The position numbers and the translations under genes were made by a program. Shown piece after piece: positions 1 through 64,000 of a stretch of 64,000 nt of DNA. Numbering within the stretch: position 1 is the stretch's first letter; every line of letters starts with the position of its first letter. The notes under the pieces were generated by a model, which saw nothing but the letters and a program-made list of their open reading frames with translations, did no database searches and was not told the DNA's origin. This DNA is from Levilactobacillus fuyuanensis (lineage in GTDB: Bacteria > Bacillota > Bacilli > Lactobacillales > Lactobacillaceae): the NCBI RefSeq assembly GCF_003946395.1, contig NZ_RHNZ01000009.1, forward strand, positions 1-64,000, in the 5' to 3' direction.

Positions 1-40
1 AACCACCAAAACGTTGATTTAACAGCGATTTGGTGGTTTT
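1..40. terminator. Hairpin terminator beyond tRNA-Glu
   Basis: Arms AACCACCAAA (1-10) and TTTGGTGGTT (29-38) pair, with a further CGTTG/CAGCG inner helix and a T run after position 38. It lies just past the 3' end of the minus-strand tRNA and may work in both directions; the minus-strand T run would lie outside the window. Confidence 0.6.
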
Positions 41-65
41 TCGTATGTGAGTGTGTTTCTAATTA

Positions 66-139
66 TCACCCGCACGGGGCTCGAACCCGTAACTCCGCCT
101 TGAGAGGGCGACGTCTTAAACCAGTTTGACCAGCGGGCA
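66..139 (-). tRNA. tRNA-Glu (anticodon CTC)
   Basis: On the minus strand the sequence folds as a cloverleaf. The D-arm is GTC/GAC, the anticodon arm is TCGCC/GGCGG around loop CTCTCAA, and the T-arm is ACGGG/CCCGT around TTCGAGC. The loop puts CTC at positions 34-36, which reads the Glu codon GAG. The acceptor stem is GC-rich but its two outermost pairs are U-G and G-U wobbles, which is odd and may mean the exact 5' end is off by one or two bases. CCA is not encoded. Most lactobacilli use tRNA-Glu(TTC); CTC is a supplementary isoacceptor. Confidence 0.8.
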
Positions 140-261
140 ATGTCATTAACTAGGCAATTACTAATGTACGCTATTCCCAGAAAATTGTCAATAATTCTCT
201 GCATAAAATTACATCAAAATGGGAATTCATACAGTTTGCCGAACTTTTTCGAGGAAACTGG

Positions 262-290
262 TTGACACTAATATCCAAACAAGTTAATAT
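262..290 (+). promoter_or_regulatory. Promoter of tRNA-Gln
   Basis: A perfect -35 box TTGACA (262-267) is followed after 17 bp by TAATAT (285-290). It lies 30 bp before the tRNA-Gln gene, a typical strong stable-RNA promoter. Confidence 0.75.
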
Positions 291-319
291 TAAATAGTTG
301 TTTCGACAACGAGACTTAT

Positions 320-392
320 TGGGTATTAGCCAAATTGGTAAGGCGGCGGACTCTGAATCCGTAATTTACTGGTTCGAGTCCAGTATACCCAA
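320..392 (+). tRNA. tRNA-Gln (anticodon CTG)
   Basis: A seven-pair acceptor stem TGGGTAT/ATACCCA (320-326, 385-391) and a T-arm with GTTCGAGTC are visible. The anticodon loop CTCTGAA places CTG at 34-36, which reads the Gln codon CAG. The discriminator is A392 and CCA is not encoded. It starts with U as other bacterial tRNA-Gln genes do. It is divergent from the tRNA-Glu(CTC) gene. Confidence 0.92.
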
Positions 393-407
393 TCGATAAC
401 ATTCGTA

Positions 408-449
408 GTCGTCACTCAATGTGAAAACGTTGATGTGGCGGCTTTTTTT
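408..449 (+). terminator. Terminator of tRNA-Gln
   Basis: GTCGTCAC (408-415) pairs with GTGGCGGC (435-442), extended inward by TCAATG/CGTTGA, and is followed by seven T residues. Confidence 0.8.
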
Positions 450-647
450 GTTTTTATCAAACATACAAATCACCGCAAAACGTAGTCAAAAACGTAGTCA
501 GGATAGCCAAAAGGGAAGCCAAAGACATTCAAAAGGACATTCAGCTCTGCAGATCAGCTAAAATCTCCTATGAATCTTGGCTATGGCCATCTTCAGAATG
601 AGTCATTTGCCTTTTGTGGAAAAATCTGCGGAATTTAAAAGCATTAC
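450..647. other. Gene-free stretch, possible decayed coding remnant
   Basis: No intact gene. A frame open from the left runs about 45 codons through the tandem octamer ACGTAGTC (two copies near 480-500). It would encode a basic tail containing QNVVKNVV, which resembles the C-terminal tails of some phage-type integrases. Its position just after a tRNA gene is where an integration relic would sit. This is a weak suggestion only. Confidence 0.25.
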
Positions 648-755
648 CTAGATAGCCCGTATAATCACAAGTGCAATTATAAGCGCAATTCCCACCTGAA
701 CTGCAATCCAAGTGCGCTTCTGATAATCAATGGGCTGATTTTTACTTTTGCTCAC
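648..755 (-). CDS. Small membrane peptide, 35 residues
   Basis: A short gene starting at GTG (753-755). A perfect AGGAGG (763-768 on the plus strand as CCTCCT) sits 7 bases upstream, and an extended -10 (TGGTATACT) lies just before it. The product begins MSKSKNQPIDYQKR, a basic soluble head of about 15 residues. One hydrophobic helix (about residues 16-35, IAVQVGIALIIALVII) follows and ends in RAI. I do not recognise a family; single-pass peptides of this kind are often regulators or membrane-active peptides, but no function can be assigned. It stands alone between tRNA-Gln and the adhesin gene. The strong ribosome site and promoter are the main reasons to believe it. Confidence 0.7.
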   Translation of the reverse strand: MSKSKNQPIDYQKRTWIAVQVGIALIIALVIIRAI

Positions 756-774
756 ATGCTCACCTCCTGCTGAC

Positions 775-783
775 AGTATACCA
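775..783 (-). promoter_or_regulatory. Extended -10 promoter of the small membrane peptide
   Basis: On the minus strand TGGTATACT is a TG-N extended -10 ahead of the small gene. The matching -35 region around 798-804 is weak. Confidence 0.5.
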
Positions 784-834
784 TGTTAGAAATGCGCGTT
801 GAATTATTGGAAAGTAAATTAGCAGTTCTCACTA

Positions 835-886
835 ACAAAAAAACTAAACCTGAGGTATAAGCAATGACGCCTATACCTCAGGCTTA
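835..886 (-). terminator. Terminator of the LPXTG adhesin gene
   Basis: AAACCTGAGGTATA (846-859) pairs with TATACCTCAGGCTT (872-885). On the minus strand the stem is followed by a run of T at 835-842. Confidence 0.85.
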
Positions 887-895
887 GTCTTTAAA

Positions 896-2635
896 TCAAT
901 GGCGTTTCTGATGGAACCAGATACCACTAGCCGTGATTAGCAGGGCAACTCCAGCAATGGTGAGAATCCAGCTGCTGGTCTTGCGTTCGCCAGTTTGTGG
1001 CAACGTGCTACCTACGTAGGTCTTGCCAGCGGCTGCGCTTGGTGCACCGTTTCCAGCCACTTGAGTGCCGGCCCCTGAACCGTAGCCGTTAGTTGCAGGA
1101 CTACTGCTTGAGCCGGAGATGTTGCCACCAGCACCGCCAGTAATGACGCTACCACTGCCTTGGCTAGAACCAGGGTGGTGGACAACTGGCTTAGTTGGGA
1201 TCGTTGGCTTGTTTGGCTTCACGGGCTTCACAGGCTTTATAGGCTTTACCGGCTTAGTTGGCTTTGGTGGCTTGACAGAAGGGGTTGGTTCTGGAGCTGG
1301 TTCCGTCGTCCCAGGATTCTCTGGATTAGTTGGCGTCGTAATTGGTGGCGTCGTGGTGCCAGGATTCTCTGGGTTTTCTGGATTAGTCGGTGGTGTGGTT
1401 GTCCCGGGTTCTTCGGGTCCCGCAGTGCCAGGCGACTTGGTATCCTTTGCGGCAACGCTGACTTCAGCGGCAGATCCCGCCTTGATTTCAAATGGAATTG
1501 GCGTCTGATCCAGTTCATAGCCCTCGGGCGCCTGAATCTCAACGAATTGATAGTTACCAGCTGCTAGGCCACCGTAAGTAATAGTACCTTCCGCGTCAGT
1601 CGTCTTGGTTGCAATGACTTTGCCAGTAGCAGCGTCTCGAATTTCGTAGATGGCACCTGCCAAGGCTTTGCCAGTGGCTTTATCGGTCTTGGTCAGTTTG
1701 ACGAGGCCAGAATCGCCTTCTTCGGAACCACCATCACCACCATTATCGCCGTTACCGGTACCACTACCGCCCCAAACGATTTGAGAGCCGACAGTTTGGC
1801 CATTAAGGCTCGCACTATTCTTCCAGGCACCACCGGTACCGGAGACATCGGGCTTCGTGTGGTAGGTCATATTGACTGCCGTTGTGACATCGTCAAAAGT
1901 AAAGATAATTGTACTGTTACCAGCATCGACACTAGGGGTGATAGATCCGCCGTCGCTGACAAAACTTCCAGAATCGTCAAACTTCCCAGTTTGGGCGTGA
2001 ACACTTCCTGGGACGTAGGTTTGGCCAGGTCCGAGATTATCGGTGATCACAGCTTGGCCTAAATGGGTGCTGTTGGGATTGAACGCAATATTCCAGGTGA
2101 GTAAGGCCGGTGAGCCATCTGAATTGCGTTCAGCAACCCAGCCAATCTTGTTGATTCCCCAATCGAGGCCAATGTTGGCATTCTCTTCAGTTCCCTTGAC
2201 ATAGAAGTGAAGCTCGCCGCCTCGGTTAGTCGACGTGCTGGTTAAAGTATCGTTAAAGGTGATTGTCCCGGTATTTTCACCTTCCTTGATCGAAAAGGTT
2301 CCAATTTCACGACCACTATCATCATAGAGTGGGAAGGTCACATCTCGCCGACCCACAGCGGTGTGAGGAAAGGTGACCGTCGCGGTATCGCCGGCCTGAA
2401 TACTTACACCGTCCGGAATGCCCCACTTATAATCAAGCGAGTAGGTATCCCATTTGCTGAGATCACTACCATTGGGAATGACCTTGCCATTGGTGTCCGT
2501 AATGACTGCATCATTTTCACCTAAACCGGAGACTTCGATATTTCTGGCGTGAGCAGTGACTGAACCAGCGCCGATTAAAAAAATGAAAATGGCTATTAGG
2601 ACGCCAATAATAATATTGGTTTTTTTTCTTTGCAT
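896..2635 (-). CDS. LPXTG-anchored Cna-type adhesin with one SpaA/Cna-B domain
   Basis: A 579-residue secreted surface protein. The start is the ATG preceded by GGAGGAGG; a start 16 codons upstream has no ribosome site. A basic N-terminus and hydrophobic core ending near AHA form the signal peptide. Residues of about 35-295 look like the beta-rich adhesive region of Cna/SdrG-type proteins (for example FYVKGTEENA, TWNIAFNP). One Cna-B fold follows (about 325-410) with the KLTKTDKATGKAL start and FVEIQAPEGY, whose Glu is the usual isopeptide residue. A Pro/Thr/Lys-rich wall-spanning stretch of KP repeats leads to LPQTG at 545-549, a membrane helix and a basic tail. Sortase A should anchor it to peptidoglycan. 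No sortase gene is adjacent. Likely binds host or plant matrix; the ligand is unknown. Confidence 0.88.
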   Translation of the reverse strand: MQRKKTNIIIGVLIAIFIFLIGAGSVTAHARNIEVSGLGENDAVITDTNGKVIPNGSDLSKWDTYSLDYKWGIPDGVSIQAGDTATVTFPHTAVGRRDVTFPLYDDSGREIGTFSIKEGENTGTITFNDTLTSTSTNRGGELHFYVKGTEENANIGLDWGINKIGWVAERNSDGSPALLTWNIAFNPNSTHLGQAVITDNLGPGQTYVPGSVHAQTGKFDDSGSFVSDGGSITPSVDAGNSTIIFTFDDVTTAVNMTYHTKPDVSGTGGAWKNSASLNGQTVGSQIVWGGSGTGNGDNGGDGGSEEGDSGLVKLTKTDKATGKALAGAIYEIRDAATGKVIATKTTDAEGTITYGGLAAGNYQFVEIQAPEGYELDQTPIPFEIKAGSAAEVSVAAKDTKSPGTAGPEEPGTTTPPTNPENPENPGTTTPPITTPTNPENPGTTEPAPEPTPSVKPPKPTKPVKPIKPVKPVKPNKPTIPTKPVVHHPGSSQGSGSVITGGAGGNISGSSSSPATNGYGSGAGTQVAGNGAPSAAAGKTYVGSTLPQTGERKTSSWILTIAGVALLITASGIWFHQKRH

Positions 2636-2658
2636 CGTAATCCTCCTCCAATCCACTA

Positions 2659-2673
2659 GTGCATGCAGTGCAC
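2659..2673. promoter_or_regulatory. Palindrome in the adhesin 5' region
   Basis: GTGCATGCAGTGCAC has arms GTGCA/TGCAC around a five-base centre. It sits about 24 bases before the adhesin start codon and could be an operator or a leader hairpin. The rest of 2674-2966 holds no gene I can support; a 100-codon minus frame there has no ribosome site and unnatural composition. Confidence 0.3.
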
Positions 2674-2966
2674 GGGTTGACAAAATATCAATCGGAATAA
2701 CTGCTAGTGTCGGAAATACTTTTTTCGAGATACTTCGTTCACTGCTCTGTATTTACTATAATGACAATCCGATAGAGTAGGGGATTTGTGAGAAAAAAAG
2801 GATGGGGTTGCAACACGATTCAAACGTAACCGCAAGTTAATGTTGTGATTCGATTGAACTTGTTGGGATTTTATCGCCACTAATGCTGGTACTGAGCAAT
2901 TTAGCGGACATTTTAACTGATGGATTAAAGGTTGCCAACGGAAATAATTCTCATAAAATGAAAGCA

Positions 2967-2996
2967 ATAAAAAAACGCCATTCTGTAGAATGACGT
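2967..2996 (-). terminator. Terminator of the EAL gene
   Basis: On the minus strand ACGTCATTC and GAATGGCGT pair around TACA, followed by seven T residues. Confidence 0.85.
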
Positions 2997-3007
2997 GGTG
3001 GCCCAAA

Positions 3008-3685
3008 TTAAAATTTATCGCCGTCTAATTTGAACAGGTGAGGCTTGCCGTAGAACCAACCTTGACGCAGGTCGAGTTCCAAGTCATCGGCCATGTCGCT
3101 TTCTTCTTGGTTTTCGACCCCTTCAAGAATTAACCGCAACTTATATTGCTTGGCAATCTTTTTCCAAAATTTTAAGCTTTCCGGAATTTCAGCTTCGCGG
3201 CCTTCATGCCGAAAATTTTGCATAGCAAATTTGATTTCGCTCGCATAGGGCAAAATTGGTTCTAGATGTTCGTACAGATTGATACCGGTACCAATATCAT
3301 CTAAACTTAATTGAATGCCATGTTCATCGAAGTAGTGAACCTGGTCAATGATTTGTTTATTGGAAACTTTCTTATCCGTGACTTCTTCGGTGACCTCTAG
3401 CACCAAATTTACAGGATAAATTTGAATTTGGGCCTTAATGATGGCTTGGGCAATTGTGGGGTCGATGAATTGGCTTTGGTTAACGTTAAATGAAACGGAA
3501 CCAATCTTTAACATCAACTTTTGAGCTGTACGTGCAATGAGGTCAGCCTGAATATCGATCGGAATCGATTCGAAGTTGTGCGGGAGGACCCATTTGCCGT
3601 CAACTTGCTGCCGGATCAGCAATTCGTAACCAATAAGTGAGTTGTTTAGAACATCTAGTTGGGACTGTAAAAAATAGCGATACAT
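3008..3685 (-). CDS. EAL-domain cyclic-di-GMP phosphodiesterase
   Basis: A 225-residue stand-alone EAL domain without sensor or membrane segments. Family landmarks are all visible: the EAL signature as ELL (residues 21-23), the metal-site Asn in SFNVNQSQF, Glu in LEVTEE, the DD pair in SLDDIGTG, Lys in EIKFAM, Glu in LEGVE, and the closing QGWFYGKP. The retained metal and catalytic positions suggest an active enzyme that cleaves c-di-GMP to pGpG in the cytoplasm. The start ATG has an AAGGAGG site. It is divergent from the membrane GGDEF gene 290 bp away, so the two probably control one c-di-GMP pool. Confidence 0.88.
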   Translation of the reverse strand: MYRYFLQSQLDVLNNSLIGYELLIRQQVDGKWVLPHNFESIPIDIQADLIARTAQKLMLKIGSVSFNVNQSQFIDPTIAQAIIKAQIQIYPVNLVLEVTEEVTDKKVSNKQIIDQVHYFDEHGIQLSLDDIGTGINLYEHLEPILPYASEIKFAMQNFRHEGREAEIPESLKFWKKIAKQYKLRLILEGVENQEESDMADDLELDLRQGWFYGKPHLFKLDGDKF

Positions 3686-3971
3686 TATCTCATGATCCTC
3701 CTTTTTTTAGTCTGTCTGTTCCCATCATACTTTATTTAACGGAATTAAAATAGGGGTTTTGTGAAAAGAAAGGAAACAGGGCTTACGATTATAGTGTTAC
3801 AGGTTAACCAATTGGAGTGAAAAAGAGGTGTGGCATTATCGAGCGGTTTGGATTATAGTAAGACTAGTATATTATTTCATATTATTGGCAATGTTATTTA
3901 GTGATTACTGACGTGACACGAATAACGCTTCCCGTCGTGGGAAATTACCGAATAGCAAGGAGATTGATCAG

Positions 3972-4196
3972 ATGACTTGGTCAGTTTGGTTAGTACCACC
4001 AATGATCACAAGTATTTTCTTCGTCTTGGGCGTCATTACCCTATATTGGTCAATATTGAATTGGGTGACTGCCAAGGCAGAATCACAGAACAAACCCGTT
4101 AATATTAAAAATATTCGAGTTGCCGTGGGGACAACTTGTGCAGTGGTCTCGGTATTTGCGTTACAGCTTATCGTGCGTGACAGCCATTTATCGTAG
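3972..4196 (+). CDS. N-terminal membrane part of a split GGDEF protein
   Basis: A 74-residue product with two predicted membrane helices (about 8-32 and 50-68), with a good AAGGAGA site 8 bases before ATG. It ends at TAG (4194-4196). The reading frame then continues open, in the same frame, straight into the GGDEF gene at 4251. The 18 codons between encode another hydrophobic stretch (LILLIFVAYFLQ). The simplest reading is that this is the first part of one multi-pass diguanylate cyclase interrupted by a nonsense codon. Alternatives are a true small membrane protein translated before the cyclase, or stop-codon readthrough. Confidence 0.65.
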   Translation: MTWSVWLVPPMITSIFFVLGVITLYWSILNWVTAKAESQNKPVNIKNIRVAVGTTCAVVSVFALQLIVRDSHLS

Positions 4197-4250
4197 ACCT
4201 TCACCAATTTTCAGTTAATTTTATTAATTTTTGTCGCTTATTTCCTACAA

Positions 4251-5096
4251 GTGCGAATTCCTTACTGGCTGATTGTGCTGGCTGGGATCGCGTTTATGCT
4301 CTTTAATGGTAATATTAGTGAACCTCTGTCATGGATTTATACGGGCTTATTTGTGGTCTTCTACGTATTCTCTTACGTTCAGAGTACCCACTTATGGCGG
4401 TGGCCGTTTACCCGTTACGCTACCGTGGCCTTAGGTTTCGCGTTGCCGCTGTGGTATCTGGTTAAGTTACGATTCAGCTTGCCCTGGAGTACGTACGCTG
4501 AAGAGTTGATTAACTACATGATCCTCGTATCGTTGATGTATGGTTACTTTAAGATTCAAGATAAAGACCGGCGGATCAAGGATCGTTTATTCCAGTCGGC
4601 TAACTGGGATGCTTTGACTAAGGTTCAAAACTTCGCGGCGTATGATCGCGCAATCGGTTATGAATTCCGCCGCAGTACGGCTCACGATATTGATTTGTCG
4701 ATGGTGATGTTTGATATCGATCACTTCAAGTGTGTTAATGATACGTATGGCCATCTGGCAGGGGATGAAGTTCTCAAACAGGTCGCCGGTACCGTGGCTA
4801 GTACGCTGAAGGCCGTCGATCCAAAGATTGTTTTGTATCGGACTGGTGGGGAAGAATTTAACATTATTTTCCCAGATTACGCTGTGGATAAGACCCGTGA
4901 GGTTGCCCAGCAAGTCTTTGATGCCGTAAAGAACCTGACGATTTCGTACAACGATGTGGATATCAACGTCACAATCTCTGTGGGTGTTTCCGCATTGAGC
5001 GTGAAGGACAGTAATCCCTTGGACTTTTACAAGCGGGTCGATGCTAACTTGTATCATTCAAAACAAAATGGTCGGCAACAGATTACGGTTGGCTAA
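4251..5096 (+). CDS. Membrane diguanylate cyclase (GGDEF), N-terminally separated
   Basis: The listed product starts at GTG 4251 and has 281 residues. There are about four hydrophobic helices in residues 1-105, then a linker (KIQDKDRRIKDR) and a GGDEF domain from about residue 115. Substrate landmarks are FDIDHFKCVND, YGHLAGDEVL and the active-site loop GGEEF near residue 199. I see no RxxD inhibitory site just before that loop. The predicted reaction is two GTP to c-di-GMP. The GTG has no Shine-Dalgarno sequence, and the frame is continuous with the upstream 74-residue ORF except for one TAG. Translation of this part is therefore uncertain: pseudogene, reinitiation or readthrough are all possible. 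Confidence 0.75.
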   Translation: MRIPYWLIVLAGIAFMLFNGNISEPLSWIYTGLFVVFYVFSYVQSTHLWRWPFTRYATVALGFALPLWYLVKLRFSLPWSTYAEELINYMILVSLMYGYFKIQDKDRRIKDRLFQSANWDALTKVQNFAAYDRAIGYEFRRSTAHDIDLSMVMFDIDHFKCVNDTYGHLAGDEVLKQVAGTVASTLKAVDPKIVLYRTGGEEFNIIFPDYAVDKTREVAQQVFDAVKNLTISYNDVDINVTISVGVSALSVKDSNPLDFYKRVDANLYHSKQNGRQQITVG

Positions 5097-5196
5097 CTTT
5101 TGGTTAAACTGAGCGTGAATTCGTGAAAACAGGGCGGTTATCGTGTAAAATAGTCTTCTAGTCATGGCGGGTTCATGACGGATTGGAGCGATTACC

Positions 5197-5403
5197 GTGA
5201 TTTTATTGTTACTCTTATTGTTGCTGCTATTCCCATTGTTACGACTGATGTTCGGCTTGGCAGGCTGGCTGTTGGGTATCGTGGGAACCCTCCTTATCGG
5301 GGCTATCGTGTTCGTGGCGTTTGCGGCATTCTTCCGCTTCTTCATCGTTGCCGCGTTGGTCATCGGTGGTGGCGTCTGGGCCTCACATGCCTTGTTCAGT
5401 TAG
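5197..5403 (+). CDS. Small hydrophobic membrane protein, 68 residues
   Basis: Starts at GTG with TTGGAG 8 bases upstream; a -10-like TAAAAT lies at 5146-5151. The product is almost entirely hydrophobic: an oligo-leucine first helix (residues 2-20), a second helix (about 22-48) and a third (about 49-63) ending in SHALFS. No family is recognised. A 119-codon frame overlapping it is a shadow. It lies alone between the GGDEF gene and a strong hairpin, so it is probably monocistronic. Confidence 0.6.
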   Translation: MILLLLLLLLLFPLLRLMFGLAGWLLGIVGTLLIGAIVFVAFAAFFRFFIVAALVIGGGVWASHALFS

Positions 5404-5442
5404 GCTGGACTACCAAGTGTCATCTAAAATTTATAATTGAGA

Positions 5443-5476
5443 AGCGCTCAGAACACAAACGTTCTGAGCGCTTTGT
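5443..5476. terminator. Perfect 12-bp hairpin after the small membrane gene
   Basis: AGCGCTCAGAAC (5443-5454) and GTTCTGAGCGCT (5461-5472) are exact complements around ACAAAC. The following T tract is short, so termination strength is uncertain. Confidence 0.6.
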
Positions 5477-5501
5477 CTGTCTGGGTGATGTTGGTGATAC
5501 G

Positions 5502-5528
5502 AAAAAAGCCGCGACACTGGTCGGGGCT
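5502..5528 (-). terminator. Terminator of the 5543-5872 gene
   Basis: On the minus strand AGCCCCGAC and GTCGCGGCT pair with one mismatch around CAGT, followed by six T residues. Confidence 0.7.
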
Positions 5529-5542
5529 TTCTAGACGGTTCG

Positions 5543-5872
5543 CTATTCAAATGACATTTCTACGAGGTAGGTGTGTTCACTCGTGACGTAACCGGTGGTA
5601 ATCCAGACTTGTTGGTAATCGAGCTTCGAACTGTTGGTCCGTTCAAAGAAGTCGTCCAGCAAGTCGCCATTCTTGGCTAGGAAATCAGCACCCATGCGGT
5701 TGACCAGGAGGTTGTTCTCCGGGAAATAAATATCGGCGTTAGCCACTGGGACCGTATCGGGAACCCCGACGCTCACAACATTGCTGTTGGGTTGGGGGAT
5801 AAAGTTAACCTTGTCTTGGTGTCGGTGAATGTATGATAAAACGTTATAGATCGAATCTGAGTTGCTCGCCAC
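5543..5872 (-). CDS. Hypothetical protein, 109 residues
   Basis: The start is taken at GTG 5870-5872, which has AAGGGAG upstream. The longer frame starts 12 codons earlier with a basic stretch and no ribosome site. The product is soluble and acidic, with no signal peptide, membrane helix or recognised motif. Features are FIPQPNSNVVSVGVP near the middle and a C-terminal VWITTGYVTSEHTYLVEMS strand-like segment. A TACAAT -10 lies at 5899-5904 on the minus strand. It is divergent from the ABC exporter operon, where a regulator might be expected, but no DNA-binding motif is visible. Confidence 0.6.
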   Translation of the reverse strand: MASNSDSIYNVLSYIHRHQDKVNFIPQPNSNVVSVGVPDTVPVANADIYFPENNLLVNRMGADFLAKNGDLLDDFFERTNSSKLDYQQVWITTGYVTSEHTYLVEMSFE

Positions 5873-5952
5873 AGTTCTTTTCTCCCTTCGATGTCTATAT
5901 TGTAACAAATATTTACAGGTTTACCAGTGCTTCGCCAAGAGATAATCAGTTA

Positions 5953-5980
5953 TTGCAAACGAATTTCAGGCGAGTATAAT
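5953..5980 (+). promoter_or_regulatory. Promoter of the ABC exporter operon
   Basis: TTGCAA (5953-5958), 16 bp, then a perfect TATAAT (5975-5980), about 60 bases before the first start codon. Confidence 0.65.
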
Positions 5981-6041
5981 TATCGCATATGTAGTTTATA
6001 CAGTTTCCAGAGAGCAAATAGAGAAAGAAGGCCAAAATTCA

Positions 6042-7775
6042 ATGATGCGACTTGCCCGTAAACACTTGGACTGGTGGGCAGTGGTCCTTGCTGTGGGCTT
6101 TATGATCATTCAAGTTATCTGTGATCTTTCGTTGCCAACGCTAACCTCCGATATTATTGATAAAGGGATTGCGCAGAACGACATTGGTTACATCTGGCAG
6201 ACCGGTGGGAAAATGCTCCTACTGAGTTTTATTGGGGTGTTAGGGTCCGCAGGTAACGTGTACTATGCGGCGACCCAATCACAGAAGATGGGCCAACGAA
6301 TTCGATCATCACTGTTTAAGAAAGTAACATTCTCCTCGACCGAAGAATTTGAAACAGTCGGGAATGCCTCACTGATTACGCGGACGACCAACGATGTGGT
6401 TCAGATTCAAAACGTCATGGTGCAGATGCTGCGGATGATGTTGATGGCACCGATTATGTTGATTGGGGCCGGAGTATTGGCCTACGTCAAGAGTCCTAAA
6501 TTAACGCTGGTCTTCTTGGTGGCGTTACCGGTACTGGCTATCTTTACCGGGGCCATCATGTATTTTGCTGTGCCTTTATTTAAGAGCTTACAGAAGAAGA
6601 TCGACCGGATCAACCTGACGTTCCGTGAAGGCTTGACCGGAGTCCGCGTTATTCGGGCGTTTAACCAAGATCAGTTTGAACAAGACCGGTTTGAAGGGGC
6701 TAACCAAGATTACACCCAGACCGGGATCAAAGTATTCATGATTGTTTCCTTAATGTTCCCAATTATTACCTTGATTATCAGTGGAACCAACATTGGTATC
6801 GTGTGGTATGGTGGGCAATTGATTGCGAGTCAATCGATGGCCGTCGGGAACATGGTGGCGTTTATGACTTATGCCACGCAGATTCTGATTAGCTTTATGA
6901 TGGTTTCCATGATCTTCGTCTTCGTTCCCCGGGCCCAAGCGTCCGCTGCACGGATCAACGAAGTCATGGATTTGAAATCAAAGATCACCGATGCCGACCA
7001 ACCCGCTAGCTTAACGGATGAAGCCGCCAGCCTGACCTTTGACCACGTGAACTTCCGTTACACCGGTGCCGAAGAATTGGCGCTGACTGACGTGAACTTC
7101 AGTGCGACGGCCGGTCAGACGGTGGCCATAATCGGGGGGACCGGTTCTGGGAAATCTACACTGGTTAATCTGATTCCACGGTTGTTCGATCCCGAGAGTG
7201 GGCAGATCCGCCTGAACGGGACCGCACTGACCGCCGTGAGCCAACACGACATCCACGGGGCCATTTCGATTACGCAACAGAAGGCCGTGCTATTCTCTGG
7301 AACAATTCGGAGCAACATGGTCTACGGGATGCCGGACGCCACAGACGAGCAGATTTGGCATGCCTTAGATGTGGCTCAAGCCAGTGATTTTGTTAAAGAA
7401 GAGGGCGGCTTGGACGCAACCGTTGAACAGGACGGGGATAACTTCTCCGGTGGACAACGGCAACGACTGGTCATTGCGCGGACAATTTTGAAGCGCGCCA
7501 GTGTCTATATCTTTGACGACTCCTTCTCTGCTTTGGACTTTAAGACGGATTCCTTACTGCGGCAAGATCTGCGGAAGGATGAACAGGTTCAGAATGGGGT
7601 TACGGTTATTGTCGCCCAACGGGTTTCCACTGTTGCCGATGCCGACCTAATCTTAGTCATCGATGGTGGGAAGATCGTGGGTCAAGGCACACACGATGAA
7701 CTCAAGGCTACCAACAAGACGTACCAAGAAATTCTGGACTCACAACTCCGAAAGGGGGAAGTCGTCGATGCGTAA
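6042..7775 (+). CDS. ABC exporter, degenerate-site half of a heterodimer
   Basis: A 577-residue half-transporter: six membrane helices (about 1-310), then a nucleotide-binding domain. It has Walker A GGTGSGKST near 364-372 and an intact LSGGQ-type signature (FSGGQRQ near 468). Walker B ends IFDD, with Asp where the catalytic Glu should be, and the switch His is Gln (IVAQRVST). Those two changes are the hallmark of the non-hydrolysing site in heterodimeric exporters of the LmrCD, BmrCD and TM287/288 type. The partner gene overlaps its stop by 8 bases. The pair probably exports drugs or lipids; the substrate cannot be read from sequence. Confidence 0.9.
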   Translation: MMRLARKHLDWWAVVLAVGFMIIQVICDLSLPTLTSDIIDKGIAQNDIGYIWQTGGKMLLLSFIGVLGSAGNVYYAATQSQKMGQRIRSSLFKKVTFSSTEEFETVGNASLITRTTNDVVQIQNVMVQMLRMMLMAPIMLIGAGVLAYVKSPKLTLVFLVALPVLAIFTGAIMYFAVPLFKSLQKKIDRINLTFREGLTGVRVIRAFNQDQFEQDRFEGANQDYTQTGIKVFMIVSLMFPIITLIISGTNIGIVWYGGQLIASQSMAVGNMVAFMTYATQILISFMMVSMIFVFVPRAQASAARINEVMDLKSKITDADQPASLTDEAASLTFDHVNFRYTGAEELALTDVNFSATAGQTVAIIGGTGSGKSTLVNLIPRLFDPESGQIRLNGTALTAVSQHDIHGAISITQQKAVLFSGTIRSNMVYGMPDATDEQIWHALDVAQASDFVKEEGGLDATVEQDGDNFSGGQRQRLVIARTILKRASVYIFDDSFSALDFKTDSLLRQDLRKDEQVQNGVTVIVAQRVSTVADADLILVIDGGKIVGQGTHDELKATNKTYQEILDSQLRKGEVVDA

Positions 7776-9609
7776 TGGACGTGGATCTGTAACCAAACAA
7801 CGGCCACAAAGTTTCTGGGGCACGACGATTCGGCTCTTCCGTTACATGGGCCGCTGGATTCCAGGCATTATAATTGTGTTAATTTTTGCCGCGATTGCCG
7901 TTGTTTTACAAATTAAAACCCCTAAAATTTTAGGGAAAGCCACCACGGAACTCTTTAAAGGGGTTCTGAAAGGCCAAGCCGAGTTAAAGGCGGGGCTCCC
8001 GATTCACAGCTTACCAGTGAACTTTGACAAAATTGGCCAAATTTTGCTGGTCGTGGGAATTATGTACGCCGCCGCTGCGGTCTTCAACGTGATCCAACAG
8101 GTGATCATGAACTGGATTGCCCAGAAGGTCGTGTACCAACTCCGGCGTGATTTGAAACAGAAGATGCAACACTTGCCAATCAGTTATTACGATACCCACA
8201 GCAACGGGGACTTGATGTCTCGGATGGCTAACGATATGGATAACATTGGGGGGACGCTCCAACAGACGCTATCACAAATGGTGACGAGTGTTCTGACGTT
8301 CTTTGGGGTCCTCTACATGATGCTGACCATTAGTGGTTGGCTGACGTTGGTGGCCTTGATTTCAGTGCCACTGAGTTTAATTGTTGTCATGGTCGTGGCG
8401 CCAAAGTCACAACGCTTCTTTGCCAGTCAACAGAAGAACTTGGGATTGCTGAATGATACGGTTGAAGAGACTTACGCGGGTCATACCGTTGTGAAGACAT
8501 TCAACCGGGAACGAGCAACGCAAGAACAGTTTGAAGAACATAACCGGAAGTATTATCAATCAGCCTGGAAGGCCCAATTTGTCTCCAGTCTGATCTTCCC
8601 GTTGATGAACTTCGTAAAGAACTTGGATTACCTGGCCGTTGCCGTTATTGGTGGGATTCAGGTTGCTAATGGGCAAGTTAGCTTGGGGAACGTGCAAGCC
8701 TTCCTGCAATATACCAACCAGTTCTCGCAACCAATTACGCAGATGGCCAATCTGACCAACACGATTCAGGCGACGATTGCGTCCGCTGAACGGGTCTTTG
8801 CCGTCTTGGATGAAACTGATATGGATGAATCCGCCGATGCTGCCTTACCAGAGCACACGGCTGATGCGGGTAACGTCATCGAATTTGATAACGTGGCCTT
8901 CCAATACGATCCTAAGAATCCACTGATTGAAGACTTCAATCTGAAGGTCAAACCAGGTGAAATGGTCGCAATCGTTGGGCCAACTGGTGCCGGGAAGACA
9001 ACCATCATTAACTTGTTGGAACGCTTCTACGACGTTGGTTCTGGCCAGATCAAGTACCGTGGTGAGAACACCAATAGTGTTGCGCGGGCCGAGTTGCGGA
9101 AACATTTCGCAATGGTGCTGCAAGACACTTGGCTCTTCACCGGGTCCATCTTCGATAACATTCGCTACGGGCGTGAGAACGCCACCGAAGAAGAGGTTTA
9201 CGCGGCTGCCAAGGCGGCTCACGCAGACACCTTTATTCGCCAGTTACCGGAGGGGTATGACACGGTGCTGAACGAAGCCGCAACGAATATTTCCCAAGGA
9301 CAACGCCAATTGTTGACGATTGCGCGGGCCTTCGTGGCCGATCCGGATGTCTTGATCCTGGATGAAGCGACGAGTTCGGTCGATACTCGGACGGAAATGC
9401 TGATTCAACACGCGATGGAACGCCTATTGGCGGGCCGGACCAGCTTCGTGGTGGCGCACCGTTTGTCTACGATTCAAAACGCGGAAAATATTGTGGTCAT
9501 GAATCATGGGCACATTGTTGAAACGGGGAATCACGACAGCTTGTTGGCGGCCGATGGTTTCTACGCCGACCTCTATAACAGTCAATTCGCCGGCAACAAC
9601 TTGGCTTAA
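7768..9609 (+). CDS. ABC exporter, catalytic-site half of a heterodimer
   Basis: 613 residues, starting at the ATG that overlaps the upstream stop (AAAGGGGG ribosome site). An N-terminal membrane domain (about 1-340) includes a long insertion between helices 1 and 2. The nucleotide-binding domain has Walker A GPTGAGKTT near 403 and a complete Walker B with catalytic Glu (VLILDEATSSVD near 528). The switch His is present (VVAHRLST). Its signature is altered (ISQGQRQ instead of SGGQ). It therefore supplies the hydrolytic Walker residues, while its partner supplies the intact signature for that site. Translational coupling by the 8-base overlap fits a 1:1 complex. Confidence 0.9.
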   Translation: MRNGRGSVTKQRPQSFWGTTIRLFRYMGRWIPGIIIVLIFAAIAVVLQIKTPKILGKATTELFKGVLKGQAELKAGLPIHSLPVNFDKIGQILLVVGIMYAAAAVFNVIQQVIMNWIAQKVVYQLRRDLKQKMQHLPISYYDTHSNGDLMSRMANDMDNIGGTLQQTLSQMVTSVLTFFGVLYMMLTISGWLTLVALISVPLSLIVVMVVAPKSQRFFASQQKNLGLLNDTVEETYAGHTVVKTFNRERATQEQFEEHNRKYYQSAWKAQFVSSLIFPLMNFVKNLDYLAVAVIGGIQVANGQVSLGNVQAFLQYTNQFSQPITQMANLTNTIQATIASAERVFAVLDETDMDESADAALPEHTADAGNVIEFDNVAFQYDPKNPLIEDFNLKVKPGEMVAIVGPTGAGKTTIINLLERFYDVGSGQIKYRGENTNSVARAELRKHFAMVLQDTWLFTGSIFDNIRYGRENATEEEVYAAAKAAHADTFIRQLPEGYDTVLNEAATNISQGQRQLLTIARAFVADPDVLILDEATSSVDTRTEMLIQHAMERLLAGRTSFVVAHRLSTIQNAENIVVMNHGHIVETGNHDSLLAADGFYADLYNSQFAGNNLA

Positions 9610-9630
9610 GGACTGTGTATTGTAACCAAT

Positions 9631-9834
9631 AGTGGAGCCGCCTCGGTGGCCAGAAATTCCGCCTGCTGTGGGGACCGCCTGCAGCCAAAGGGCGGGCTTC
9701 CGGCTCGGTTTGAAACCTCGCGAAAATCATGCGAGTTTCCAAACACGTCCCGTGGTGTAAGGCCGGGAAGAAACAAGCGCCCGGTCTAACGCCACTGTCA
9801 CGGCTGGCTGCATTCCTGGCCACCTTCGGCTCAT
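9631..9834 (-). repeat. Dispersed structured element, copy 1
   Basis: Minus-orientation copy of the approximately 200-bp intergenic element. Shared landmarks are the closing helix CCAGGAAT/ATTTCTGG, a GACCGGG...CCCGGCC hairpin with loop GCTTGTTTCTT, the long hairpin built on GTTTGGAAACTCGCA, and the conserved GGAAGCCCG...GGCTGCAGGCG block. Outer arms CCAA-AGT/ACT-TTGG flank it. It begins only 21 bases after the exporter stop codon and encodes nothing credible; a 108-codon frame through it is an artefact. Confidence 0.85.
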
Positions 9835-9942
9835 GAACTGTTGGGTGGCAATATGGGAGCAGGGTTTAGCACCGTTTGGTTCCCAGCAGATTGTCTGCGA
9901 GTGTTGTCTAGATTAGGATAAACATTTAGAGACTTTACAGTG

Positions 9943-9980
9943 AGAGGGGCTGTGGGCAGTAATGTCCGCGGCCTCTTTTG
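9943..9980 (+). terminator. Likely terminator of the ABC operon
   Basis: AGAGG and CTGTGG (separated by a two-base bulge) pair with CCGCGGCCTCT, followed by TTTT. It lies beyond repeat copy 1, so the element would be part of the exporter mRNA. The rest of 9835-10092 holds nothing else I can support. Confidence 0.55.
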
Positions 9981-10092
9981 CGTTTCTCGGTGATAAGATT
10001 GGGAAGCAATCCGTTAAGTTTTTACAATCTAGTGGCCGGTGTGGTCGGTTCCGGGGTAGAATGAATGTAGAGAGAAAGTTGAGGCGGTAGGA

Positions 10093-11103
10093 ATGACGTA
10101 TCCACAAACGAAAGCGGCGTTGCGGCGGTTGTTGACCGATGGGATTGTGCCCGGAGTCAGCTATGCCTTTATCGATGGCGATCGGATTGAGACCGGTGAA
10201 ATGGGTCAGGCGGCGCTGGTGCCGCACCCAGAAATCTTGCGGCCTGGGATGGTCTATGACGTGGCCTCGTTGACCAAGGTCGTGGGGACGTTAAGCGTGA
10301 CGCTACAGCTCCTGGCGCAGGGGCGGTTGCGACTGTCCGATCGTGTGAGCGACTGGCTACCGGCGTGGCAGGATCGGCGGGTGACGATTCGTCACTTGTT
10401 GACGCATACGTCCGGCATCGTTGGCTATATTCCCAACCGTAATCAGTTGGCGGCACCCGATTTGACGGCGGCACTCCTGCGATTACACGTGGGACCGACC
10501 TTCAACCGGAAGATGGTCTATGCGGACGTTAATTATATTTTCATGGGCTGGATCGTCGAACGGATACTTGGCGAGCCAATCCAGGTTGCCGCCCAACACC
10601 GTGTATTGACGCCATTGGGCATGATGCACAGCACGTTTACCCCGCAAGATGCCGGCCAATGTGTGCCGACAGCAGTGACGCGTGAGCGTGGCTTAATTCG
10701 CGGCGCCGTCCACGATCCCAAGGGGTACGTATTGCAGCGGCGTTGTGGGTCGGCGGGGCTATTTAGCACGGCTCGTGACCTGGCCACATTCTGTCAGGCC
10801 TATCTGTACCCCGAAAAGGTGGCGAGTGTGTTGCCGCCAACGTGGATTCACCGGCTGACGGCTGATTGGACGCCAACTAGTCAGGCCAATCGCTCACTGG
10901 GCTGGGCGCTGACAGCGTCACAGTGGCCGTCTGCCCATCGCGTTATCTGGCACTCAGGATTTACCGGAACGTATCTCGTCATCGATCAGCAAGCCAAACA
11001 GGCGATGGTCTTCCTAACTAATCGCGTGCATCCGGTGGCCCCTAACTTGCCGTATCTGGATCAGCGAAATGCCGTGATTGGCACCTATTTGGCTGAGAAA
11101 TAG
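10093..11103 (+). CDS. Serine hydrolase, beta-lactamase class C family
   Basis: 336 residues with the penicillin-binding fold signatures: SxxK as S59-L-T-K62 (DVASLTK), the Tyr motif YAD at about 143-145, and the HSG triad near 287 (WHSGFTGT). These define a serine-acylating hydrolase or esterase of the AmpC/EstB superfamily. Members act as esterases, D-amino-acid peptidases or cell-wall modifying enzymes rather than true beta-lactamases. No signal peptide is present, so it is probably cytoplasmic. ATG has GAGGCGG-AGGA upstream. It is monocistronic and convergent with gatD. Confidence 0.85.
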   Translation: MTYPQTKAALRRLLTDGIVPGVSYAFIDGDRIETGEMGQAALVPHPEILRPGMVYDVASLTKVVGTLSVTLQLLAQGRLRLSDRVSDWLPAWQDRRVTIRHLLTHTSGIVGYIPNRNQLAAPDLTAALLRLHVGPTFNRKMVYADVNYIFMGWIVERILGEPIQVAAQHRVLTPLGMMHSTFTPQDAGQCVPTAVTRERGLIRGAVHDPKGYVLQRRCGSAGLFSTARDLATFCQAYLYPEKVASVLPPTWIHRLTADWTPTSQANRSLGWALTASQWPSAHRVIWHSGFTGTYLVIDQQAKQAMVFLTNRVHPVAPNLPYLDQRNAVIGTYLAEK

Positions 11104-11231
11104 GGTCGCCTGCGGTTTAACCAGCTTTTAATTTACGCAAAAGCTAAAGCAAAAATTCCAAGTAGGCTAAGCTTAATCTCGAACTCTACAGGAGTTTCGT
11201 GGAAATAGATAGCTATCTGCTCATAGAAATC

Positions 11232-11278
11232 AAAAATTGCGTTGAACCAACGATAAACGTTGATGCAACGCAATTTTT
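11232..11278. terminator. Bidirectional 13-bp hairpin
   Basis: AAAAATTGCGTTG (11232-11244) is the exact complement of CAACGCAATTTTT (11266-11278). With A and T runs at both ends it can stop transcription from either side, between the hydrolase gene and gatD. Confidence 0.8.
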
Positions 11279-11338
11279 ATGTGTTATAGAATAAGTGGAA
11301 AGACGATAATTCAGCGCTACAGGTTAGTTGACGCGGGG

Positions 11339-11558
11339 GTTAAAACTAGCCTAGCCGGAGGAGGTCAGGGATGGCACCAGCCGTGAAAGCGGTGTTAGAC
11401 CGGGTGCTTGATTCTTCCCGGCCTTACAGCGTGGGACGCGTTTGGAAACTCGCATGAACCTTGCGAGGTTTCAAACCGAGACGGAAGCCCGTTCTTTGGC
11501 TGCAGGCGGTCCCCACAGCGGCAGAATCCCTGACAGCCGCAGGCGACAGTTCTTAACC
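11339..11558 (+). repeat. Dispersed structured element, copy 2
   Basis: Plus-orientation copy. Outer arms GTTAAAACT/AGTTCTTAAC surround the closing helix TCAGGGAT/ATCCCTGA. Inside are the CCGGG/CCCGG hairpin with the conserved GCTT in its loop, a long hairpin GTTTGGAAACTCGCA/TTGCGAGGTTTCAAAC, and the GGAAGCCCG...GGCTGCAGGCGG block. It lies between the bidirectional terminator and the end of gatD. Most similar to copy 4. Confidence 0.9.
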
Positions 11559-11567
11559 GCGCCAGAA

Positions 11568-12272
11568 CTAGAAGGTTGCTGGAATCGGTAAAGCTTCCTG
11601 CTGGCTGAAATCAGCCTCGGGGAACTTGCGCCTGAGCGCGGCAATCAGCAAATGCTTTGCGATGTCACCGTTCCGCGTCAAGATTGGGCCATGGAAGTAG
11701 GAGCAGTAGACGTTCTTGTAAATCGCGCCTTCCGTTCCGTCCTCGCCATTATTGCCCTTACCGCTGACGACGTTCCCTAGTGGCCGTTCATCAGCGCCCA
11801 GATAGGTCAGACCTTGATGATTTTCAAAGCCGTGGTAGGTCTCGCCAGTTTCCTGGTTCTTGATGACGATGTCGCCGATGAAGCGGTTGTGGTCCTGAGC
11901 CAACGTGTAGTGGTCAAGGGCACCGATACCAGGCAATTTTTCTCCATTAGCCCCAATGTAGTAGTGGCCGAGCAGTTGGAAGCCCCCACAGATGGCTAGA
12001 ACGGGACCACCAGATTCGATGAATTTGGTCAGTTCAGCCTTTTTCGTTTGAATGTCTTGTGAGACGATGGTCTGCTCAAAGTCTTGGCCACCGCCGAAGA
12101 AGGCCAGGTCGTAGTCGGCAGCTTGAAAATCTTCCTCCAGGCTGACGACCTTAACGTTTAAGTGGACGTCCATTTGCTTGGCATAGTAGTTCAGCGCCAA
12201 GATATTTCCCACGTCACCATAGGTGTTCATGAGATTGCCGTACAGATGGGCCACGTTTAATTCATATGTCAT
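11568..12272 (-). CDS. gatD: Lipid II isoglutaminyl synthase, amidotransferase subunit GatD
   Basis: 234 residues of the CobB/CobQ-like class I glutamine amidotransferase family. The nucleophile is C95 in LAICGGFQLLG, the catalytic His is H194 in YFHGPIL, and R130 matches the conserved Arg used for glutamine binding. GatD releases ammonia from glutamine and passes it to MurT, which amidates the D-Glu of the lipid II stem to D-isoglutamine. This step is needed for efficient crosslinking in many Gram-positive bacteria. Its ATG overlaps the murT stop by four bases (ATGA), so the two are translationally coupled. Confidence 0.95.
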   Translation of the reverse strand: MTYELNVAHLYGNLMNTYGDVGNILALNYYAKQMDVHLNVKVVSLEEDFQAADYDLAFFGGGQDFEQTIVSQDIQTKKAELTKFIESGGPVLAICGGFQLLGHYYIGANGEKLPGIGALDHYTLAQDHNRFIGDIVIKNQETGETYHGFENHQGLTYLGADERPLGNVVSGKGNNGEDGTEGAIYKNVYCSYFHGPILTRNGDIAKHLLIAALRRKFPEADFSQQEALPIPATF

Positions 12273-13618
12273 ACGCCCAATCCCTCCTTGATGTAGCCTT
12301 TAGTGGCTAGGATTTTCCGCATTTGAAGCATTGCCGTGTAGGTGGCAAGCACGTAGACTCGCTTTGTTGGGACCTGCTTGATCTCAGCCACGACTTTTTC
12401 CAAATCGGGTTCTACGATGTGCTTGTCATCTGGAATCCCAGCAACTTTCAGTCTGAAGGTGATGTCCTTGTAGCGTTCACCACCGGTGATCACAGCGGGG
12501 ATATCACGCTTCGTCAGCTGCTCGAAGTCGCCGTCCCAGATCCAGCTGGTATCGATTCCGTCGGCGTAGTTCGCATTGAGCAGGCCAACCAGTGAGAACT
12601 TCTCCTTGTCGGTACCGATCATGTGGAGTACTTGATCCAGTCCCACGGGGTTCTTGACCAGGATGATCGTGACCTGTTTGCCATCGACGTCGATGACTTC
12701 CTGACGCCCGAAGACTTGCTGGTTCCCGTTGAAGGCTCGGGCAATCTGAGTGGGGGCGACACCCATGAAGCGACCGACCGCGTAAGCAGCCAAGGCATTG
12801 TAGATGTTATAAGTGCCCCCAACGCCAATCTTAAAGGCATGACCATCGACTTCAAATTCGGAAGACGTTGGTGTTTGGTCGCCAAGCTTGGTTAAACGGT
12901 AGGTCAGTTCTGGCCGTTCAAAGCCACAGTTGGGACAGAAATACTTCCCTTGGTTACTGTAGGTCAATGAATGGTAGTGCAAAATGTGCTCACAGACGGG
13001 GCATAGTACGCCATCCGTGTTGGGCTTGGCCTTCATATCCTGGTCGGGTTGATCATCGAAGCCGTAGTATTCAATCGGATTCGGTAATTCCTTGGAGTGG
13101 AAGATGGGGGAGTCACCGTTCGCGATAATCGTGGCATTGGGTGCCAGGGCGACCCCATCCAGAATCTTCTGATAAGTCGTGTAGATTTCCCCGTAACGGT
13201 CCATTTGATCTCGGAAGATGTTGGTGAAGACGAACGCCTTGGGTTCGATGTACTGCGTGACTTTGATCACATTGGCTTCATCGACTTCCAGCACGGCTAA
13301 GGGCCGGCCAGTCTTGGGATTCTTGGCGTTCAAGAATGTCGTGACGATCCCTTGTTCCATGTTGGAACCGGTTGGGTTGGTCAGAATAGTCGGGTATTTT
13401 TGGTTGAGGACGGAGACTGTCAGCGCCGTCGTCAAGGTCTTCCCGTTGGTACCGGTGATGACGATGACGTCGTACTTAGCGCCCAGCGTCCGTAAAATGT
13501 TGGGGTCCAGCTTCAGCGTAATCTTACCGGGCAGAGAACTGCCCCCGTGAAGAAACGTGTGGAGAAACCAGTAAGAGGATTTCCCTGCGAAGGTGGCAAA
13601 GCCGCTTCTTAATGACAT
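12269..13618 (-). CDS. murT: Lipid II isoglutaminyl synthase, Mur ligase subunit MurT
   Basis: 449 residues from the ATG preceded by AAGGAG. A frame 20 codons longer would need a TTG without a ribosome site, and MurT proteins normally begin near here. It has the Mur-ligase P-loop GTNGKTLTT (56-64). The four-Cys ribbon inserted in MurT is present (C206, C209, C228, C231: CPVC...CPNC). A C-terminal DUF1727-type domain follows. It activates the alpha-carboxyl of D-Glu in lipid II with ATP and accepts ammonia from GatD. An extended -10 (TGCTAAAAT, reading the minus strand at 13685-13693) lies 70 bases upstream, divergent from tdk. Confidence 0.95.
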   Translation of the reverse strand: MSLRSGFATFAGKSSYWFLHTFLHGGSSLPGKITLKLDPNILRTLGAKYDVIVITGTNGKTLTTALTVSVLNQKYPTILTNPTGSNMEQGIVTTFLNAKNPKTGRPLAVLEVDEANVIKVTQYIEPKAFVFTNIFRDQMDRYGEIYTTYQKILDGVALAPNATIIANGDSPIFHSKELPNPIEYYGFDDQPDQDMKAKPNTDGVLCPVCEHILHYHSLTYSNQGKYFCPNCGFERPELTYRLTKLGDQTPTSSEFEVDGHAFKIGVGGTYNIYNALAAYAVGRFMGVAPTQIARAFNGNQQVFGRQEVIDVDGKQVTIILVKNPVGLDQVLHMIGTDKEKFSLVGLLNANYADGIDTSWIWDGDFEQLTKRDIPAVITGGERYKDITFRLKVAGIPDDKHIVEPDLEKVVAEIKQVPTKRVYVLATYTAMLQMRKILATKGYIKEGLGV

Positions 13619-13787
13619 GGATATTTCGCTCCTTAATCGCGACAAGATTTTTTTAATGTCGGGTTCCTTAATATTCAAGCCTTAATTTTAGCATTCTTTT
13701 AGTGTTTAGGGGAGGACTAAGCCTGAACTTTGACAAAATCCCAAGAACTTTGGTCGGCTCACGGTCGAATTTTCCGGCCTAATCAGC

Positions 13788-13793
13788 TATAAT
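13788..13793 (+). promoter_or_regulatory. -10 box of tdk
   Basis: A perfect TATAAT, 31 bases before the tdk start. The -35 at about 13765 (TCGAAT) is weak. Confidence 0.6.
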
Positions 13794-13824
13794 AGATGGA
13801 AACTGTCAAAAAGGTGGGAATAAC

Positions 13825-14409
13825 GTGGCGCAGCTATTTTTTCGGTACGGTGCAATGAATAGTGGGAAGACCATTGAAATCTTGAAGGTCGCCCATAACT
13901 ATGAGGAACAACATAAGCGGGTCATTATTATGACGAGTGGCTTGGACACCCGCGACGAGGTCGGCTACATCGCCAGTCGCATCGGGCTCAAGCGAGAAGC
14001 TCATCCGATCTTCGAGACGACCAACCTGTACGACGAAATCAAGCGAATTGACGCTCACGCCAACTGTGTCCTGATTGACGAGGCCCAGTTTTTAAAGAAG
14101 GCTCACGTGTTACAGCTGGCCAAGGTCGTGGACGAGTTAAAGATTCCAGTCATGACGTTTGGTCTGAAGAATGATTTCAGAAACGAATTGTTTGAGGGCT
14201 CCAAGTACCTCATGCTTTACGCGGACAAAATCGAAGAAATGAAGACCATCTGCTGGTTCTGTACCAAGAAGGCCATCATGAATCTCCGCTTCCACGACGG
14301 CAAGCCAGTCTACGAGGGCGAACAGGTCCAAATTGGCGGTAACGAGGCGTATTACCCCGTCTGCCGGCGGCACTATTTCAACCCGCCAATGGATCGGATC
14401 GGCAAGTAG
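13825..14409 (+). CDS. tdk: Thymidine kinase
   Basis: 194 residues starting at GTG. It is a type II thymidine kinase: P-loop GAMNSGKT (9-16), catalytic Glu in DEAQF (E86) and a lid or zinc site from C143, C146 (CWFC), C180 and H183. It phosphorylates thymidine to dTMP for the salvage pathway. Next downstream are prfA, prmC and tsaC, the order found in Bacillus and lactobacilli. The 174 bases to prfA hold a GGGGT/ACCCC hairpin and a possible second promoter (TTGCGT-16-TAAGCT near 14460), so prfA may also be transcribed independently. Confidence 0.96.
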
Positions 14410-14583
14410 TCACCGTTATGGTGTCACTTGTCCGGGCGTGCAATCGTGAAAAAACATTGCGTGTCCCGTCAGATGTGGTAAGCTGGCTTAGCTAGAAGTA
14501 GGGGTGTGTCGGTCGTTAGAGCGGCGGTACCCCCAATTGAATTTATAAATAAGCATCATCAAAACTGAAACGAGGTTAATCGA

Positions 14584-15669
14584 ATGGATGAAATGTTTGA
14601 CAAGCTCCAAGCCGTAGCCGATCGCTACGACGAGCTGAATGAATTAATCAGTGACCCTGAAGTCATTGCGGATACGCAACGCTTCATGGCCCTCTCTAAA
14701 GAAGAAGGGGAGCTGCGGGAAACTGTCGACAAGTATCACCAATATCAAGAAGTCACCCAACAGATCAAGGATGACGATGAGATGCTCCGCGAAAAGCTCG
14801 ACGATGACATGGATGCCATGGTCAAGGAAGAGCTGAAGGATCTCAACGAACAGAAAGAAAAGCTCGAAGAAGACATCAAGGTCTTACTGTTGCCTAAGGA
14901 TCCTAACGATGACAAGAACATCATCATGGAAATCCATGGGGCCGCCGGTGGGGATGAAGCCAGCTTATTTGCTGCTGACCTCTTTAGCATGTACTCCAAG
15001 TACGCTGAACGCCAAGGCTGGAAGATCGAAATCGTTGACGAGAACGCAACCGAAGTCGGTGGGTTCAAGGAAATTGTCATGATGATTTCTGGTGACAAGG
15101 TTTACTCCAAGCTGAAGTACGAAAACGGGGCACACCGGGTACAACGGGTTCCCGTTACGGAATCTGCTGGTCGGGTGCATACTAGTACGGCGACGGTCGG
15201 TGTCATGCCCGAAGAAGAGGATGTCGACATCGATATCGATCCCAAGGACATCCGGACCGACGTTTATCGTTCTTCTGGTGCCGGTGGACAGCATATTAAC
15301 AAGACGTCTTCTGCCGTACGGATGACCCACTTGCCAACGGGTATCGTGGTGGCCATGCAAGACGAACGGTCCCAACAACAAAACCGGGCCAAGGCCATGA
15401 CGATTCTGCGGGCACGGGTCTACGACTACTACAAGCAACAAGAGGAAAGTGCCTACAACGCAGAACGGAAGTCAGCCGTTGGGACGGGTGATCGTTCAGA
15501 ACGAATTCGGACCTACAATTACCCACAAAACCGGGTGACCGATCACCGTATCGGCCTGACTCTAAACAAGCTGGACCGGGTCATGAACGGGGAACTCGAT
15601 GACATTATCGATGCCCTGATTCTTTCCGATCAAGCTGCTAAGCTTGAAGATTTAAAGAACAATGGCTAA
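14584..15669 (+). CDS. prfA: Peptide chain release factor 1
   Basis: 361 residues, the normal RF1 length. A long acidic coiled-coil N-terminal domain precedes the catalytic GGQ loop ([12 protein letters not shown], near residue 234-236). It recognises UAA and UAG in the ribosomal A site and triggers peptide release. Its last codons overlap prmC, whose product methylates the Gln of GGQ, so the two are functionally and translationally coupled. The ribosome site is CGAGG. Confidence 0.97.
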
Positions 15670-16504
15670 TCAACTGACTTATCTACAAGCACTCCGCCGA
15701 GGGCAAACGCAATTGACCGCGGCTGGGCAAGATAGTAGCGCTGCCCAGTACTTGCTGACGGAAGCTCATGGGTGGACGTTTACTCAGTTGGTACAAAACT
15801 ACCGAGCAGTGATGCCAGCAGCGGAAAGCCAAACGTTTCAGCAACAGCTGGACCGGGTCGCAAACGGCGAACCGGCACAGTACGTTTTAGGTCGCGCTAA
15901 TTTCTACGGCCGTGATTTTCAGGTGACCGCCGCAACCCTGATTCCTCGGCAGGAGACTGAGGAGTTGGTGGCTTGGATTCTGGATGTCACGCCGCCGACA
16001 CCACTGCGGGTGCTGGACGTAGGCACCGGGAGCGGCGCCATTGCAGTGTCGCTCAAGGCGGAACAACCGGCTTGGTCGGTCACGGCCAGCGACATCTCTG
16101 CGGGGGCCGTTGCGGTGGCTCAGGCCAATGCTAAAAACCTAGCCGCACCCGTTACCTTCGTGACGGGCGATCTGTTTGAACCAGTCGCTGGTCAGCGTTT
16201 CGACGTGATCGTGTCGAATCCGCCGTACATTGACCGTGAAGAGGTCGACGTGATGGATGAGTCGGTCAAACGCTATGAGCCTGAAGGGGCGTTGTTCGCA
16301 GCGAACCACGGTCTGGCATTTTACCAACGCTTCGCTGCGGAACTGGCAACCTATTTGTTACCAGGTGGCCAATTTTTTGCTGAAATCGGGTATCGCCAGG
16401 GTGCTGCGGTCAAGACCATCTTTGAGACGGCCTTGCCAACGGCCACGGTGACGGTGCGAACGGACATCAACGGCCATGATCGTATGGTTCGCGTGCAACT
16501 TTAG
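15662..16504 (+). CDS. prmC: Release factor glutamine N5-methyltransferase
   Basis: 280 residues, ATG overlapping the prfA stop by 8 bases. A small helical N-terminal domain binds the release factor. A Rossmann SAM-binding domain follows with [12 protein letters not shown] (about 118-129) and the amide-binding motif NPPY (about 186-189). It methylates the GGQ glutamine of RF1 and RF2. The pairing with prfA is conserved across bacteria. Confidence 0.96.
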
Positions 16505-16535
16505 TTTTTTTGCGATGGGAGAGAAGAGAAAGTTT

Positions 16536-17552
16536 ATGGAAACCAAGATTTTTCAACCAAATCAAATCGATGAAGCGGCCGCTGCCATTCAGGCTGGCGA
16601 GCTGGTTGCATTTCCCACGGAGACCGTCTATGGCCTAGGGGCGGATGCGACCAATGAAGCCGCGGTCAAGCAGGTTTACCTGGCGAAGGGCCGACCAAGC
16701 GACAATCCACTGATCGTCCACGTGACCGGCGAAGAGACGGTTAAGCAATACGCGCAACCGCTGTCGGCTAAGGCTGAAGCGTTGATCAAGACGTTCTGGC
16801 CTGGGCCACTGACGTTGATCTTTGAATTACAACCAGGGAAGTTGTCCAAGGCCGTCACAGGTGGCCTGACGACCGCTGCCTTTCGTAATCCAGATAATCA
16901 GGTCACGCTGGATCTGATTAAGACGGCTGGAGTGCCTTTAGTGGGACCATCAGCTAACACGTCTGGTAAGCCGAGCCCAACATTGGCCAAACACGTTTAC
17001 CATGACCTGAATGGCAAGATTGCCGGCATCTTGGACGATGGGCCAACCAAGGTTGGGGTGGAGTCAACGGTACTCGATATGTCGACGGAAATCCCAACGA
17101 TCTTGCGTCCGGGTGGTGTGACCGAAGAACAACTTGAGGCCGTTATCGGTACGGTGCGTTCCAACCACCACAAGGTCGGTAAGGGTGAGATTCCGAAGGC
17201 GCCGGGGATGAAGTACAAACATTATGCGCCGAACGCTCAGGTGACAATCGTGGACGATGAAGCCGACTGGCCTGCCGCATTGGCTTGGGCAGCCGAACAG
17301 GACGGCACGATTGGCGTGATGGCCCTGGACCGCACGCTGGCTAGCGAAGATCTACCAGCCAATACGGAACCCTTCTCTTTAGGAGCCGACATGAACAGTG
17401 CCAGTCATCTGTTGTTTGCTGGGCTCCGGCACTATGATTTGGAGTCCCCAGTAACGGGGATTCTGGCACAGGGCTTTGCGGCCGAAGGCTTAGGGGCGGC
17501 GTACATGAACCGCTTGAACAAGTCTGCTGGACAACAGCACTTTACGAAGTAG
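16536..17552 (+). CDS. ywlC: L-threonylcarbamoyladenylate synthase (Sua5/YwlC type)
   Basis: 338 residues. The chosen start (METKIFQPN) follows a purine-rich GGGAGAGAAGAG stretch; two in-frame upstream starts add residues with no ribosome site. The N-terminal YrdC/TsaC domain shows FPTETVYGLG, KGRPSDNPL and GPSANTSGKPSPT. A C-terminal Sua5 domain starts after the KAPGMKYKHYAP linker. It makes threonylcarbamoyl-AMP from Thr, bicarbonate and ATP for t6A37 of ANN-decoding tRNAs. It ends the tdk-prfA-prmC run. Confidence 0.95.
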   Translation: METKIFQPNQIDEAAAAIQAGELVAFPTETVYGLGADATNEAAVKQVYLAKGRPSDNPLIVHVTGEETVKQYAQPLSAKAEALIKTFWPGPLTLIFELQPGKLSKAVTGGLTTAAFRNPDNQVTLDLIKTAGVPLVGPSANTSGKPSPTLAKHVYHDLNGKIAGILDDGPTKVGVESTVLDMSTEIPTILRPGGVTEEQLEAVIGTVRSNHHKVGKGEIPKAPGMKYKHYAPNAQVTIVDDEADWPAALAWAAEQDGTIGVMALDRTLASEDLPANTEPFSLGADMNSASHLLFAGLRHYDLESPVTGILAQGFAAEGLGAAYMNRLNKSAGQQHFTK

Positions 17553-17607
17553 GGGACTTGGTTGTTCGATTAGGCCATTGCCTGTTTAATTTAAAATATT
17601 AAGTATG

Positions 17608-17644
17608 ATGGCGTCCAATCAAATCGGGTTGGACGCCATTTTTG
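17608..17644 (+). terminator. Terminator of ywlC
   Basis: ATGGCGTCCAA (17608-17618) and TTGGACGCCAT (17629-17639) are exact complements, followed by five T residues. Confidence 0.92.
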
Positions 17645-17694
17645 GATCATTGCCGGAAAAGGAAGCAACTCACAATTTGACCGGACCAACTTAT

Positions 17695-17728
17695 AAATAA
17701 AAGGTCAAGACATTGACGTCTTGACCTT
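17695..17728 (-). terminator. Terminator of the MucBP surface protein gene
   Basis: AAGGTCAAGAC (17701-17711) and GTCTTGACCTT (17718-17728) are exact complements; the minus-strand exit reads TTTTATTTAT. Confidence 0.88.
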
Positions 17729-17765
17729 AGGATTTGATATCGAAAGTTATGAATAGAAACTAAAA

Positions 17766-19568
17766 TTATTTGAGTTCTTTGACAAGATTGGCATTTGCGG
17801 TGATATAACCACCGGCGACCTTGTACCGTAGGGTATCACCCTTGTGGAAATTGTTGGCGTTGGAGTAGGCCCAACCCGTAACAGTGAAAGTAGTCATCTT
17901 GGCGAAGTGTTGGTTCTTCTTCGTCAGGTTAGCCGTACCGTAACGATTGATCGCCGTCTTAGCTTGGACGCGCTTAGGCATCGTATACTTGCCAGCAGTG
18001 ACCAGTTTCTTGTTGGTGGAGATGTATTTCCCGTTGTTGAGGACGAAGCGGGTGGTCAAGTTGTGGCTGACAATCTTTTTCACCTTGAGAACTTGCCCTT
18101 GCTTGTAGTGCGTCTTTTTACCAGTCAGGGACTTTTTAGTATAGGCGTTGAGGCCACCAGGGTTAATCACCGTAACTTCGGTTCGATTCTTGGTATAGTA
18201 GAGTGGCGCAACAAACTTGGCATTCGCAGTGATGTAGCCGGTCGCTCCTTTACCGTTGAGGTCCGTAACTTTGTAGCGCTTGACGCCGTTCTGGGACGTC
18301 GCGGTGCCGATGACCTTGAACATCGGTCGGTTCATCCGGGCCTTCTTGGCGTACGTGGTTTTGAGAGCTTTCTTAGTGAAAGTTGGGGACCCGTAGAGGC
18401 CAATCTTCTTGGTGGCGTAGACCACGCTGTCCTTAACTACCACATCGGCCGCAACCTTGTGATACGTGTAGGTGACGGCTTGATCAGAACTGGTGAATTT
18501 ACCAGATTCATCACCGGTGGTATTCAGAAGCTGATAGCCATCGATGCTGAGAGGTTCCGTTTTGTAGTCATCACCAAGTGAACCCGTTAAGGTTTTGTCT
18601 GGCTTCAAGGTATTGCCTTGGTCATCGACGTAGTGGACGGTGACGGGCTGGCTGGTAGCCGTAGTCGCAGGCTGGTCCGCCGCACGTTTAAGCACGTAGG
18701 CGTTTGGCAGGGCAGAATCAGTTAAGAGACCATCGGCTAATAAAGACCCATCGGCTTGCTTCGTGACGAGATCAGTCATCGGTGTTTGCAGTAACTTAGT
18801 CTCGGCATCTTTGGAGGCGGTGGGGTCTAACTGAGCCAGTTGATCAACTGTGAGACTTTCCAAATGGAATTCAACGGTCTCGCGCAATAAAGGTGATATC
18901 TCGCCATTAAAGGTGTTCTCATCAGACATGATACTTTTAAACATGCCAACTTGATTACTACCAATAATGTTTTCTTCTGTTAGAAGTGTTGGCAAAACAT
19001 TACTAGTGTAATCCTTGTCGATGGTTGTATAGTTGGTCTGATGTAGATGGGCTCGGGCAACCGATGCGAATAACCAAGTATAAGCGTAAGCCAAAGTCTC
19101 GTAGGCGGTAGTGATATCAGCGCTAGATTTAGCTCCTGGATACATGCCTTGTGACAGCAAGTAATCGGCGTATTTGTCACCGGAATTCAGTGTGACGCCA
19201 GACTCTGCCAGATTGATAAGGGTCGAAGCATCATTTGAGGCTTCGGGATGAGTTGGCTCATCTTTGATTAGTTCATTGGCAAATATGTTCCCATTTTCAT
19301 CACTTTTGAGAATTTTTTCTCGAGAATTAACCTGAGTCTTGAATTCGGAATACCAGGGAACCTTAGTCGTGGTTCCGTGGCTATCCGTGATTAAAATGTA
19401 GGGTAATTGAATTTCGTCGAAGGTAACGGCCGTATCGGTGTTACTGGGATCAGAAGTAGTTGCCACCGAATCGGTAGTTGCCGCTCGGACGACGGTCGGG
19501 GACAATACCCCGCCAATTAATACGAGTGAAAGACCGGTAAGAATGAGCCGGCGAATCTTGATAGTCAT
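17766..19568 (-). CDS. Secreted surface protein with MucBP and DUF5776-type repeats
   Basis: 600 residues with a signal peptide ending at VVRAA (about 26-30). An unassigned N-terminal region rich in Asp/Thr follows (about 31-300). Next comes a MucBP-like fold (about 305-370: PVTVHYVDDQGN, YKTEPLSIDGYQL, AVTYTYHK). The C-terminal half (about 375-600) is very basic and holds repeated modules with GYITANAKFV, KYISTNKKLV and GYITANANLV. These match the SLAP-like/DUF5776 units that bind lactobacillus cell walls non-covalently. There is no LPXTG. It is probably a mucus- or surface-binding protein held on the wall by charge. GAGG precedes the ATG, and an extended -10 (TGTTACACT) lies at 19602-19610 on the minus strand. 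Confidence 0.85.
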   Translation of the reverse strand: MTIKIRRLILTGLSLVLIGGVLSPTVVRAATTDSVATTSDPSNTDTAVTFDEIQLPYILITDSHGTTTKVPWYSEFKTQVNSREKILKSDENGNIFANELIKDEPTHPEASNDASTLINLAESGVTLNSGDKYADYLLSQGMYPGAKSSADITTAYETLAYAYTWLFASVARAHLHQTNYTTIDKDYTSNVLPTLLTEENIIGSNQVGMFKSIMSDENTFNGEISPLLRETVEFHLESLTVDQLAQLDPTASKDAETKLLQTPMTDLVTKQADGSLLADGLLTDSALPNAYVLKRAADQPATTATSQPVTVHYVDDQGNTLKPDKTLTGSLGDDYKTEPLSIDGYQLLNTTGDESGKFTSSDQAVTYTYHKVAADVVVKDSVVYATKKIGLYGSPTFTKKALKTTYAKKARMNRPMFKVIGTATSQNGVKRYKVTDLNGKGATGYITANAKFVAPLYYTKNRTEVTVINPGGLNAYTKKSLTGKKTHYKQGQVLKVKKIVSHNLTTRFVLNNGKYISTNKKLVTAGKYTMPKRVQAKTAINRYGTANLTKKNQHFAKMTTFTVTGWAYSNANNFHKGDTLRYKVAGGYITANANLVKELK

Positions 19569-19744
19569 TTGATCGCCTCATTTTCTGCTTATTTATAGAT
19601 TAGTGTAACACTGTTCAGGGGTGAACTGATGACATCTTCGATAATAGAAATCTTCAAACGGAATCGTTCGGGGCCTCATTTAATAGGTGACGGTAATTAT
19701 AAAAAGATAAATAGACCAAACTTTCCCCAGAGACTCAAAAAATT

Positions 19745-19753
19745 TGGTAGAAT
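19745..19753 (+). promoter_or_regulatory. Extended -10 promoter of glyA
   Basis: TGGTAGAAT matches a TG-N extended -10; the -35 region (about 19725) is poor. It lies 32 bases before the TTG start. Confidence 0.5.
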
Positions 19754-19784
19754 TAACCTAATTACAGTTCAGGAGGGATCGCCA

Positions 19785-21026
19785 TTGAATTTTAAAGAAG
19801 AAGATCCAGCGTTATGGCAGGCCATTGCTAATGAGGAACACCGGCAAGAAGATACCATTGAGTTGATTGCCTCAGAAAATATTGTCAGTCATGCCGTTCG
19901 GACGGCTCAAGGCTCAGTGCTGACCAACAAATACGCCGAGGGTTACCCTGGCAAACGTTACTATGGTGGCACGCAGTACATTGATGTCGTCGAACAATTA
20001 GCCATTGATCGCGCTAAGAAGCTGTTTAACGCCGAGTATGCCAACGTCCAACCTCATTCCGGGTCACAGGCGAATCAGGCCGTCTACGCGGCGTTTTTGA
20101 AGCCTGGCGACACTATCTTGGGGATGTGTCTGGATGCCGGAGGCCATTTAACGCATGGTGCCAAGGTCAACTTCTCTGGTAAGCTTTACGAAGCCTACAG
20201 TTACGGCTTGAATCCTGAGACGGAACTCCTGGACTACGACATGATTCGCGACTTGGCTTTGAAAGTAAAACCACAGTTGATCGTCGCCGGGGCTTCAGCT
20301 TATTCTCGAATCATTGACTGGAACGCCTTCCGTTCAATTGCCGATGAAGTTGGCGCTTATCTGATGGTTGACATGGCCCACATTGCGGGTTTGGTAGCGG
20401 CTGGGTTGCATCCTAGTCCAGTCGGCATTGCCGACGTAGTCACGACTACGACCCATAAGACGTTACGGGGCCCACGTGGGGGCTTGATCTTATCACAAGC
20501 CGAGAATGCCAAGCGGATCAATTCTGCCGTCTTCCCAGGAACTCAGGGGGGACCATTAGAGCATGTTATTGCCGGGAAAGCTGCCGCCTTCTTTGAAGAC
20601 CTCCAACCAGACTTTAAGGATTATGCCCAACAAATTATCACGAATGCTGCGGCAATGGCTGATGAATTCAACCAATTGCCAACGGTTCGCGTGGTTTCTG
20701 GCGGGACAGATAATCATTTGATGACGTTGGACTTGTCTGCCACGGATCTCAACGGAAAGCAGGCACAGGAGCTACTGGATAGCGTTCTGATTACGACGAA
20801 CAAAGAAGCCATTCCGAACGAAAAGCTCAGTCCGTTTAAGACGTCCGGAATTCGGCTGGGAACGCCGGCAATCACAACCCGCGGTTTCAATGCGGACGAG
20901 TGTCGTGAGGTGGCCCGATTGATTGTGAAGACAATCTTGAATCCTAATGATGACGCGGTATTAGCCGAGGTGGAGGCTCAGGTTCACGAGTTGACGCAGG
21001 CACATCCTTTAACCGCACTGCCATAA
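19785..21026 (+). CDS. glyA: Serine hydroxymethyltransferase
   Basis: 413 residues. The start is the TTG placed 8 bases after AGGAGGG; a 52-codon longer frame runs through the promoter and is not coding. SHMT landmarks are [25 protein letters not shown] and the PLP lysine K225 in [14 protein letters not shown]. It interconverts serine and glycine while loading 5,10-methylenetetrahydrofolate, supplying one-carbon units for purines and thymidylate. Next to upp, as in other Firmicutes. A weak ATGAAAA/TTTTCAT hairpin follows the stop. Confidence 0.97.
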
Positions 21027-21081
21027 ATTTCATGAAAAAACGTTTTCATTAAAAATTAATCCGTTCTGGTAGCGTAGATAA

Positions 21082-21090
21082 TGGTACAAT
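21082..21090 (+). promoter_or_regulatory. Extended -10 promoter of upp
   Basis: TGGTACAAT is a TG-N extended -10, about 30 bases before the upp ATG. Confidence 0.5.
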
Positions 21091-21119
21091 TGTAAGAAAT
21101 CATAAAGGAGCGTTTATTC

Positions 21120-21755
21120 ATGGGGAAGTTTCAAGTACTCGACCACCCGTTGATTCAACACAAGTTAACTATTATTCGGAATAAGAACTGTGGCACCCGC
21201 AGTTTCCGCGAGGTAGTTAATGAAATCTCGACCTTAATGGCTTACGATGTCTCACGCGACATGCCATTACAGGATAAGGATATTGAGACGCCAGTGGCTA
21301 AGATGACCGCCAAGGAACTTGCTGGTAAGAAAGTGGCAATCGTGCCAATCTTACGAGCTGGTATCGGTATGGTCGATGGGATCTTAGAGTTGATCCCCGC
21401 TGCTAAGGTTGGCCACATCGGGATGTATCGCGATGAAGAAACCTTGCAGCCCCATGAATACTTCGTTAAGCTGCCGTCAGACATTGATCAACGACAAATC
21501 TTTATTGTGGATCCAATGTTGGCTACCGGTGGATCAGCAATTATGGCCATCGATGCCTTAAAGAAGCGCGGCGCTAGCGAAAAAAACATGAAGTTTGTGT
21601 GCTTAGTATCTGCACCAGAAGGGGTTAAAGCCCTGCAAGAAGCCCATCCGGACGTTGATATTTATGCGGCTGCTTTGGACGACCACTTGAACGAAGATGG
21701 CTACATCGTACCAGGTTTGGGCGATGCTGGTGATCGTTTGTTTGGGACAAAGTAA
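21120..21755 (+). CDS. upp: Uracil phosphoribosyltransferase
   Basis: 211 residues, AAAGGAG ribosome site. The type I PRTase fold shows [12 protein letters not shown] and the PRPP loop [10 protein letters not shown], with the C-terminal uracil-binding segment [13 protein letters not shown]. It converts uracil and PRPP to UMP in pyrimidine salvage. The 62-residue minus frames opposite it are shadows. Confidence 0.97.
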
Positions 21756-21761
21756 ACTTTA

Positions 21762-21798
21762 AAGAGATTCGGCTTAGGGCCGAGTCTCTTATTTGTTT
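21762..21798 (+). terminator. Terminator of upp
   Basis: AAGAGATTCGGC pairs with GCCGAGTCTCTT around TTAGG with one wobble, followed by a T-rich tract. Confidence 0.85.
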
Positions 21799-21988
21799 GT
21801 AGAATTTGTTCGGCACTACGAAAGGGTTTTCGGCTTGACCGGACGCATTTGTTCAAAAGAGGCTTGACAACCCGAATTTATTATGGAGCTGATTGCGCAC
21901 GCAAGTAGACTGTGAAACCGGTTACTATCCTTTTCAGCACTAAGCTTTATCCAAGTCCTGAATAATGTTTAGGCTGTAAAAAATTGTT

Positions 21989-22017
21989 TTGTTTTTTAGC
22001 TGAATTGGTGGTATCAT
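21989..22017 (+). promoter_or_regulatory. Promoter of the atp operon
   Basis: TTGTTT (21989-21994), 17 bp, then TATCAT (22012-22017) with an upstream TG-G extension. It lies 132 bases before atpB. A TTGACA at 21864 has no partner -10 at usable spacing. The stretch 21799-21988 otherwise holds nothing I can name. Confidence 0.65.
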
Positions 22018-22030
22018 TTCCAGTGTATTT

Positions 22031-22112
22031 GAATGGAGCGCTCGCTTCATTCACTATTCCGCATTTCTCGAAAGAAAACTTAATGAAAATGTTGGGTGAA
22101 ACCTTCGAGAAA
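22031..22112 (+). other. Structured 5' leader of the atp operon
   Basis: Two stems lie in the leader. GAATGGAGC/GCTTCATTC (22031-22052) has a four-base loop. TTTCTCGAA/TTCGAGAAA (arms near 22064-22072 and 22104-22112) encloses about 31 bases. Neither is followed by a T run, so they look like mRNA leader structure rather than terminators. Confidence 0.5.
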
Positions 22113-22148
22113 CCGCGTCCATATAGTGTTGAAAAGAGGTGATATTCG

Positions 22149-23116
<968 letters not shown>

Positions 23117-23164
23117 TTAGTCACAATGATGTTTATATCTGATAGTAGAAGGAGGTGTCAATAG

Positions 23165-23680
23165 ATGCTCTCACATTTAGTGGTTGGCGCAGGGCTTTAC
23201 TTTGGTGATTCAATTTTCTACGTCGTTTGTTTCTTACTATTAATGTGGATCGTTAAGGTCTTGGCTTGGAAGCCAGTGACCAAGATGATGCAAGATCGGG
23301 CTGACAAGATCAGTAATGATATTGACTCAGCTGAAAGCTCTCGGAATGAAGCTGCTGACTTAGTTCAGAAGCGTCAAACCGCGTTAGCTAGTTCTCGGTC
23401 TGAAGCACAGACGATTGTGAACGATGCCAAGACCAATGGTCAACAACAGCGTGAACAAATCGTAACGCAAGCTCAAACAGACGCACAGACGTTGAAGCAA
23501 AATGCCCAAAAGGACATCGAGCAAGAACGCCAAGATGCCCTGGTCAATGCCCGCAATGACGTGGCGGACCTATCTATTGAGATTGCTTCCAAGATCATTC
23601 AACGAGAATTGAAAGCTGACGATCAAAAGGCACTCATTGATTCTTATATCGAAGGGTTGGGGAAGCAACATGAGTCTTAA
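23165..23680 (+). CDS. atpF: ATP synthase Fo subunit b
   Basis: 171 residues: one N-terminal membrane helix (about 13-36), then a long charged coiled coil (Gln/Ala/Glu-rich) that dimerises as the peripheral stalk. GAAGGAGGTG ribosome site. The coding end overlaps the start of atpH. Confidence 0.96.
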
Positions 23681-24212
23681 TAGGGCAACTGTAGCTAAGC
23701 GCTACGCAAAAGCATTATATGAACTGTTGTCCGAAAAAGACCAACTGGAGTCAGGCTTTACAGAGCTTAAAGAACTTCGCAGTATCTTCCAGGACAACCC
23801 GCAATTGAGCACTTTGCTCTCAGACGCTAGCCTGCAGGTTGCTGAACGTGAGGCTTTAGTACAACCGTTACTGAAAGACGCATCGCCATATATCAAGAAC
23901 TTTGTTCAAATGGTATATGACTATGGTCGCATGGAAAACGTGGTCGACATCGTCGATCAATTCCAGGCCATGTATGATGAGGCTAACCACACGGTTTACG
24001 CTGAAGTCACAACGGCAGTACCTTTAACTGATGATCAAAAGACGAAAATCGAGAAAACCTACGCAGAACGTGTAGGGGCCGATAAGGTTATCTTGAGTAG
24101 TCAGGTCGATCCTTCTGTGATCGCTGGGGTCATCGTTAAGGCTGCTGACACGGTTCTTGATGGTAGTTTACGAACAAAAATCAATCGTTTACGGCAGCAA
24201 CTGCTTGCATAA
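23670..24212 (+). CDS. atpH: ATP synthase F1 subunit delta
   Basis: 180 residues starting at the ATG that overlaps the atpF stop by 11 bases; the longer frame runs inside atpF. OSCP/delta landmarks are [14 protein letters not shown] at the N-terminus, [11 protein letters not shown] in the middle and [20 protein letters not shown] at the C-terminus. It caps F1 and joins it to subunit b. Confidence 0.96.
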
Positions 24213-24227
24213 CGAATTCGGTAATAA

Positions 24228-25784
<1,557 letters not shown>

Positions 25785-25814
25785 GATTACTTGAAGGAAG
25801 GATGGTGAGAAATA

Positions 25815-26714
25815 ATGGCTGAATCAATTCATGACGTCCAACGTCGAATTAATTCCACGAAAGCAACCCGTCAAATTACGGCGGCAATGCACATGGTTTC
25901 GACCGCGAAGTTAAATAAGATTCAGAAACACGCAGTCGGCTACCAAGACTATGTTTCGAAGGTTAAGGCTGTCGTTATGCATCTTTCACAGTCTCATCTG
26001 TTAGATAATTCCTCAAGTAGCCTACAGTCGAACCGTCCAGTAAAGAAAACCGCATATTTAGTGATCACCTCCGATCGTGGAATGGTGGGTAGCTATAATA
26101 GTAGCGTGCTCCGGGAAGCCAATACGTTCATTAGTGAACGCACACCAAATCCTGACGACTACATGGTGTTAGCCGTTGGGGGAACTGGTGCTGACTTCTA
26201 CCGGAACCGTGGCATCAATGTGGCTTATGAATACCGTGGGGTCAGCGATGTGCCTGAATTTAACGAAGTTCGGGAAATCGTTAAGACCGTTACCACGATG
26301 TTTAACAATGAGGTGTTTGATCAACTCTTTGTGTGCTACAACCACTTTGTAAACCGGATTTCATCCCGTTTTCGGGCTGAAAAAATGTTACCAGTTGACA
26401 AGGAAACCTTGTCGACTGATGCGGCAAACGATACGCAAGCTGCACCTTTAACTGCTGAGTACGATACTGAACCTTCTGAAGAAGAAGTGTTGCAAGTCGT
26501 TCTGCCACAATATGCAGAAAGCTTAGTTTACGGTGCAATCTTGGACGCGAAGACTTCCGAACATGCATCAAGTTCAAACGCGATGCAATCAGCCACTGAT
26601 AATGCCGATGATTTGATTGGGACGTTGCAACTGCACTATAATCGTGCACGACAAGCAGCAATCACCACTGAAATCACCGAAATTACTGGTGGTCAGGAAG
26701 CCTTAAATAATTAA
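25815..26714 (+). CDS. atpG: ATP synthase F1 subunit gamma
   Basis: 299 residues, the rotor shaft. The N-terminal helix [20 protein letters not shown] and C-terminal helix [13 protein letters not shown] form the coiled coil inside the alpha-beta hexamer. A stretch around residues 200-225 ([20 protein letters not shown]) is the variable loop that is longer in lactobacilli. GAAGGATGG precedes the ATG. Confidence 0.97.
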
Positions 26715-26730
26715 TGACGGGAGGAATTAA

Positions 26731-28152
<1,422 letters not shown>

Positions 28153-28165
28153 GGAGGGATTCTAA

Positions 28166-28585
28166 TTGGCTGATAATCAATCAGTATTATCCGTTAGTAT
28201 CGTAACCCCAGATGGCCGGGTCTATGAAAACGATGGTGAACTCTTGGTCATTAAGACTAAGTTGGGTCAACTCGGGATCATGCCCAATCACGTGCCCGTC
28301 ATTTCCTCTTTGGAAGTCGACGAAGTACGGGTTAAACATGATGGTGAAGAGGATGAAATTGCCGTTAACGGTGGTTTCCTAGAATTCTCCGACAATGTTG
28401 CCACCATTGTTGCTGACAGTGCGGAACGTCAAGACGATATTGACGTCGGTCGGGCCGAAAGTGCTCGTGATCGGGCTCAAGCTGCCATTAAAAAGGCGCA
28501 AGAAGCTCATGACGATGACACTTTGGCACGGGCTGAGGTCGCTTTGCGGCGGGCCATCAACCGAATTAACGTCGCCAACCATTAA
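28166..28585 (+). CDS. atpC: ATP synthase F1 subunit epsilon
   Basis: 139 residues from TTG, 8 bases after AGGGAGGG. An N-terminal beta-sandwich (LSVSIVTPDGRVYE, LGIMPNHVPVIS) precedes a C-terminal two-helix hairpin (ESARDRAQAAIKKAQE) that can inhibit ATP hydrolysis. Last gene of the operon, followed by a strong terminator. Confidence 0.96.
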   Translation: MADNQSVLSVSIVTPDGRVYENDGELLVIKTKLGQLGIMPNHVPVISSLEVDEVRVKHDGEEDEIAVNGGFLEFSDNVATIVADSAERQDDIDVGRAESARDRAQAAIKKAQEAHDDDTLARAEVALRRAINRINVANH

Positions 28586-28602
28586 GCACACTAATGCATG
28601 TC

Positions 28603-28641
28603 AAAAAAGGCAATTCTCACTAACGGGAATTGCCTTTTTGT
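28603..28641 (+). terminator. Terminator of the atp operon
   Basis: AAAAAGGCAATTC pairs exactly with GAATTGCCTTTTT, giving a long stem with a T run. Confidence 0.93.
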
Positions 28642-28669
28642 TTACTTAAAATTCAAATTGGTCTTTGAC

Positions 28670-28790
28670 TTCATAGGCGCTAGAGCTAGTGTCTAGACCA
28701 GATAGTAGTCGATTGGTCTAGGTGATAGGCGGAGCTAAAGTTCGGAATTTACGAATTGGCCTTTTATGCATGCTCCGCCAATAATTAGCA
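28670..28790. other. Non-coding stretch rich in inverted repeats
   Basis: CTAGACCA/TGGTCTAG (28693-28700, 28714-28721) and GGCGGAGC/GCTCCGCC (28728-28735, 28772-28779) are exact inverted pairs side by side. No reading frame or ribosome site fits. It could be a structured RNA or the remains of a small mobile element. The rest of 28642-28955 shows nothing else. Confidence 0.4.
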
Positions 28791-28932
28791 ATCAGAGCCG
28801 TTTACTCTATAATTTTAAATGAAAGCCTCCCCCTGGAAACGTCATTCACTGCAATTACTTATAGTTTGTTCAGTCATAGCTATTAATAAAAGCAAATGTA
28901 ATATTACAAACGCCGATTTTGCTGGAATTTCA

Positions 28933-28961
28933 AGGACAAGCACGAAAAATTATGCTATAGT
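28933..28961 (+). promoter_or_regulatory. Promoter of the DUF1146-murA pair
   Basis: AGGACA (28933-28938), 17 bp, then TATAGT (28956-28961) with a TG-C extension. Confidence 0.6.
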
Positions 28962-28991
28962 TGGTGAGAATGTTTAGAAAGGATTGAGTTA

Positions 28992-29219
28992 ATGAAACTT
29001 CTAGGGTTGCAAGCTATTCTAACGATCGTTAGTCATTTGACGTTTATCGCCCTCGCATTTTGGGCAATCTCGGCGTTACACATTGAACGACTAATGTCGG
29101 TGTACCCCCGTCAGGCACGGGTCGTTATCGTGATGTTGTCGGTAGCGATAGGGTACGGCTGCAGCTCGTTCTTTCTGGACTTCATCAATAATGTTCGTAA
29201 TCTGGGCTATTTACTATAG
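28992..29219 (+). CDS. DUF1146 (YwzB-like) membrane protein
   Basis: 75 residues with two predicted membrane helices (about 8-28 and 43-62) joined by a short loop, ending DFINNVRNLGYLL. Length, topology and the position directly between atpC and murA match the DUF1146/YwzB family of Bacillus and lactobacilli. Function is unknown; the constant neighbourhood with murA suggests an envelope role. GAAAGGATTGAG precedes the ATG, and murA follows after 30 bases. Confidence 0.8.
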   Translation: MKLLGLQAILTIVSHLTFIALAFWAISALHIERLMSVYPRQARVVIVMLSVAIGYGCSSFFLDFINNVRNLGYLL

Positions 29220-29249
29220 GCAAGCCCGAAAATTCTTTGGAGGTATCCC

Positions 29250-30557
29250 ATGGAAAAAATTATCGTTCATGGTGGGAACCGCTTAACTGGTGAGGTTAAT
29301 ATCGAAGGCGCAAAGAACGCGGTTTTGCCAATTCTGGCAGCCTCAATCTTGGGTCAAGATGGACTCACCCACTTAGCAAATGTTCCAGTTTTATCTGATG
29401 TATATACGATGAATAAGGTCCTTCGTTTCCTGAACCTGCGCGTTGATTTTAACGAAGAGCGGCGGGAAGTTACCATCGATGCGACCCACCAAGTATCAAG
29501 TGAAGCACCATTTGAATACGTTTCCAAGATGCGAGCATCTATCGTTGTGATGGGCCCGCTGTTGGCACGGCTAGGTCATGCCCGGGTAGCATTACCAGGT
29601 GGTTGTGCGATTGGGACACGTCCGATTGATTTACATTTAAAGGGGCTTGAAGCGTTAGGCGCCCGGATTGAACAGCATGACGGCTACATTGAAGCCTTCG
29701 CTGATCAATTGAAGGGAACACATATTTACTTAGATTTTCCTAGTGTCGGCGCAACGCAAAATATCATGATGGCCGCCTGCCTTGCGCAGGGGACAACTGT
29801 GATTGATAATGTTGCCCGTGAACCAGAAATCGTGGACTTAGCTAACGTCTTGAACAAGATGGGGGCTCATGTTCGTGGTGCCGGGACGGAAACGTTGCGG
29901 ATCGATGGTGTTGAGAAGATGCACGGAACGGAACACAATGTGGTTCAGGACCGAATCGAAGCGGGGACCTTCATGGTCGCTGCGGCATTGACTCAGGGTA
30001 ACGTGCTAATCAAGGACGGTATTGTTGAACATAACAAGCCTTTAATCTCTAAATTGCAGGAAATGGGCGTACAAGTGACTGAAGAAGCCGCTGGTATTCG
30101 GGTCGTTGGTCCAAAAAAGTTATTGCCAACGGATGTCAAAACCTTGCCATATCCTGGATTTCCAACCGACATGCAACCACAAATGACCATTTTACAGCTG
30201 GCTGCTGAGGGGACGAGCACGATGACCGAAACTGTTTTTGAAAATCGGTTTATGCATCTGGAAGAATTACGCCGGATGAATGCCCAGTTCCAAATCAACG
30301 GGCGGACAGTCGTGATGCATGGTCCAACCGACTTCAACGGTGCTGAAGTGGCTGCTACCGATTTGCGGGCAGCCGCAGCGTTGGTTTTGGCTGGTTTGAT
30401 TGCTGACGGGTACACCCAAGTAACGAACTTGAAGTATCTTGATCGGGGCTACTACGACTTCCACAAGAAGTTGACGGCTCTGGGAGCACAGGTCAAACGG
30501 GTCGACTTCCCAGAAGACGACACGGTGGTCTTAAAGAACACGCACGTCAAAAATTAG
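29250..30557 (+). CDS. murA: UDP-N-acetylglucosamine 1-carboxyvinyltransferase
   Basis: 435 residues. Catalytic Cys is C119 in [17 protein letters not shown] (the fosfomycin target), and K22 (EGAKNA) is also conserved. It transfers enolpyruvate from PEP to UDP-GlcNAc, the first committed step of peptidoglycan synthesis. GGAGG precedes the ATG. Low-G+C Gram-positives often have two MurA paralogues; by its place after the atp operon this one is the MurA1 type. Confidence 0.97.
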
Positions 30558-30567
30558 AACTTATTTC

Positions 30568-30596
30568 GGGTGGCACTTGTGGCCACCTTTTTATTA
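30568..30596 (+). terminator. Terminator of murA
   Basis: GGTGGC and GCCACC pair across ACTTGTG, followed by five T residues. Confidence 0.85.
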
Positions 30597-30743
30597 TCAC
30601 CAAGGGCGTTGGCACGCGTCAGCACCTGTTTGACCCGAAAGAAGCTCGCGGCAATTTGGATGGTGAAATCAGGGGACGAAACGTTAACAATTTGTTTAGT
30701 TCCCGCCGGAGCACGAGAAACCATTTAGAGTTGCCGGAGATTA

Positions 30744-30752
30744 TGTTATAAT
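30744..30752 (+). promoter_or_regulatory. Extended -10 promoter of mbl
   Basis: TGTTATAAT: a perfect -10 with TG extension; -35-like TTTAGA at 30724-30729, 17 bp upstream. Confidence 0.65.
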
Positions 30753-30796
30753 GAAATGTTGAAAATTGGCATTAAAAATCAGGAGGACGCATAAGT

Positions 30797-31801
30797 ATGG
30801 CGAAAGACATTGGAATTGATTTGGGGACTGCGAACGTTTTGATCTACGTGGTCGGCAAAGGTATCGTATTAAATGAACCATCAGTCGTTGCAATCGATAC
30901 GAAGACTGACAAGGTATTAGCGGTGGGCTCCGAAGCTTATCGAATGGTTGGCCGGACCCCCGGTAACATTCGGGCTATTCGTCCCTTGAAGGATGGGGTC
31001 ATTTCTGATTTCGATATCACTGAAGCCATGCTCTCCTATTTCATCAATAAATTAAGTGTGAAGGGCTTCCTATCCAAGCCTAACATCATGATCTGTGCCC
31101 CAACGAACATCACCGAGATTGAACGGAAGGCCATTATTCAGGCTGCCGAAAAATCTGGTGGGGCCAAGGTCTACCTGGAATACGAACCAAAGGTCGCTGC
31201 CTTGGGTGCCGGAATGGATATCTTCAAGCCTAGCGGTAACATGGTCATCGATATGGGTGGGGGGACGAGTGACATTGCCATCCTTTCCCTAGGGGACATT
31301 GTGGCTAGCCGATCAATTCGGGTCGCTGGTGACCGGATGAACACTGAAATTGTGAACTACCTGAAGCATCACCACAACCTGATTATCGGGGAACGGACCG
31401 CTGAAACCATCAAGATTAAGATTGGGACGGCCTACCCAGAACCCGGTAATGATGAAAAGACCATGGATGTTCGTGGCCGGGACTCTGTCAGTGGAATGCC
31501 TACTGAAACGACGATTACCGCTACTGAAGTTGAATTGGCCATCCACGATTCCGTTGACCAGATTGTGTCTGCTGCTATGTCCGTGTTGGAAACGACACCG
31601 CCAGAGTTGGCTGCGGATATTATCGACCGCGGGATTATGCTGACTGGTGGTGGGGCCTTGCTCGATGGGATCGACAAGCTCTTCTCAGAAAAGCTGACGG
31701 TACCAGTCATCATTTCCGAAGATCCACTGGATAACGTGGCCAAGGGTGCTGGAGTGCTTCTGGAGCACATGGATACCAAGACTGCTAAGGAAAATAACTA
31801 A
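30797..31801 (+). CDS. mbl: MreB-like actin, Mbl type
   Basis: 334 residues of the bacterial actin family: phosphate 1 loop [10 protein letters not shown], phosphate 2 IDMGGGTSDIAI and adenosine motif TGGGALLDGI. It polymerises into membrane-associated filaments that guide the elongation machinery. A second MreB is encoded at 59735 beside mreCD. This copy sits with yidD and rodA as the Mbl paralogue does in lactobacilli, so the Mbl label rests on context and on differences such as LEYEPKVAALGAG. AGGAGG precedes the ATG. Confidence 0.9.
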   Translation: MAKDIGIDLGTANVLIYVVGKGIVLNEPSVVAIDTKTDKVLAVGSEAYRMVGRTPGNIRAIRPLKDGVISDFDITEAMLSYFINKLSVKGFLSKPNIMICAPTNITEIERKAIIQAAEKSGGAKVYLEYEPKVAALGAGMDIFKPSGNMVIDMGGGTSDIAILSLGDIVASRSIRVAGDRMNTEIVNYLKHHHNLIIGERTAETIKIKIGTAYPEPGNDEKTMDVRGRDSVSGMPTETTITATEVELAIHDSVDQIVSAAMSVLETTPPELAADIIDRGIMLTGGGALLDGIDKLFSEKLTVPVIISEDPLDNVAKGAGVLLEHMDTKTAKENN

Positions 31802-31834
31802 CAGTCTGTGGTTAACACAGGAGGGGGCATCGCG

Positions 31835-32128
31835 ATGAAATGGTTACTGACGAAGCTGGTTCGTGGTTATCAACGGTTCATTTCACCGCTGTTTCCGCCG
31901 ACCTGTCGGTATTACCCGACATGTTCGAATTACATGTTACAGGCGTTAACCAAGCATGGTGCAGTTAAGGGCGGCCTGATGGGGCTGGCGCGCATCCTGC
32001 GTTGTCACCCCTTCGTCCGCGGCGGCGTTGATCCCGTACCGGATCACTTTACCTTACGCCGGAACTTCGCGGCCGAACAAGCTTACCGCAAGGAAATGGG
32101 CCTTGATAAAAATTCCCCCACTAAATAA
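31835..32128 (+). CDS. yidD: Membrane protein insertion efficiency factor YidD
   Basis: 97 residues from the ATG behind GGAGGGGG; nine upstream codons lack a ribosome site. YidD hallmarks are [20 protein letters not shown] with its Cys residues, then NYMLQAL and RCHPF. It is a small peripheral membrane protein that assists YidC-mediated insertion. It follows mbl by 33 bases and is likely cotranscribed. Confidence 0.94.
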
Positions 32129-32140
32129 AGGAGAGTTGGC

Positions 32141-32365
32141 ATGAGTAAACGAGAAAAAGCAGTGCAAGTCACAGTTGATGAACAAAAATTGCCAGAAGGC
32201 GAAACGATGTCTATCTTAAAGATCGGCGACGAGACGATTGGGACGGTTAAGCCAGATGGTGACCGCTTTGAAGCGCAGCTCAATGACGGTGACGTCTACC
32301 GTGCAAAGACGGTCGACGAAGGTGTCGAACTGCTCTTACGGGACTACCACCTGCATCGCGGTTAA
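32141..32365 (+). CDS. DUF2969 family protein
   Basis: 74 residues, soluble and acidic, with the family pattern of a beta-rich core (SILKIGDETIGTVKPDGDRFEA) and a C-terminal helix (DEGVELLLRDYHLH). Found only in lactic acid bacteria, usually beside yidD and rodA as here. Function unknown. AAGGAGAG precedes the ATG. Confidence 0.85.
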   Translation: MSKREKAVQVTVDEQKLPEGETMSILKIGDETIGTVKPDGDRFEAQLNDGDVYRAKTVDEGVELLLRDYHLHRG

Positions 32366-32382
32366 TAATTTTTAGTAAAGTT

Positions 32383-32420
32383 GGCCGCAGTGAATCGTTT
32401 AAATTCACTGCGGCCTTTAT
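32383..32420 (+). terminator. Terminator after DUF2969
   Basis: GGCCGCAGTGAAT (32383-32395) is the exact complement of ATTCACTGCGGCC (32403-32415), followed by a T-rich exit. Confidence 0.9.
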
Positions 32421-32459
32421 ACTTAGGAGTATCTTAGTTTGAAATAAGGAGCAATCATT

Positions 32460-33665
32460 GTGGCAAAGAATGCGACAGAACAACGGACCGAGACGGATTC
32501 CCGGATCGACTGGGGAATTATCTTCTGTGTCCTGATGTTAGCCCTGATTGGGTTAGCATCCATCTATGTAGCGGCGACCCACGATAGTAGTGCCACGAGT
32601 ATTACATCTGCTGTGGTCTCACAGTTAGTCTGGTACGTTATTGGGACGGTTGCCATCATTATCATCATGCAATTCGACTCCGAACAGTTGTGGAAGGTGG
32701 CGCCGGTGCTATATGGGCTGGGAATTTTCCTGCTGGCGGCCGTGCTGATTTTCTACAGTCGGGCGTACTATATCAACACCGGTGCTCGGAGTTGGTTTGC
32801 CATCGGGTCGTTGACCTTCCAGCCATCCGAAGTTATGAAGCCCGCCTTCATCCTGATGTTGGCGCGGGTCGTAACGGAACATAACAACCAGAATCCACTG
32901 CACACGGTGCGGACGGACTGGGTGTTGATCGGAAAGCTGATTCTCTGGACCTTACCGGTAGCCGTCCTGTTGAAATTACAAAATGACTTCGGGACCATGC
33001 TAGTGTTCTTCGCCATCGTAGGTGGGGTTTTACTGGTCTCCGGAATTACCTGGAAGATCATTGCCCCCGCGTTTGCGATTGTCGGGGGTGTCGGGGGAAC
33101 CGCGCTGGCGCTGGTTACCACCGATGCCGGGCGAAAGATCTTGGAGAAGATTGGCTTTCAAGCCTACCAATTCTCCCGGGTTGACACCTGGTTACACCCC
33201 TCACAAGATACCTCGAACAACGGGTATCAGCTGTGGCAAAGTATGAAGGCGATTGGGTCCGGGGGTATCTTTGGGACCGGATTCAATGTCTCGCACGTCT
33301 ACGTGCCCGTTCGGGAATCCGATATGATTTTCTCCGTGATCGGTGAAAACTTCGGGTTCATCGGGGGTTGTATTTTGATCTTCCTGTACTTCCTGTTGAT
33401 CTATCAAATGGTTCGCGTGACTTTCGATACCAAGAACGTCTTCTACGCCTACATTTCCACTGGGGTTATCATGATGATTCTCTTCCACGTGTTTGAAAAC
33501 ATTGGGATGAGCATTGGGCTCCTGCCACTGACCGGTATTCCATTGCCGTTTGTTAGTCAAGGGGGGTCAGCTCTGATTGGGAACCTCATCGGAATTGGCT
33601 TAATCATGTCGATGCGTTATCATTATAAGAGTTATATGTTTAGTCGTAATGACGCATTTAAATAA
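32460..33665 (+). CDS. rodA: Rod-shape SEDS glycosyltransferase RodA
   Basis: 401 residues from GTG (AAGGAG upstream) with about ten membrane helices. SEDS motifs are FQPSEVMKPAFI, NDFGTMLVFF and the loop with the conserved Asp (VRESDMIFSVIGENFGF), then GIPLPFVSQGGS. SEDS proteins polymerise lipid II into glycan strands with a class B PBP partner. The nearby mbl and the loop type favour RodA (elongation) over FtsW (division). Confidence 0.92.
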   Translation: MAKNATEQRTETDSRIDWGIIFCVLMLALIGLASIYVAATHDSSATSITSAVVSQLVWYVIGTVAIIIIMQFDSEQLWKVAPVLYGLGIFLLAAVLIFYSRAYYINTGARSWFAIGSLTFQPSEVMKPAFILMLARVVTEHNNQNPLHTVRTDWVLIGKLILWTLPVAVLLKLQNDFGTMLVFFAIVGGVLLVSGITWKIIAPAFAIVGGVGGTALALVTTDAGRKILEKIGFQAYQFSRVDTWLHPSQDTSNNGYQLWQSMKAIGSGGIFGTGFNVSHVYVPVRESDMIFSVIGENFGFIGGCILIFLYFLLIYQMVRVTFDTKNVFYAYISTGVIMMILFHVFENIGMSIGLLPLTGIPLPFVSQGGSALIGNLIGIGLIMSMRYHYKSYMFSRNDAFK

Positions 33666-33682
33666 AGAGGAGATCAGATAAT

Positions 33683-33985
33683 ATGGCTGAAATGGTAAAG
33701 TATTTTTGGACAAAATCAGTTGCTGATGGCACCCGAATTGGTTTAACCACTGAAGGGCAAGACGAGTTAGGCACCATCAAATTCGCCAAGTTACCTGCAG
33801 TTGGCGACACGGTCAAGAAGGGTGAAAACCTATTGAGCGTGGAAGCTGATAAGGCTGTTTCCGACATCCAAAGCCCAGTTTCTGGTAAAGTTGCCGCCGT
33901 TAACCCAGCGTTAGCTAGCGACTTCGATGCCTTAAACGGAAGCGATACTGACGCCGCTTGGTTTGTGGACGTCCAAGAAGCTTAA
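33683..33985 (+). CDS. gcvH: GcvH-like lipoyl-domain protein
   Basis: 100 residues, shorter than standard GcvH (about 125). The lipoylation lysine is K57 in VEADKAVSDIQSPVSGKV. GcvH carries the lipoyl-aminomethyl group in glycine cleavage and in Firmicutes also relays lipoate to other enzymes. No gcvT or gcvP is nearby, so a lipoyl-relay or stand-alone role is more likely; this is inference. AGAGGAG precedes the ATG, 17 bases after rodA. Confidence 0.88.
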   Translation: MAEMVKYFWTKSVADGTRIGLTTEGQDELGTIKFAKLPAVGDTVKKGENLLSVEADKAVSDIQSPVSGKVAAVNPALASDFDALNGSDTDAAWFVDVQEA

Positions 33986-33997
33986 TTAGAGTGATCG

Positions 33998-34035
33998 AAC
34001 CGGTTCGGCCCCGCGTGGAGTTGAACCGGTTTTTG
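33998..34035 (+). terminator. Terminator of rodA-gcvH
   Basis: AACCGGTTC (33998-34006) and GAACCGGTT (34023-34031) are exact complements followed by TTTT. Confidence 0.85.
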
Positions 34036-34057
34036 CGTTTTCTAGGGGAAGCCCATG

Positions 34058-34272
34058 ATTGTGACTACCGCCTCCGGCTACCAGGGGTTCTGGTTGCTAT
34101 GGGGATCGCCTGCAGCCGAAGGGCGGGCTTCCGGCTCGGTTGGGAACCTCGCGAAGTTCATGCGAGTTTCCCAACTCGTCCCACGCTGTAACCCCGGGGA
34201 GAAGTAAGCGCCCGGGGTAACACCGTCGTCACAGCAACCGTCACCCCTGGCCTCCTGCGGCTAGGCAACAAT
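34058..34272 (-). repeat. Dispersed structured element, copy 3
   Basis: Minus-orientation copy. Closing helix CCAGGGGT/ACCCCTGG, hairpin ACCCCGGG/CCCCGGGGT with the GCTT loop, long hairpin GTTGGGAAACTCGCA/TCGCGAGGTTCCCAAC, and the GGAAGCCCG...GGCTGCAGGCG block. The outer arms are ATTGT/ACAAT. The base changes relative to copies 1 and 2 fall on both sides of each helix. A 78-codon frame across it is an artefact. Confidence 0.9.
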
Positions 34273-34436
34273 GATGAACTTACCTAGATCAGCAAAACTG
34301 GTTCAACTGGCGTGGTTGCCAATCCGTTTGGTTGCCAGAACAGGTCTGATCTCCGGTGACCAAGATTAATCATGTCTAACTTCACCATGCCACCACCCCT
34401 GAAACCGGTTCCTTAGGCCTTTGCCTGCGAGTCGGG

Positions 34437-34442
34437 TATAAT
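34437..34442 (+). promoter_or_regulatory. -10 box of the SPFH gene
   Basis: A perfect TATAAT, 33 bases before the ATG. The -35 is not clear. Between repeat copy 3 and this box (34273-34436) I see no gene. Confidence 0.5.
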
Positions 34443-34475
34443 GGAAGTAGCTATTATAGAAATGGAGTGAGTAAC

Positions 34476-35327
34476 ATGGCAGAAAAGAATGTGTTTCACA
34501 TCAACGGCTACTTGGGCCTGTTGATTGTTCTGGCTTTGTTCATCGGTGGGGGTTGGATGATTTTTGAAGGCATCATGGTCCCATTAGCCATTATTATTTT
34601 AGTCTTAGCCGTCTTGGCTGCCAGCAGTTTGACGATTATTAGTCCTAATCAATCCAAGGTGCTGACGTTCTTTGGCCGTTACATTGGGACGATTCGAGAG
34701 GCCGGCCTGTACTTAACGGTGCCACTAACAAATAAGTCAACGGTCTCACTGCGAGTTCGGAACTTCAATAGTGCCATCTTGAAGGTCAACGACCTCCAGG
34801 GGAACCCCGTTGAAATTGCGGCGGTGATCGTCTTTAAAGTTGTCGATACCAGTAAGGCCTTATTCTCCGTGGAAGACTACGAACAATTCGTAGAGATTCA
34901 AAGTGAATCAGCTATCCGCCACGTGGCCTCCGAATACGCCTACGATAACTTTGGCGATGGCGAGGCCCTGACGTTACGGAGCAATCCGACCGAGGTTTCC
35001 AACCATTTAACGGAAGAATTACAGGAACGGTTGAATGTGGCCGGAGTCAAGATTATTGAAACCCGTTTGACGCACTTAGCCTACGCCACCGAAATTGCTT
35101 CAGCAATGTTGCAGCGGCAACAATCACAGGCTATCCTGTCCGCTCGGAAGATTATCGTGGAAGGGGCCGTATCGATTACTGAGGGGGCTATCAGCCGCTT
35201 GGCCAATGAAACCGATTTGGAACTCAGCGACAATCAAAAATTACAACTGATTAACAACATGATGGTGTCCATCATCAATGAACGGGGATCCCAACCGGTC
35301 ATTAATACTGGTAAAATAGAGTCATAA
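34476..35327 (+). CDS. SPFH/prohibitin-domain membrane protein
   Basis: 283 residues from the ATG behind GGAGTGA. Two N-terminal hydrophobic helices (about 11-30 and 33-50) anchor it. The SPFH domain starts at SLTIISPNQSKVLTFFGRYIGT and runs through VRNFNSAILKVNDLQGNPVEIAAVIVFKV in separate strands. A helical C-terminal part carries ERLNVAGVKIIETRLTHLAY. Related to the stomatin-like YdjI/HflK group. It is likely a membrane-domain scaffold or stress protein. It stands alone between two intergenic repeats. Confidence 0.87.
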   Translation: MAEKNVFHINGYLGLLIVLALFIGGGWMIFEGIMVPLAIIILVLAVLAASSLTIISPNQSKVLTFFGRYIGTIREAGLYLTVPLTNKSTVSLRVRNFNSAILKVNDLQGNPVEIAAVIVFKVVDTSKALFSVEDYEQFVEIQSESAIRHVASEYAYDNFGDGEALTLRSNPTEVSNHLTEELQERLNVAGVKIIETRLTHLAYATEIASAMLQRQQSQAILSARKIIVEGAVSITEGAISRLANETDLELSDNQKLQLINNMMVSIINERGSQPVINTGKIES

Positions 35328-35484
35328 TGAATTGTCGTTAAATGATATGTCTGCGGATAAAATTGACTTAGTCTACTCAAGAAGCTAATGAATTTAGAAA
35401 ACATTTGAATCGTTTCGGCAGGGATTACTGGACAGGACACTTTAGTGATTTTTTTAGGTGGCGAGTTTTATAAGATACCACTAG

Positions 35485-35525
35485 TCCTAGCAGGCGGAAC
35501 CCTGACAGCCGCAGGCGATAATTAC
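35485..35525 (+). repeat. Half-copy of the dispersed element
   Basis: GCGGAACCCTGACAGCCGCA and the bases that follow match the 3' closing half of copy 2 almost exactly. The 5' half is absent. The rest of 35328-35577 has no gene. Confidence 0.7.
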
Positions 35526-35577
35526 CGGCAAGCTTATTCACAGGAAGCAGAAAGAAAAATCACTGGAGGGTAACAAG

Positions 35578-36549
35578 ATGGATGAACAGATAGGGGAGTT
35601 GCAGCAGCAACTCGCGACCCTGAACGAAGAGTTAAAGAATGGGACGGTTTTCCAGTCCCTGGGGCCGCGGCTGGGGCAATTGATGGATGGTATCCACCGG
35701 CGGCGACGCACCCCCGTCACGTTACCCGATGATCAGGATGGGATCGAGGAACTCCTGAATACCCTGCGCGGCCGGCTCGAAAAGAATCAGCCGTTGGAGA
35801 TTTCACTCAAGGACTTGGACTTTCTGATTCACCACCTGGCGTCACCTAATCCTACTATTCGGTATAACGGGATTAATTTTACCGTTTACGATGCGTTGCA
35901 GCAAAATGCTTTGGGCGTTAACGACATGGTGACCTTGGTTAACTTCCTGAGTCGTGACGAAGCCCTGTTCAGTCATATTCTTGAACCCACCAACGCGGCC
36001 GTCTTTGGCCGGGCCGGGTCGGCTTCCTTACTGGCGGTCGCGCTTCACTTTGTCGCGGAGAACGATGCCCAGGGGATGTTGGACTACAACCACCTAGTTA
36101 ATCAGGTGGCGACCTACATCTGTCTGGAGACCGATACCCGAGGCTTTGTCAATCAGCAGGGATGGGCGCACGCTTACGCCGCAATTATTGATCTGCTGAC
36201 AGTGTTGGCGGAGACGGATATTTTGCCGCGAGCCGACAAGCTCTTCCTGCTGATGACCTTGATTGAACGTCTAAAGCGCCTGACGACACCGCTGATCTAT
36301 GGGGAAAATGATCGGATGGCCAACTACTTTGTGACGTTGACCAATCGGCATCCGTTGTATGAGACGGCGCTACTGAACGCCCTGAAGCAGTGGCGGTTGG
36401 CTGTGGCTCGTCGTCGGCGACCGGATAGCCTGGCTGGCTGGAATCAGTTCTTTAACCGCAAGCGGTTGTCCGATGCCCTCCGTCTGAGAAATGATACCAG
36501 TCCGAAGCTCAAGAAATATTTAAACTCAACTATCGATTTTTTAGGCTGA
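35578..36549 (+). CDS. DUF2785 family protein
   Basis: 323 residues, soluble and largely alpha-helical. The family signature is DTRGFVNQQGWAHAYAAIIDLLTVLA, seen here in parts as DTRGFVNQQGW and HAYAAIIDLL. The N-terminus is a coiled coil (EQIGELQQQLATLNEEL) and the C-terminus is strongly basic (RRRRPDSLAGW, RKRLSD). No enzyme motif is known for the family. GGAGGG precedes the ATG. It is directly upstream of ddl but with its own spacing, so joint transcription is uncertain. Confidence 0.8.
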   Translation: MDEQIGELQQQLATLNEELKNGTVFQSLGPRLGQLMDGIHRRRRTPVTLPDDQDGIEELLNTLRGRLEKNQPLEISLKDLDFLIHHLASPNPTIRYNGINFTVYDALQQNALGVNDMVTLVNFLSRDEALFSHILEPTNAAVFGRAGSASLLAVALHFVAENDAQGMLDYNHLVNQVATYICLETDTRGFVNQQGWAHAYAAIIDLLTVLAETDILPRADKLFLLMTLIERLKRLTTPLIYGENDRMANYFVTLTNRHPLYETALLNALKQWRLAVARRRRPDSLAGWNQFFNRKRLSDALRLRNDTSPKLKKYLNSTIDFLG

Positions 36550-36634
36550 AATTTACCGAAAAATATATTCAATTTTTTGGAGAAATGGTATACTGTAGGC
36601 TAACCGAAATATAAACGATAGGATGAGTGACAAA

Positions 36635-37777
36635 ATGGATACAAAAACAAAGTTACATGTAGGTCTATTATTCGGTGGTAATTCTTCGGAACATGACGTT
36701 TCAAAGCGTTCAGCCCACAACATCTATGACGCAATGGACAAGTCACGTTACAACGTTAGTTTATTCTTACTGACGCGTGATGGCTTCGTTTTAAGCGATG
36801 CCGCTTCCCGGCGCGTCTTTGATGGTGAAGATGAGGCAACAGTCGCTGCTGAAGAACAAACCCAAGTAGACGCTACGAACCCATTGGCACCCATTTGGAA
36901 TTTATCTCAAGCAAAGGATATTGATGTTTTCTTCCCAATTATTCATGGTAACTTGGGTGAAGACGGTACGATCCAAGGGCTTTTCCGCTTACTGAAAAAG
37001 CCTTTCGTGGGAAGTGGCGTCTTGGCATCAGCGACGGCCTTTGATAAGGATATGACGAAGCAGGTTCTGACGACCCACGGCATTCGGAACACGAAGTACG
37101 TGGTCATCACACCTGAAAACCGCGACGACTACGATTACGCCACGGTTTCAGAAAAGTTGGGGACAAACGTCTTCATCAAGCCTGCCAACCAAGGATCCTC
37201 AGTCGGTATTCATAAAGCCGGAAACGAAGAAGAATTTAACGCAGGTGTCGCTGATGCCTTCCGTTATGACTTCAAGGTAATGGTTGAAGAAACGATTGCA
37301 GGTCCCGAGGAAGTCGAAATTTCCATTTTGGGTAACGAACATCCCCAAGCATCCAAGTTGGGTGCTATCCGGGTGCCAGAATCCGATGTGTTCTACGACT
37401 ACAACAACAAGTTCGTTGATGCCAGTGGTGTGACCTTCGAAGTGCCAGTTGAATTACCAGCTGAGCTCACGACGGAAATTACGACGATGGGTCTGCGAGC
37501 ATACGCTGCCCTGGGCTTAAAAGGGATGGCGCGGATCGACTATTTGGTTTCTAAGGATGGCGTGCCTTACGTCGGTGAGGTCAACACCTTACCGGGGTTC
37601 ACCAACATCAGCTTGTACCCACAACTGTGGCAAGCTTCCGGTATCAGTTATGCGGACTTAATTGACCGTTTGATTGAACTGGCCTTGGAAGAATTCAAGT
37701 ATCAAGATGAATTGGCTTACGATTTCATTCCGTTAGATAATGACTCGGCTGCATCAACTTACAAGCCGAAAAAGTAG
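36635..37777 (+). CDS. ddl: D-alanine--D-lactate type ligase
   Basis: 380 residues from the ATG that has AGGATGAG upstream; an ATG four codons earlier has no ribosome site. ATP-grasp ligase landmarks are LLFGGNSSEHDVS, FPIIHGNLGEDGT, KPANQGSSVG and GEVNTLPGFT. The key residue is F260 in FYDYNNKF, where D-Ala-D-Ala ligases have Tyr. That Tyr-to-Phe change is the known determinant of D-Ala-D-Lac synthesis in Leuconostoc and lactobacilli, and underlies their intrinsic vancomycin resistance. The product feeds MurF in peptidoglycan synthesis. Confidence 0.94.
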   Translation: MDTKTKLHVGLLFGGNSSEHDVSKRSAHNIYDAMDKSRYNVSLFLLTRDGFVLSDAASRRVFDGEDEATVAAEEQTQVDATNPLAPIWNLSQAKDIDVFFPIIHGNLGEDGTIQGLFRLLKKPFVGSGVLASATAFDKDMTKQVLTTHGIRNTKYVVITPENRDDYDYATVSEKLGTNVFIKPANQGSSVGIHKAGNEEEFNAGVADAFRYDFKVMVEETIAGPEEVEISILGNEHPQASKLGAIRVPESDVFYDYNNKFVDASGVTFEVPVELPAELTTEITTMGLRAYAALGLKGMARIDYLVSKDGVPYVGEVNTLPGFTNISLYPQLWQASGISYADLIDRLIELALEEFKYQDELAYDFIPLDNDSAASTYKPKK

Positions 37778-37789
37778 ATTTTACTGATG

Positions 37790-37828
37790 ACCGGTATGGA
37801 GCGGAGACGTTTCATACCGGTTTTTTTT
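37790..37828 (+). terminator. Terminator of ddl
   Basis: ACCGGTATG and CATACCGGT are exact complements, followed by a run of eight T residues. Confidence 0.92.
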
Positions 37829-37863
37829 GTTGGTTCGTGACTGTGTAAGGGGAGGCCGTTGTT

Positions 37864-39483
37864 TTGCGAGGATTTGGACGCCGTCTGGTGAGAAGCTGGC
37901 GTGTGGGAATATTAACGCCAGGGATGTTGCTCGGCTGGGAAATGGTAGCCGGATTGTTCGCACTGGTGCGATGGTGTGGTCAGCGTCCGGGATGGTCGGT
38001 CGGCTTGGTGTTGGCTGCTGTGGCCTTGATAGTGGCAATTGCAGGGCAGTTTACGCAGTTAGCCCGTTTATTTACTGGTACGCCGATGCCTGACTGGCAA
38101 ACGAGTTGGCTACTGGTCTGGCGATACAAGTGGCACTGGCTAGTGGTGGAATTTTGCGTAGCCATCTTGGCATTACCGCTGGGGTCGTGGGGCCTGAGTA
38201 GCCGGATTCTCGTTCGGCTGCCGTTAGCGGCAAACTGGGTCAACTTTGTTTCACTTCACCGGCGACCAGTGGTGCTAGTGGCCGCCCTTATTTATCTACT
38301 TCTAGCCGGTTACCTGCTGTTGTGGGGCCCGCGACACTTTCAGCGCCTGACACCGCAATTGAAGCGGCCGGGGACGATGGGCCAAATGGCCGGGGGACTC
38401 TTGATCTGCGGTCTGTTGACGTTTGGTTGGTGGGCAATCGGCGAGGGCTTGGTTCGACTCAATGCAGTTGTCGGTAGTAAGGCTTCGCCGCAACTGGCAA
38501 GACTGCTACTGGTGGCCTCGTTGGCGGGTGTCCTCATCCTCTTTGCCGTGACCAGTATCCTGGGGGTGCTCACGGTCGTGTGGAGTTGGTGTGGCCAGCC
38601 TGAGTTATCACTCATGCCTGCTTTTGGTGAGGGTCATCGGCGTTGGTGGCCCATTATCGGTGGTGTGGTTTGTTTGGGCTTAGCCGGGGCCATTGTTCAG
38701 CAGACGATGACGCAACGACCACAGTTCGCGACGACGGCTCTGATTAGCCACCGGGGTGTCGATCACGCGTGGGGAGTCCAGAATACCATCGCGGCTCTGC
38801 GACACGTGAGTCGGGAGCATCCGACCTACGTGGAGATGGATCTGCATGAGACCAAGGATCACCGGTGGGTCGTGCTTCACGATGAAAATTTGCAGGCTCT
38901 CGCAGCGCGAAACGTTACGCCTCATCAGTTGACACTTCGCCAGCTGGAACGGCTGACAGTTCACGAGAATGGGCAATCTACGCAGTTGGCAGGGTGGCCC
39001 GCATATCTACGGGCCGCAGAACGGCTAAATCAGCCGCTAATGGTTGAGCTCAAGACAACACCGAAGGATTCAGCAGGGATGGCCAAGCGATTTGCGCAGC
39101 AGTACGGGCCGCGATTGATTCGAGATCACGATGTCGTTCATTCCCTGGATTACCGAGTCGTAGCTCAGTTACGGTGTCGGGAGCCCCAATTGAAGGTTGG
39201 CTACATTCTGCCCTTTAACTGGGTAGCGCCGCAGTCGGTGCCGGCGGACTTCTATTCCTTCCAGCAGATATCGGCTAGCCAGCAATTCATCGTGGCGGCT
39301 CATCAGATGGGGGTGCCGGCCTACATTTGGACGCCGGATTCACGGGCAAAGATGACGCGGATGTGGGCACTAGGGGCGGACGGCCAGATTACCAATGAAT
39401 TGCGGCGGTTGCGGGCGGTCACACAACAGTCACCGCAGCGTCAAGGCTGGGCGGTGCTCCAGAATTTTATTTATAGCTATTAA
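37864..39483 (+). CDS. Membrane glycerophosphodiester phosphodiesterase
   Basis: 539 residues from TTG (GGGGAGG upstream). About seven membrane helices (residues 1-285) are followed by a GDPD TIM-barrel: SHRGVDHAWG with catalytic HR, EMDLHETKDHRWVVLHD with the ExD metal pair and second His, and ELKTTP. It faces the outside and probably hydrolyses glycerophosphodiesters or lipoteichoic-acid polymer units. Such membrane-GDPD fusions are common in lactobacilli. Base composition is richer in G+C than in the neighbours. Confidence 0.88.
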   Translation: MRGFGRRLVRSWRVGILTPGMLLGWEMVAGLFALVRWCGQRPGWSVGLVLAAVALIVAIAGQFTQLARLFTGTPMPDWQTSWLLVWRYKWHWLVVEFCVAILALPLGSWGLSSRILVRLPLAANWVNFVSLHRRPVVLVAALIYLLLAGYLLLWGPRHFQRLTPQLKRPGTMGQMAGGLLICGLLTFGWWAIGEGLVRLNAVVGSKASPQLARLLLVASLAGVLILFAVTSILGVLTVVWSWCGQPELSLMPAFGEGHRRWWPIIGGVVCLGLAGAIVQQTMTQRPQFATTALISHRGVDHAWGVQNTIAALRHVSREHPTYVEMDLHETKDHRWVVLHDENLQALAARNVTPHQLTLRQLERLTVHENGQSTQLAGWPAYLRAAERLNQPLMVELKTTPKDSAGMAKRFAQQYGPRLIRDHDVVHSLDYRVVAQLRCREPQLKVGYILPFNWVAPQSVPADFYSFQQISASQQFIVAAHQMGVPAYIWTPDSRAKMTRMWALGADGQITNELRRLRAVTQQSPQRQGWAVLQNFIYSY

Positions 39484-39536
39484 CCAATCGTTAAAGAAGT
39501 AACTGCTTACTAAAAGTACGAATAATATTAACAATT

Positions 39537-39585
39537 AAAGAATTAATATACGACCAATTGCGGCTGTTTATTAATTCTTTTATTT
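39537..39585 (+). terminator. Terminator of the GDPD gene
   Basis: AAAGAATTAATA (39537-39548) pairs with TATTAATTCTTT (39569-39580), followed by a T-rich exit. Confidence 0.7.
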
Positions 39586-39834
39586 TTAAATGATAAAATG
39601 GTATAGACAGATTAAAGTTCCTTAATAAATTAGCATTATGCTTGTAATTCCCAATGAATCACTTATCATGGTAATTAAGATAAAGAGGCCGAGTCTGGCC
39701 AGTCATTACCAGGGGATGAATATTAACGCCTATTATGATTTATGGTCGGGGAACCGGCGTTGATGACGTTTGCGTAATGTTCGGATTTATCGGTTGACAG
39801 CTACCTAACGTTACGAATCGTAGGGAGAGATGAG
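39586..39834. promoter_or_regulatory. AT-rich upstream region of the XRE regulator gene
   Basis: Within this gene-free stretch TAAAAT at 39594-39599 has a TTAATT 17 bp upstream, and a TTGACA lies at 39795-39800 without a well-spaced -10. The long AT-rich leader suggests regulated transcription of the downstream gene. Confidence 0.35.
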
Positions 39835-40692
39835 ATGCGTTTATTAGGGAATAAAGTTAAACAATACCGGAAACAGAAGAATTTGTCGCAACAGGAGTTG
39901 GCTGAAGGAATCTGCACCCAAGCAACCGTTAGTTTGATGGAAAAGAAAGATAAGTTGCCTAGCATTAAGATCATTTTACAGATCTGTCGGCGATTGAATA
40001 TTTCATTAAACGATGTTTTGTCGGGGCTTGGCAGTGGATTAGATGAACAATTCAGTGGTATTTCACAAGCTGTTCGGCGGGAAGATTATTCGTTGGCAGC
40101 CGAGATGCTGGCCAAAATGAATATGACCAACGTTCAGAACGGTTTTGACCGCGAGCGGTATCATTACTATCGCGGATTTATCGAAATGGGCGCTCGGCAA
40201 CGACCGGATGAAGCAATCTTTCATTTTAATTTATTATTACATCGTTCTCACCGGATGCCGTGGGACCTTTACGCAATTGTGGGTAACGTCGGCATGGCGG
40301 ATGCTTATATGGCGCGACAGGAGTTGGACAAGACCCGTTACTATCTGAATGCGGCTAGTAACTATCTAGACGAATTTGAGTGGCACGATGAAGAGAACTT
40401 CCAGCGGATGATCTGGGCGCGCTACCGGATCGCTAAGATGTACCTCGATTTGGATCAACCCCAGATGGTGATCGAAAATGTTGAGGCAGCACTCCGCGCG
40501 GTCAAGCACCAAACGTCGCTATACTTAATTGATGTCTTGTATGAGCTAAAAGGGCAGGCAGAGCAAGCTTTGCTGGCAACTGCCGCTGCTAAACGTAGTC
40601 TGGTGATTGCCCGGACTCTGGCTTTGGTGACGCATAACGTGGCCTTGCAAGAACGATTGACGCCTCAGATTGGCACAATGTTAACTGACTGA
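39835..40692 (+). CDS. XRE-family regulator with TPR domain (RRNPP-like)
   Basis: 285 residues. The N-terminal helix-turn-helix (about 5-60: LGNKVKQYRKQKNLSQQELAEGI, then TQATVSLMEKK) is XRE type. The rest is a chain of helical TPR-like repeats (about 75-275) with FDRERYHYYRGFIEMG and ARYRIAKMYLDL. This matches the Rgg/PlcR/PrgX group, whose TPR part commonly senses a short peptide. No small peptide gene is visible beside it. AGGGAGAG precedes the ATG. Its target is not obvious; the AT-rich upstream region could be autoregulated. Confidence 0.85.
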   Translation: MRLLGNKVKQYRKQKNLSQQELAEGICTQATVSLMEKKDKLPSIKIILQICRRLNISLNDVLSGLGSGLDEQFSGISQAVRREDYSLAAEMLAKMNMTNVQNGFDRERYHYYRGFIEMGARQRPDEAIFHFNLLLHRSHRMPWDLYAIVGNVGMADAYMARQELDKTRYYLNAASNYLDEFEWHDEENFQRMIWARYRIAKMYLDLDQPQMVIENVEAALRAVKHQTSLYLIDVLYELKGQAEQALLATAAAKRSLVIARTLALVTHNVALQERLTPQIGTMLTD

Positions 40693-40701
40693 GTAAATTG
40701 A

Positions 40702-40735
40702 AGCCGACAGGTCGTAGGGCCTGCCGGCTTTTTGG
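40702..40735 (+). terminator. Terminator of the XRE regulator gene
   Basis: AGCCGACAGG and CCTGCCGGCT pair with one mismatch, followed by five T residues. Confidence 0.85.
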
Positions 40736-40749
40736 GAAGATAATAACAG

Positions 40750-40786
40750 TAAAAAAGTACCGCCACCCATAAGGATGACGGTACTT
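40750..40786 (-). terminator. Terminator of usp
   Basis: On the minus strand AAGTACCGTCATCC pairs with GGGTGGCGGTACTT around TTAT (with wobbles), followed by T residues. Confidence 0.9.
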
Positions 40787-40806
40787 GGTTTTAAATAGTG
40801 TTGTAA

Positions 40807-41286
40807 TTATCTTTCAGACTTCGTGTTCTTAGCTGGCCGATTGTTCTGGTCGGTCCGAACGACGATAACGTCGCAGACAGCGGTCCGAGTAACGTATTCA
40901 GTCACGGAACCAATGAGTAACCGTTCCACCGCATTTAACCCGGTTGCACCGATCATGATAAGGTCAGTGTCGTTGTCTCGTGGAACGTCGCGGGCGATAA
41001 TGGTCTTTGGCGCACCGTACTCGATGGCGTAGTCGATGCTTTCTAATCCATCGGCTTTGGCATCGGCCACGTACTTGTCCAGTGTCTTCTTCGCTGTTTC
41101 CGTAACTTGTTCAACCATGCTGGTATCGAAGCTGGAAATATTTTGGAAAGCCCGCGTATCAACAACGTGAACGAGATGTAAATCAGCATCGTTACGCTTA
41201 GCAACAGCGACCGCTTTCTTGAAGGCTAATTCGGCCTCGTATGAACCGTCAACTGGAACTAAAATGTGCTTGTATTGTTGTAACAT
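40807..41286 (-). CDS. usp: Universal stress protein
   Basis: 159 residues from the ATG behind AGAGGTG; a GTG three codons upstream overlaps that site. UspA fold with HILVPVDGSYEAELAF at the N-terminus and the ATP-binding pattern MIGATGLNAVERLLIGSVTEYV near the C-terminus. Cytoplasmic dimer, induced by stress in related species. Together with the small membrane gene upstream and 6S RNA it forms the arrangement known from other lactic acid bacteria. Confidence 0.93.
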   Translation of the reverse strand: MLQQYKHILVPVDGSYEAELAFKKAVAVAKRNDADLHLVHVVDTRAFQNISSFDTSMVEQVTETAKKTLDKYVADAKADGLESIDYAIEYGAPKTIIARDVPRDNDTDLIMIGATGLNAVERLLIGSVTEYVTRTAVCDVIVVRTDQNNRPAKNTKSER

Positions 41287-41382
41287 ATTGTTCACCTCTC
41301 ATTACTTTATACTCTTATCATACGTTATTTAACGCCAAATAAAAAGCAATATGGTGAAAAAAGGTGGAAAACTTGGAAACGG

Positions 41383-41670
41383 TTACCGCTTTGGAAACCA
41401 ATGCAAAAGCATCAGTTGGAAAGTCATAATTGCGATGACCCCGGCTAGTAAGGTCAGTGAAATAAAGATGGTATTATTCATGATGGTGGCAATGGCTGCC
41501 AGCACCCCGATGACCATGAGAATCGATCCGCAGATGACAAGAACGCGGCTTAGATTGGGAAATTCTTCTGGATGAAAGACCAGGAAGGGCCGTTGGCGAT
41601 GGCTAAAAGCAAAATAGCCGATACCGAACGAGAGTAGGGTGTAGCAAATCATGAGAATCGTGATGACCAT
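41383..41670 (-). CDS. Small membrane protein upstream of usp
   Basis: 95 residues with three hydrophobic segments (about 3-20, 42-62, 66-88) and a polar loop (SHRQRPFLVFHPEEFPN). AGGAGG precedes the ATG by 6 bases. No characterised family; in lactic acid bacteria a hypothetical gene sits between 6S-like RNA and usp, as here. It ends 96 bases before usp and is probably cotranscribed with it. Confidence 0.75.
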   Translation of the reverse strand: MVITILMICYTLLSFGIGYFAFSHRQRPFLVFHPEEFPNLSRVLVICGSILMVIGVLAAIATIMNNTIFISLTLLAGVIAIMTFQLMLLHWFPKR

Positions 41671-41792
41671 GAGGGGCCTCCTTGAGTTTTTTGGGAATTT
41701 GTATTTTTATTGTTACGTCTTAGGTTGTGATGACGCGTCACGCTTGAAAAGGCAGGACGGCCGTCAATCTATTTAGAATAGCACACTGACAC

Positions 41793-42033
41793 CAAAAGAA
41801 AAGGGCCATTCAATGGAATGGCCCTCAAAGCACGAATGCTTTTGATGATCTAAGTGGTGCCGTTAATTGTCTAGTCATGTTGACCCGCGATGACAAATGC
41901 AGGGGGGAGAGCGTGGCAGAGCGTCTGACTTCCAAGTGAAAAGGCGTGTCATGTTCTCTGCCCGTAGGCAATCCCGTTTTATAATTACTTGTTCGGCAAC
42001 TTGTAGTGAGACAACGCGTACACCTTAGAACCA
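41793..42033 (-). ncRNA. ssrS: 6S RNA (Lacto-usp type)
   Basis: A non-coding transcript read from the minus strand. It starts about 42032 below a good promoter and ends at a strong terminator: AGGGCCATTC/GAATGGCCCT, then a T-rich exit (41793-41825). It folds with a closing helix TTGCCG/CGGCA, flanking AAGT/ACTT, a large internal bubble, and a distal hairpin GGCAGAG/CTCTGCC. This is the 6S plan of a rod with an open-promoter-like bubble. It lies directly after rarA, the position of the 6S-1 gene in Bacillus, and upstream of a hypothetical gene plus usp, the published context of the Lacto-usp motif. 6S RNA binds the housekeeping RNA polymerase. Confidence 0.75.
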
Positions 42034-42038
42034 ATTGT

Positions 42039-42067
42039 ATAGTAGCATATTTTTATAAAAAATTCAA
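42039..42067 (-). promoter_or_regulatory. Promoter of 6S RNA
   Basis: On the minus strand TTGAAT (42062-42067), 17 bp, TACTAT (42039-42044). It lies just downstream of the rarA stop codon. Confidence 0.7.
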
Positions 42068-42071
42068 TTCG

Positions 42072-43346
42072 TTACGTTCGATTGGCTCGGCGCAAACGGT
42101 TATATTGTTCGGCCAGTTGGCTTTCAAAACGACCGTTTGTCTTGGGGTGGTAGTACTGCGCGTCCCGCAGTGTGTCCGGCAAATACTGTTGCTTGACCCA
42201 GTCATTTGGAAAGTCGTGAGGGAACTGGTAAGCAGTGCCGTGGCCCAGTTTCTTGGCGCCAGCATAGTGAGCGTCCTTTAGCCGGTCGGGAACCGCGCCG
42301 TTGTGCCCGTTCATGACGTCCGCCAAGGCCTCATCCATCGCGGTGATGCCAGAGTTGGATTTGGGCGACAGACAGAGCTCGATGACGGCGTCGGCCAACG
42401 GAATCCGACCTTCGGGTAAGCCCAGCTGTTGGGCCGCGGTGACCGCCTGGACGGTCCGAGCAGCGGCTGGCAGATTGGCCATGCCGATGTCCTCGTAGGC
42501 AATTACCATGAGTCGACGACAGATTGAGGGCAGGTCACCCGCAGCCACCAGTTGTCCCAGATAGTGGAGGGCGGCATCAGTGTCGCTTCCCCGAATGGAT
42601 TTCTGAAAGGCCGAAATCACGTCGTAGTGGGCATCCCCGTTCTTGTCGCCAACCAGAGCTCTACGCTGGAAGCAGGCCTCGGCAACTTCAAGCGTAATGT
42701 GAATACGGCCGTCATCACCAGGTGGTGTCGACTGTGCGGCAAGTTCGAGGCCGTTCAGAGCACTCCGCAGATCACCGTTGGTTGCACCTGACATGAAGTG
42801 GAAGGCATCGTCGTCAATGTCCAACGGAAGCTCGCCCAGCCCCCGTTCCTTGTCAGTAATGGCGCGGTGTAAGGCCGTTTCAATGTCGTCTAGGGACAGC
42901 GGGTGGACCTCAAAAATCTGGGTTCGACTCCGGATGGCTGGGTTGATGTTGATGTAGGGATTCTCGGTGGTCGCACCGATCAGGATGATCCGACCACTCT
43001 CCAAGTGGGGGAGCAGGAAATCCTGCTTGGTCTTATCCAGTCGGTGAATTTCGTCTAGCAGGAGGATGACGGTGCCGCTCATCTTGGCCTCGGCCGCTAC
43101 GACTTGAAGGTCCTTCTTGGAGTCGGTTGCCGCGTTTAACTTACGAAAGGCATACTTGGTCGATCCAGCAATTGCGCTGGCGATGCTGGTCTTCCCGGTA
43201 CCCGGCGGTCCGTAGAGAATCATGGATGAGAGTAATTTTGCCGCAACCATCCGAGCAATGATCTTGCCCGGGCCGACCAAGTCTTGTTGGCCGACCACGT
43301 CTTCTAAACGCTGTGGTCGCATGCGGTAAGCAAGTGGTTGTGCCAA
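42072..43346 (-). CDS. rarA: Replication-associated recombination ATPase RarA
   Basis: 424 residues from TTG with AAAGGAG upstream. AAA+ clamp-loader-like ATPase: RMRPQRLEDVVGQ at the N-terminus, Walker A GPPGTGKT (46-53), Walker B LLLDEIHR, sensor ATTENPY, and a C-terminal MgsA tetramerisation domain (GHGTAYQFPHDF). It acts at stalled replication forks. 6S RNA follows it and yueI precedes it. Confidence 0.95.
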   Translation of the reverse strand: MAQPLAYRMRPQRLEDVVGQQDLVGPGKIIARMVAAKLLSSMILYGPPGTGKTSIASAIAGSTKYAFRKLNAATDSKKDLQVVAAEAKMSGTVILLLDEIHRLDKTKQDFLLPHLESGRIILIGATTENPYININPAIRSRTQIFEVHPLSLDDIETALHRAITDKERGLGELPLDIDDDAFHFMSGATNGDLRSALNGLELAAQSTPPGDDGRIHITLEVAEACFQRRALVGDKNGDAHYDVISAFQKSIRGSDTDAALHYLGQLVAAGDLPSICRRLMVIAYEDIGMANLPAAARTVQAVTAAQQLGLPEGRIPLADAVIELCLSPKSNSGITAMDEALADVMNGHNGAVPDRLKDAHYAGAKKLGHGTAYQFPHDFPNDWVKQQYLPDTLRDAQYYHPKTNGRFESQLAEQYNRLRRANRT

Positions 43347-43364
43347 AAAACGAAGCTCCTTTCG

Positions 43365-43817
43365 TTACTTGCCCAGGAGTTTATCCAACAGGGACTTCTT
43401 CTGAGTTTCGGTGTCTGTGTGGGCCTGGTTAGGATACTTCTTAGCCAGGGTGACGGGATTGTCATTGATAGCATGGTCGCTAGCAACAATCAAGCCGTAG
43501 TCATCGGCGGCCATTCCGTAGAAAATATCGTTACGAATCGTAAATTTTAGATTGTGTTGGGCCGCCAACTTCAGGTAAGGCGCGAGGTCGGCCTGCTCGA
43601 TGTGACCGTTCAGGATGATTTGATAATCAGGATGGGCCGTGATCTCAGTGATGAAGGCGTCCAGATTATTCCGGTCGTTGACCTCATCGATGGTCATGGC
43701 CAATGACACCCGTTCTCGGAAGGTGCCTAGGTAGCGGCGCTGCTCATCCGGATTGACTTTGGGTACCCCAAAGGTAGAATTTTGTAAATGCTTGTCCATC
43801 TGACTCTGTTCAGCCAT
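43365..43817 (-). CDS. yueI: DUF1694 (YueI) family protein
   Basis: 150 residues with the YueI pattern: GVPKVNPDEQRRYLGTFRERV at the N-terminus, DLAPYLKLAAQHNLKFTI in the middle and DYGLIVASDHAIN. Soluble, function unknown. AGAGGGATTAG precedes the ATG. It ends 18 bases before rarA and is likely in the same transcript. Confidence 0.88.
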   Translation of the reverse strand: MAEQSQMDKHLQNSTFGVPKVNPDEQRRYLGTFRERVSLAMTIDEVNDRNNLDAFITEITAHPDYQIILNGHIEQADLAPYLKLAAQHNLKFTIRNDIFYGMAADDYGLIVASDHAINDNPVTLAKKYPNQAHTDTETQKKSLLDKLLGK

Positions 43818-43893
43818 GTCTAATCCCTCTTTTCAAGTTAGTGTTGTTAGTATACCATGGAATCAAAGTGACTTTCAGTGAGGGGGACTCATC

Positions 43894-44493
43894 ATGTATC
43901 AAGACCAGGATTTTCACGTGTTTGACGATCAGACGTTGCCGGGCCGGTTGGGTAAAATTCGGACGTATATTGACCCCAAGTTTACGGCGACGGTGGCCGA
44001 TTTGGCGCCAGTCTTTGCTAAATTAAGTATGCCAATCTATGACCACATTTCTCAGCATCGACGTCGGACGAAGAATCCACCGACCGATACTTGGGTAGCT
44101 TTCAGCACGTCCAAACGGGGGTACAAGATGTTACCGCATATTGAGATTGGTTTTTGGGACGACCGGTTCTTTATCTGGCTGGCGGTGTTGCAAGAGGCCA
44201 AGGAACGACAGGCATTGCTGAGTCGTCTGAAGGGGGATTTGGTGCTGCAGTTGCCGGCTGGATTTGAATGCGGTGGCGATCATACCAATAAGAATGCGGG
44301 CGTACCGTTGACGCGGGGGAGTTACCAAGAGTTAATGGCTACGCAGACACAGCGGCATGCCGAGTGGCAGGTGGGGCGGAATTATCTGCGTGGGGATACT
44401 TTCTTCACATTGACACCAGCCGTGCAGGCCCAGGTGATTCGTGATGATGTGACTGCGCTGTTGCCGATTTATGACCAGTTGATTCGACTGTAA
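43894..44493 (+). CDS. UPF0637 (YktB) family protein
   Basis: 199 residues with family landmarks FAKLSMPIYDHISQHRRRT, DTWVAFSTSKRGYKMLPH and IEIGFWDDRFFIWL. DUF1054 fold, cytoplasmic, no known activity. GAGGGGG precedes the ATG. Divergent from yueI. Confidence 0.9.
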   Translation: MYQDQDFHVFDDQTLPGRLGKIRTYIDPKFTATVADLAPVFAKLSMPIYDHISQHRRRTKNPPTDTWVAFSTSKRGYKMLPHIEIGFWDDRFFIWLAVLQEAKERQALLSRLKGDLVLQLPAGFECGGDHTNKNAGVPLTRGSYQELMATQTQRHAEWQVGRNYLRGDTFFTLTPAVQAQVIRDDVTALLPIYDQLIRL

Positions 44494-44581
44494 TTGTTTC
44501 AGAAAACTAGTGGGGCTGGTTGCATTCCCCACGGGGGACGGGTAGTCTTAAAACTAGCTTGCATAATCGGGGAGGATTTTT

Positions 44582-45628
44582 GTGATAAATATACTTAAAA
44601 AGTGGTGGCAGAGTCCACTGACGGCCTACTACGGGGCATTGATCTTACTGATCATCATTGCGTGGTGTGCTCGGGGATTCCTGTCACTAGCACTGTTCAC
44701 CATCATTTTCATTTACTTAGGCAATGCGGCCATCGTGGGAATCGAACGGCACTTGCATCTGCATCATCTGCTGGCAACGTTGCTGGTTTATCTGTTGTTT
44801 CTGGTAATCCTGGCTGCAGCATTCGGTCAGATCATTCCGCCATTGGTGTCCGAGGCTTCCAGCCTGCCGCATACCCTGAATTCATTAGTCCAGACGTATC
44901 CGCAGTTGGAGTCGTCGCTGACTAAGTTGGTTAAAAATCTGACGCAAAATGCAACGGTCATCAGCAATGGTAAGGCGATGCTGTCCAGTGGGATGGTGAA
45001 GTTGTCACGTTTCAGCTCCGGTGTTGAAACGGTGATTCTGGCGTTCTTCTTCAGCTTTATCTTTAACCTGACTAAGGCACAGTTGCAGCGGTTCGTGCAC
45101 GCCTTTACCAAGAGCCGGTTTGCCGGACTCTTCGTGCCGATGGGAAACTTGGTTTTAAAGTTCGTCCAAATCTTCGGGACGGTCATTGAAACCCAATTGA
45201 TTATCTGTACGATCAATACCATTCTGATGGTGTTGGGCCTCTGGTTGATTGGGATGCCAAGCTTGCTGATTCTGGGGATCATGGTCTTCTTCCTGGGCTT
45301 GATTCCGGTGGCCGGGGTCTTGATCTCGATGATTCCACTGGTGATCATTGCCTTTGTTACGGGTGGTCTGATCCGCGTTATCGAGGTATTAGTGCTGGTT
45401 GTCGTGATTCACATGTTCGAATCATACTTCTTACATCCGCGGTTAATGGCCAATGCCACCAACCTGCCAATCTTCGTGACTTTCATTACGTTAATTGTGA
45501 GTGAACAGATTTTCGGCGCTTGGGGACTGATTGTGGGGATGCCACTGGTGGCGTTCTTCCTGGACGTGTTCGACGTGCAGTTGAAGTCGAAACCAGAGAC
45601 GTTACCAACGACGTCTGATAAGTCTTAA
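44582..45628 (+). CDS. AI-2E/PerM family permease
   Basis: 348 residues from GTG (GGGGAGG upstream). About seven or eight membrane helices with a large extracellular loop (about 80-150: PPLVSEASSLPHTLNSLV). The C-terminal pattern is FLGLIPVAGVLISMIP, and HMFESYFLHPRLM then follows. Family members include TqsA and Na+/H+ antiporter-like transporters; the name AI-2E reflects one E. coli member and does not prove signal export. Substrate unknown. Confidence 0.88.
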   Translation: MINILKKWWQSPLTAYYGALILLIIIAWCARGFLSLALFTIIFIYLGNAAIVGIERHLHLHHLLATLLVYLLFLVILAAAFGQIIPPLVSEASSLPHTLNSLVQTYPQLESSLTKLVKNLTQNATVISNGKAMLSSGMVKLSRFSSGVETVILAFFFSFIFNLTKAQLQRFVHAFTKSRFAGLFVPMGNLVLKFVQIFGTVIETQLIICTINTILMVLGLWLIGMPSLLILGIMVFFLGLIPVAGVLISMIPLVIIAFVTGGLIRVIEVLVLVVVIHMFESYFLHPRLMANATNLPIFVTFITLIVSEQIFGAWGLIVGMPLVAFFLDVFDVQLKSKPETLPTTSDKS

Positions 45629-45641
45629 ATTTAAGTGAAAA

Positions 45642-45685
45642 AATAAGCTTCGCATCCCGAGTAAGTAGGGGATGCGGAGCTTATT
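45642..45685. terminator. Bidirectional terminator
   Basis: AATAAGCTTCGCATCCC pairs with GGGATGCGGAGCTTATT (one wobble). It serves the convergent permease gene and the small minus-strand gene. Confidence 0.85.
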
Positions 45686-45694
45686 CATTTGCGA

Positions 45695-45895
45695 CTAATG
45701 CATGACTAATTTGGCAATAACGAAAATCACAAGTAGGCCAGCGTAATAGGCAAGGGTTTTAGTGGTGACCTTTGGCGTCTTGCTATGACGGTCGCGAAGC
45801 CACAGAACAAAGACGACCAGCAAGGCGATGACGGCCAAGCCAAGCAGAATGTTTAAAACCAATGATAGGCTCATGACAAGATTCAGAATGGGCAT
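45695..45895 (-). CDS. Small two-helix membrane protein, 66 residues
   Basis: ATG with GGAGG 7 bases upstream. The first helix (about 5-32) is followed by a basic loop (RDRHSKTPKVTTK) and a second helix (about 47-63). No recognised family. Ends just before a bidirectional terminator. Confidence 0.65.
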   Translation of the reverse strand: MPILNLVMSLSLVLNILLGLAVIALLVVFVLWLRDRHSKTPKVTTKTLAYYAGLLVIFVIAKLVMH

Positions 45896-46092
45896 GGTGA
45901 AGCCTCCAATATGTAGGTTCTGCAGCTTTTAACGCCGATCTGCATGGTTGGGCGCTTCAATGATGACCTTATTAAATAAATGTATGCAAATGCTATTTAC
46001 ATGGGGAATAATATTTTAGCTGTTTATCAAATACTTAACTTGCTAATAACATCTTAATCAAATAAACTAGGAATTGTAAGGAGAAATCATGT

Positions 46093-46341
46093 ATGCAAAA
46101 TTTCAATTCGTTTCGTGTTTCCACCCTAACTAAAGCAACGAACTTGGTTACGTTAAAAGTGATAAGATCAATCGCCAAAGGTTTTTCAGTATCTACCAAT
46201 CGTACCATAAGTTCACAAAAGAATCAGACATCTCAGCAAGCGATTGCCAATGATTGGAAAAAGATTGGTAAAGACATAGAATTTGGGGTAGTCAAGTATG
46301 ACAGAAAGCTTACCAGACAAGCAGTCAAAGATAAGCGATAA
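46093..46341 (+). CDS. Hypothetical protein, first gene of an AT-rich pair
   Basis: 82 residues, AAGGAG 9 bases before the ATG. Basic and Ser/Thr/Asn-rich N-terminal part, then QQAIANDWKKIGKDIEFGVVKYDRK in separate helical segments. No domain recognised. Its last 44 bases overlap the start of the DUF2335 gene in another frame, so the two are coupled. The pair is clearly AT-richer than both flanks and uses more A/T-ending codons, which suggests acquisition. Confidence 0.65.
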   Translation: MQNFNSFRVSTLTKATNLVTLKVIRSIAKGFSVSTNRTISSQKNQTSQQAIANDWKKIGKDIEFGVVKYDRKLTRQAVKDKR

Positions 46342-46789
46342 AAATAACGTTGGTAGTAGAACTGATATTCTTGATAAGCTGGAGAACTTACCTTCTGAGG
46401 ACCAAGAGAAAATCATTGCCACAATGGAAATGTATTCTGGTCCTATACCTCATCCAGCAATTCTTGAAGGATATGAAAAACTTTATCCAGGGGCAGCAAA
46501 AGAGATTATTGAGAATGGCGTTCAAGAGTCCCAGCATCGTCGCGAGTTAGAAACAAAGCGACAGGCACGCCGAGGACGTCTGGCATGGTTTACATTAGGT
46601 AGTTTAGTTCTTGTGACAATTTTACTGCTAGTTGGTTCATTTGTCCTAATTATGCATAGTCACAGAATTATTGGGATAGTATTTGGGGCAGGGGGATTCT
46701 TAGTGTTTTTAGGAAGTCTCGTCGATCAGGTTAATGCTTTGTCAGGCAAGGATGATATTTCAACTGATAAAAGTGATAAAGATAATTAA
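46298..46789 (+). CDS. DUF2335 membrane protein
   Basis: 163 residues. The DUF2335 core is visible: MEMYSGPIPHPAILEGYEKL and PGAAKEIIENGVQESQHRRELE, followed by two hydrophobic helices (about 96-120 and 124-143) and an acidic tail. Function is not established; family members are scattered in accessory and phage-related regions. It overlaps the upstream 82-residue gene and ends at a strong hairpin. AT-rich with foreign-looking codon use. Confidence 0.8.
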   Translation: MTESLPDKQSKISDKNNVGSRTDILDKLENLPSEDQEKIIATMEMYSGPIPHPAILEGYEKLYPGAAKEIIENGVQESQHRRELETKRQARRGRLAWFTLGSLVLVTILLLVGSFVLIMHSHRIIGIVFGAGGFLVFLGSLVDQVNALSGKDDISTDKSDKDN

Positions 46790-46798
46790 ATAATTTTG

Positions 46799-46857
46799 TA
46801 TGCATCGTGCATTCTTTGTTGTGATTAATAGCTAGAATGTATGGTGCATATTTTTAT
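46799..46857 (+). terminator. Terminator of the DUF2335 pair
   Basis: A 17-pair stem: TATGCATCGTGCATTCT and AGAATGTATGGTGCATA pair fully with wobbles, followed by a T run. Confidence 0.85.
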
Positions 46858-47149
46858 ACTGGGGAAAGGGGGATGTCCAGAACTTAAAAGTACTCATCCT
46901 TAGCATCACTCTTATAGAAAAATCTGGCAGGAATCGACTGACCGCTCAGCAAACTGGCGAGCTTGGATGGCAAAGGAATTCCGTCAAGCAGCATACTTCA
47001 CCGTTTGATAGCGAAGGCGTGATTTTCATGCGAACAAAACACCTTCCACAGAAAGAAGGTACGCACTTCTATAATCCTTGACGCTGTCCTATAAATCTCC
47101 CACAGCGCATGGGGTAATCGGGTAGTATTTAAAAAATGAAATCCATAAT
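46858..47149. other. Gene-free stretch downstream of rpsD
   Basis: No ribosome site with a matching frame. One frame is open for about 50 codons (roughly 46918-47080) without a start, and its translation matches nothing I know. It may be decayed DNA at the right edge of the acquired pair. Confidence 0.3.
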
Positions 47150-47176
47150 AAAAAAGCCCCGCCAACCGGCGAGACT
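47150..47176 (-). terminator. Terminator of rpsD
   Basis: On the minus strand AGTCTCGCC pairs with GGCGGGGCT around GGTT, followed by six T residues. Confidence 0.9.
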
Positions 47177-47202
47177 TCTTCAAACCAATCAAGAAGTTAA
47201 TC

Positions 47203-47808
47203 TTAACGGTTGTAGTATTCAACGATAAGAGAATCGTCGAGTTCTGCATCTAATTCTTCACGTTGAGGGAAGCGGGTAAGGGAACCTTCCAGCTTGTCAG
47301 CGTCGAATTGGACGTATTGTGGACGACCAACAACGGCTTCAACAGCGCCCTTGATGATAGCCATGTCCTTAGACTTTTCACGAACGGAGATAACTTGGCC
47401 AACTTCGACTTCGTATGAAGGGATGTCAACGCGCTTGCCATCAACCGTGATGTGACCATGGTTAACCAATTGACGAGCTTGACGACGAGTCGTTGCCAAA
47501 CCTAAACGGTAAACCATGTTGTCAAGACGACGTTCGAGTAAGATCATGAAGTTAGTACCATGGGTACCTTCAGAGATCTTGCCGGCACGCTTGAACAAGT
47601 TGTAGAATTGACGTTCAGTCATGCCGTAAGTGAACCGGAGCTTTTGCTTTTCACGCAATTGCGTACCGTATTCAGATAACTTTTGACGACGACCTTGACC
47701 ATGATCACCAGGTGCGTAAGGACGACGGTTTAATTCTTTACCAGTGCCGGAAAGGGATACCCCTAAACGACGGGAAATACGCCAGCTTGGGCCAGTGTAA
47801 CGAGACAT
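47203..47808 (-). CDS. rpsD: 30S ribosomal protein S4
   Basis: 201 residues from the ATG behind GGAGGA; the longer frame (51 extra codons) is leader RNA. S4 landmarks are [26 protein letters not shown] and the S4 RNA-binding domain [27 protein letters not shown], seen here as two adjoining blocks. It binds 16S rRNA early in 30S assembly and represses its own mRNA. Monocistronic, as in Bacillus. Confidence 0.97.
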
Positions 47809-47985
47809 AGATAGTTCCTCCAATAAAATATTATTTGGAGTAAAATAAGCTGTATATAAGTTTAGTATTCGTGCAGGTTGCTTTGCAGGTTTCACCGTAT
47901 GCAGCCGCAGGTTACTTCCTGAACCAATCGAACGGCAACAATCTGTTGACGAGCTTACCACTTATCGCTGCATTATTTTACACAA
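47809..47985 (-). promoter_or_regulatory. rpsD leader, probable S4 autoregulatory site
   Basis: The promoter lies about 180 bases before the start codon, leaving a long untranslated leader with no ORF. Firmicute rpsD mRNAs are known to carry an S4-binding leader of this kind. The leader includes GGTTCAGGAAGTAACCTGCGGC and repeats of AACCTGC, but I have not derived the pseudoknot. Confidence 0.55.
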
Positions 47986-47990
47986 ACACC

Positions 47991-48020
47991 AGTATAACTA
48001 GAAGCACTAGGCTTTGTCAA
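47991..48020 (-). promoter_or_regulatory. Promoter of rpsD
   Basis: On the minus strand a perfect TTGACA (48015-48020), 18 bp, TATACT (47991-47996). The -35 overlaps the end of the upstream reductase gene. Confidence 0.8.
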
Positions 48021-48477
48021 TGTGTTTTAACAAAACGCGCGCGAATTCTTCCAATACTTCTTGGTCTTCAGGGGTAAAACGGCCCTTAGTAGGGGAGTCG
48101 ATATCCATGACGCCCAGTTTGGTTCCGTCACTCAGGGTGAGGGGGACCACGATTTCGGCGTTACTGGCGGAGTCACAGGCAATATGGCCGGCAAACTCGT
48201 GGACGTCGGCGACCAGTTGGGTTTCCTGTGTGGCTAAGCCAGTGCCGCAGACACCATGACCATTTTCGATGTGGACACAGGCAACGTTACCCTGAAAGGG
48301 GCCCAGAATTAGGTCGTCCGTTTCAGGCTGGTACATGTAGAAGCCGGCCCAGTTAACATCCGTCAGGGTTTGCTTGAGTAGGGCAGATGCGTTGGCGAGG
48401 TTCGCCACAAGGTTCGTTTCCTCATATAGGAGGGCGTCAAGTTGTTCGGTGATTAAAGGATTGATACGGTCACTCAT
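48007..48477 (-). CDS. msrC: Free methionine-(R)-sulfoxide reductase (GAF domain)
   Basis: 156 residues, a single GAF domain. The three cysteines of fRMsr enzymes are present with family spacing: C67 (GNVACVHI), C77 (GHGVCGTG) and C101 (GHIACDSAS). It reduces free methionine-R-sulfoxide with thioredoxin, protecting against oxidative damage. Start ATG with GGAGG upstream. Divergent from ezrA. Confidence 0.92.
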   Translation of the reverse strand: MSDRINPLITEQLDALLYEETNLVANLANASALLKQTLTDVNWAGFYMYQPETDDLILGPFQGNVACVHIENGHGVCGTGLATQETQLVADVHEFAGHIACDSASNAEIVVPLTLSDGTKLGVMDIDSPTKGRFTPEDQEVLEEFARVLLKHIDKA

Positions 48478-48571
48478 GAAAAGGCCTCCATTGTTTTGAT
48501 ATTAATTATTTGATTATAGTCAGAAAGGTTAAGAGAATCATGAAAACGTAGTGAAGCCAGTGCGTCACTTA

Positions 48572-48580
48572 TGCTATAAT
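48572..48580 (+). promoter_or_regulatory. Extended -10 promoter of ezrA
   Basis: TGCTATAAT: perfect -10 with TG extension, 85 bases before the chosen start. Confidence 0.6.
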
Positions 48581-48664
48581 CAAGATTAGATTAAATTATA
48601 AAGTGAACCGAGTTATTTTACAACTCGTTTAAACGTTGAAATGTTGATGAAGGATGGGGTCATA

Positions 48665-50398
48665 ATGATTGTGCTAATAGGAATCGTCATACTTGCGATT
48701 GCCGCGTACATTGGCTTGTTGGTATACCAGCAACGGATTCGGCGACAGGTCGCGACGCTAACTACGAAAAAGGAAGCGATGGAAGCTATTCCGCTAGAGG
48801 ATGAGCTGAAGTTGGTGGGGCAATTGAGCCTAACTGGACAATCGTTAGAGGACTACGAAAATTTGCAGTCTGATTTTTCCGAAATTACCGAGAACCGATT
48901 TACCCGAATCGATGATCAGTTGGCCCAACTCTTGAGTGACTCACGAGGCGTCAATCTGATTCAATTGCGACAAAACCTCACCAAGGCCACGACCTTAGTC
49001 GACCAGACCGACGAATTGATCAAGTCCGTGCAAGAACAGCTAACCCATCTTCAAGAAGTCGATAAGCAACATCGGGCGGCTGTGAAGGAATTGGAGCAGA
49101 AGTATCAAGGCTTGCGGAAGACATTGTTGGCCAAGAACTTCGCCTTTGGCCCCAGCATCGATGGCTTAGAGGAACAACTGAGTCAATTGGAAGATAACTT
49201 TGACACCTTCTCACGGTTAACGCAGGAAGGGGACCATCAACGGGCTGCCGATGTATTGAATCAATTACACGATGACACGGCAGTATTGGAAGATCTAATC
49301 AAGGCTATCCCACCTCTGTACAAGGATCTGACCGTCGTCTTCCCCGACCAAGTCAAGGAACTTCGGGGTGGGTACCAACAATTGAGTGCTGAGAATTATC
49401 ATTTTGGTGATCAAAACGTTCCCGAGATGATTAGCACTATCGAAGATCACATCAGCGCCAACCTCGATACGCTAGGCGATTTGCGGCCTGACGATGCCAA
49501 AGTGGTCAATGACCGAATTGCCACGCAAATCGACAGTATTTATGATTTGATGCAAACGGAAATTGATGCCAAGTCACCGGTTGAATCCAATCTGGATGGT
49601 GTCGCAAAGTTTATTGCCCACGCGCAGAACCAAAGCCACGCACTGATGGCCGAACTCGACCGGCTGAGTCAAAACTATACGTTGGATCACCAAGAAATTG
49701 AAACGGCGCGTGAACTCAACGAACAGTTGCGGGGCATCGATGGTATTTATCAACACGATATGCAGGACCTAACCGGTAACACGGCCACGTACTCACAAGT
49801 GCTGGCTCACCAAGAACAGCAACAAAAGGACCTGGAACAGATCGAACAGCAACAGTCCGATATTCTGAAGAGTGTCGCTGGACTTGCCGATGAAGAGAAG
49901 CAGGCTAGAGATACTTTACAACAATTTGATTTTGATCTACATAGTTTGCGGCGGCAAGTTGAGAACTTAAATCTGCCGGGCATTCCTCAAACTTATTTGG
50001 ACTACTTCTTCGTTGTCCGTGACGAGGTGGCCCAACTAGCAACGGATATGGATCAGCCCCAGATCGACATGGAACGGATCACCAAGCAATTGTTGATCAT
50101 TCAGACTGATTTGGACACGCTACAAGAGAAGACCGATGATCTGATCGATAGCTCCGAGTTGGCGGAACAGTTGTTACAGTACGCCAACCGCTACCAGACC
50201 AGTCATGAGAATGTCGCCACTGCCAGCAAGGAAGCGGCCGATTTGTTCGAGAATAAGCACCAGTACGCTAAAGCTTTGGAAACCATCGCCACTGTATTGG
50301 ACGAAGTGGAACCCGGTTCCTACAAACGCTTGGAAGATGCTTACTACCAAAGTAAAGGTAAAGAAAAGCCCAAGCGCGACACGGACGACGCCAAGTAA
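48665..50398 (+). CDS. ezrA: Septation ring formation regulator EzrA
   Basis: 577 residues. The chosen ATG (MIVLIGIVIL) follows AAGGATGGGG; eight upstream in-frame codons are possible but put the ribosome site inside the gene. One N-terminal membrane helix (1-20) is followed by a long cytoplasmic array of coiled-coil spectrin-like repeats rich in Gln, Asp and Leu. EzrA binds FtsZ and limits extra Z-rings while coordinating septal wall synthesis. In B. subtilis and lactobacilli it sits near nifZ-thiI, as here. Confidence 0.93.
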   Translation: MIVLIGIVILAIAAYIGLLVYQQRIRRQVATLTTKKEAMEAIPLEDELKLVGQLSLTGQSLEDYENLQSDFSEITENRFTRIDDQLAQLLSDSRGVNLIQLRQNLTKATTLVDQTDELIKSVQEQLTHLQEVDKQHRAAVKELEQKYQGLRKTLLAKNFAFGPSIDGLEEQLSQLEDNFDTFSRLTQEGDHQRAADVLNQLHDDTAVLEDLIKAIPPLYKDLTVVFPDQVKELRGGYQQLSAENYHFGDQNVPEMISTIEDHISANLDTLGDLRPDDAKVVNDRIATQIDSIYDLMQTEIDAKSPVESNLDGVAKFIAHAQNQSHALMAELDRLSQNYTLDHQEIETARELNEQLRGIDGIYQHDMQDLTGNTATYSQVLAHQEQQQKDLEQIEQQQSDILKSVAGLADEEKQARDTLQQFDFDLHSLRRQVENLNLPGIPQTYLDYFFVVRDEVAQLATDMDQPQIDMERITKQLLIIQTDLDTLQEKTDDLIDSSELAEQLLQYANRYQTSHENVATASKEAADLFENKHQYAKALETIATVLDEVEPGSYKRLEDAYYQSKGKEKPKRDTDDAK

Positions 50399-50414
50399 TT
50401 TGAATAATTGAGAA

Positions 50415-50456
50415 AGCCATTGTGACGGTGTAAATCCGTTATGGTGGCTTTTTTTA
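50415..50456 (+). terminator. Terminator of ezrA
   Basis: AGCCATTGTGACGG and CCGTTATGGTGGCT pair throughout with wobbles, followed by a run of T. Confidence 0.92.
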
Positions 50457-50502
50457 ATGGCCTACGCGATAATTCGGTGGAAGATTGACGGTAATAGCGA
50501 AG

Positions 50503-50723
50503 GATGAAAATTAGCCTAGTCGGAGGCGGCCAGAGATGGCGCCGGCTGTGACGGCGGTGTTAGTCCGGGCGCTTGGTTTTCCCCGGGCTTACAGCGCGGG
50601 ACGCGTTTGGAGACTCGCGAGATCCTAGCGAGGCTTCAAGCCGAGCCGGAAGCCCGTACTTTGGCTGCAGGCGTTCCCCATAGCGGCAGAATCTCTGGCC
50701 GCCGCAGACGACAGTTTTCACCC
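50503..50723 (+). repeat. Dispersed structured element, copy 4
   Basis: Plus-orientation copy with outer arms GATGAAAA/TTTTCACC and closing helix CCAGAGAT/ATCTCTGG. The GTCCGGG/CCCGGGC hairpin keeps the conserved GCTT. The central hairpin TTTGGAGACTCGC.../...GCGAGGCTTCAAG and the GGAAGCCCG...GGCTGCAGGCG block follow. It starts 47 bases beyond the ezrA terminator and ends about 40 bases before the nifS promoter. Confidence 0.9.
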
Positions 50724-50764
50724 TTCGTTTGGTCAAACGTTCACTAGTTTTCCAAGCAAGGGGC

Positions 50765-50793
50765 TTGTGGGAAAGAACGATTGTGTTTATAAT
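50765..50793 (+). promoter_or_regulatory. Promoter of nifS-thiI
   Basis: TTGTGG (50765-50770), 17 bp, perfect TATAAT (50788-50793). Confidence 0.75.
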
Positions 50794-50848
50794 GAGAAAG
50801 AATTTCTATCGGAGTCGAACCAATAGAAAACGGATAAGAGGGTTCAGT

Positions 50849-51994
50849 ATGATTTATTTTGATAACAGTGCGACCACCAAGGCAGCGCCCGAAGTGGTCG
50901 ATACTTATGCAAAGGTAAGCGCGAATTACTGGGGTAATCCCTCAAGTTTGCACAAGTTTGGTGAACAGGCGTTTAACTTGTTGGAACAGTCTCGACAGCA
51001 GATTGCCGACCTGATTGGTGCTAAGCTGAGTGAGATCCTCTTCACCAGCGGCGGTACCGAGGGCGATAACTGGGCCATCAAGGGGACGGCCATGGCCAAA
51101 CGTGAATTCGGGAACCACTTGATTACGACCGAAGTGGAACATCCTGCCGTTCACAATTCCATGGAACAATTGAAGCAAGATGGCTTTGAAGTCACCTATT
51201 TGCCCGTTGATGAAAACGGCCGGGTCTCCGCAGCCGACCTGCGTGCCGCAATTAAACCCAGCACGATTCTGGTGTCCACGATGGCCGTCAACAATGAAAT
51301 TGGTGCGGTGCAACCGCTCGATGAAATTGCCGACGTCTTGCGGGACTTTCCCCGGATTCACTGGCATATCGATGCCGTTCAGGGAATCGGTAAGGGCTTG
51401 GCCGACAAGATTTTTAATGACCGGGTGGATTTCGTGACCTTCTCAGGCCACAAGTTCCACGCACCACGGGGCATTGGGTTCATGTATAAACGCCAAGGCC
51501 GGACAATCGCCCCATTGATGGCTGGTGGGGGTCAGGAACGTAACCTGCGTTCCGGGACTGAAAACTTGCCCGCTATCGCCGCAATGGCTAAGGCCTTACG
51601 GTTGTTGCTTGATGGTGAAGCCGACAAGGTGAAGCGCCAACGCGACATTCGTTTGGCCATTCTGCATCACGTGGAAACCTTCCCGAACGTGACGATTTTC
51701 TCCAAGGACCTGCCCGTCTTCGCACCCCACATTCTGTGTTTTGCGATTGCTGGTGTTCGTGGGGAAACCATCGTTCACGCCTTCGAGGAACACGATATTT
51801 ACATCTCAACGACCAGTGCTTGCTCTTCCAAGAAGCACGTTGAATCCAGTACGTTACAAGCCATGAAGGTCGACGACGGCATTGCAACCAGTGCCGTACG
51901 GATCTCCTTGGATGAACACAACACCATGGCGGAAGCCACAGAATTCAACCGTGTGTTTGACGAACTCTACACACAATTTGCAAAATTAAATTAA
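50849..51994 (+). CDS. nifS: Cysteine desulfurase, NifZ/IscS type, paired with ThiI
   Basis: 381 residues from the ATG behind AGAGGG; 40 upstream codons of the open frame overlap the promoter. PLP lysine K202 in [10 protein letters not shown] and catalytic Cys C325 in [10 protein letters not shown]. It takes sulfur from cysteine as persulfide. Its position 20 bases before thiI matches the Bacillus nifZ-thiI pair, where it supplies sulfur for 4-thiouridine at tRNA position 8 rather than for Fe-S clusters. Confidence 0.95.
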
Positions 51995-52014
51995 TTTACG
52001 AAAGGGGTCGCGCA

Positions 52015-53232
52015 ATGGAATACAGCGAAATCATGGTCCGTTACGGCGAGCTATCGACGAAGGGTAAGAATAAAAAAGACTTCATCAAGCAGCTTGGCCA
52101 AAACGTGCGTAAGGCACTCGGCACCTTTGAAGGTATCGAAGTCAAAGCACAACACGACCGCTTACATGTCACCTTAAATGGGGCAGACTCAGATGCCGTT
52201 ATGAAGCGACTGAAGGGCGTTTTTGGGATCGAAAATTTCTCGCCTTCGGTCAAGGTCGCTAAGGACATCGACGAGATCAAGCAGACGGCCATCGCCATGG
52301 TCAAAGAAGTCTTCAAACCAGGGATGACCTTTAAGATCAACACTCGGCGGCAAGACAAGGAATTTCAATACGACACTTACCAGATGAACGAAATCATGGG
52401 GAGTACGTTGCTGGAAGCCATTCCTGAACTGACCGTTAAGATGAAGCACCCCGACCTGGAACTGCGGGTCGAAGTCCGGATGAACGGGGTCTACCTGTCC
52501 GGTGAAACCATTCAAGGGGCCGGCGGGTTACCCGTCGGTACCGGTGGTAAGGCCGTTATGATGCTTTCTGGGGGAATCGACTCGCCAGTAGCGTCCTACT
52601 ACGCTTTGCGGCGTGGGGTAAAGATCGATATGGTTCACTTCTACAGTCCGCCATACACGTCAGAACAAGCTTTAGCTAAGGCCAAGGAACTGACGGCCCG
52701 GCTGGCTGGGTATTCTGGTGGGATTCAATTCATTCAGGTGCCATTTGCCAAGATTCAGGAAACCATCAAGGAAAAAGTTCCCGAAGGTTACCTGATGACG
52801 GTTCAACGGCGCTTAATGTTGCGGCTGACGGCGGCGATTGCTGAAAAGCGGCATGCCAAGGGAATCTTCAACGGTGAATCCCTGGGACAAGTGGCCTCAC
52901 AGACGTTGGAAAGTATGGCGGCCATCAACGATGTGACTTCCATGCCAATCCTGCGGCCACTGCTCTCTATGGACAAGACGGAAATCATCAAGGTTGCCGA
53001 GGACATCGACACCTACGATCTTTCCATTCTGCCATACGAAGACTGCTGTACCATCTTCACGCCACCAGCACCTAAGACGCATCCCGACTTGGAAAAGTCC
53101 CGGAAGTACGAAGGGTACATTGACGTTGAAGGCCTGATGAAGGAAGCTCTCGATGGCATTGTCATCTCAGAAATTCGCCCAGGCGATAACTACCTGAATC
53201 AAAACGAAGACGTTTTCGCAGAATTACTTTAA
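52015..53232 (+). CDS. thiI: tRNA 4-thiouridine synthetase ThiI
   Basis: 405 residues, the short form without a C-terminal rhodanese domain. Ferredoxin-like and THUMP domains (about 1-165) are followed by the PP-loop [10 protein letters not shown] (about 185-194) for adenylation of U8. Accepts sulfur from the adjacent desulfurase. GAAAGGGG precedes the ATG. Confidence 0.96.
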
Positions 53233-53248
53233 TCTCAAATTAAGACTT

Positions 53249-53282
53249 AACGCTCTGAGCAGATTGCTTGGGGCGTTTTTTA
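53249..53282 (+). terminator. Terminator of thiI
   Basis: AACGCTCTGAGCA pairs with TGCTTGGGGCGTT (with wobbles), followed by a T run. 53283-53448 holds nothing further. Confidence 0.85.
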
Positions 53283-53448
53283 GTGGTCTATGTTGGTCAG
53301 TAGTCGTGAGATTGTTGCTAAGAGGGTACGATGAAGGTAAATGGCCGTCCAGCAAGCGCTGTCGCAACTTAGCCAGGGTACAAGTAGAGCTGTTCTAGAC
53401 CAACCGAGGGACCAAACGTGAGTTTTTCATGATTTTATAGCAAAACGC

Positions 53449-53478
53449 TTGTCATGACCCCCTATGTTGCGGGATAAT
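53449..53478 (+). promoter_or_regulatory. Promoter of tpx
   Basis: TTGTCA (53449-53454), 18 bp, GATAAT (53473-53478). Confidence 0.6.
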
Positions 53479-53488
53479 TGAACCAGCA

Positions 53489-53505
53489 ATCGGTATAGTA
53501 CCGAT
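53489..53505. promoter_or_regulatory. Palindrome in the tpx start region
   Basis: ATCGGTATAGTACCGAT has perfect seven-base arms around TAG, about where transcription would begin. It looks like an operator, or a small hairpin at the mRNA 5' end. It does not match a PerR box. Confidence 0.5.
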
Positions 53506-53530
53506 GTATATTTTGAAGGGGTTGATCTGC

Positions 53531-54040
53531 GTGGATGTAACACGGCTCGGCAGTACAATGACTCTCTCTGGCACGCCGCCAGAGGTTGGAGATCAGTTAC
53601 CAAAGTTTAAAGTGTTTGATCAGAACAATGTCAAAGTTAAAACGGCAAATTTGATTGGAAAAGTAACTTTGATCAGTGTTGTCCCGGATCTTGAAACGCC
53701 CGTTTGCACATTGCAAACTCGGAAGTTCACCCAACAGGCGGACCATTATCCAGCAGCTAAGTTCTGCACGATCTCAAACAATTCCATTGCTGAACAGACC
53801 GGCTGGTGTGCCGCTCAGGGTGTGGAAAACGTTGACTTATTATCCGATGAAGAATTATCATTCGGGTACGAAATGGGTCTGTACGTTCCTAACCTGGGTA
53901 ACTTGGCCCGGTCTATCTGGATTATCGATGACGCGGGTAAGATCGTTTACCGGCAAATCGTCACCGAACAATCCGACGAACCGAACTATCTGGAAGCCAT
54001 TGAGGCTTTGGAAAAATTAGTCCCACGTGTTGACCTTTAG
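53531..54040 (+). CDS. tpx: Thiol peroxidase (atypical 2-Cys peroxiredoxin)
   Basis: 169 residues from GTG (GAAGGGG upstream); nine earlier codons of the frame lie in the leader. Peroxidatic Cys C59 in DLETPVCTLQTRKF and resolving Cys C93 in TGWCAAQGVE; a third Cys is C79. It reduces hydrogen and alkyl peroxides using thioredoxin. Single gene with its own promoter and a candidate operator. Confidence 0.94.
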   Translation: MDVTRLGSTMTLSGTPPEVGDQLPKFKVFDQNNVKVKTANLIGKVTLISVVPDLETPVCTLQTRKFTQQADHYPAAKFCTISNNSIAEQTGWCAAQGVENVDLLSDEELSFGYEMGLYVPNLGNLARSIWIIDDAGKIVYRQIVTEQSDEPNYLEAIEALEKLVPRVDL

Positions 54041-54058
54041 GCCAAAATTGCGTAGACT
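54030..54058 (+). promoter_or_regulatory. Promoter of valS
   Basis: TTGACC (54030-54035), overlapping the end of tpx, 17 bp, TAGACT (54053-54058). Confidence 0.55.
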
Positions 54059-54064
54059 ATGTAA

Positions 54065-54298
54065 AAGTAGCGTTGAACAAGTCAGTAGCGTCGAGGAAAT
54101 TGCTCAGAGAGCCGGGAATGCTGGAAACCGGTGAATTACCTGACGTGAACGTAGCTTGTGAGCTGCTGGGCTGAACCAAAAGTAAGCCCGACCGGAGCAC
54201 TCTCCGTTAACAAAGAAGTTAAGTGGGGCATAAACGCCCAATTTAGGTGGTACCGCGAAGACTCTTCGTCCTAATTTTTAGGATGAGGAGTCTTTTTG
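54065..54298 (+). promoter_or_regulatory. T-box riboswitch, valine
   Basis: A tRNA-sensing leader ahead of valS. Stem I contains AGAGAGCCGGGAATG and ends near GCCCGACCGG. The likely specifier codon is GTA (54151-54153) in the setting GTGAAC-GTA-GC, which codes for Val. The antiterminator T-box TTTAGGTGGTACCGCG (54244-54259) is followed by a terminator GACTCTTCGTCCT/AGGATGAGGAGTC with a T run. Uncharged tRNA-Val would stabilise the antiterminator and switch valS on. Confidence 0.95.
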
Positions 54299-54401
54299 TG
54301 TTCACCGACAGTTAACTTAGTTGTCGTTGTTGTGAAAGACGAAGCTGAACGTTAAGTGATTGACAGTTAGCCAGTAAGAGAAAAGAAAGGAATTGATTCA
54401 T

Positions 54402-57068
54402 ATGGCAGACAAGCAAACCGACATGCCTACCAAGTATGACCCGACCGCCATTGAAGCCGGCCGGTACCAAACTTGGTTAGACGAAGATGTTTTTAAACCT
54501 AGTGGTGACAAGAAAGCCACCCCTTATTCCATCGTTTTACCCCCACCAAACGTTACCGGGAAGTTGCATTTAGGCCACGCCTGGGACACCACTTTACAAG
54601 ACATGATCATCCGGCAAAAGCGGATGCAAGGGTTTGATACGCTCTGGCTTCCAGGGATGGATCACGCCGGAATTGCCACGCAGGCCAAGGTTGAAGCCCG
54701 GCTGCGTGAACAAGGTATTACCCGTTACGACCTCGGTCGTGAGAAGTTCATCGACAAGGTTTGGGAATGGAAGGACGAATACGCCGCAACCATCCACAAG
54801 CAATGGGCCAAGATGGGGCTATCCATGGACTACTCCCGCGAACGCTTTACCTTAGATGATGGCTTATCCGACGCCGTTAAGAAGGTCTTCGTTGCTCTGT
54901 ACAAGAAGGGCCTGATCTACCGCGGTGAATACATCATCAACTGGGACCCGCAAGCCCGGACCGCACTCTCCGACATCGAAGTTATTCATAAGGACGACAA
55001 GGGTGCCTTCTACCACGTCAAATATCCATTTGCTAACCCAGATGACACGTTTAATGGCAAGCACTACATCGAAATTGCCACGACACGGCCTGAAACTATG
55101 ATGGGAGACACGGCCGTTGCCGTTAACCCAGATGACGATCGGTACAAGGACTTAGTTGGCAAGAAGGTTATCTTGCCACTGGCCAACCGTGAAATTCCGA
55201 TCATTGCCGACCAATACGTTGACATCAACTTTGGGACGGGGATGGTTAAGATTACGCCAGCCCACGACCCTAACGACTTCTTAGTTGGGAACCGCCACAA
55301 CCTCGAACGAATCAACACCATGAACGAAGACGCTTCGATGAACGACCGCGCCGGCAAGTACGCTGGTATGGACCGTTTCGACGCCCGGAAGGCCATGGTT
55401 GCTGATTTGGACGACCAAGGGTTGCTGATCAAGGTTGACCCAATCGTCCACTCCGTTGGACATTCAGAGCGGACTGGGGTTCAAGTCGAAGCCCGGCTGT
55501 CCACCCAATGGTTTGTGAAGATGAAGCCACTCGCTGAAGAAGCCATCAAGAACCAAGAGGGCGACAACGCGGTTGACTTCGTGCCAGAACGTTTCGAAAA
55601 TACCTTCACGCAATGGATGGAAAACGTCCATGACTGGGTTATTTCTCGTCAACTCTGGTGGGGTCACCGGATTCCAGCCTGGTACAACAAGAAGACCGGC
55701 GAAGTTTACGTTAACGAAGAAGCCCCTAAGGACATCGAAAACTGGGAACAAGATCCCGATGTGTTGGACACCTGGTTCTCCAGTGCCCTGTGGCCATTCT
55801 CTACGATGGGCTGGCCTAACGAAGATAGCGCCGACCTCAAGCGTTACTTCCCAACCGACACCTTGGTTACCGGCTATGACATCATCTTTTTCTGGGTTTC
55901 CCGGATGATTTTCCAAAGTCTTGAATTTACCGGTAAGCGGCCGTTCAAACACGTACTCTTACACGGGTTGATTCGGGCCGAAGACGGTCGCAAGATGAGT
56001 AAGTCTCTGGGTAACGGGATCGATCCAATGGACGTCATCGACAAGTACGGTGCCGATGCCTTGCGTTGGTTCTTATCCACCGGTTCAACGGCGGGCCAAG
56101 ATGTGCGGTTCAGTTACGACAAGATGGATTCCGCTTGGAACTTCATCAACAAGATCTGGAACGCCAGTCGGTTCGTGATCATGAACTTGGGTGAAAGCAC
56201 CAAGCCAGTGGTTCCCGCAGCCGACAAGTGGGACCTGACCGACAAATGGATTCTGAGTCGTTTGAATGACACGGTCAACCACGTCACCGAAATGTTCGAC
56301 AAGTTCGAATTCGGTGAAGCCGGCCGTTCCCTGTACAACTTTATTTGGAACGACTTCTGTGACTGGTATATTGAAATGAGTAAGGAAGTTCTGACCGGCG
56401 ACGATGAAGCTGCCAAGGCGACTAAGCAAGACTTATTGGCCTACGTCTTAGACCAAACCTTGCGTCTGCTCCAACCAATCATGCCATTCGTGACCGAAGC
56501 CATCTGGCAAGCCATGCCACATGATGGCAAGTCCTTAGTGACTGCCGCTTACCCAGTAGATCACCCAGAATTTACCAATGCCGAAGCCGAAAGCGACATG
56601 ACGAGTCTGATCGACCTGATCAAGGCTGTCCGGAACATTCGCGCCGAAGCCAATGCCCCAATGTCCACGCCAATCGACCTGCAGATCAAGACTAGCGATG
56701 CCAAGTTACAAAGCGTCTTTGAAAACAACCGCGACTTTATCGACCGGTTCGTTCATCCAAAGGACTTTGAAATTGGTGCTGACTTGACCGCACCTAAGCT
56801 GGCCATGACGTCCGTTATCACCGGTGCCGAAGTTTCCGTACCACTGGCCGAATTGGTCGACCTGAACGATGAAGCCGCTCGCTTGGACAAGGAAGTTGCC
56901 AAGTTCACGGCCGAAGTGCAACGCGCGACCAAGAAGTTAGGCAACGAACGCTTCGTTGCCAACGCACCAGAAGACGTGGTTAATGCCGAACGCGACAAGC
57001 AAACGGATAACCAAAAGAAGCTGGAAGCAACGCAACAACGTTTAGCTGATATTAAGGCTCAACTGTAA
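54402..57068 (+). CDS. valS: Valyl-tRNA synthetase
   Basis: 888 residues from the ATG behind GAAAGGAATTG. Class I signatures: [15 protein letters not shown] (HIGH motif, about 46-60) and [10 protein letters not shown] (KMSKS, about 529-534). A C-terminal coiled-coil arm (ETVSV-like region [20 protein letters not shown]) binds tRNA. It charges tRNA-Val and edits Thr through the CP1 domain. Controlled by the upstream T-box. Confidence 0.98.
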
Positions 57069-57090
57069 GACAATCATCTGATTTTACTGA

Positions 57091-57126
57091 AGTCATCATT
57101 CCTGTGTGGGAGTGGTGACTTTTTTG
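57091..57126 (+). terminator. Terminator of valS
   Basis: AGTCATCATTCC pairs with GGAGTGGTGACT around TGTGTG, followed by six T residues. Confidence 0.9.
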
Positions 57127-57271
57127 CGGTCAGCGTTACAGAATAGGCCTACACTGATTACTAATGTAAAAATGCTGGAATTGGTGTCAGTGTTTGCGAG
57201 ATGTTTAACGTTTCTTAATGCCTTGGGGCGCTTATCTAAGGCTATGAGTTGATTGAACTAATAGTTGCGGT

Positions 57272-57478
57272 TTATTTGTAAGTAGGATGATAATCTTTGC
57301 TGGCAAGTGATAGCTTTGTTGTGACGCCATTGTAGGTGAAGATAACGGGGCCACAATGACTTGTATTATCGACAACATAGCCGAAACGTGTTCCAGCAGG
57401 CAGCCAGTTGCGCTTAACCCCATCAGGTACAAAATCCAGGCCCGGGATTTTCCACCTGATAGCGTTAATGCTCGCCGG
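57272..57478 (-). pseudogene. C-terminal remnant of an unidentified gene
   Basis: A minus-strand frame of 68 codons, open from a stop codon at its left (5') side to TAA, with no start codon or ribosome site. Its translation reads like a real protein: NWLPAGTRFGYVVDNTSH, CGPVIFTYNGVTTK, SLASKDYHPTYK. The Gly/Tyr/Thr-rich beta-like character suggests the end of a secreted or surface protein. I cannot name the family. A longer overlapping frame that reaches into folC is a shadow. The rest of 57127-57540 shows no other gene. Confidence 0.4.
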
Positions 57479-57552
57479 CTAGACGCCTGCTTCCACACTC
57501 TGGGGAAATCTGCTACACTAAGAAACAGTGACGCAAGCGGGAGGTTTTCATT

Positions 57553-58872
57553 TTGGTAGAAACGTATGCTGAAGCCCTGCAGTTCATTCACGGTCGGGAC
57601 CGCTTCAAGAAGAAGCCGACACTGGACCGGATGCGGCAGTTTATGCACATTCTGGGTGACCCGCAGGAAAAGTTAAGTATGATTCACGTTGCCGGTACCA
57701 ACGGCAAAGGGTCCACAGTGGCCTTTTTACGGGACATGTTCATGGCCGAGGGCCAGACGGTGGGGACCTTTACCTCGCCATTCATTACCCGGTTCAATGA
57801 GCGGATCAGTACGGATGGTCAGCCCATCAGTGACACGGATCTGGTGGCTATGGTTAATCGGATTCAACCCGTGGTGGCCCGGCTGGACGAGGAGCTCGCC
57901 GAAGAGGGACCGACTGAATTTGAAATCGATACGGCCTTGATGTTCTGCTACTTCGCCAGCCATCCAGTGGATATTGTCGTGGTCGAGGTTGGCCTCGGTG
58001 GTCTATATGATTCGACCAATATTATCACGCCGGCTGTCTCGGTCATCACGACGATTGGCATGGATCACATGAAGATTTTAGGGGATACGATTCCTAAGAT
58101 TGCCACGCAGAAGGCCGGCATCATTAAGTCTGGCGTGCCGGTAGTTTGTGGACGCTTGACGGCGGATGCACTGGCCGTCATGGACCAGACTGCTAGTGAG
58201 AAGCAGACCGACGTTCGTGCATTAGGTCGCGATTTTACGGTGAAAAATCAACCCGAGTCTGGTTGGGGCGAACGGTTCGCCTACACCTGGGGAGATCATC
58301 GCTGGCGGCATTTGGAGATTGACCTGTTGGGACAGTATCAAATTGACAATGCGGCCACCGCACTCACGGCCTTCATCACGTATCATCAGGTCCGGCATTT
58401 GCCGCTCGATATTGCGGAGATTCGCGAAGGCTTGAAGCATACGGCGTGGCCTGGGCGTTTTGAACGTTTGAATGATGAACCCTTGATTGCCATTGATGGG
58501 GCCCATAATGAGCCCGCCATGGTGGAAATGGCGCAGCTGTTGCGGCAACACTTTGCCCAACAGGATATTACGATTATTCTGGCGGTGTTGGCGGATAAGC
58601 AGTATGACCAGATGGTGAAGACGCTACTGCACGTGCGTAACGTCCACATTATCGTGACCCAATTTCAGGGCCCCGGTAAACGGGCGGCCGCGACGCCACA
58701 AGCTCTGGAGGAGGCGGTGGCCTCTTCCAAGCGCGTGACGATAGCGGACAACTGGCCGAGTGCGCTCAAAACGGCACTGGGTAACATTTCCGGGGACAGT
58801 CTAATTCTGTTGACCGGGTCGCTCTACTTTATTTCAGAAGTTCGGCAATATTTTACGGATTCAGAAAAATAA
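57553..58872 (+). CDS. folC: Folylpolyglutamate synthase / dihydrofolate synthase
   Basis: 439 residues from TTG (GCGGGAGG upstream). Mur-ligase-like fold with P-loop GTNGKGST (48-55), FTSPFITRFNERI and DGAHNEPAM in the C-terminal domain. It adds glutamates to folates to retain them in the cell. It follows valS as in Bacillus and precedes radC. Confidence 0.96.
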   Translation: MVETYAEALQFIHGRDRFKKKPTLDRMRQFMHILGDPQEKLSMIHVAGTNGKGSTVAFLRDMFMAEGQTVGTFTSPFITRFNERISTDGQPISDTDLVAMVNRIQPVVARLDEELAEEGPTEFEIDTALMFCYFASHPVDIVVVEVGLGGLYDSTNIITPAVSVITTIGMDHMKILGDTIPKIATQKAGIIKSGVPVVCGRLTADALAVMDQTASEKQTDVRALGRDFTVKNQPESGWGERFAYTWGDHRWRHLEIDLLGQYQIDNAATALTAFITYHQVRHLPLDIAEIREGLKHTAWPGRFERLNDEPLIAIDGAHNEPAMVEMAQLLRQHFAQQDITIILAVLADKQYDQMVKTLLHVRNVHIIVTQFQGPGKRAAATPQALEEAVASSKRVTIADNWPSALKTALGNISGDSLILLTGSLYFISEVRQYFTDSEK

Positions 58873-58915
58873 ATCAGCTTTTTTTACGGAGTTAGTCTGT
58901 AAGGGAGCTGAGAAT

Positions 58916-59581
58916 ATGCGACGAGAGAGAATTAGTAGTGCCAATGAACGACAGCTGGTCGGTCGGGTCCTTCGCGGGCTGGGACTGTCGGCCGCGAGCG
59001 AATGTGACCGGTTCTTCCAGTATTTTCACAGCGTGGCCAATCTACGGTATGCCAGCCAGCAACAGTGTGACCGCTACGTGCGGGGCAGGCGAGAACGGCG
59101 AGCATTGCTAACGGCAATCGACCTGGGCCGTTGGGCGCAACGGGCACCGCGGCAGATCTACGGTGAGGTCGTGGCGAGTAGTCAGATTGGTGAGAGTTTG
59201 ATGGATGATTTACGCTATGCCCCGCAGGAATGCTTGGAGGTCTTGGCGTTGGATACCAAGCATCAGGTGATTGACCGACAGACCGTATTTGTAGGAACGC
59301 TGGACAATTGCCCGGTTCATCCCCGTGAGATTTTTCGCCTGGCCATCCTAACTGGTGCGGCAGCCATTGTCGTGGCGCATAACCATCCCAGTGGTCTAGC
59401 TGATCCCTCACCGAATGATTTGACATTCATGCGCCGGTTGGCCGAGTGCGGTCAATTGATGGGAATTCCGGTGCTCGACGGCTTTGTGATTGGTCTGCGG
59501 ACCTACTTCAGTCTGCGTGAGGCTGGGATTTTACCACTAATTCAGAAGACAAATAAGTCAGAAGGTTTAAAATCTGATTAA
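58916..59581 (+). CDS. radC: RadC-family JAB protein
   Basis: 221 residues. A helical N-terminal part (UPF0758) is followed by an MPN/JAB domain with the metal motif HNHPSGLADPSPND (about 155-168) and the upstream Glu in QECLEVL. The usual LLDHIIIG segment reads VLDGFVIG here, with Gly in place of His. Despite its name the family is not shown to act in DNA repair. AAGGGAG precedes the ATG. The folC-radC-mreB order is typical of Firmicutes. Confidence 0.92.
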   Translation: MRRERISSANERQLVGRVLRGLGLSAASECDRFFQYFHSVANLRYASQQQCDRYVRGRRERRALLTAIDLGRWAQRAPRQIYGEVVASSQIGESLMDDLRYAPQECLEVLALDTKHQVIDRQTVFVGTLDNCPVHPREIFRLAILTGAAAIVVAHNHPSGLADPSPNDLTFMRRLAECGQLMGIPVLDGFVIGLRTYFSLREAGILPLIQKTNKSEGLKSD

Positions 59582-59659
59582 AATCGGTTTTACCTATTTC
59601 TTTCTCGTTAAAAGTTCGGTATTCTTGACATTGACGACGTGTTCTCACGTAGATAGGTA

Positions 59660-59668
59660 TGTTATAAT
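59660..59668 (+). promoter_or_regulatory. Extended -10 promoter of the mreBCD-minCD cluster
   Basis: TGTTATAAT, a perfect -10 with TG extension, 66 bases before the mreB GTG. Two TTGAC-type boxes at 59625-59636 lie too far upstream (26 bp or more) to be its -35. Confidence 0.6.
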
Positions 59669-59734
59669 ACGTCTATCAATGAATAAGACAAAAAAACTAT
59701 AAATGTTTTGTTGACAATGAAGGGATGAAACACA

Positions 59735-60739
59735 GTGTTCGGATTAGGAACGAAAAATATTGGAATCGATCTTGGTACTGCCAATACAATTGTGTATGTT
59801 GACGGTAAAGGAATCGTTCTACGCGAACCTTCTGTTGTCGCCAAGAACACAAAGAGTGGGGAAATTGTGTCCGTTGGTGAAGACGCTCGCGCAATGATCG
59901 GCCGTACGCCGGCTAGTATCGTTGCCATTCGGCCCATGAAAGACGGGGTTATCGCGGATTATGATACGACTGTTGCCATGATGAAGTACTTCATCGAAAA
60001 GACGGTCGGTAAGTCTAGCGGCAAGCCCTACGTTATGGTTTGTGTGCCAAGCGGTGTAACGGAAGTTGAAAAGCGGGCGGTTATTGACGCGACCCGTGTT
60101 GCAGGTGCTCGTGACGCTTACGTCATCGAAGAACCATTTGCTGCGGCCATTGGTGCCGGGTTACCCGTCATGGATCCAACCGGTAGTATGGTTGTTGACA
60201 TGGGTGGTGGGACAACCGACGTGGCAACGATTTCCCTTGGGGGTATCGTTTCCAGTCGTTCCATTCGAGTAGCTGGTGACAAGTTGGATGATGCGATTGC
60301 GACTTATGTGCGGTCAAACTTCAACCTGTTGATTGGTGAACGAACTGCTGAAAAGTTGAAGATGGACATTGGTTCAGCTTCAATCGAAGACGCTGACAAG
60401 ATCGAAGGCGCTACGATTCGTGGACGTGACTTGGTATCCGGGTTACCTAAGGCAGTGGAAGTTTCCGCTGTTGACGTAGCTAAGGCTATTCAAGAACCCG
60501 TTCAAGACGTGATCACCGCGATCAAGGAAACCTTGGAAGAAACGTCACCAGAAATTGCTGCTGATGTGATTGATCACGGTATCGTGTTGACTGGTGGGGG
60601 TGCCTTACTGAAGAACCTGTCAGAAGTCATCGCAGAAGCAACCAAAGTTCCAGTGTCTATCGCCAACGATCCTCTGGATTGTGTGGCAGCTGGTACCGGT
60701 GAATCATTAAAGAGTATCGATGTCATGAAGAAAAAATAG
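59735..60739 (+). CDS. mreB: Rod-shape actin MreB
   Basis: 334 residues from GTG (GAAGGGATG upstream). Actin-family motifs: [30 protein letters not shown], and [11 protein letters not shown]; the segment [15 protein letters not shown] is canonical for MreB. It forms membrane-bound filaments that organise the elongasome together with MreC, MreD and RodA. Paralogue of the gene at 30797. Confidence 0.97.
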
Positions 60740-60744
60740 GGACT

Positions 60745-60774
60745 AGCGGGAAGGCAGCTTCCCGCTTCTTTATT
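60745..60774 (+). terminator. Hairpin between mreB and mreC
   Basis: AGCGGGAAG and CTTCCCGCT are exact complements around GCAG, followed by TCTTTATT. The weak T tract suggests partial termination, so MreB would be made in excess over MreC and MreD. Confidence 0.65.
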
Positions 60775-60823
60775 GTGACGCCAGTGGCGAGTCCGTGACT
60801 GGCGAACAAGATGGAGGTCAAAC

Positions 60824-61675
60824 ATGCAGAAATTTTCTTTCAATCGGCGACTAGTGATCATCATTGTCTGCTTGATTGTTAGCTTTGCTTTGATGACGGT
60901 GTCCGTAACTATTCGTAACAAGAAGTCCACGCCACCGCTGATTCAGCAGTTCGGGAACGATATTGTCGGGTTAACTGACCGGGTTGTGGCATTGCCAGCG
61001 AATGGATTAAGTGGTTCGGTGAGCGCCATTTCGGAACTATTGAACACGTATCAGGAAAACCAGCAATTAAAGAAGCAGGTTAGTGAGCTCGCCCAGACCA
61101 AGGTCCGCGACCAAACCTTAGCTAAGGAAAACAAGCAATTAAAGCAACAGATTAAGTTAAACGATTCATTAACGGATTATACAGCCATCAGTGCCGCTGT
61201 CATCACCCGGACGCCATCATCATGGCAGAACCAAGTGGTGATCAACAAGGGTTCTTCGGCCGGTGTGGTCAAGAACATGCCCGTTATGTCCGGGTCCGGC
61301 TTGGTTGGTCGGGTCGCTGAAGTCAACAAGACCAATTCAAAGGTTGAATTGATCACCGACAACAACGACTCTGCGAACCGGTTCGCCGTGTCGATCACGA
61401 CGAAGGCCGGTAAGACGGTCAACGGGGTTCTGAGTGGCTACAAGTCTGCGACGGGTCAAATCGTCATGGACAACTTGACGACTAAGTCTAAGATCAGTAA
61501 AGGCGATAAGGTCGTGACCAGTGGTCTTGGTGGCGTGACGCCGAAGGGCTTATTCGTTGGAACAGTGGCCAAATCGGTCGGTTCCGATTATGGGCTGTCT
61601 ACGAAGCTGTATATTACGCCGGCAACTGATTTGAGCGACCTGAACATTGTGACGGTTGCGGTTACGAAACAGTAA
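60824..61675 (+). CDS. mreC: Rod-shape protein MreC
   Basis: 283 residues: short cytoplasmic start, one membrane helix (about 9-28), a coiled coil (about 65-105: ENQQLKKQVSELAQTKV), then the extracytoplasmic beta-barrel part with GSSAGVVKNMPVMSGSGLVGRV in adjoining blocks. It links cytoplasmic MreB to the wall-synthesis enzymes. GGAGG precedes the ATG. Confidence 0.95.
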   Translation: MQKFSFNRRLVIIIVCLIVSFALMTVSVTIRNKKSTPPLIQQFGNDIVGLTDRVVALPANGLSGSVSAISELLNTYQENQQLKKQVSELAQTKVRDQTLAKENKQLKQQIKLNDSLTDYTAISAAVITRTPSSWQNQVVINKGSSAGVVKNMPVMSGSGLVGRVAEVNKTNSKVELITDNNDSANRFAVSITTKAGKTVNGVLSGYKSATGQIVMDNLTTKSKISKGDKVVTSGLGGVTPKGLFVGTVAKSVGSDYGLSTKLYITPATDLSDLNIVTVAVTKQ

Positions 61676-61687
61676 GGGGGCTAAGGC

Positions 61688-62209
61688 GTGTATCGATTAT
61701 CTAAAATGCGTTTTGGCTTCCCAATTGGGCTGTTTCTGCTATTATTTGTTGATGGCAGTGTTAGCCAGGTCTTCAGTCGCCAAATGTTTAATACACCCTC
61801 GGTCATGGTGAGCCACCTGGTGGTTTTATGGCTGGTCTGTGGTGTGTTATTTGAGGAGAACATGGCGATGCCCCTAGTAAAGTGGGCCGCCGTGATTGGG
61901 GCCGTCTTCGACCTCTACTACACGGGGATTTTCGGCGTATACATCTTCGTCTTCCCGTTAGTGGTCTACCTGACCCGCCAACTCGTGAACTATATCAGTC
62001 CGAACTTTTTGAGCGGACTGCTGATCTACTTTATTGACATTACCATCGTCGAAGCTCTGAGCTTCGTGGCCAGTCGCGCCGTCCACATGACGTCGATGTC
62101 TGGCAGCTCATTCTTGGTGAATACTTTGGGACCAACGTTGGCCTTTAATTTGGCCATGTTTGTCATCTTATATTTCCCCATTCGATGGGTGTATAATTGG
62201 TTAAAATAG
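61688..62209 (+). CDS. mreD: Rod-shape protein MreD
   Basis: 173 residues from GTG, almost wholly hydrophobic, with five or six membrane helices. AAGGGGG upstream and 12 bases from mreC. Integral partner of MreC in the elongasome. Confidence 0.93.
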   Translation: MYRLSKMRFGFPIGLFLLLFVDGSVSQVFSRQMFNTPSVMVSHLVVLWLVCGVLFEENMAMPLVKWAAVIGAVFDLYYTGIFGVYIFVFPLVVYLTRQLVNYISPNFLSGLLIYFIDITIVEALSFVASRAVHMTSMSGSSFLVNTLGPTLAFNLAMFVILYFPIRWVYNWLK

Positions 62210-62227
62210 GTGAAGGGAACGAACGCT

Positions 62228-62899
62228 ATGCAAGCTGCCGTATTACGGGGAACGCAAAACGGCTATGATTTGGTGCTCAAACAATCGGCGAGCTTAGACC
62301 AAATCCTAGCCGATCTACGGTCATTATTGGAGAACTTAAACGTGGATCCAACCGCCATGGAGACACCTAAGGTTTCATTGGATGTCTTGACAGAGGATCG
62401 GATCTTAACCGCCGATGAAAAATCACAGATCGAACAACTGGTAGGCAACTACCCGCGTTTTGAAATCCATAAGATTGCGGCCAACGTTATGACCATTGAC
62501 GATGCTATACAGCTTCGTGAACGAGAAAACGTCCACCTTCTGAGTAAGGTGATTCGTAACGGCCAAGAGGTTGCCATGCAAGGGGATGTCCTATTCTTAG
62601 GAACGATTCACGAGGGTGGTAAGCTTCGGACGACCGGAAACATCTTCTGTATGGGGGACGTGAGCGGCATCTTGCAGGCGGGTTATCCCGACGATGAATC
62701 CAAACTGATTATGGGGAATCTTGTGACCGCACAACAGGTCAGAATTGCCGAACAGTTTGACATTATCGAACCAGACCAAGTGGCCGATTCTAGCCAAACC
62801 ATTGCTTACGTCAACGACCTCCATGTGTTGTCGTACGGTAAGCTCAGCGCATTAAAGAAGATCAACCCGAAATTGTACAACCGGATTGGAGGAATTTAG
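62228..62899 (+). CDS. minC: Septum site-determining protein MinC
   Basis: 223 residues from ATG; a GTG six codons upstream overlaps the mreD stop and is less likely. N-terminal FtsZ-inhibiting domain (about 1-100) and C-terminal right-handed beta-helix with GQEVAMQGDVLFLGTIHEGG seen in blocks and GNIFCMGDVSGILQAG. It blocks Z-ring assembly away from midcell when recruited by MinD. Confidence 0.93.
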   Translation: MQAAVLRGTQNGYDLVLKQSASLDQILADLRSLLENLNVDPTAMETPKVSLDVLTEDRILTADEKSQIEQLVGNYPRFEIHKIAANVMTIDDAIQLRERENVHLLSKVIRNGQEVAMQGDVLFLGTIHEGGKLRTTGNIFCMGDVSGILQAGYPDDESKLIMGNLVTAQQVRIAEQFDIIEPDQVADSSQTIAYVNDLHVLSYGKLSALKKINPKLYNRIGGI

Positions 62900-62900
62900 A

Positions 62901-63707
62901 ATGGGAAAAGCAATTGTGATCACCTCTGGTAAGGGTGGTGTGGGTAAAACCACGACCAGTGCCAACATTGGGACGGCGTTAGCCTTGATGGGTAAACGCG
63001 TGTGCCTGATGGACCTGGACATTGGATTACGGAACTTGGACGTGGTCCTGGGACTGGATAACCGAATCATCTACGATATCGTAGACGTTGCCGAAGGGCG
63101 GGCAAAGCTGCCCCAAGCGCTAGTCAAGGACAAGCGTTTTGATGACAAGCTTTACCTGTTACCAGCCGCCCAGAATACGGACAAAACGGCTCTGCAACCC
63201 GACCAGGTCAAAGAGATTGTTGATGAGTTAAAGCCTGAATACGACTATGTTCTGATCGATTGCCCAGCCGGGATCGAACAGGGCTTCATGAACGCCGTAG
63301 CCGGTGCCGACGCCGCCATCGTGGTGACTACACCGGAAATTTCTGCGGTGCGGGATGCCGATCGGGTCGTTGGATTATTGGAACAACATCCGTTGACTGA
63401 AGCACCACGCTTACTGATCAACCGGATTCGGTTGAACATGATGCAAGACGGTTCCATGATGGATATCGATGAGATCACCCATCACTTGGGTATCGAATTG
63501 CTGGGAATCATCGTGGATGACGACGCGGTTATTTCCACGTCTAACCAGGGTGAACCCATCGTCATGCAGACGGAAAACCAAGCGTCACAGGGTTACCGTA
63601 ACGTGGCGCGGCGTTTAGAGGGCCAAACGGTGCCGCTAATGAAGCTTGAACCACAAGAGGAAGACGGCTTCTGGCATAAGGTCAGCAGCTGGTTCCATCG
63701 CGGTTAA
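62901..63707 (+). CDS. minD: Septum site-determining ATPase MinD
   Basis: 268 residues from the ATG behind GGAGG. Deviant Walker A GKGGVGKTT (10-18), NLDVVLGLDNR, IDCPAGIEQGF and a C-terminal amphipathic helix (FWHKVSSWFHRG) for membrane binding. It recruits MinC to the membrane. No minE is visible; Firmicutes use DivIVA instead. Confidence 0.96.
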   Translation: MGKAIVITSGKGGVGKTTTSANIGTALALMGKRVCLMDLDIGLRNLDVVLGLDNRIIYDIVDVAEGRAKLPQALVKDKRFDDKLYLLPAAQNTDKTALQPDQVKEIVDELKPEYDYVLIDCPAGIEQGFMNAVAGADAAIVVTTPEISAVRDADRVVGLLEQHPLTEAPRLLINRIRLNMMQDGSMMDIDEITHHLGIELLGIIVDDDAVISTSNQGEPIVMQTENQASQGYRNVARRLEGQTVPLMKLEPQEEDGFWHKVSSWFHRG

Positions 63708-63738
63708 GCACCGTCCGAATTAAAATTATGAAATGAAC

Positions 63739-63782
63739 GGGGAGTCTTTGGCGACAGTGGTCGTTGAGGGCTTCTTTTTTTG
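63739..63782 (+). terminator. Terminator of the mre-min cluster
   Basis: GGGGAGTCTTTGGCGAC pairs along its length (many wobbles) with GTCGTTGAGGGCTTC, followed by seven T residues. Confidence 0.8.
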
Positions 63783-63799
63783 TTTTACCATTTTGATTG

Positions 63800-64000
63800 G
63801 TTGTGAACGGTCGCCTGCGGCTGCCAGAGATTCTGCCGCTGTGGAGACCGGTTCAAGCCTGGGAGTCGGTCTTGAACCTCGCCTCGAAGCCACAGAAATC
63901 GTGTCTTCAAAGCGTCCAGTCCTGTAGGGTCGGGAAGCCCATCCGTCCCAACAGGACGCCCACGGCTGGCGCCATCTCTGGCCTCCTCCAGCTTTGACTG
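63800..64000 (-). repeat. Dispersed structured element, copy 5 (divergent, at window edge)
   Basis: Minus-orientation copy, running to the end of the window. Closing helix CCAGAGAT/ATCTCTGG and the ends (GGAGGAGGCCAGAGATGGCG and GCGGCAGAATCTCTGGCAGC) match copies 2 and 4. The middle has changed: GTCCTGT/ACAGGAC and GGTTCAAG/CTTGAACC hairpins replace those of the other copies. It begins 18 bases after the minD terminator. Confidence 0.8.

Follow-up and report, generated by a model that had tools for sequence, protein, structure and literature searches.

A dispersed intergenic element with a conserved strand-specific fold in Levilactobacillus fuyuanensis and other Lactobacillales

The window analysed here, the first 64,000 nucleotides of contig NZ_RHNZ01000009.1 of Levilactobacillus fuyuanensis, holds five copies of a non-coding, intergenic element of about 200 bases. 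Five copies were also what a sequence-only reading of the window had claimed, and this held: a covariance model built on 26 own-genome copies (R1) places each no more than 8 bases from where that reading had put it, with scores of 125-238 bits. Copy 1 (9630-9838, - strand, 209.7 bits) is antisense to the gene that ends at 9609, with its 3' end 21 bases away from that gene end; at this site, L. parabrevis carries an orthologous copy (188 bits with R1), and several other Levilactobacillus genomes have no R1 match, a terminator-like hairpin lying there soon past the stop. Copy 2 (11346-11554, + strand, 237.9 bits) ends 14 bases from the end of a convergent gene (11568-12272, - strand), and 75 bases separate the 3' end of copy 3 (34060-34269, - strand, 211.6 bits) from the gene ending at 33985. 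Copy 4 (50511-50719, + strand, 230.6 bits) is bracketed by a copy-specific flanking stem, GCGAAGGATGAAAAT / GTTTTCACCCTTCG. Copy 5 (63803-64000, - strand, 124.9 bits), the most diverged of the five, is truncated by the window edge and forms the left half of a head-to-head pair, its partner lying beyond the window (C54:64022-64230, + strand, 40.6 bits with R1). Elsewhere in the window, positions 41843-42034 (- strand) match 6S RNA over the full model below the gathering score (34.4 vs 46.4 bits, E 0.0027) and are likely the 6S RNA of this genome, and a T-box leader (54064-54276, + strand, 124.5 bits) lies upstream of a long ORF starting at 54393.

The landmarks described in the sequence-only reading, namely a closing helix, a CCGGG hairpin with GCTT in its loop, a long central hairpin and a GGAAGCCCG...GGCTGCAGGCG block, are visible both in the alignments and in the predicted fold, and its claim of a dispersed, structured, non-coding element held, with copies sitting in unrelated flanks. 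In the predicted plan, a long outer helix (P1) closes a junction of hairpins P2, P3 and P4. In copy 2, for example, P1 spans 11354-11545 on the + strand, with a 5' arm at about 11354-11388 and a 3' arm at about 11510-11545 (limits read by hand from RNAalifold on 29 own-genome copies). On the same strand, P2 (11389-11432) is a CCGGG...CCCGG stem with GCTT in the loop, P3 (11437-11478) is the long central hairpin CGCGTTTGGAAACTCGC...GCGAGGTTTCAAACCG, in which a G-U pair is frequent, and P4 (11481-11509) is the GGAAGCCCG...GGCTGCAGGC block. Among relatives, both the sequence and the length of P2 vary. Several unpaired or otherwise special positions are conserved, among them GTG close to the junction, GA.A and GGCT around P3, CGAG, and AGACC...GGCT in P4. 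What the sequence-only reading missed were the head-to-head pairing, the strand-specific covariation, the constraint in place, the copy-specific flanking stems and the spread across Lactobacillales.

Support for the fold comes chiefly from covariation. RNAalifold on the 29 own-genome copies called 59 pairs, 23 of them with compensatory double changes, and a model-fitted alignment of 41 diverse copies showed double changes in 53 of 60 pairs, with a covariation of 0.610 compared with 0.188 in shuffled and at most 0.09 in slid controls; in the between-genera comparison, most pairs occur as at least three pair types. Since model-fitted alignments lean towards the model, the test was repeated on 26 diverse copies aligned with MAFFT, blind to structure. 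This recovered P2, P3, P4 and P1, the last without its inner stretch adjoining the junction, and double changes were present in 39 of 49 pairs. Covariation on an alignment not fitted to structure, the criterion for a structured RNA, is thus met; transcription itself is inferred, without data. Taken singly, a copy has just a moderate folding advantage over its own shuffles (z=-2.7), and the case against chance folding therefore rests on covariation. A coding element was rejected, as insertions, deletions and double changes track helices and not codons.

The fold is also strand-specific. Within the genome, one-sided departures from Watson-Crick pairing were G-U in 45 instances and A-C in 6, compared with 86 and 49 in shuffles; this count omits pairs at which G-U is the commonest state. 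Across genera (49 rows, two antisense rows having been dropped), the corresponding figures were 122 and 47, compared with 313 and 263 in shuffles, and 22 of the 122 fall at one position where G-U is commonest. This excess of G-U over A-C indicates that the + strand is the strand whose fold matters. One position in P3 has G-U as its commonest pair, in 25 of 29 own-genome copies and 20 of 41 diverse copies.

That five copies in 64 kb implied many per genome was likewise borne out. The sequence-only reading had proposed building a covariance model, counting its hits in this genome and across Lactobacillaceae, and testing the copies against Rfam, all of which was done. R1 gave 148 matches at E<=1e-3 in the 2.72-Mb genome, showing that copies are not confined to the window; one place matched on both strands, and with only 150 of 932 candidates scored, the number of places is at least 147. 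A blastn search with the copy at 11339-11558 likewise returned at least 40 own-genome matches at 80-100% identity (40 of 156 candidates scored). A broader covariance model from 41 diverse copies (R2) gave 115 matches in 452 kb of the genome, corresponding to 90 copies after antisense duplicates were dropped and one copy cut by the end of a stretch was joined; these stretches were picked partly for holding hits, so the density is not to be extrapolated.

Among 35 genomes of the genus, 32 have R1 matches (own included), 26 have at least 44 (own included) and 18 reach the ceiling of 69 scored candidates and thus hold at least 69; no R1 match was found in three (G004, G011 and G024). R1, run with strict filters, matched 19 of 151 Lactobacillaceae genomes (own included), which belong to 8 of 40 genera; R2 matched 27 of 295 Lactobacillales genomes in 13 of 74 genera. 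In three other Lactobacillales families, R2 matches are weaker (best E per genome 4e-9 to 6e-4), and outside the genus copies are more diverged and sparser; weak matches are present, for instance, in family f2. At 20 loci of more distant genomes (21 distinct rows), 94.7% of cells were paired and 45 of 60 pairs doubly changed in a model-fitted alignment. Across 348 genomes of the class, with 7 candidates scored per genome, R2 matched the own genome and none of the 347 others, a result that therefore also serves as a check on false positives. A separate pattern scan of named genomes matched only Levilactobacillus parabrevis ATCC 53295 and a metagenome-assembled genome (MAG) of an uncultured Lactobacillus, in 31 stretches in total. 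One copy searched against 72,556 plasmid and 50,697 phage records found no match, nor did two copies from family f2 searched against the plasmid records. No window copy matched Rfam 15 (cmscan) at the gathering score or at E<=5, and no copy in 14 loci of relatives did so at E<=1. No description of the element turned up in the open-access literature searched, and the claim that it belongs to no known named family stands within these limits. A second subfamily with the same plan, with outer arms around GCCAAATTTGG or similar, was seen at L094, L095, L096, L110 and L111.

Copies are arranged in a distinctive way relative to one another and to genes, as judged from greedy ORF calls and not from annotation. 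Among 25 pairs of neighbours within 600 bases in the same gap, 24 are (-)(+), with their 5' ends facing and spacers of 34-366 bases; one is (-)(-) and none is (+)(-). Of 87 copies flanked by a gene on either side, 76 have the 3' end closer to a gene than the 5' end. The gene on the 3' side is antisense in 54 of these 87, at a median of 23 bases from its stop (33 within 50 bases), and sense in 33, at a median distance of 75. Gaps holding copies comprise 55 tandem, 21 convergent and 11 divergent gaps, set against a background of 133, 47 and 49. Orientation to transcription is mixed, with 33 copies antisense to both neighbours and 22 sense to both. Upstream promoters show no excess (9 of 64 copies vs 12 expected), and only 9 of 64 have four consecutive T within 25 bases of their 3' end, again without excess; an own promoter and a general terminator role were accordingly rejected. 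With orientation mixed and no promoter excess, the route to a + strand RNA is left open. In another genus (G178), the same B-spacer-A pair lies at two loci with unrelated flanks (L143 and L144), its spacer homologous by eye, so that the pair is a repeated unit there; in the own genome, one pair among 13 spacers compared was similar (80% over 45 bases). In several other genomes of Levilactobacillus, it is the GCCAAATTTGG-type subfamily that makes up the opposite half of such head-to-head pairs.

Orthologous sites show the fold being kept in place, once a complication is removed. At 9 of 39 sites with both flanks matching, the interior falls below 80% identity and the arms and flanks are retained, indicating that gene conversion between copies, or replacement, is frequent. 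Compensation at orthologous sites was accordingly rejected as proof of selection, being partly an artefact of these block-swapped interiors, and the in-place test was restricted to pairs of at least 85% identity. It comprised 27 copy pairs against L. parabrevis or the MAG, with both 250-base flanks matching and 25 distinct own-genome copies represented. Differences fall at 127 of 3135 paired sites (4.1%), 187 of 1788 loop sites (10.5%) and 83 of 486 sites at the model edges (17.1%), with paired bases slower than loops in 25 of the 27 pairs. Single changes from Watson-Crick to G-U numbered 55, compared with 29 to A-C (p=0.006), and three other cut-offs agree (p 0.003 to 0.009).

One objection is that the relatives' loci were found by a pattern demanding part of P3, and the test was therefore redone on non-matching pairs and without P3. 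In 15 pairs whose relative copy lies outside the pattern, paired sites differ at 4.2% and loops at 9.2% (slower in 13 of 15), with 28 changes to G-U and 17 to A-C (p=0.14). Excluding P3 from all 27 pairs gives 4.3% and 10.3% (slower in 26 of 27), with 42 and 25 changes (p=0.05). The slower change of paired bases is hence robust, the in-place G-U excess less so, and the fold is kept in place at individual orthologous sites. Block replacements were also observed in L061/L120, L034/L131, L047/L131 and others, where arms and flanks stay but the interior, in many cases P3-P4, comes from another subfamily; such replacements are likely instances of ectopic gene conversion in intergenic DNA.

The bases just outside many copies form copy-specific inverted repeats, the best with runs of at least 13 consecutive pairs. 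In 65 copies, the nearest 12+12 flanking bases have a mean duplex energy of -4.80, compared with -2.70 +- 0.22 when partners are shuffled (z=-9.4), and the next 12 give -3.12 vs -2.18 +- 0.20 (z=-4.6); no such excess is seen between the first 8 and the last 10 positions of the model itself (z=+1.3). These outer stems show no overall compensation in place: in 24 orthologous pairs (of 26 picked by hand), native stems averaged -12.6 and chimeric stems -12.3 kcal/mol (p=0.98), native being better in 8 and worse in 9, with L059/L120 the one clear exception. The stems may have been inherited from landing, a suggestion made by analogy to EFAR elements; no intact stem-loop empty site was seen.

The search for empty sites yielded remnants. 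At the site of the copy at 50511 in the window, L. parabrevis retains just the two ends of copy 4; at C23:11037 its copy lacks P2 and P3, and at C34:149363 some 20 bases from one end seem, by eye, to survive in the MAG. No copy could be recognised at C23:13848 in L. parabrevis or at C23:67257 in the MAG, though the gap could not be aligned at either site. No clean empty site was thus found in close relatives, every site examined having a copy, an internally deleted remnant or an unalignable gap. Reading the flanks by eye, and not systematically, revealed no target duplication of constant length. Among 71 own-genome copies compared, the most similar two share 92.5% identity, and there is therefore no sign of very recent movement in this genome.

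The earlier claim that copies lack a transposase and clear target duplications stands, and no common mobiliser emerged. Y1 transposases were found in 23 of the 35 genus genomes and were not found in 8 with at least 44 matches, several of them drafts. RVT_1 was found in 10 of the 35, and not in the own genome. ISL3 transposases, also found in 23, were not found in seven genomes with at least 44 matches (G006, G007, G017, G020, G022, G026 and G027), and copies lay near ISL3 genes at only 1 of 17 Levilactobacillus loci examined (30 fetched). In two genomes, G017 (44 matches) and G020 (at least 69), drafts of 70 and 170 contigs, none of the three was found. Y1, RVT_1 and ISL3 were each rejected as common mobiliser, as none occurs in all copy-rich genomes; draft assemblies can lose repeated genes, and these absences are therefore not proof. 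The mobiliser is thus unknown or gone, ISL3 being the sole DDE partner looked for. The sole clear association of the structured element with an insertion sequence (IS) is in genome G266 (L160-L166), where all seven listed R2 matches, of up to 33.5 bits, lie inside copies, 95-100% identical, of a 1.78-kb ISL3-type element. One of these copies was read from end to end; there the structured part lies between the transposase and the right end of the ISL3-type element, and 8-base target duplications are readable in the 5 copies with both ends shown. A cargo transposon was also rejected, since the one longer gap between facing copies that was read (C2, L005) holds a gene, which by eye we take to be FusB-like, and not a transposase.

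We favour, at a probability of roughly 0.55, a family of non-autonomous mobile elements of the EFAR/bcr1 kind whose folded + strand is functional. Under this reading, the + strand would fold single-stranded, most likely as RNA, into the fixed P1-P4 shape, and the fold would be recognised for movement by a trans-acting enzyme supplied by an unknown or since lost partner. The element would land in or beside short stem-loops at gene ends, retaining the target arms, and landed copies would then be homogenised by gene conversion. Transcribed at gene borders, the fold may be retained by being useful or less harmful than an unfolded copy. Counting against this reading, no mobiliser was found, and neither a fresh copy, a clean empty site nor a target duplication of constant length was seen. 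The weaker in-place G-U excess in the pattern controls, the lack of extra complementarity at the model ends, the mixed orientation and the missing promoter excess also weigh against it, and covariation in model-fitted alignments leans towards the model.

Other explanations account for parts of these data. The elements could be a host regulatory RNA (a leader, an attenuator or a 3' UTR stabiliser) duplicated many times, with mobility old and irrelevant. The strand-specific fold, the constraint in place and the many copies that lie only some tens of bases away from a start or stop codon speak for this, but the absence of any orientation rule relative to transcription, of a promoter or T-run excess at copy ends, and of R1 matches in 3 of 35 genus genomes make it unlikely. 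We also consider it improbable that an HUH enzyme moves a DNA hairpin in single-stranded form, in the way that RAYT moves REP/BIME elements, the G-U/A-C asymmetry then marking a folded DNA strand. Gene-end location, inverted pairs and a strand-specific fold are features known of REP/BIME, and in DNA too a G-T mismatch is milder than A-C, which lends support; against it stand the 8 genomes with at least 44 matches and no Y1 transposase found (several drafts), the P3 position at which G-U is commonest (25/29; 20/41), and a fold that is multibranched and no hairpin.

Two further possibilities are weaker still. Were the structured part an end or passenger of an ISL3-family IS and spread by it, the matches in G266, all inside an ISL3-type element, would be explained; yet the single Levilactobacillus locus in 17 with an ISL3 gene near copies, the seven genomes with at least 44 matches that show no ISL3 transposase, and element ends that by eye are unlike IS ends render this very unlikely. 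The pairing could instead be a by-product of DNA repair, through template switching in imperfect palindromes without selection, as the long inverted arms and copy-specific flanking stems might suggest. This leaves unexplained both the excess of G-U over A-C and the conserved unpaired bases, and the outer flanks show no compensation in place overall, L059/L120 excepted; it is already disfavoured and we regard it as highly improbable. Beyond the favoured mobile-element reading lies a bolder one, which remains possible: a mobile structured bacterial RNA, that is, a short, protein-free 'SINE-like' element common to several Lactobacillales families, often head-to-head with its 3' ends facing genes, and with its RNA fold selected at a large share of more than 100 sites in one genome. 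If this were true, the gene borders of the genome would be studded with one functional RNA.

The element belongs to a known kind, the dispersed structured intergenic repeats of bacteria. EFAR elements of Enterococcus faecalis reportedly target stem-loops, whose stems are then partly retained at the ends of the element; the copy-specific terminal inverted repeats seen here (z=-9.4 for the nearest 12 bases) match such target stem halves, and EFAR-like insertion into stem-loops would explain them. EFAR may be the Efa-1 family (PMC2267715), a structured intergenic element of 163 bases with 65 copies; Efa-1 is an adjacent stem-loop pair predictable on both strands (PMC2267715), whereas the element here is a closed multi-helix junction and strand-specific. 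The bcr1 element of the Bacillus cereus group is intergenic, about 150-167 bases long and present in tens of copies with a conserved structure, and has been termed MITE-like and suggested to be transcribed (PMC3446304, PMC2267715); its host belongs to another order, and R2 found nothing in the 347 other genomes sampled from the class. ERIC, BOX and RUP are also high-copy, structured intergenic repeats (PMC2267715). ERIC is a single long stem-loop (PMC2267715), unlike the element here. RUP and ERIC are tied to IS transposases; no partner has been found for our element. REP/BIME elements with RAYT share gene-end location, inverted pairs and a folded strand with it. REPs measure 20-40 bases (PMC3733652), compared with about 200 here, and the Y1 enzyme was not found in 8 genomes rich in copies of our element.

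Within Rfam 15 and the open-access literature searched, the element is undescribed. What sets it apart from the repeats compared is its junction of several helices, its strand-specificity, the head-to-head arrangement of its copies and its presence across Lactobacillales. That nearly all neighbouring copies lie head-to-head, with 3' ends turned to genes, also suggests a mode of movement not yet described. Bacterial intergenic repeats tend to be viewed as selfish debris; what is unusual here is a complex, strand-specific fold held back from change at single sites between species. With this fold also common to several genera and present in over a hundred copies in one genome, host benefit becomes directly testable in food bacteria.
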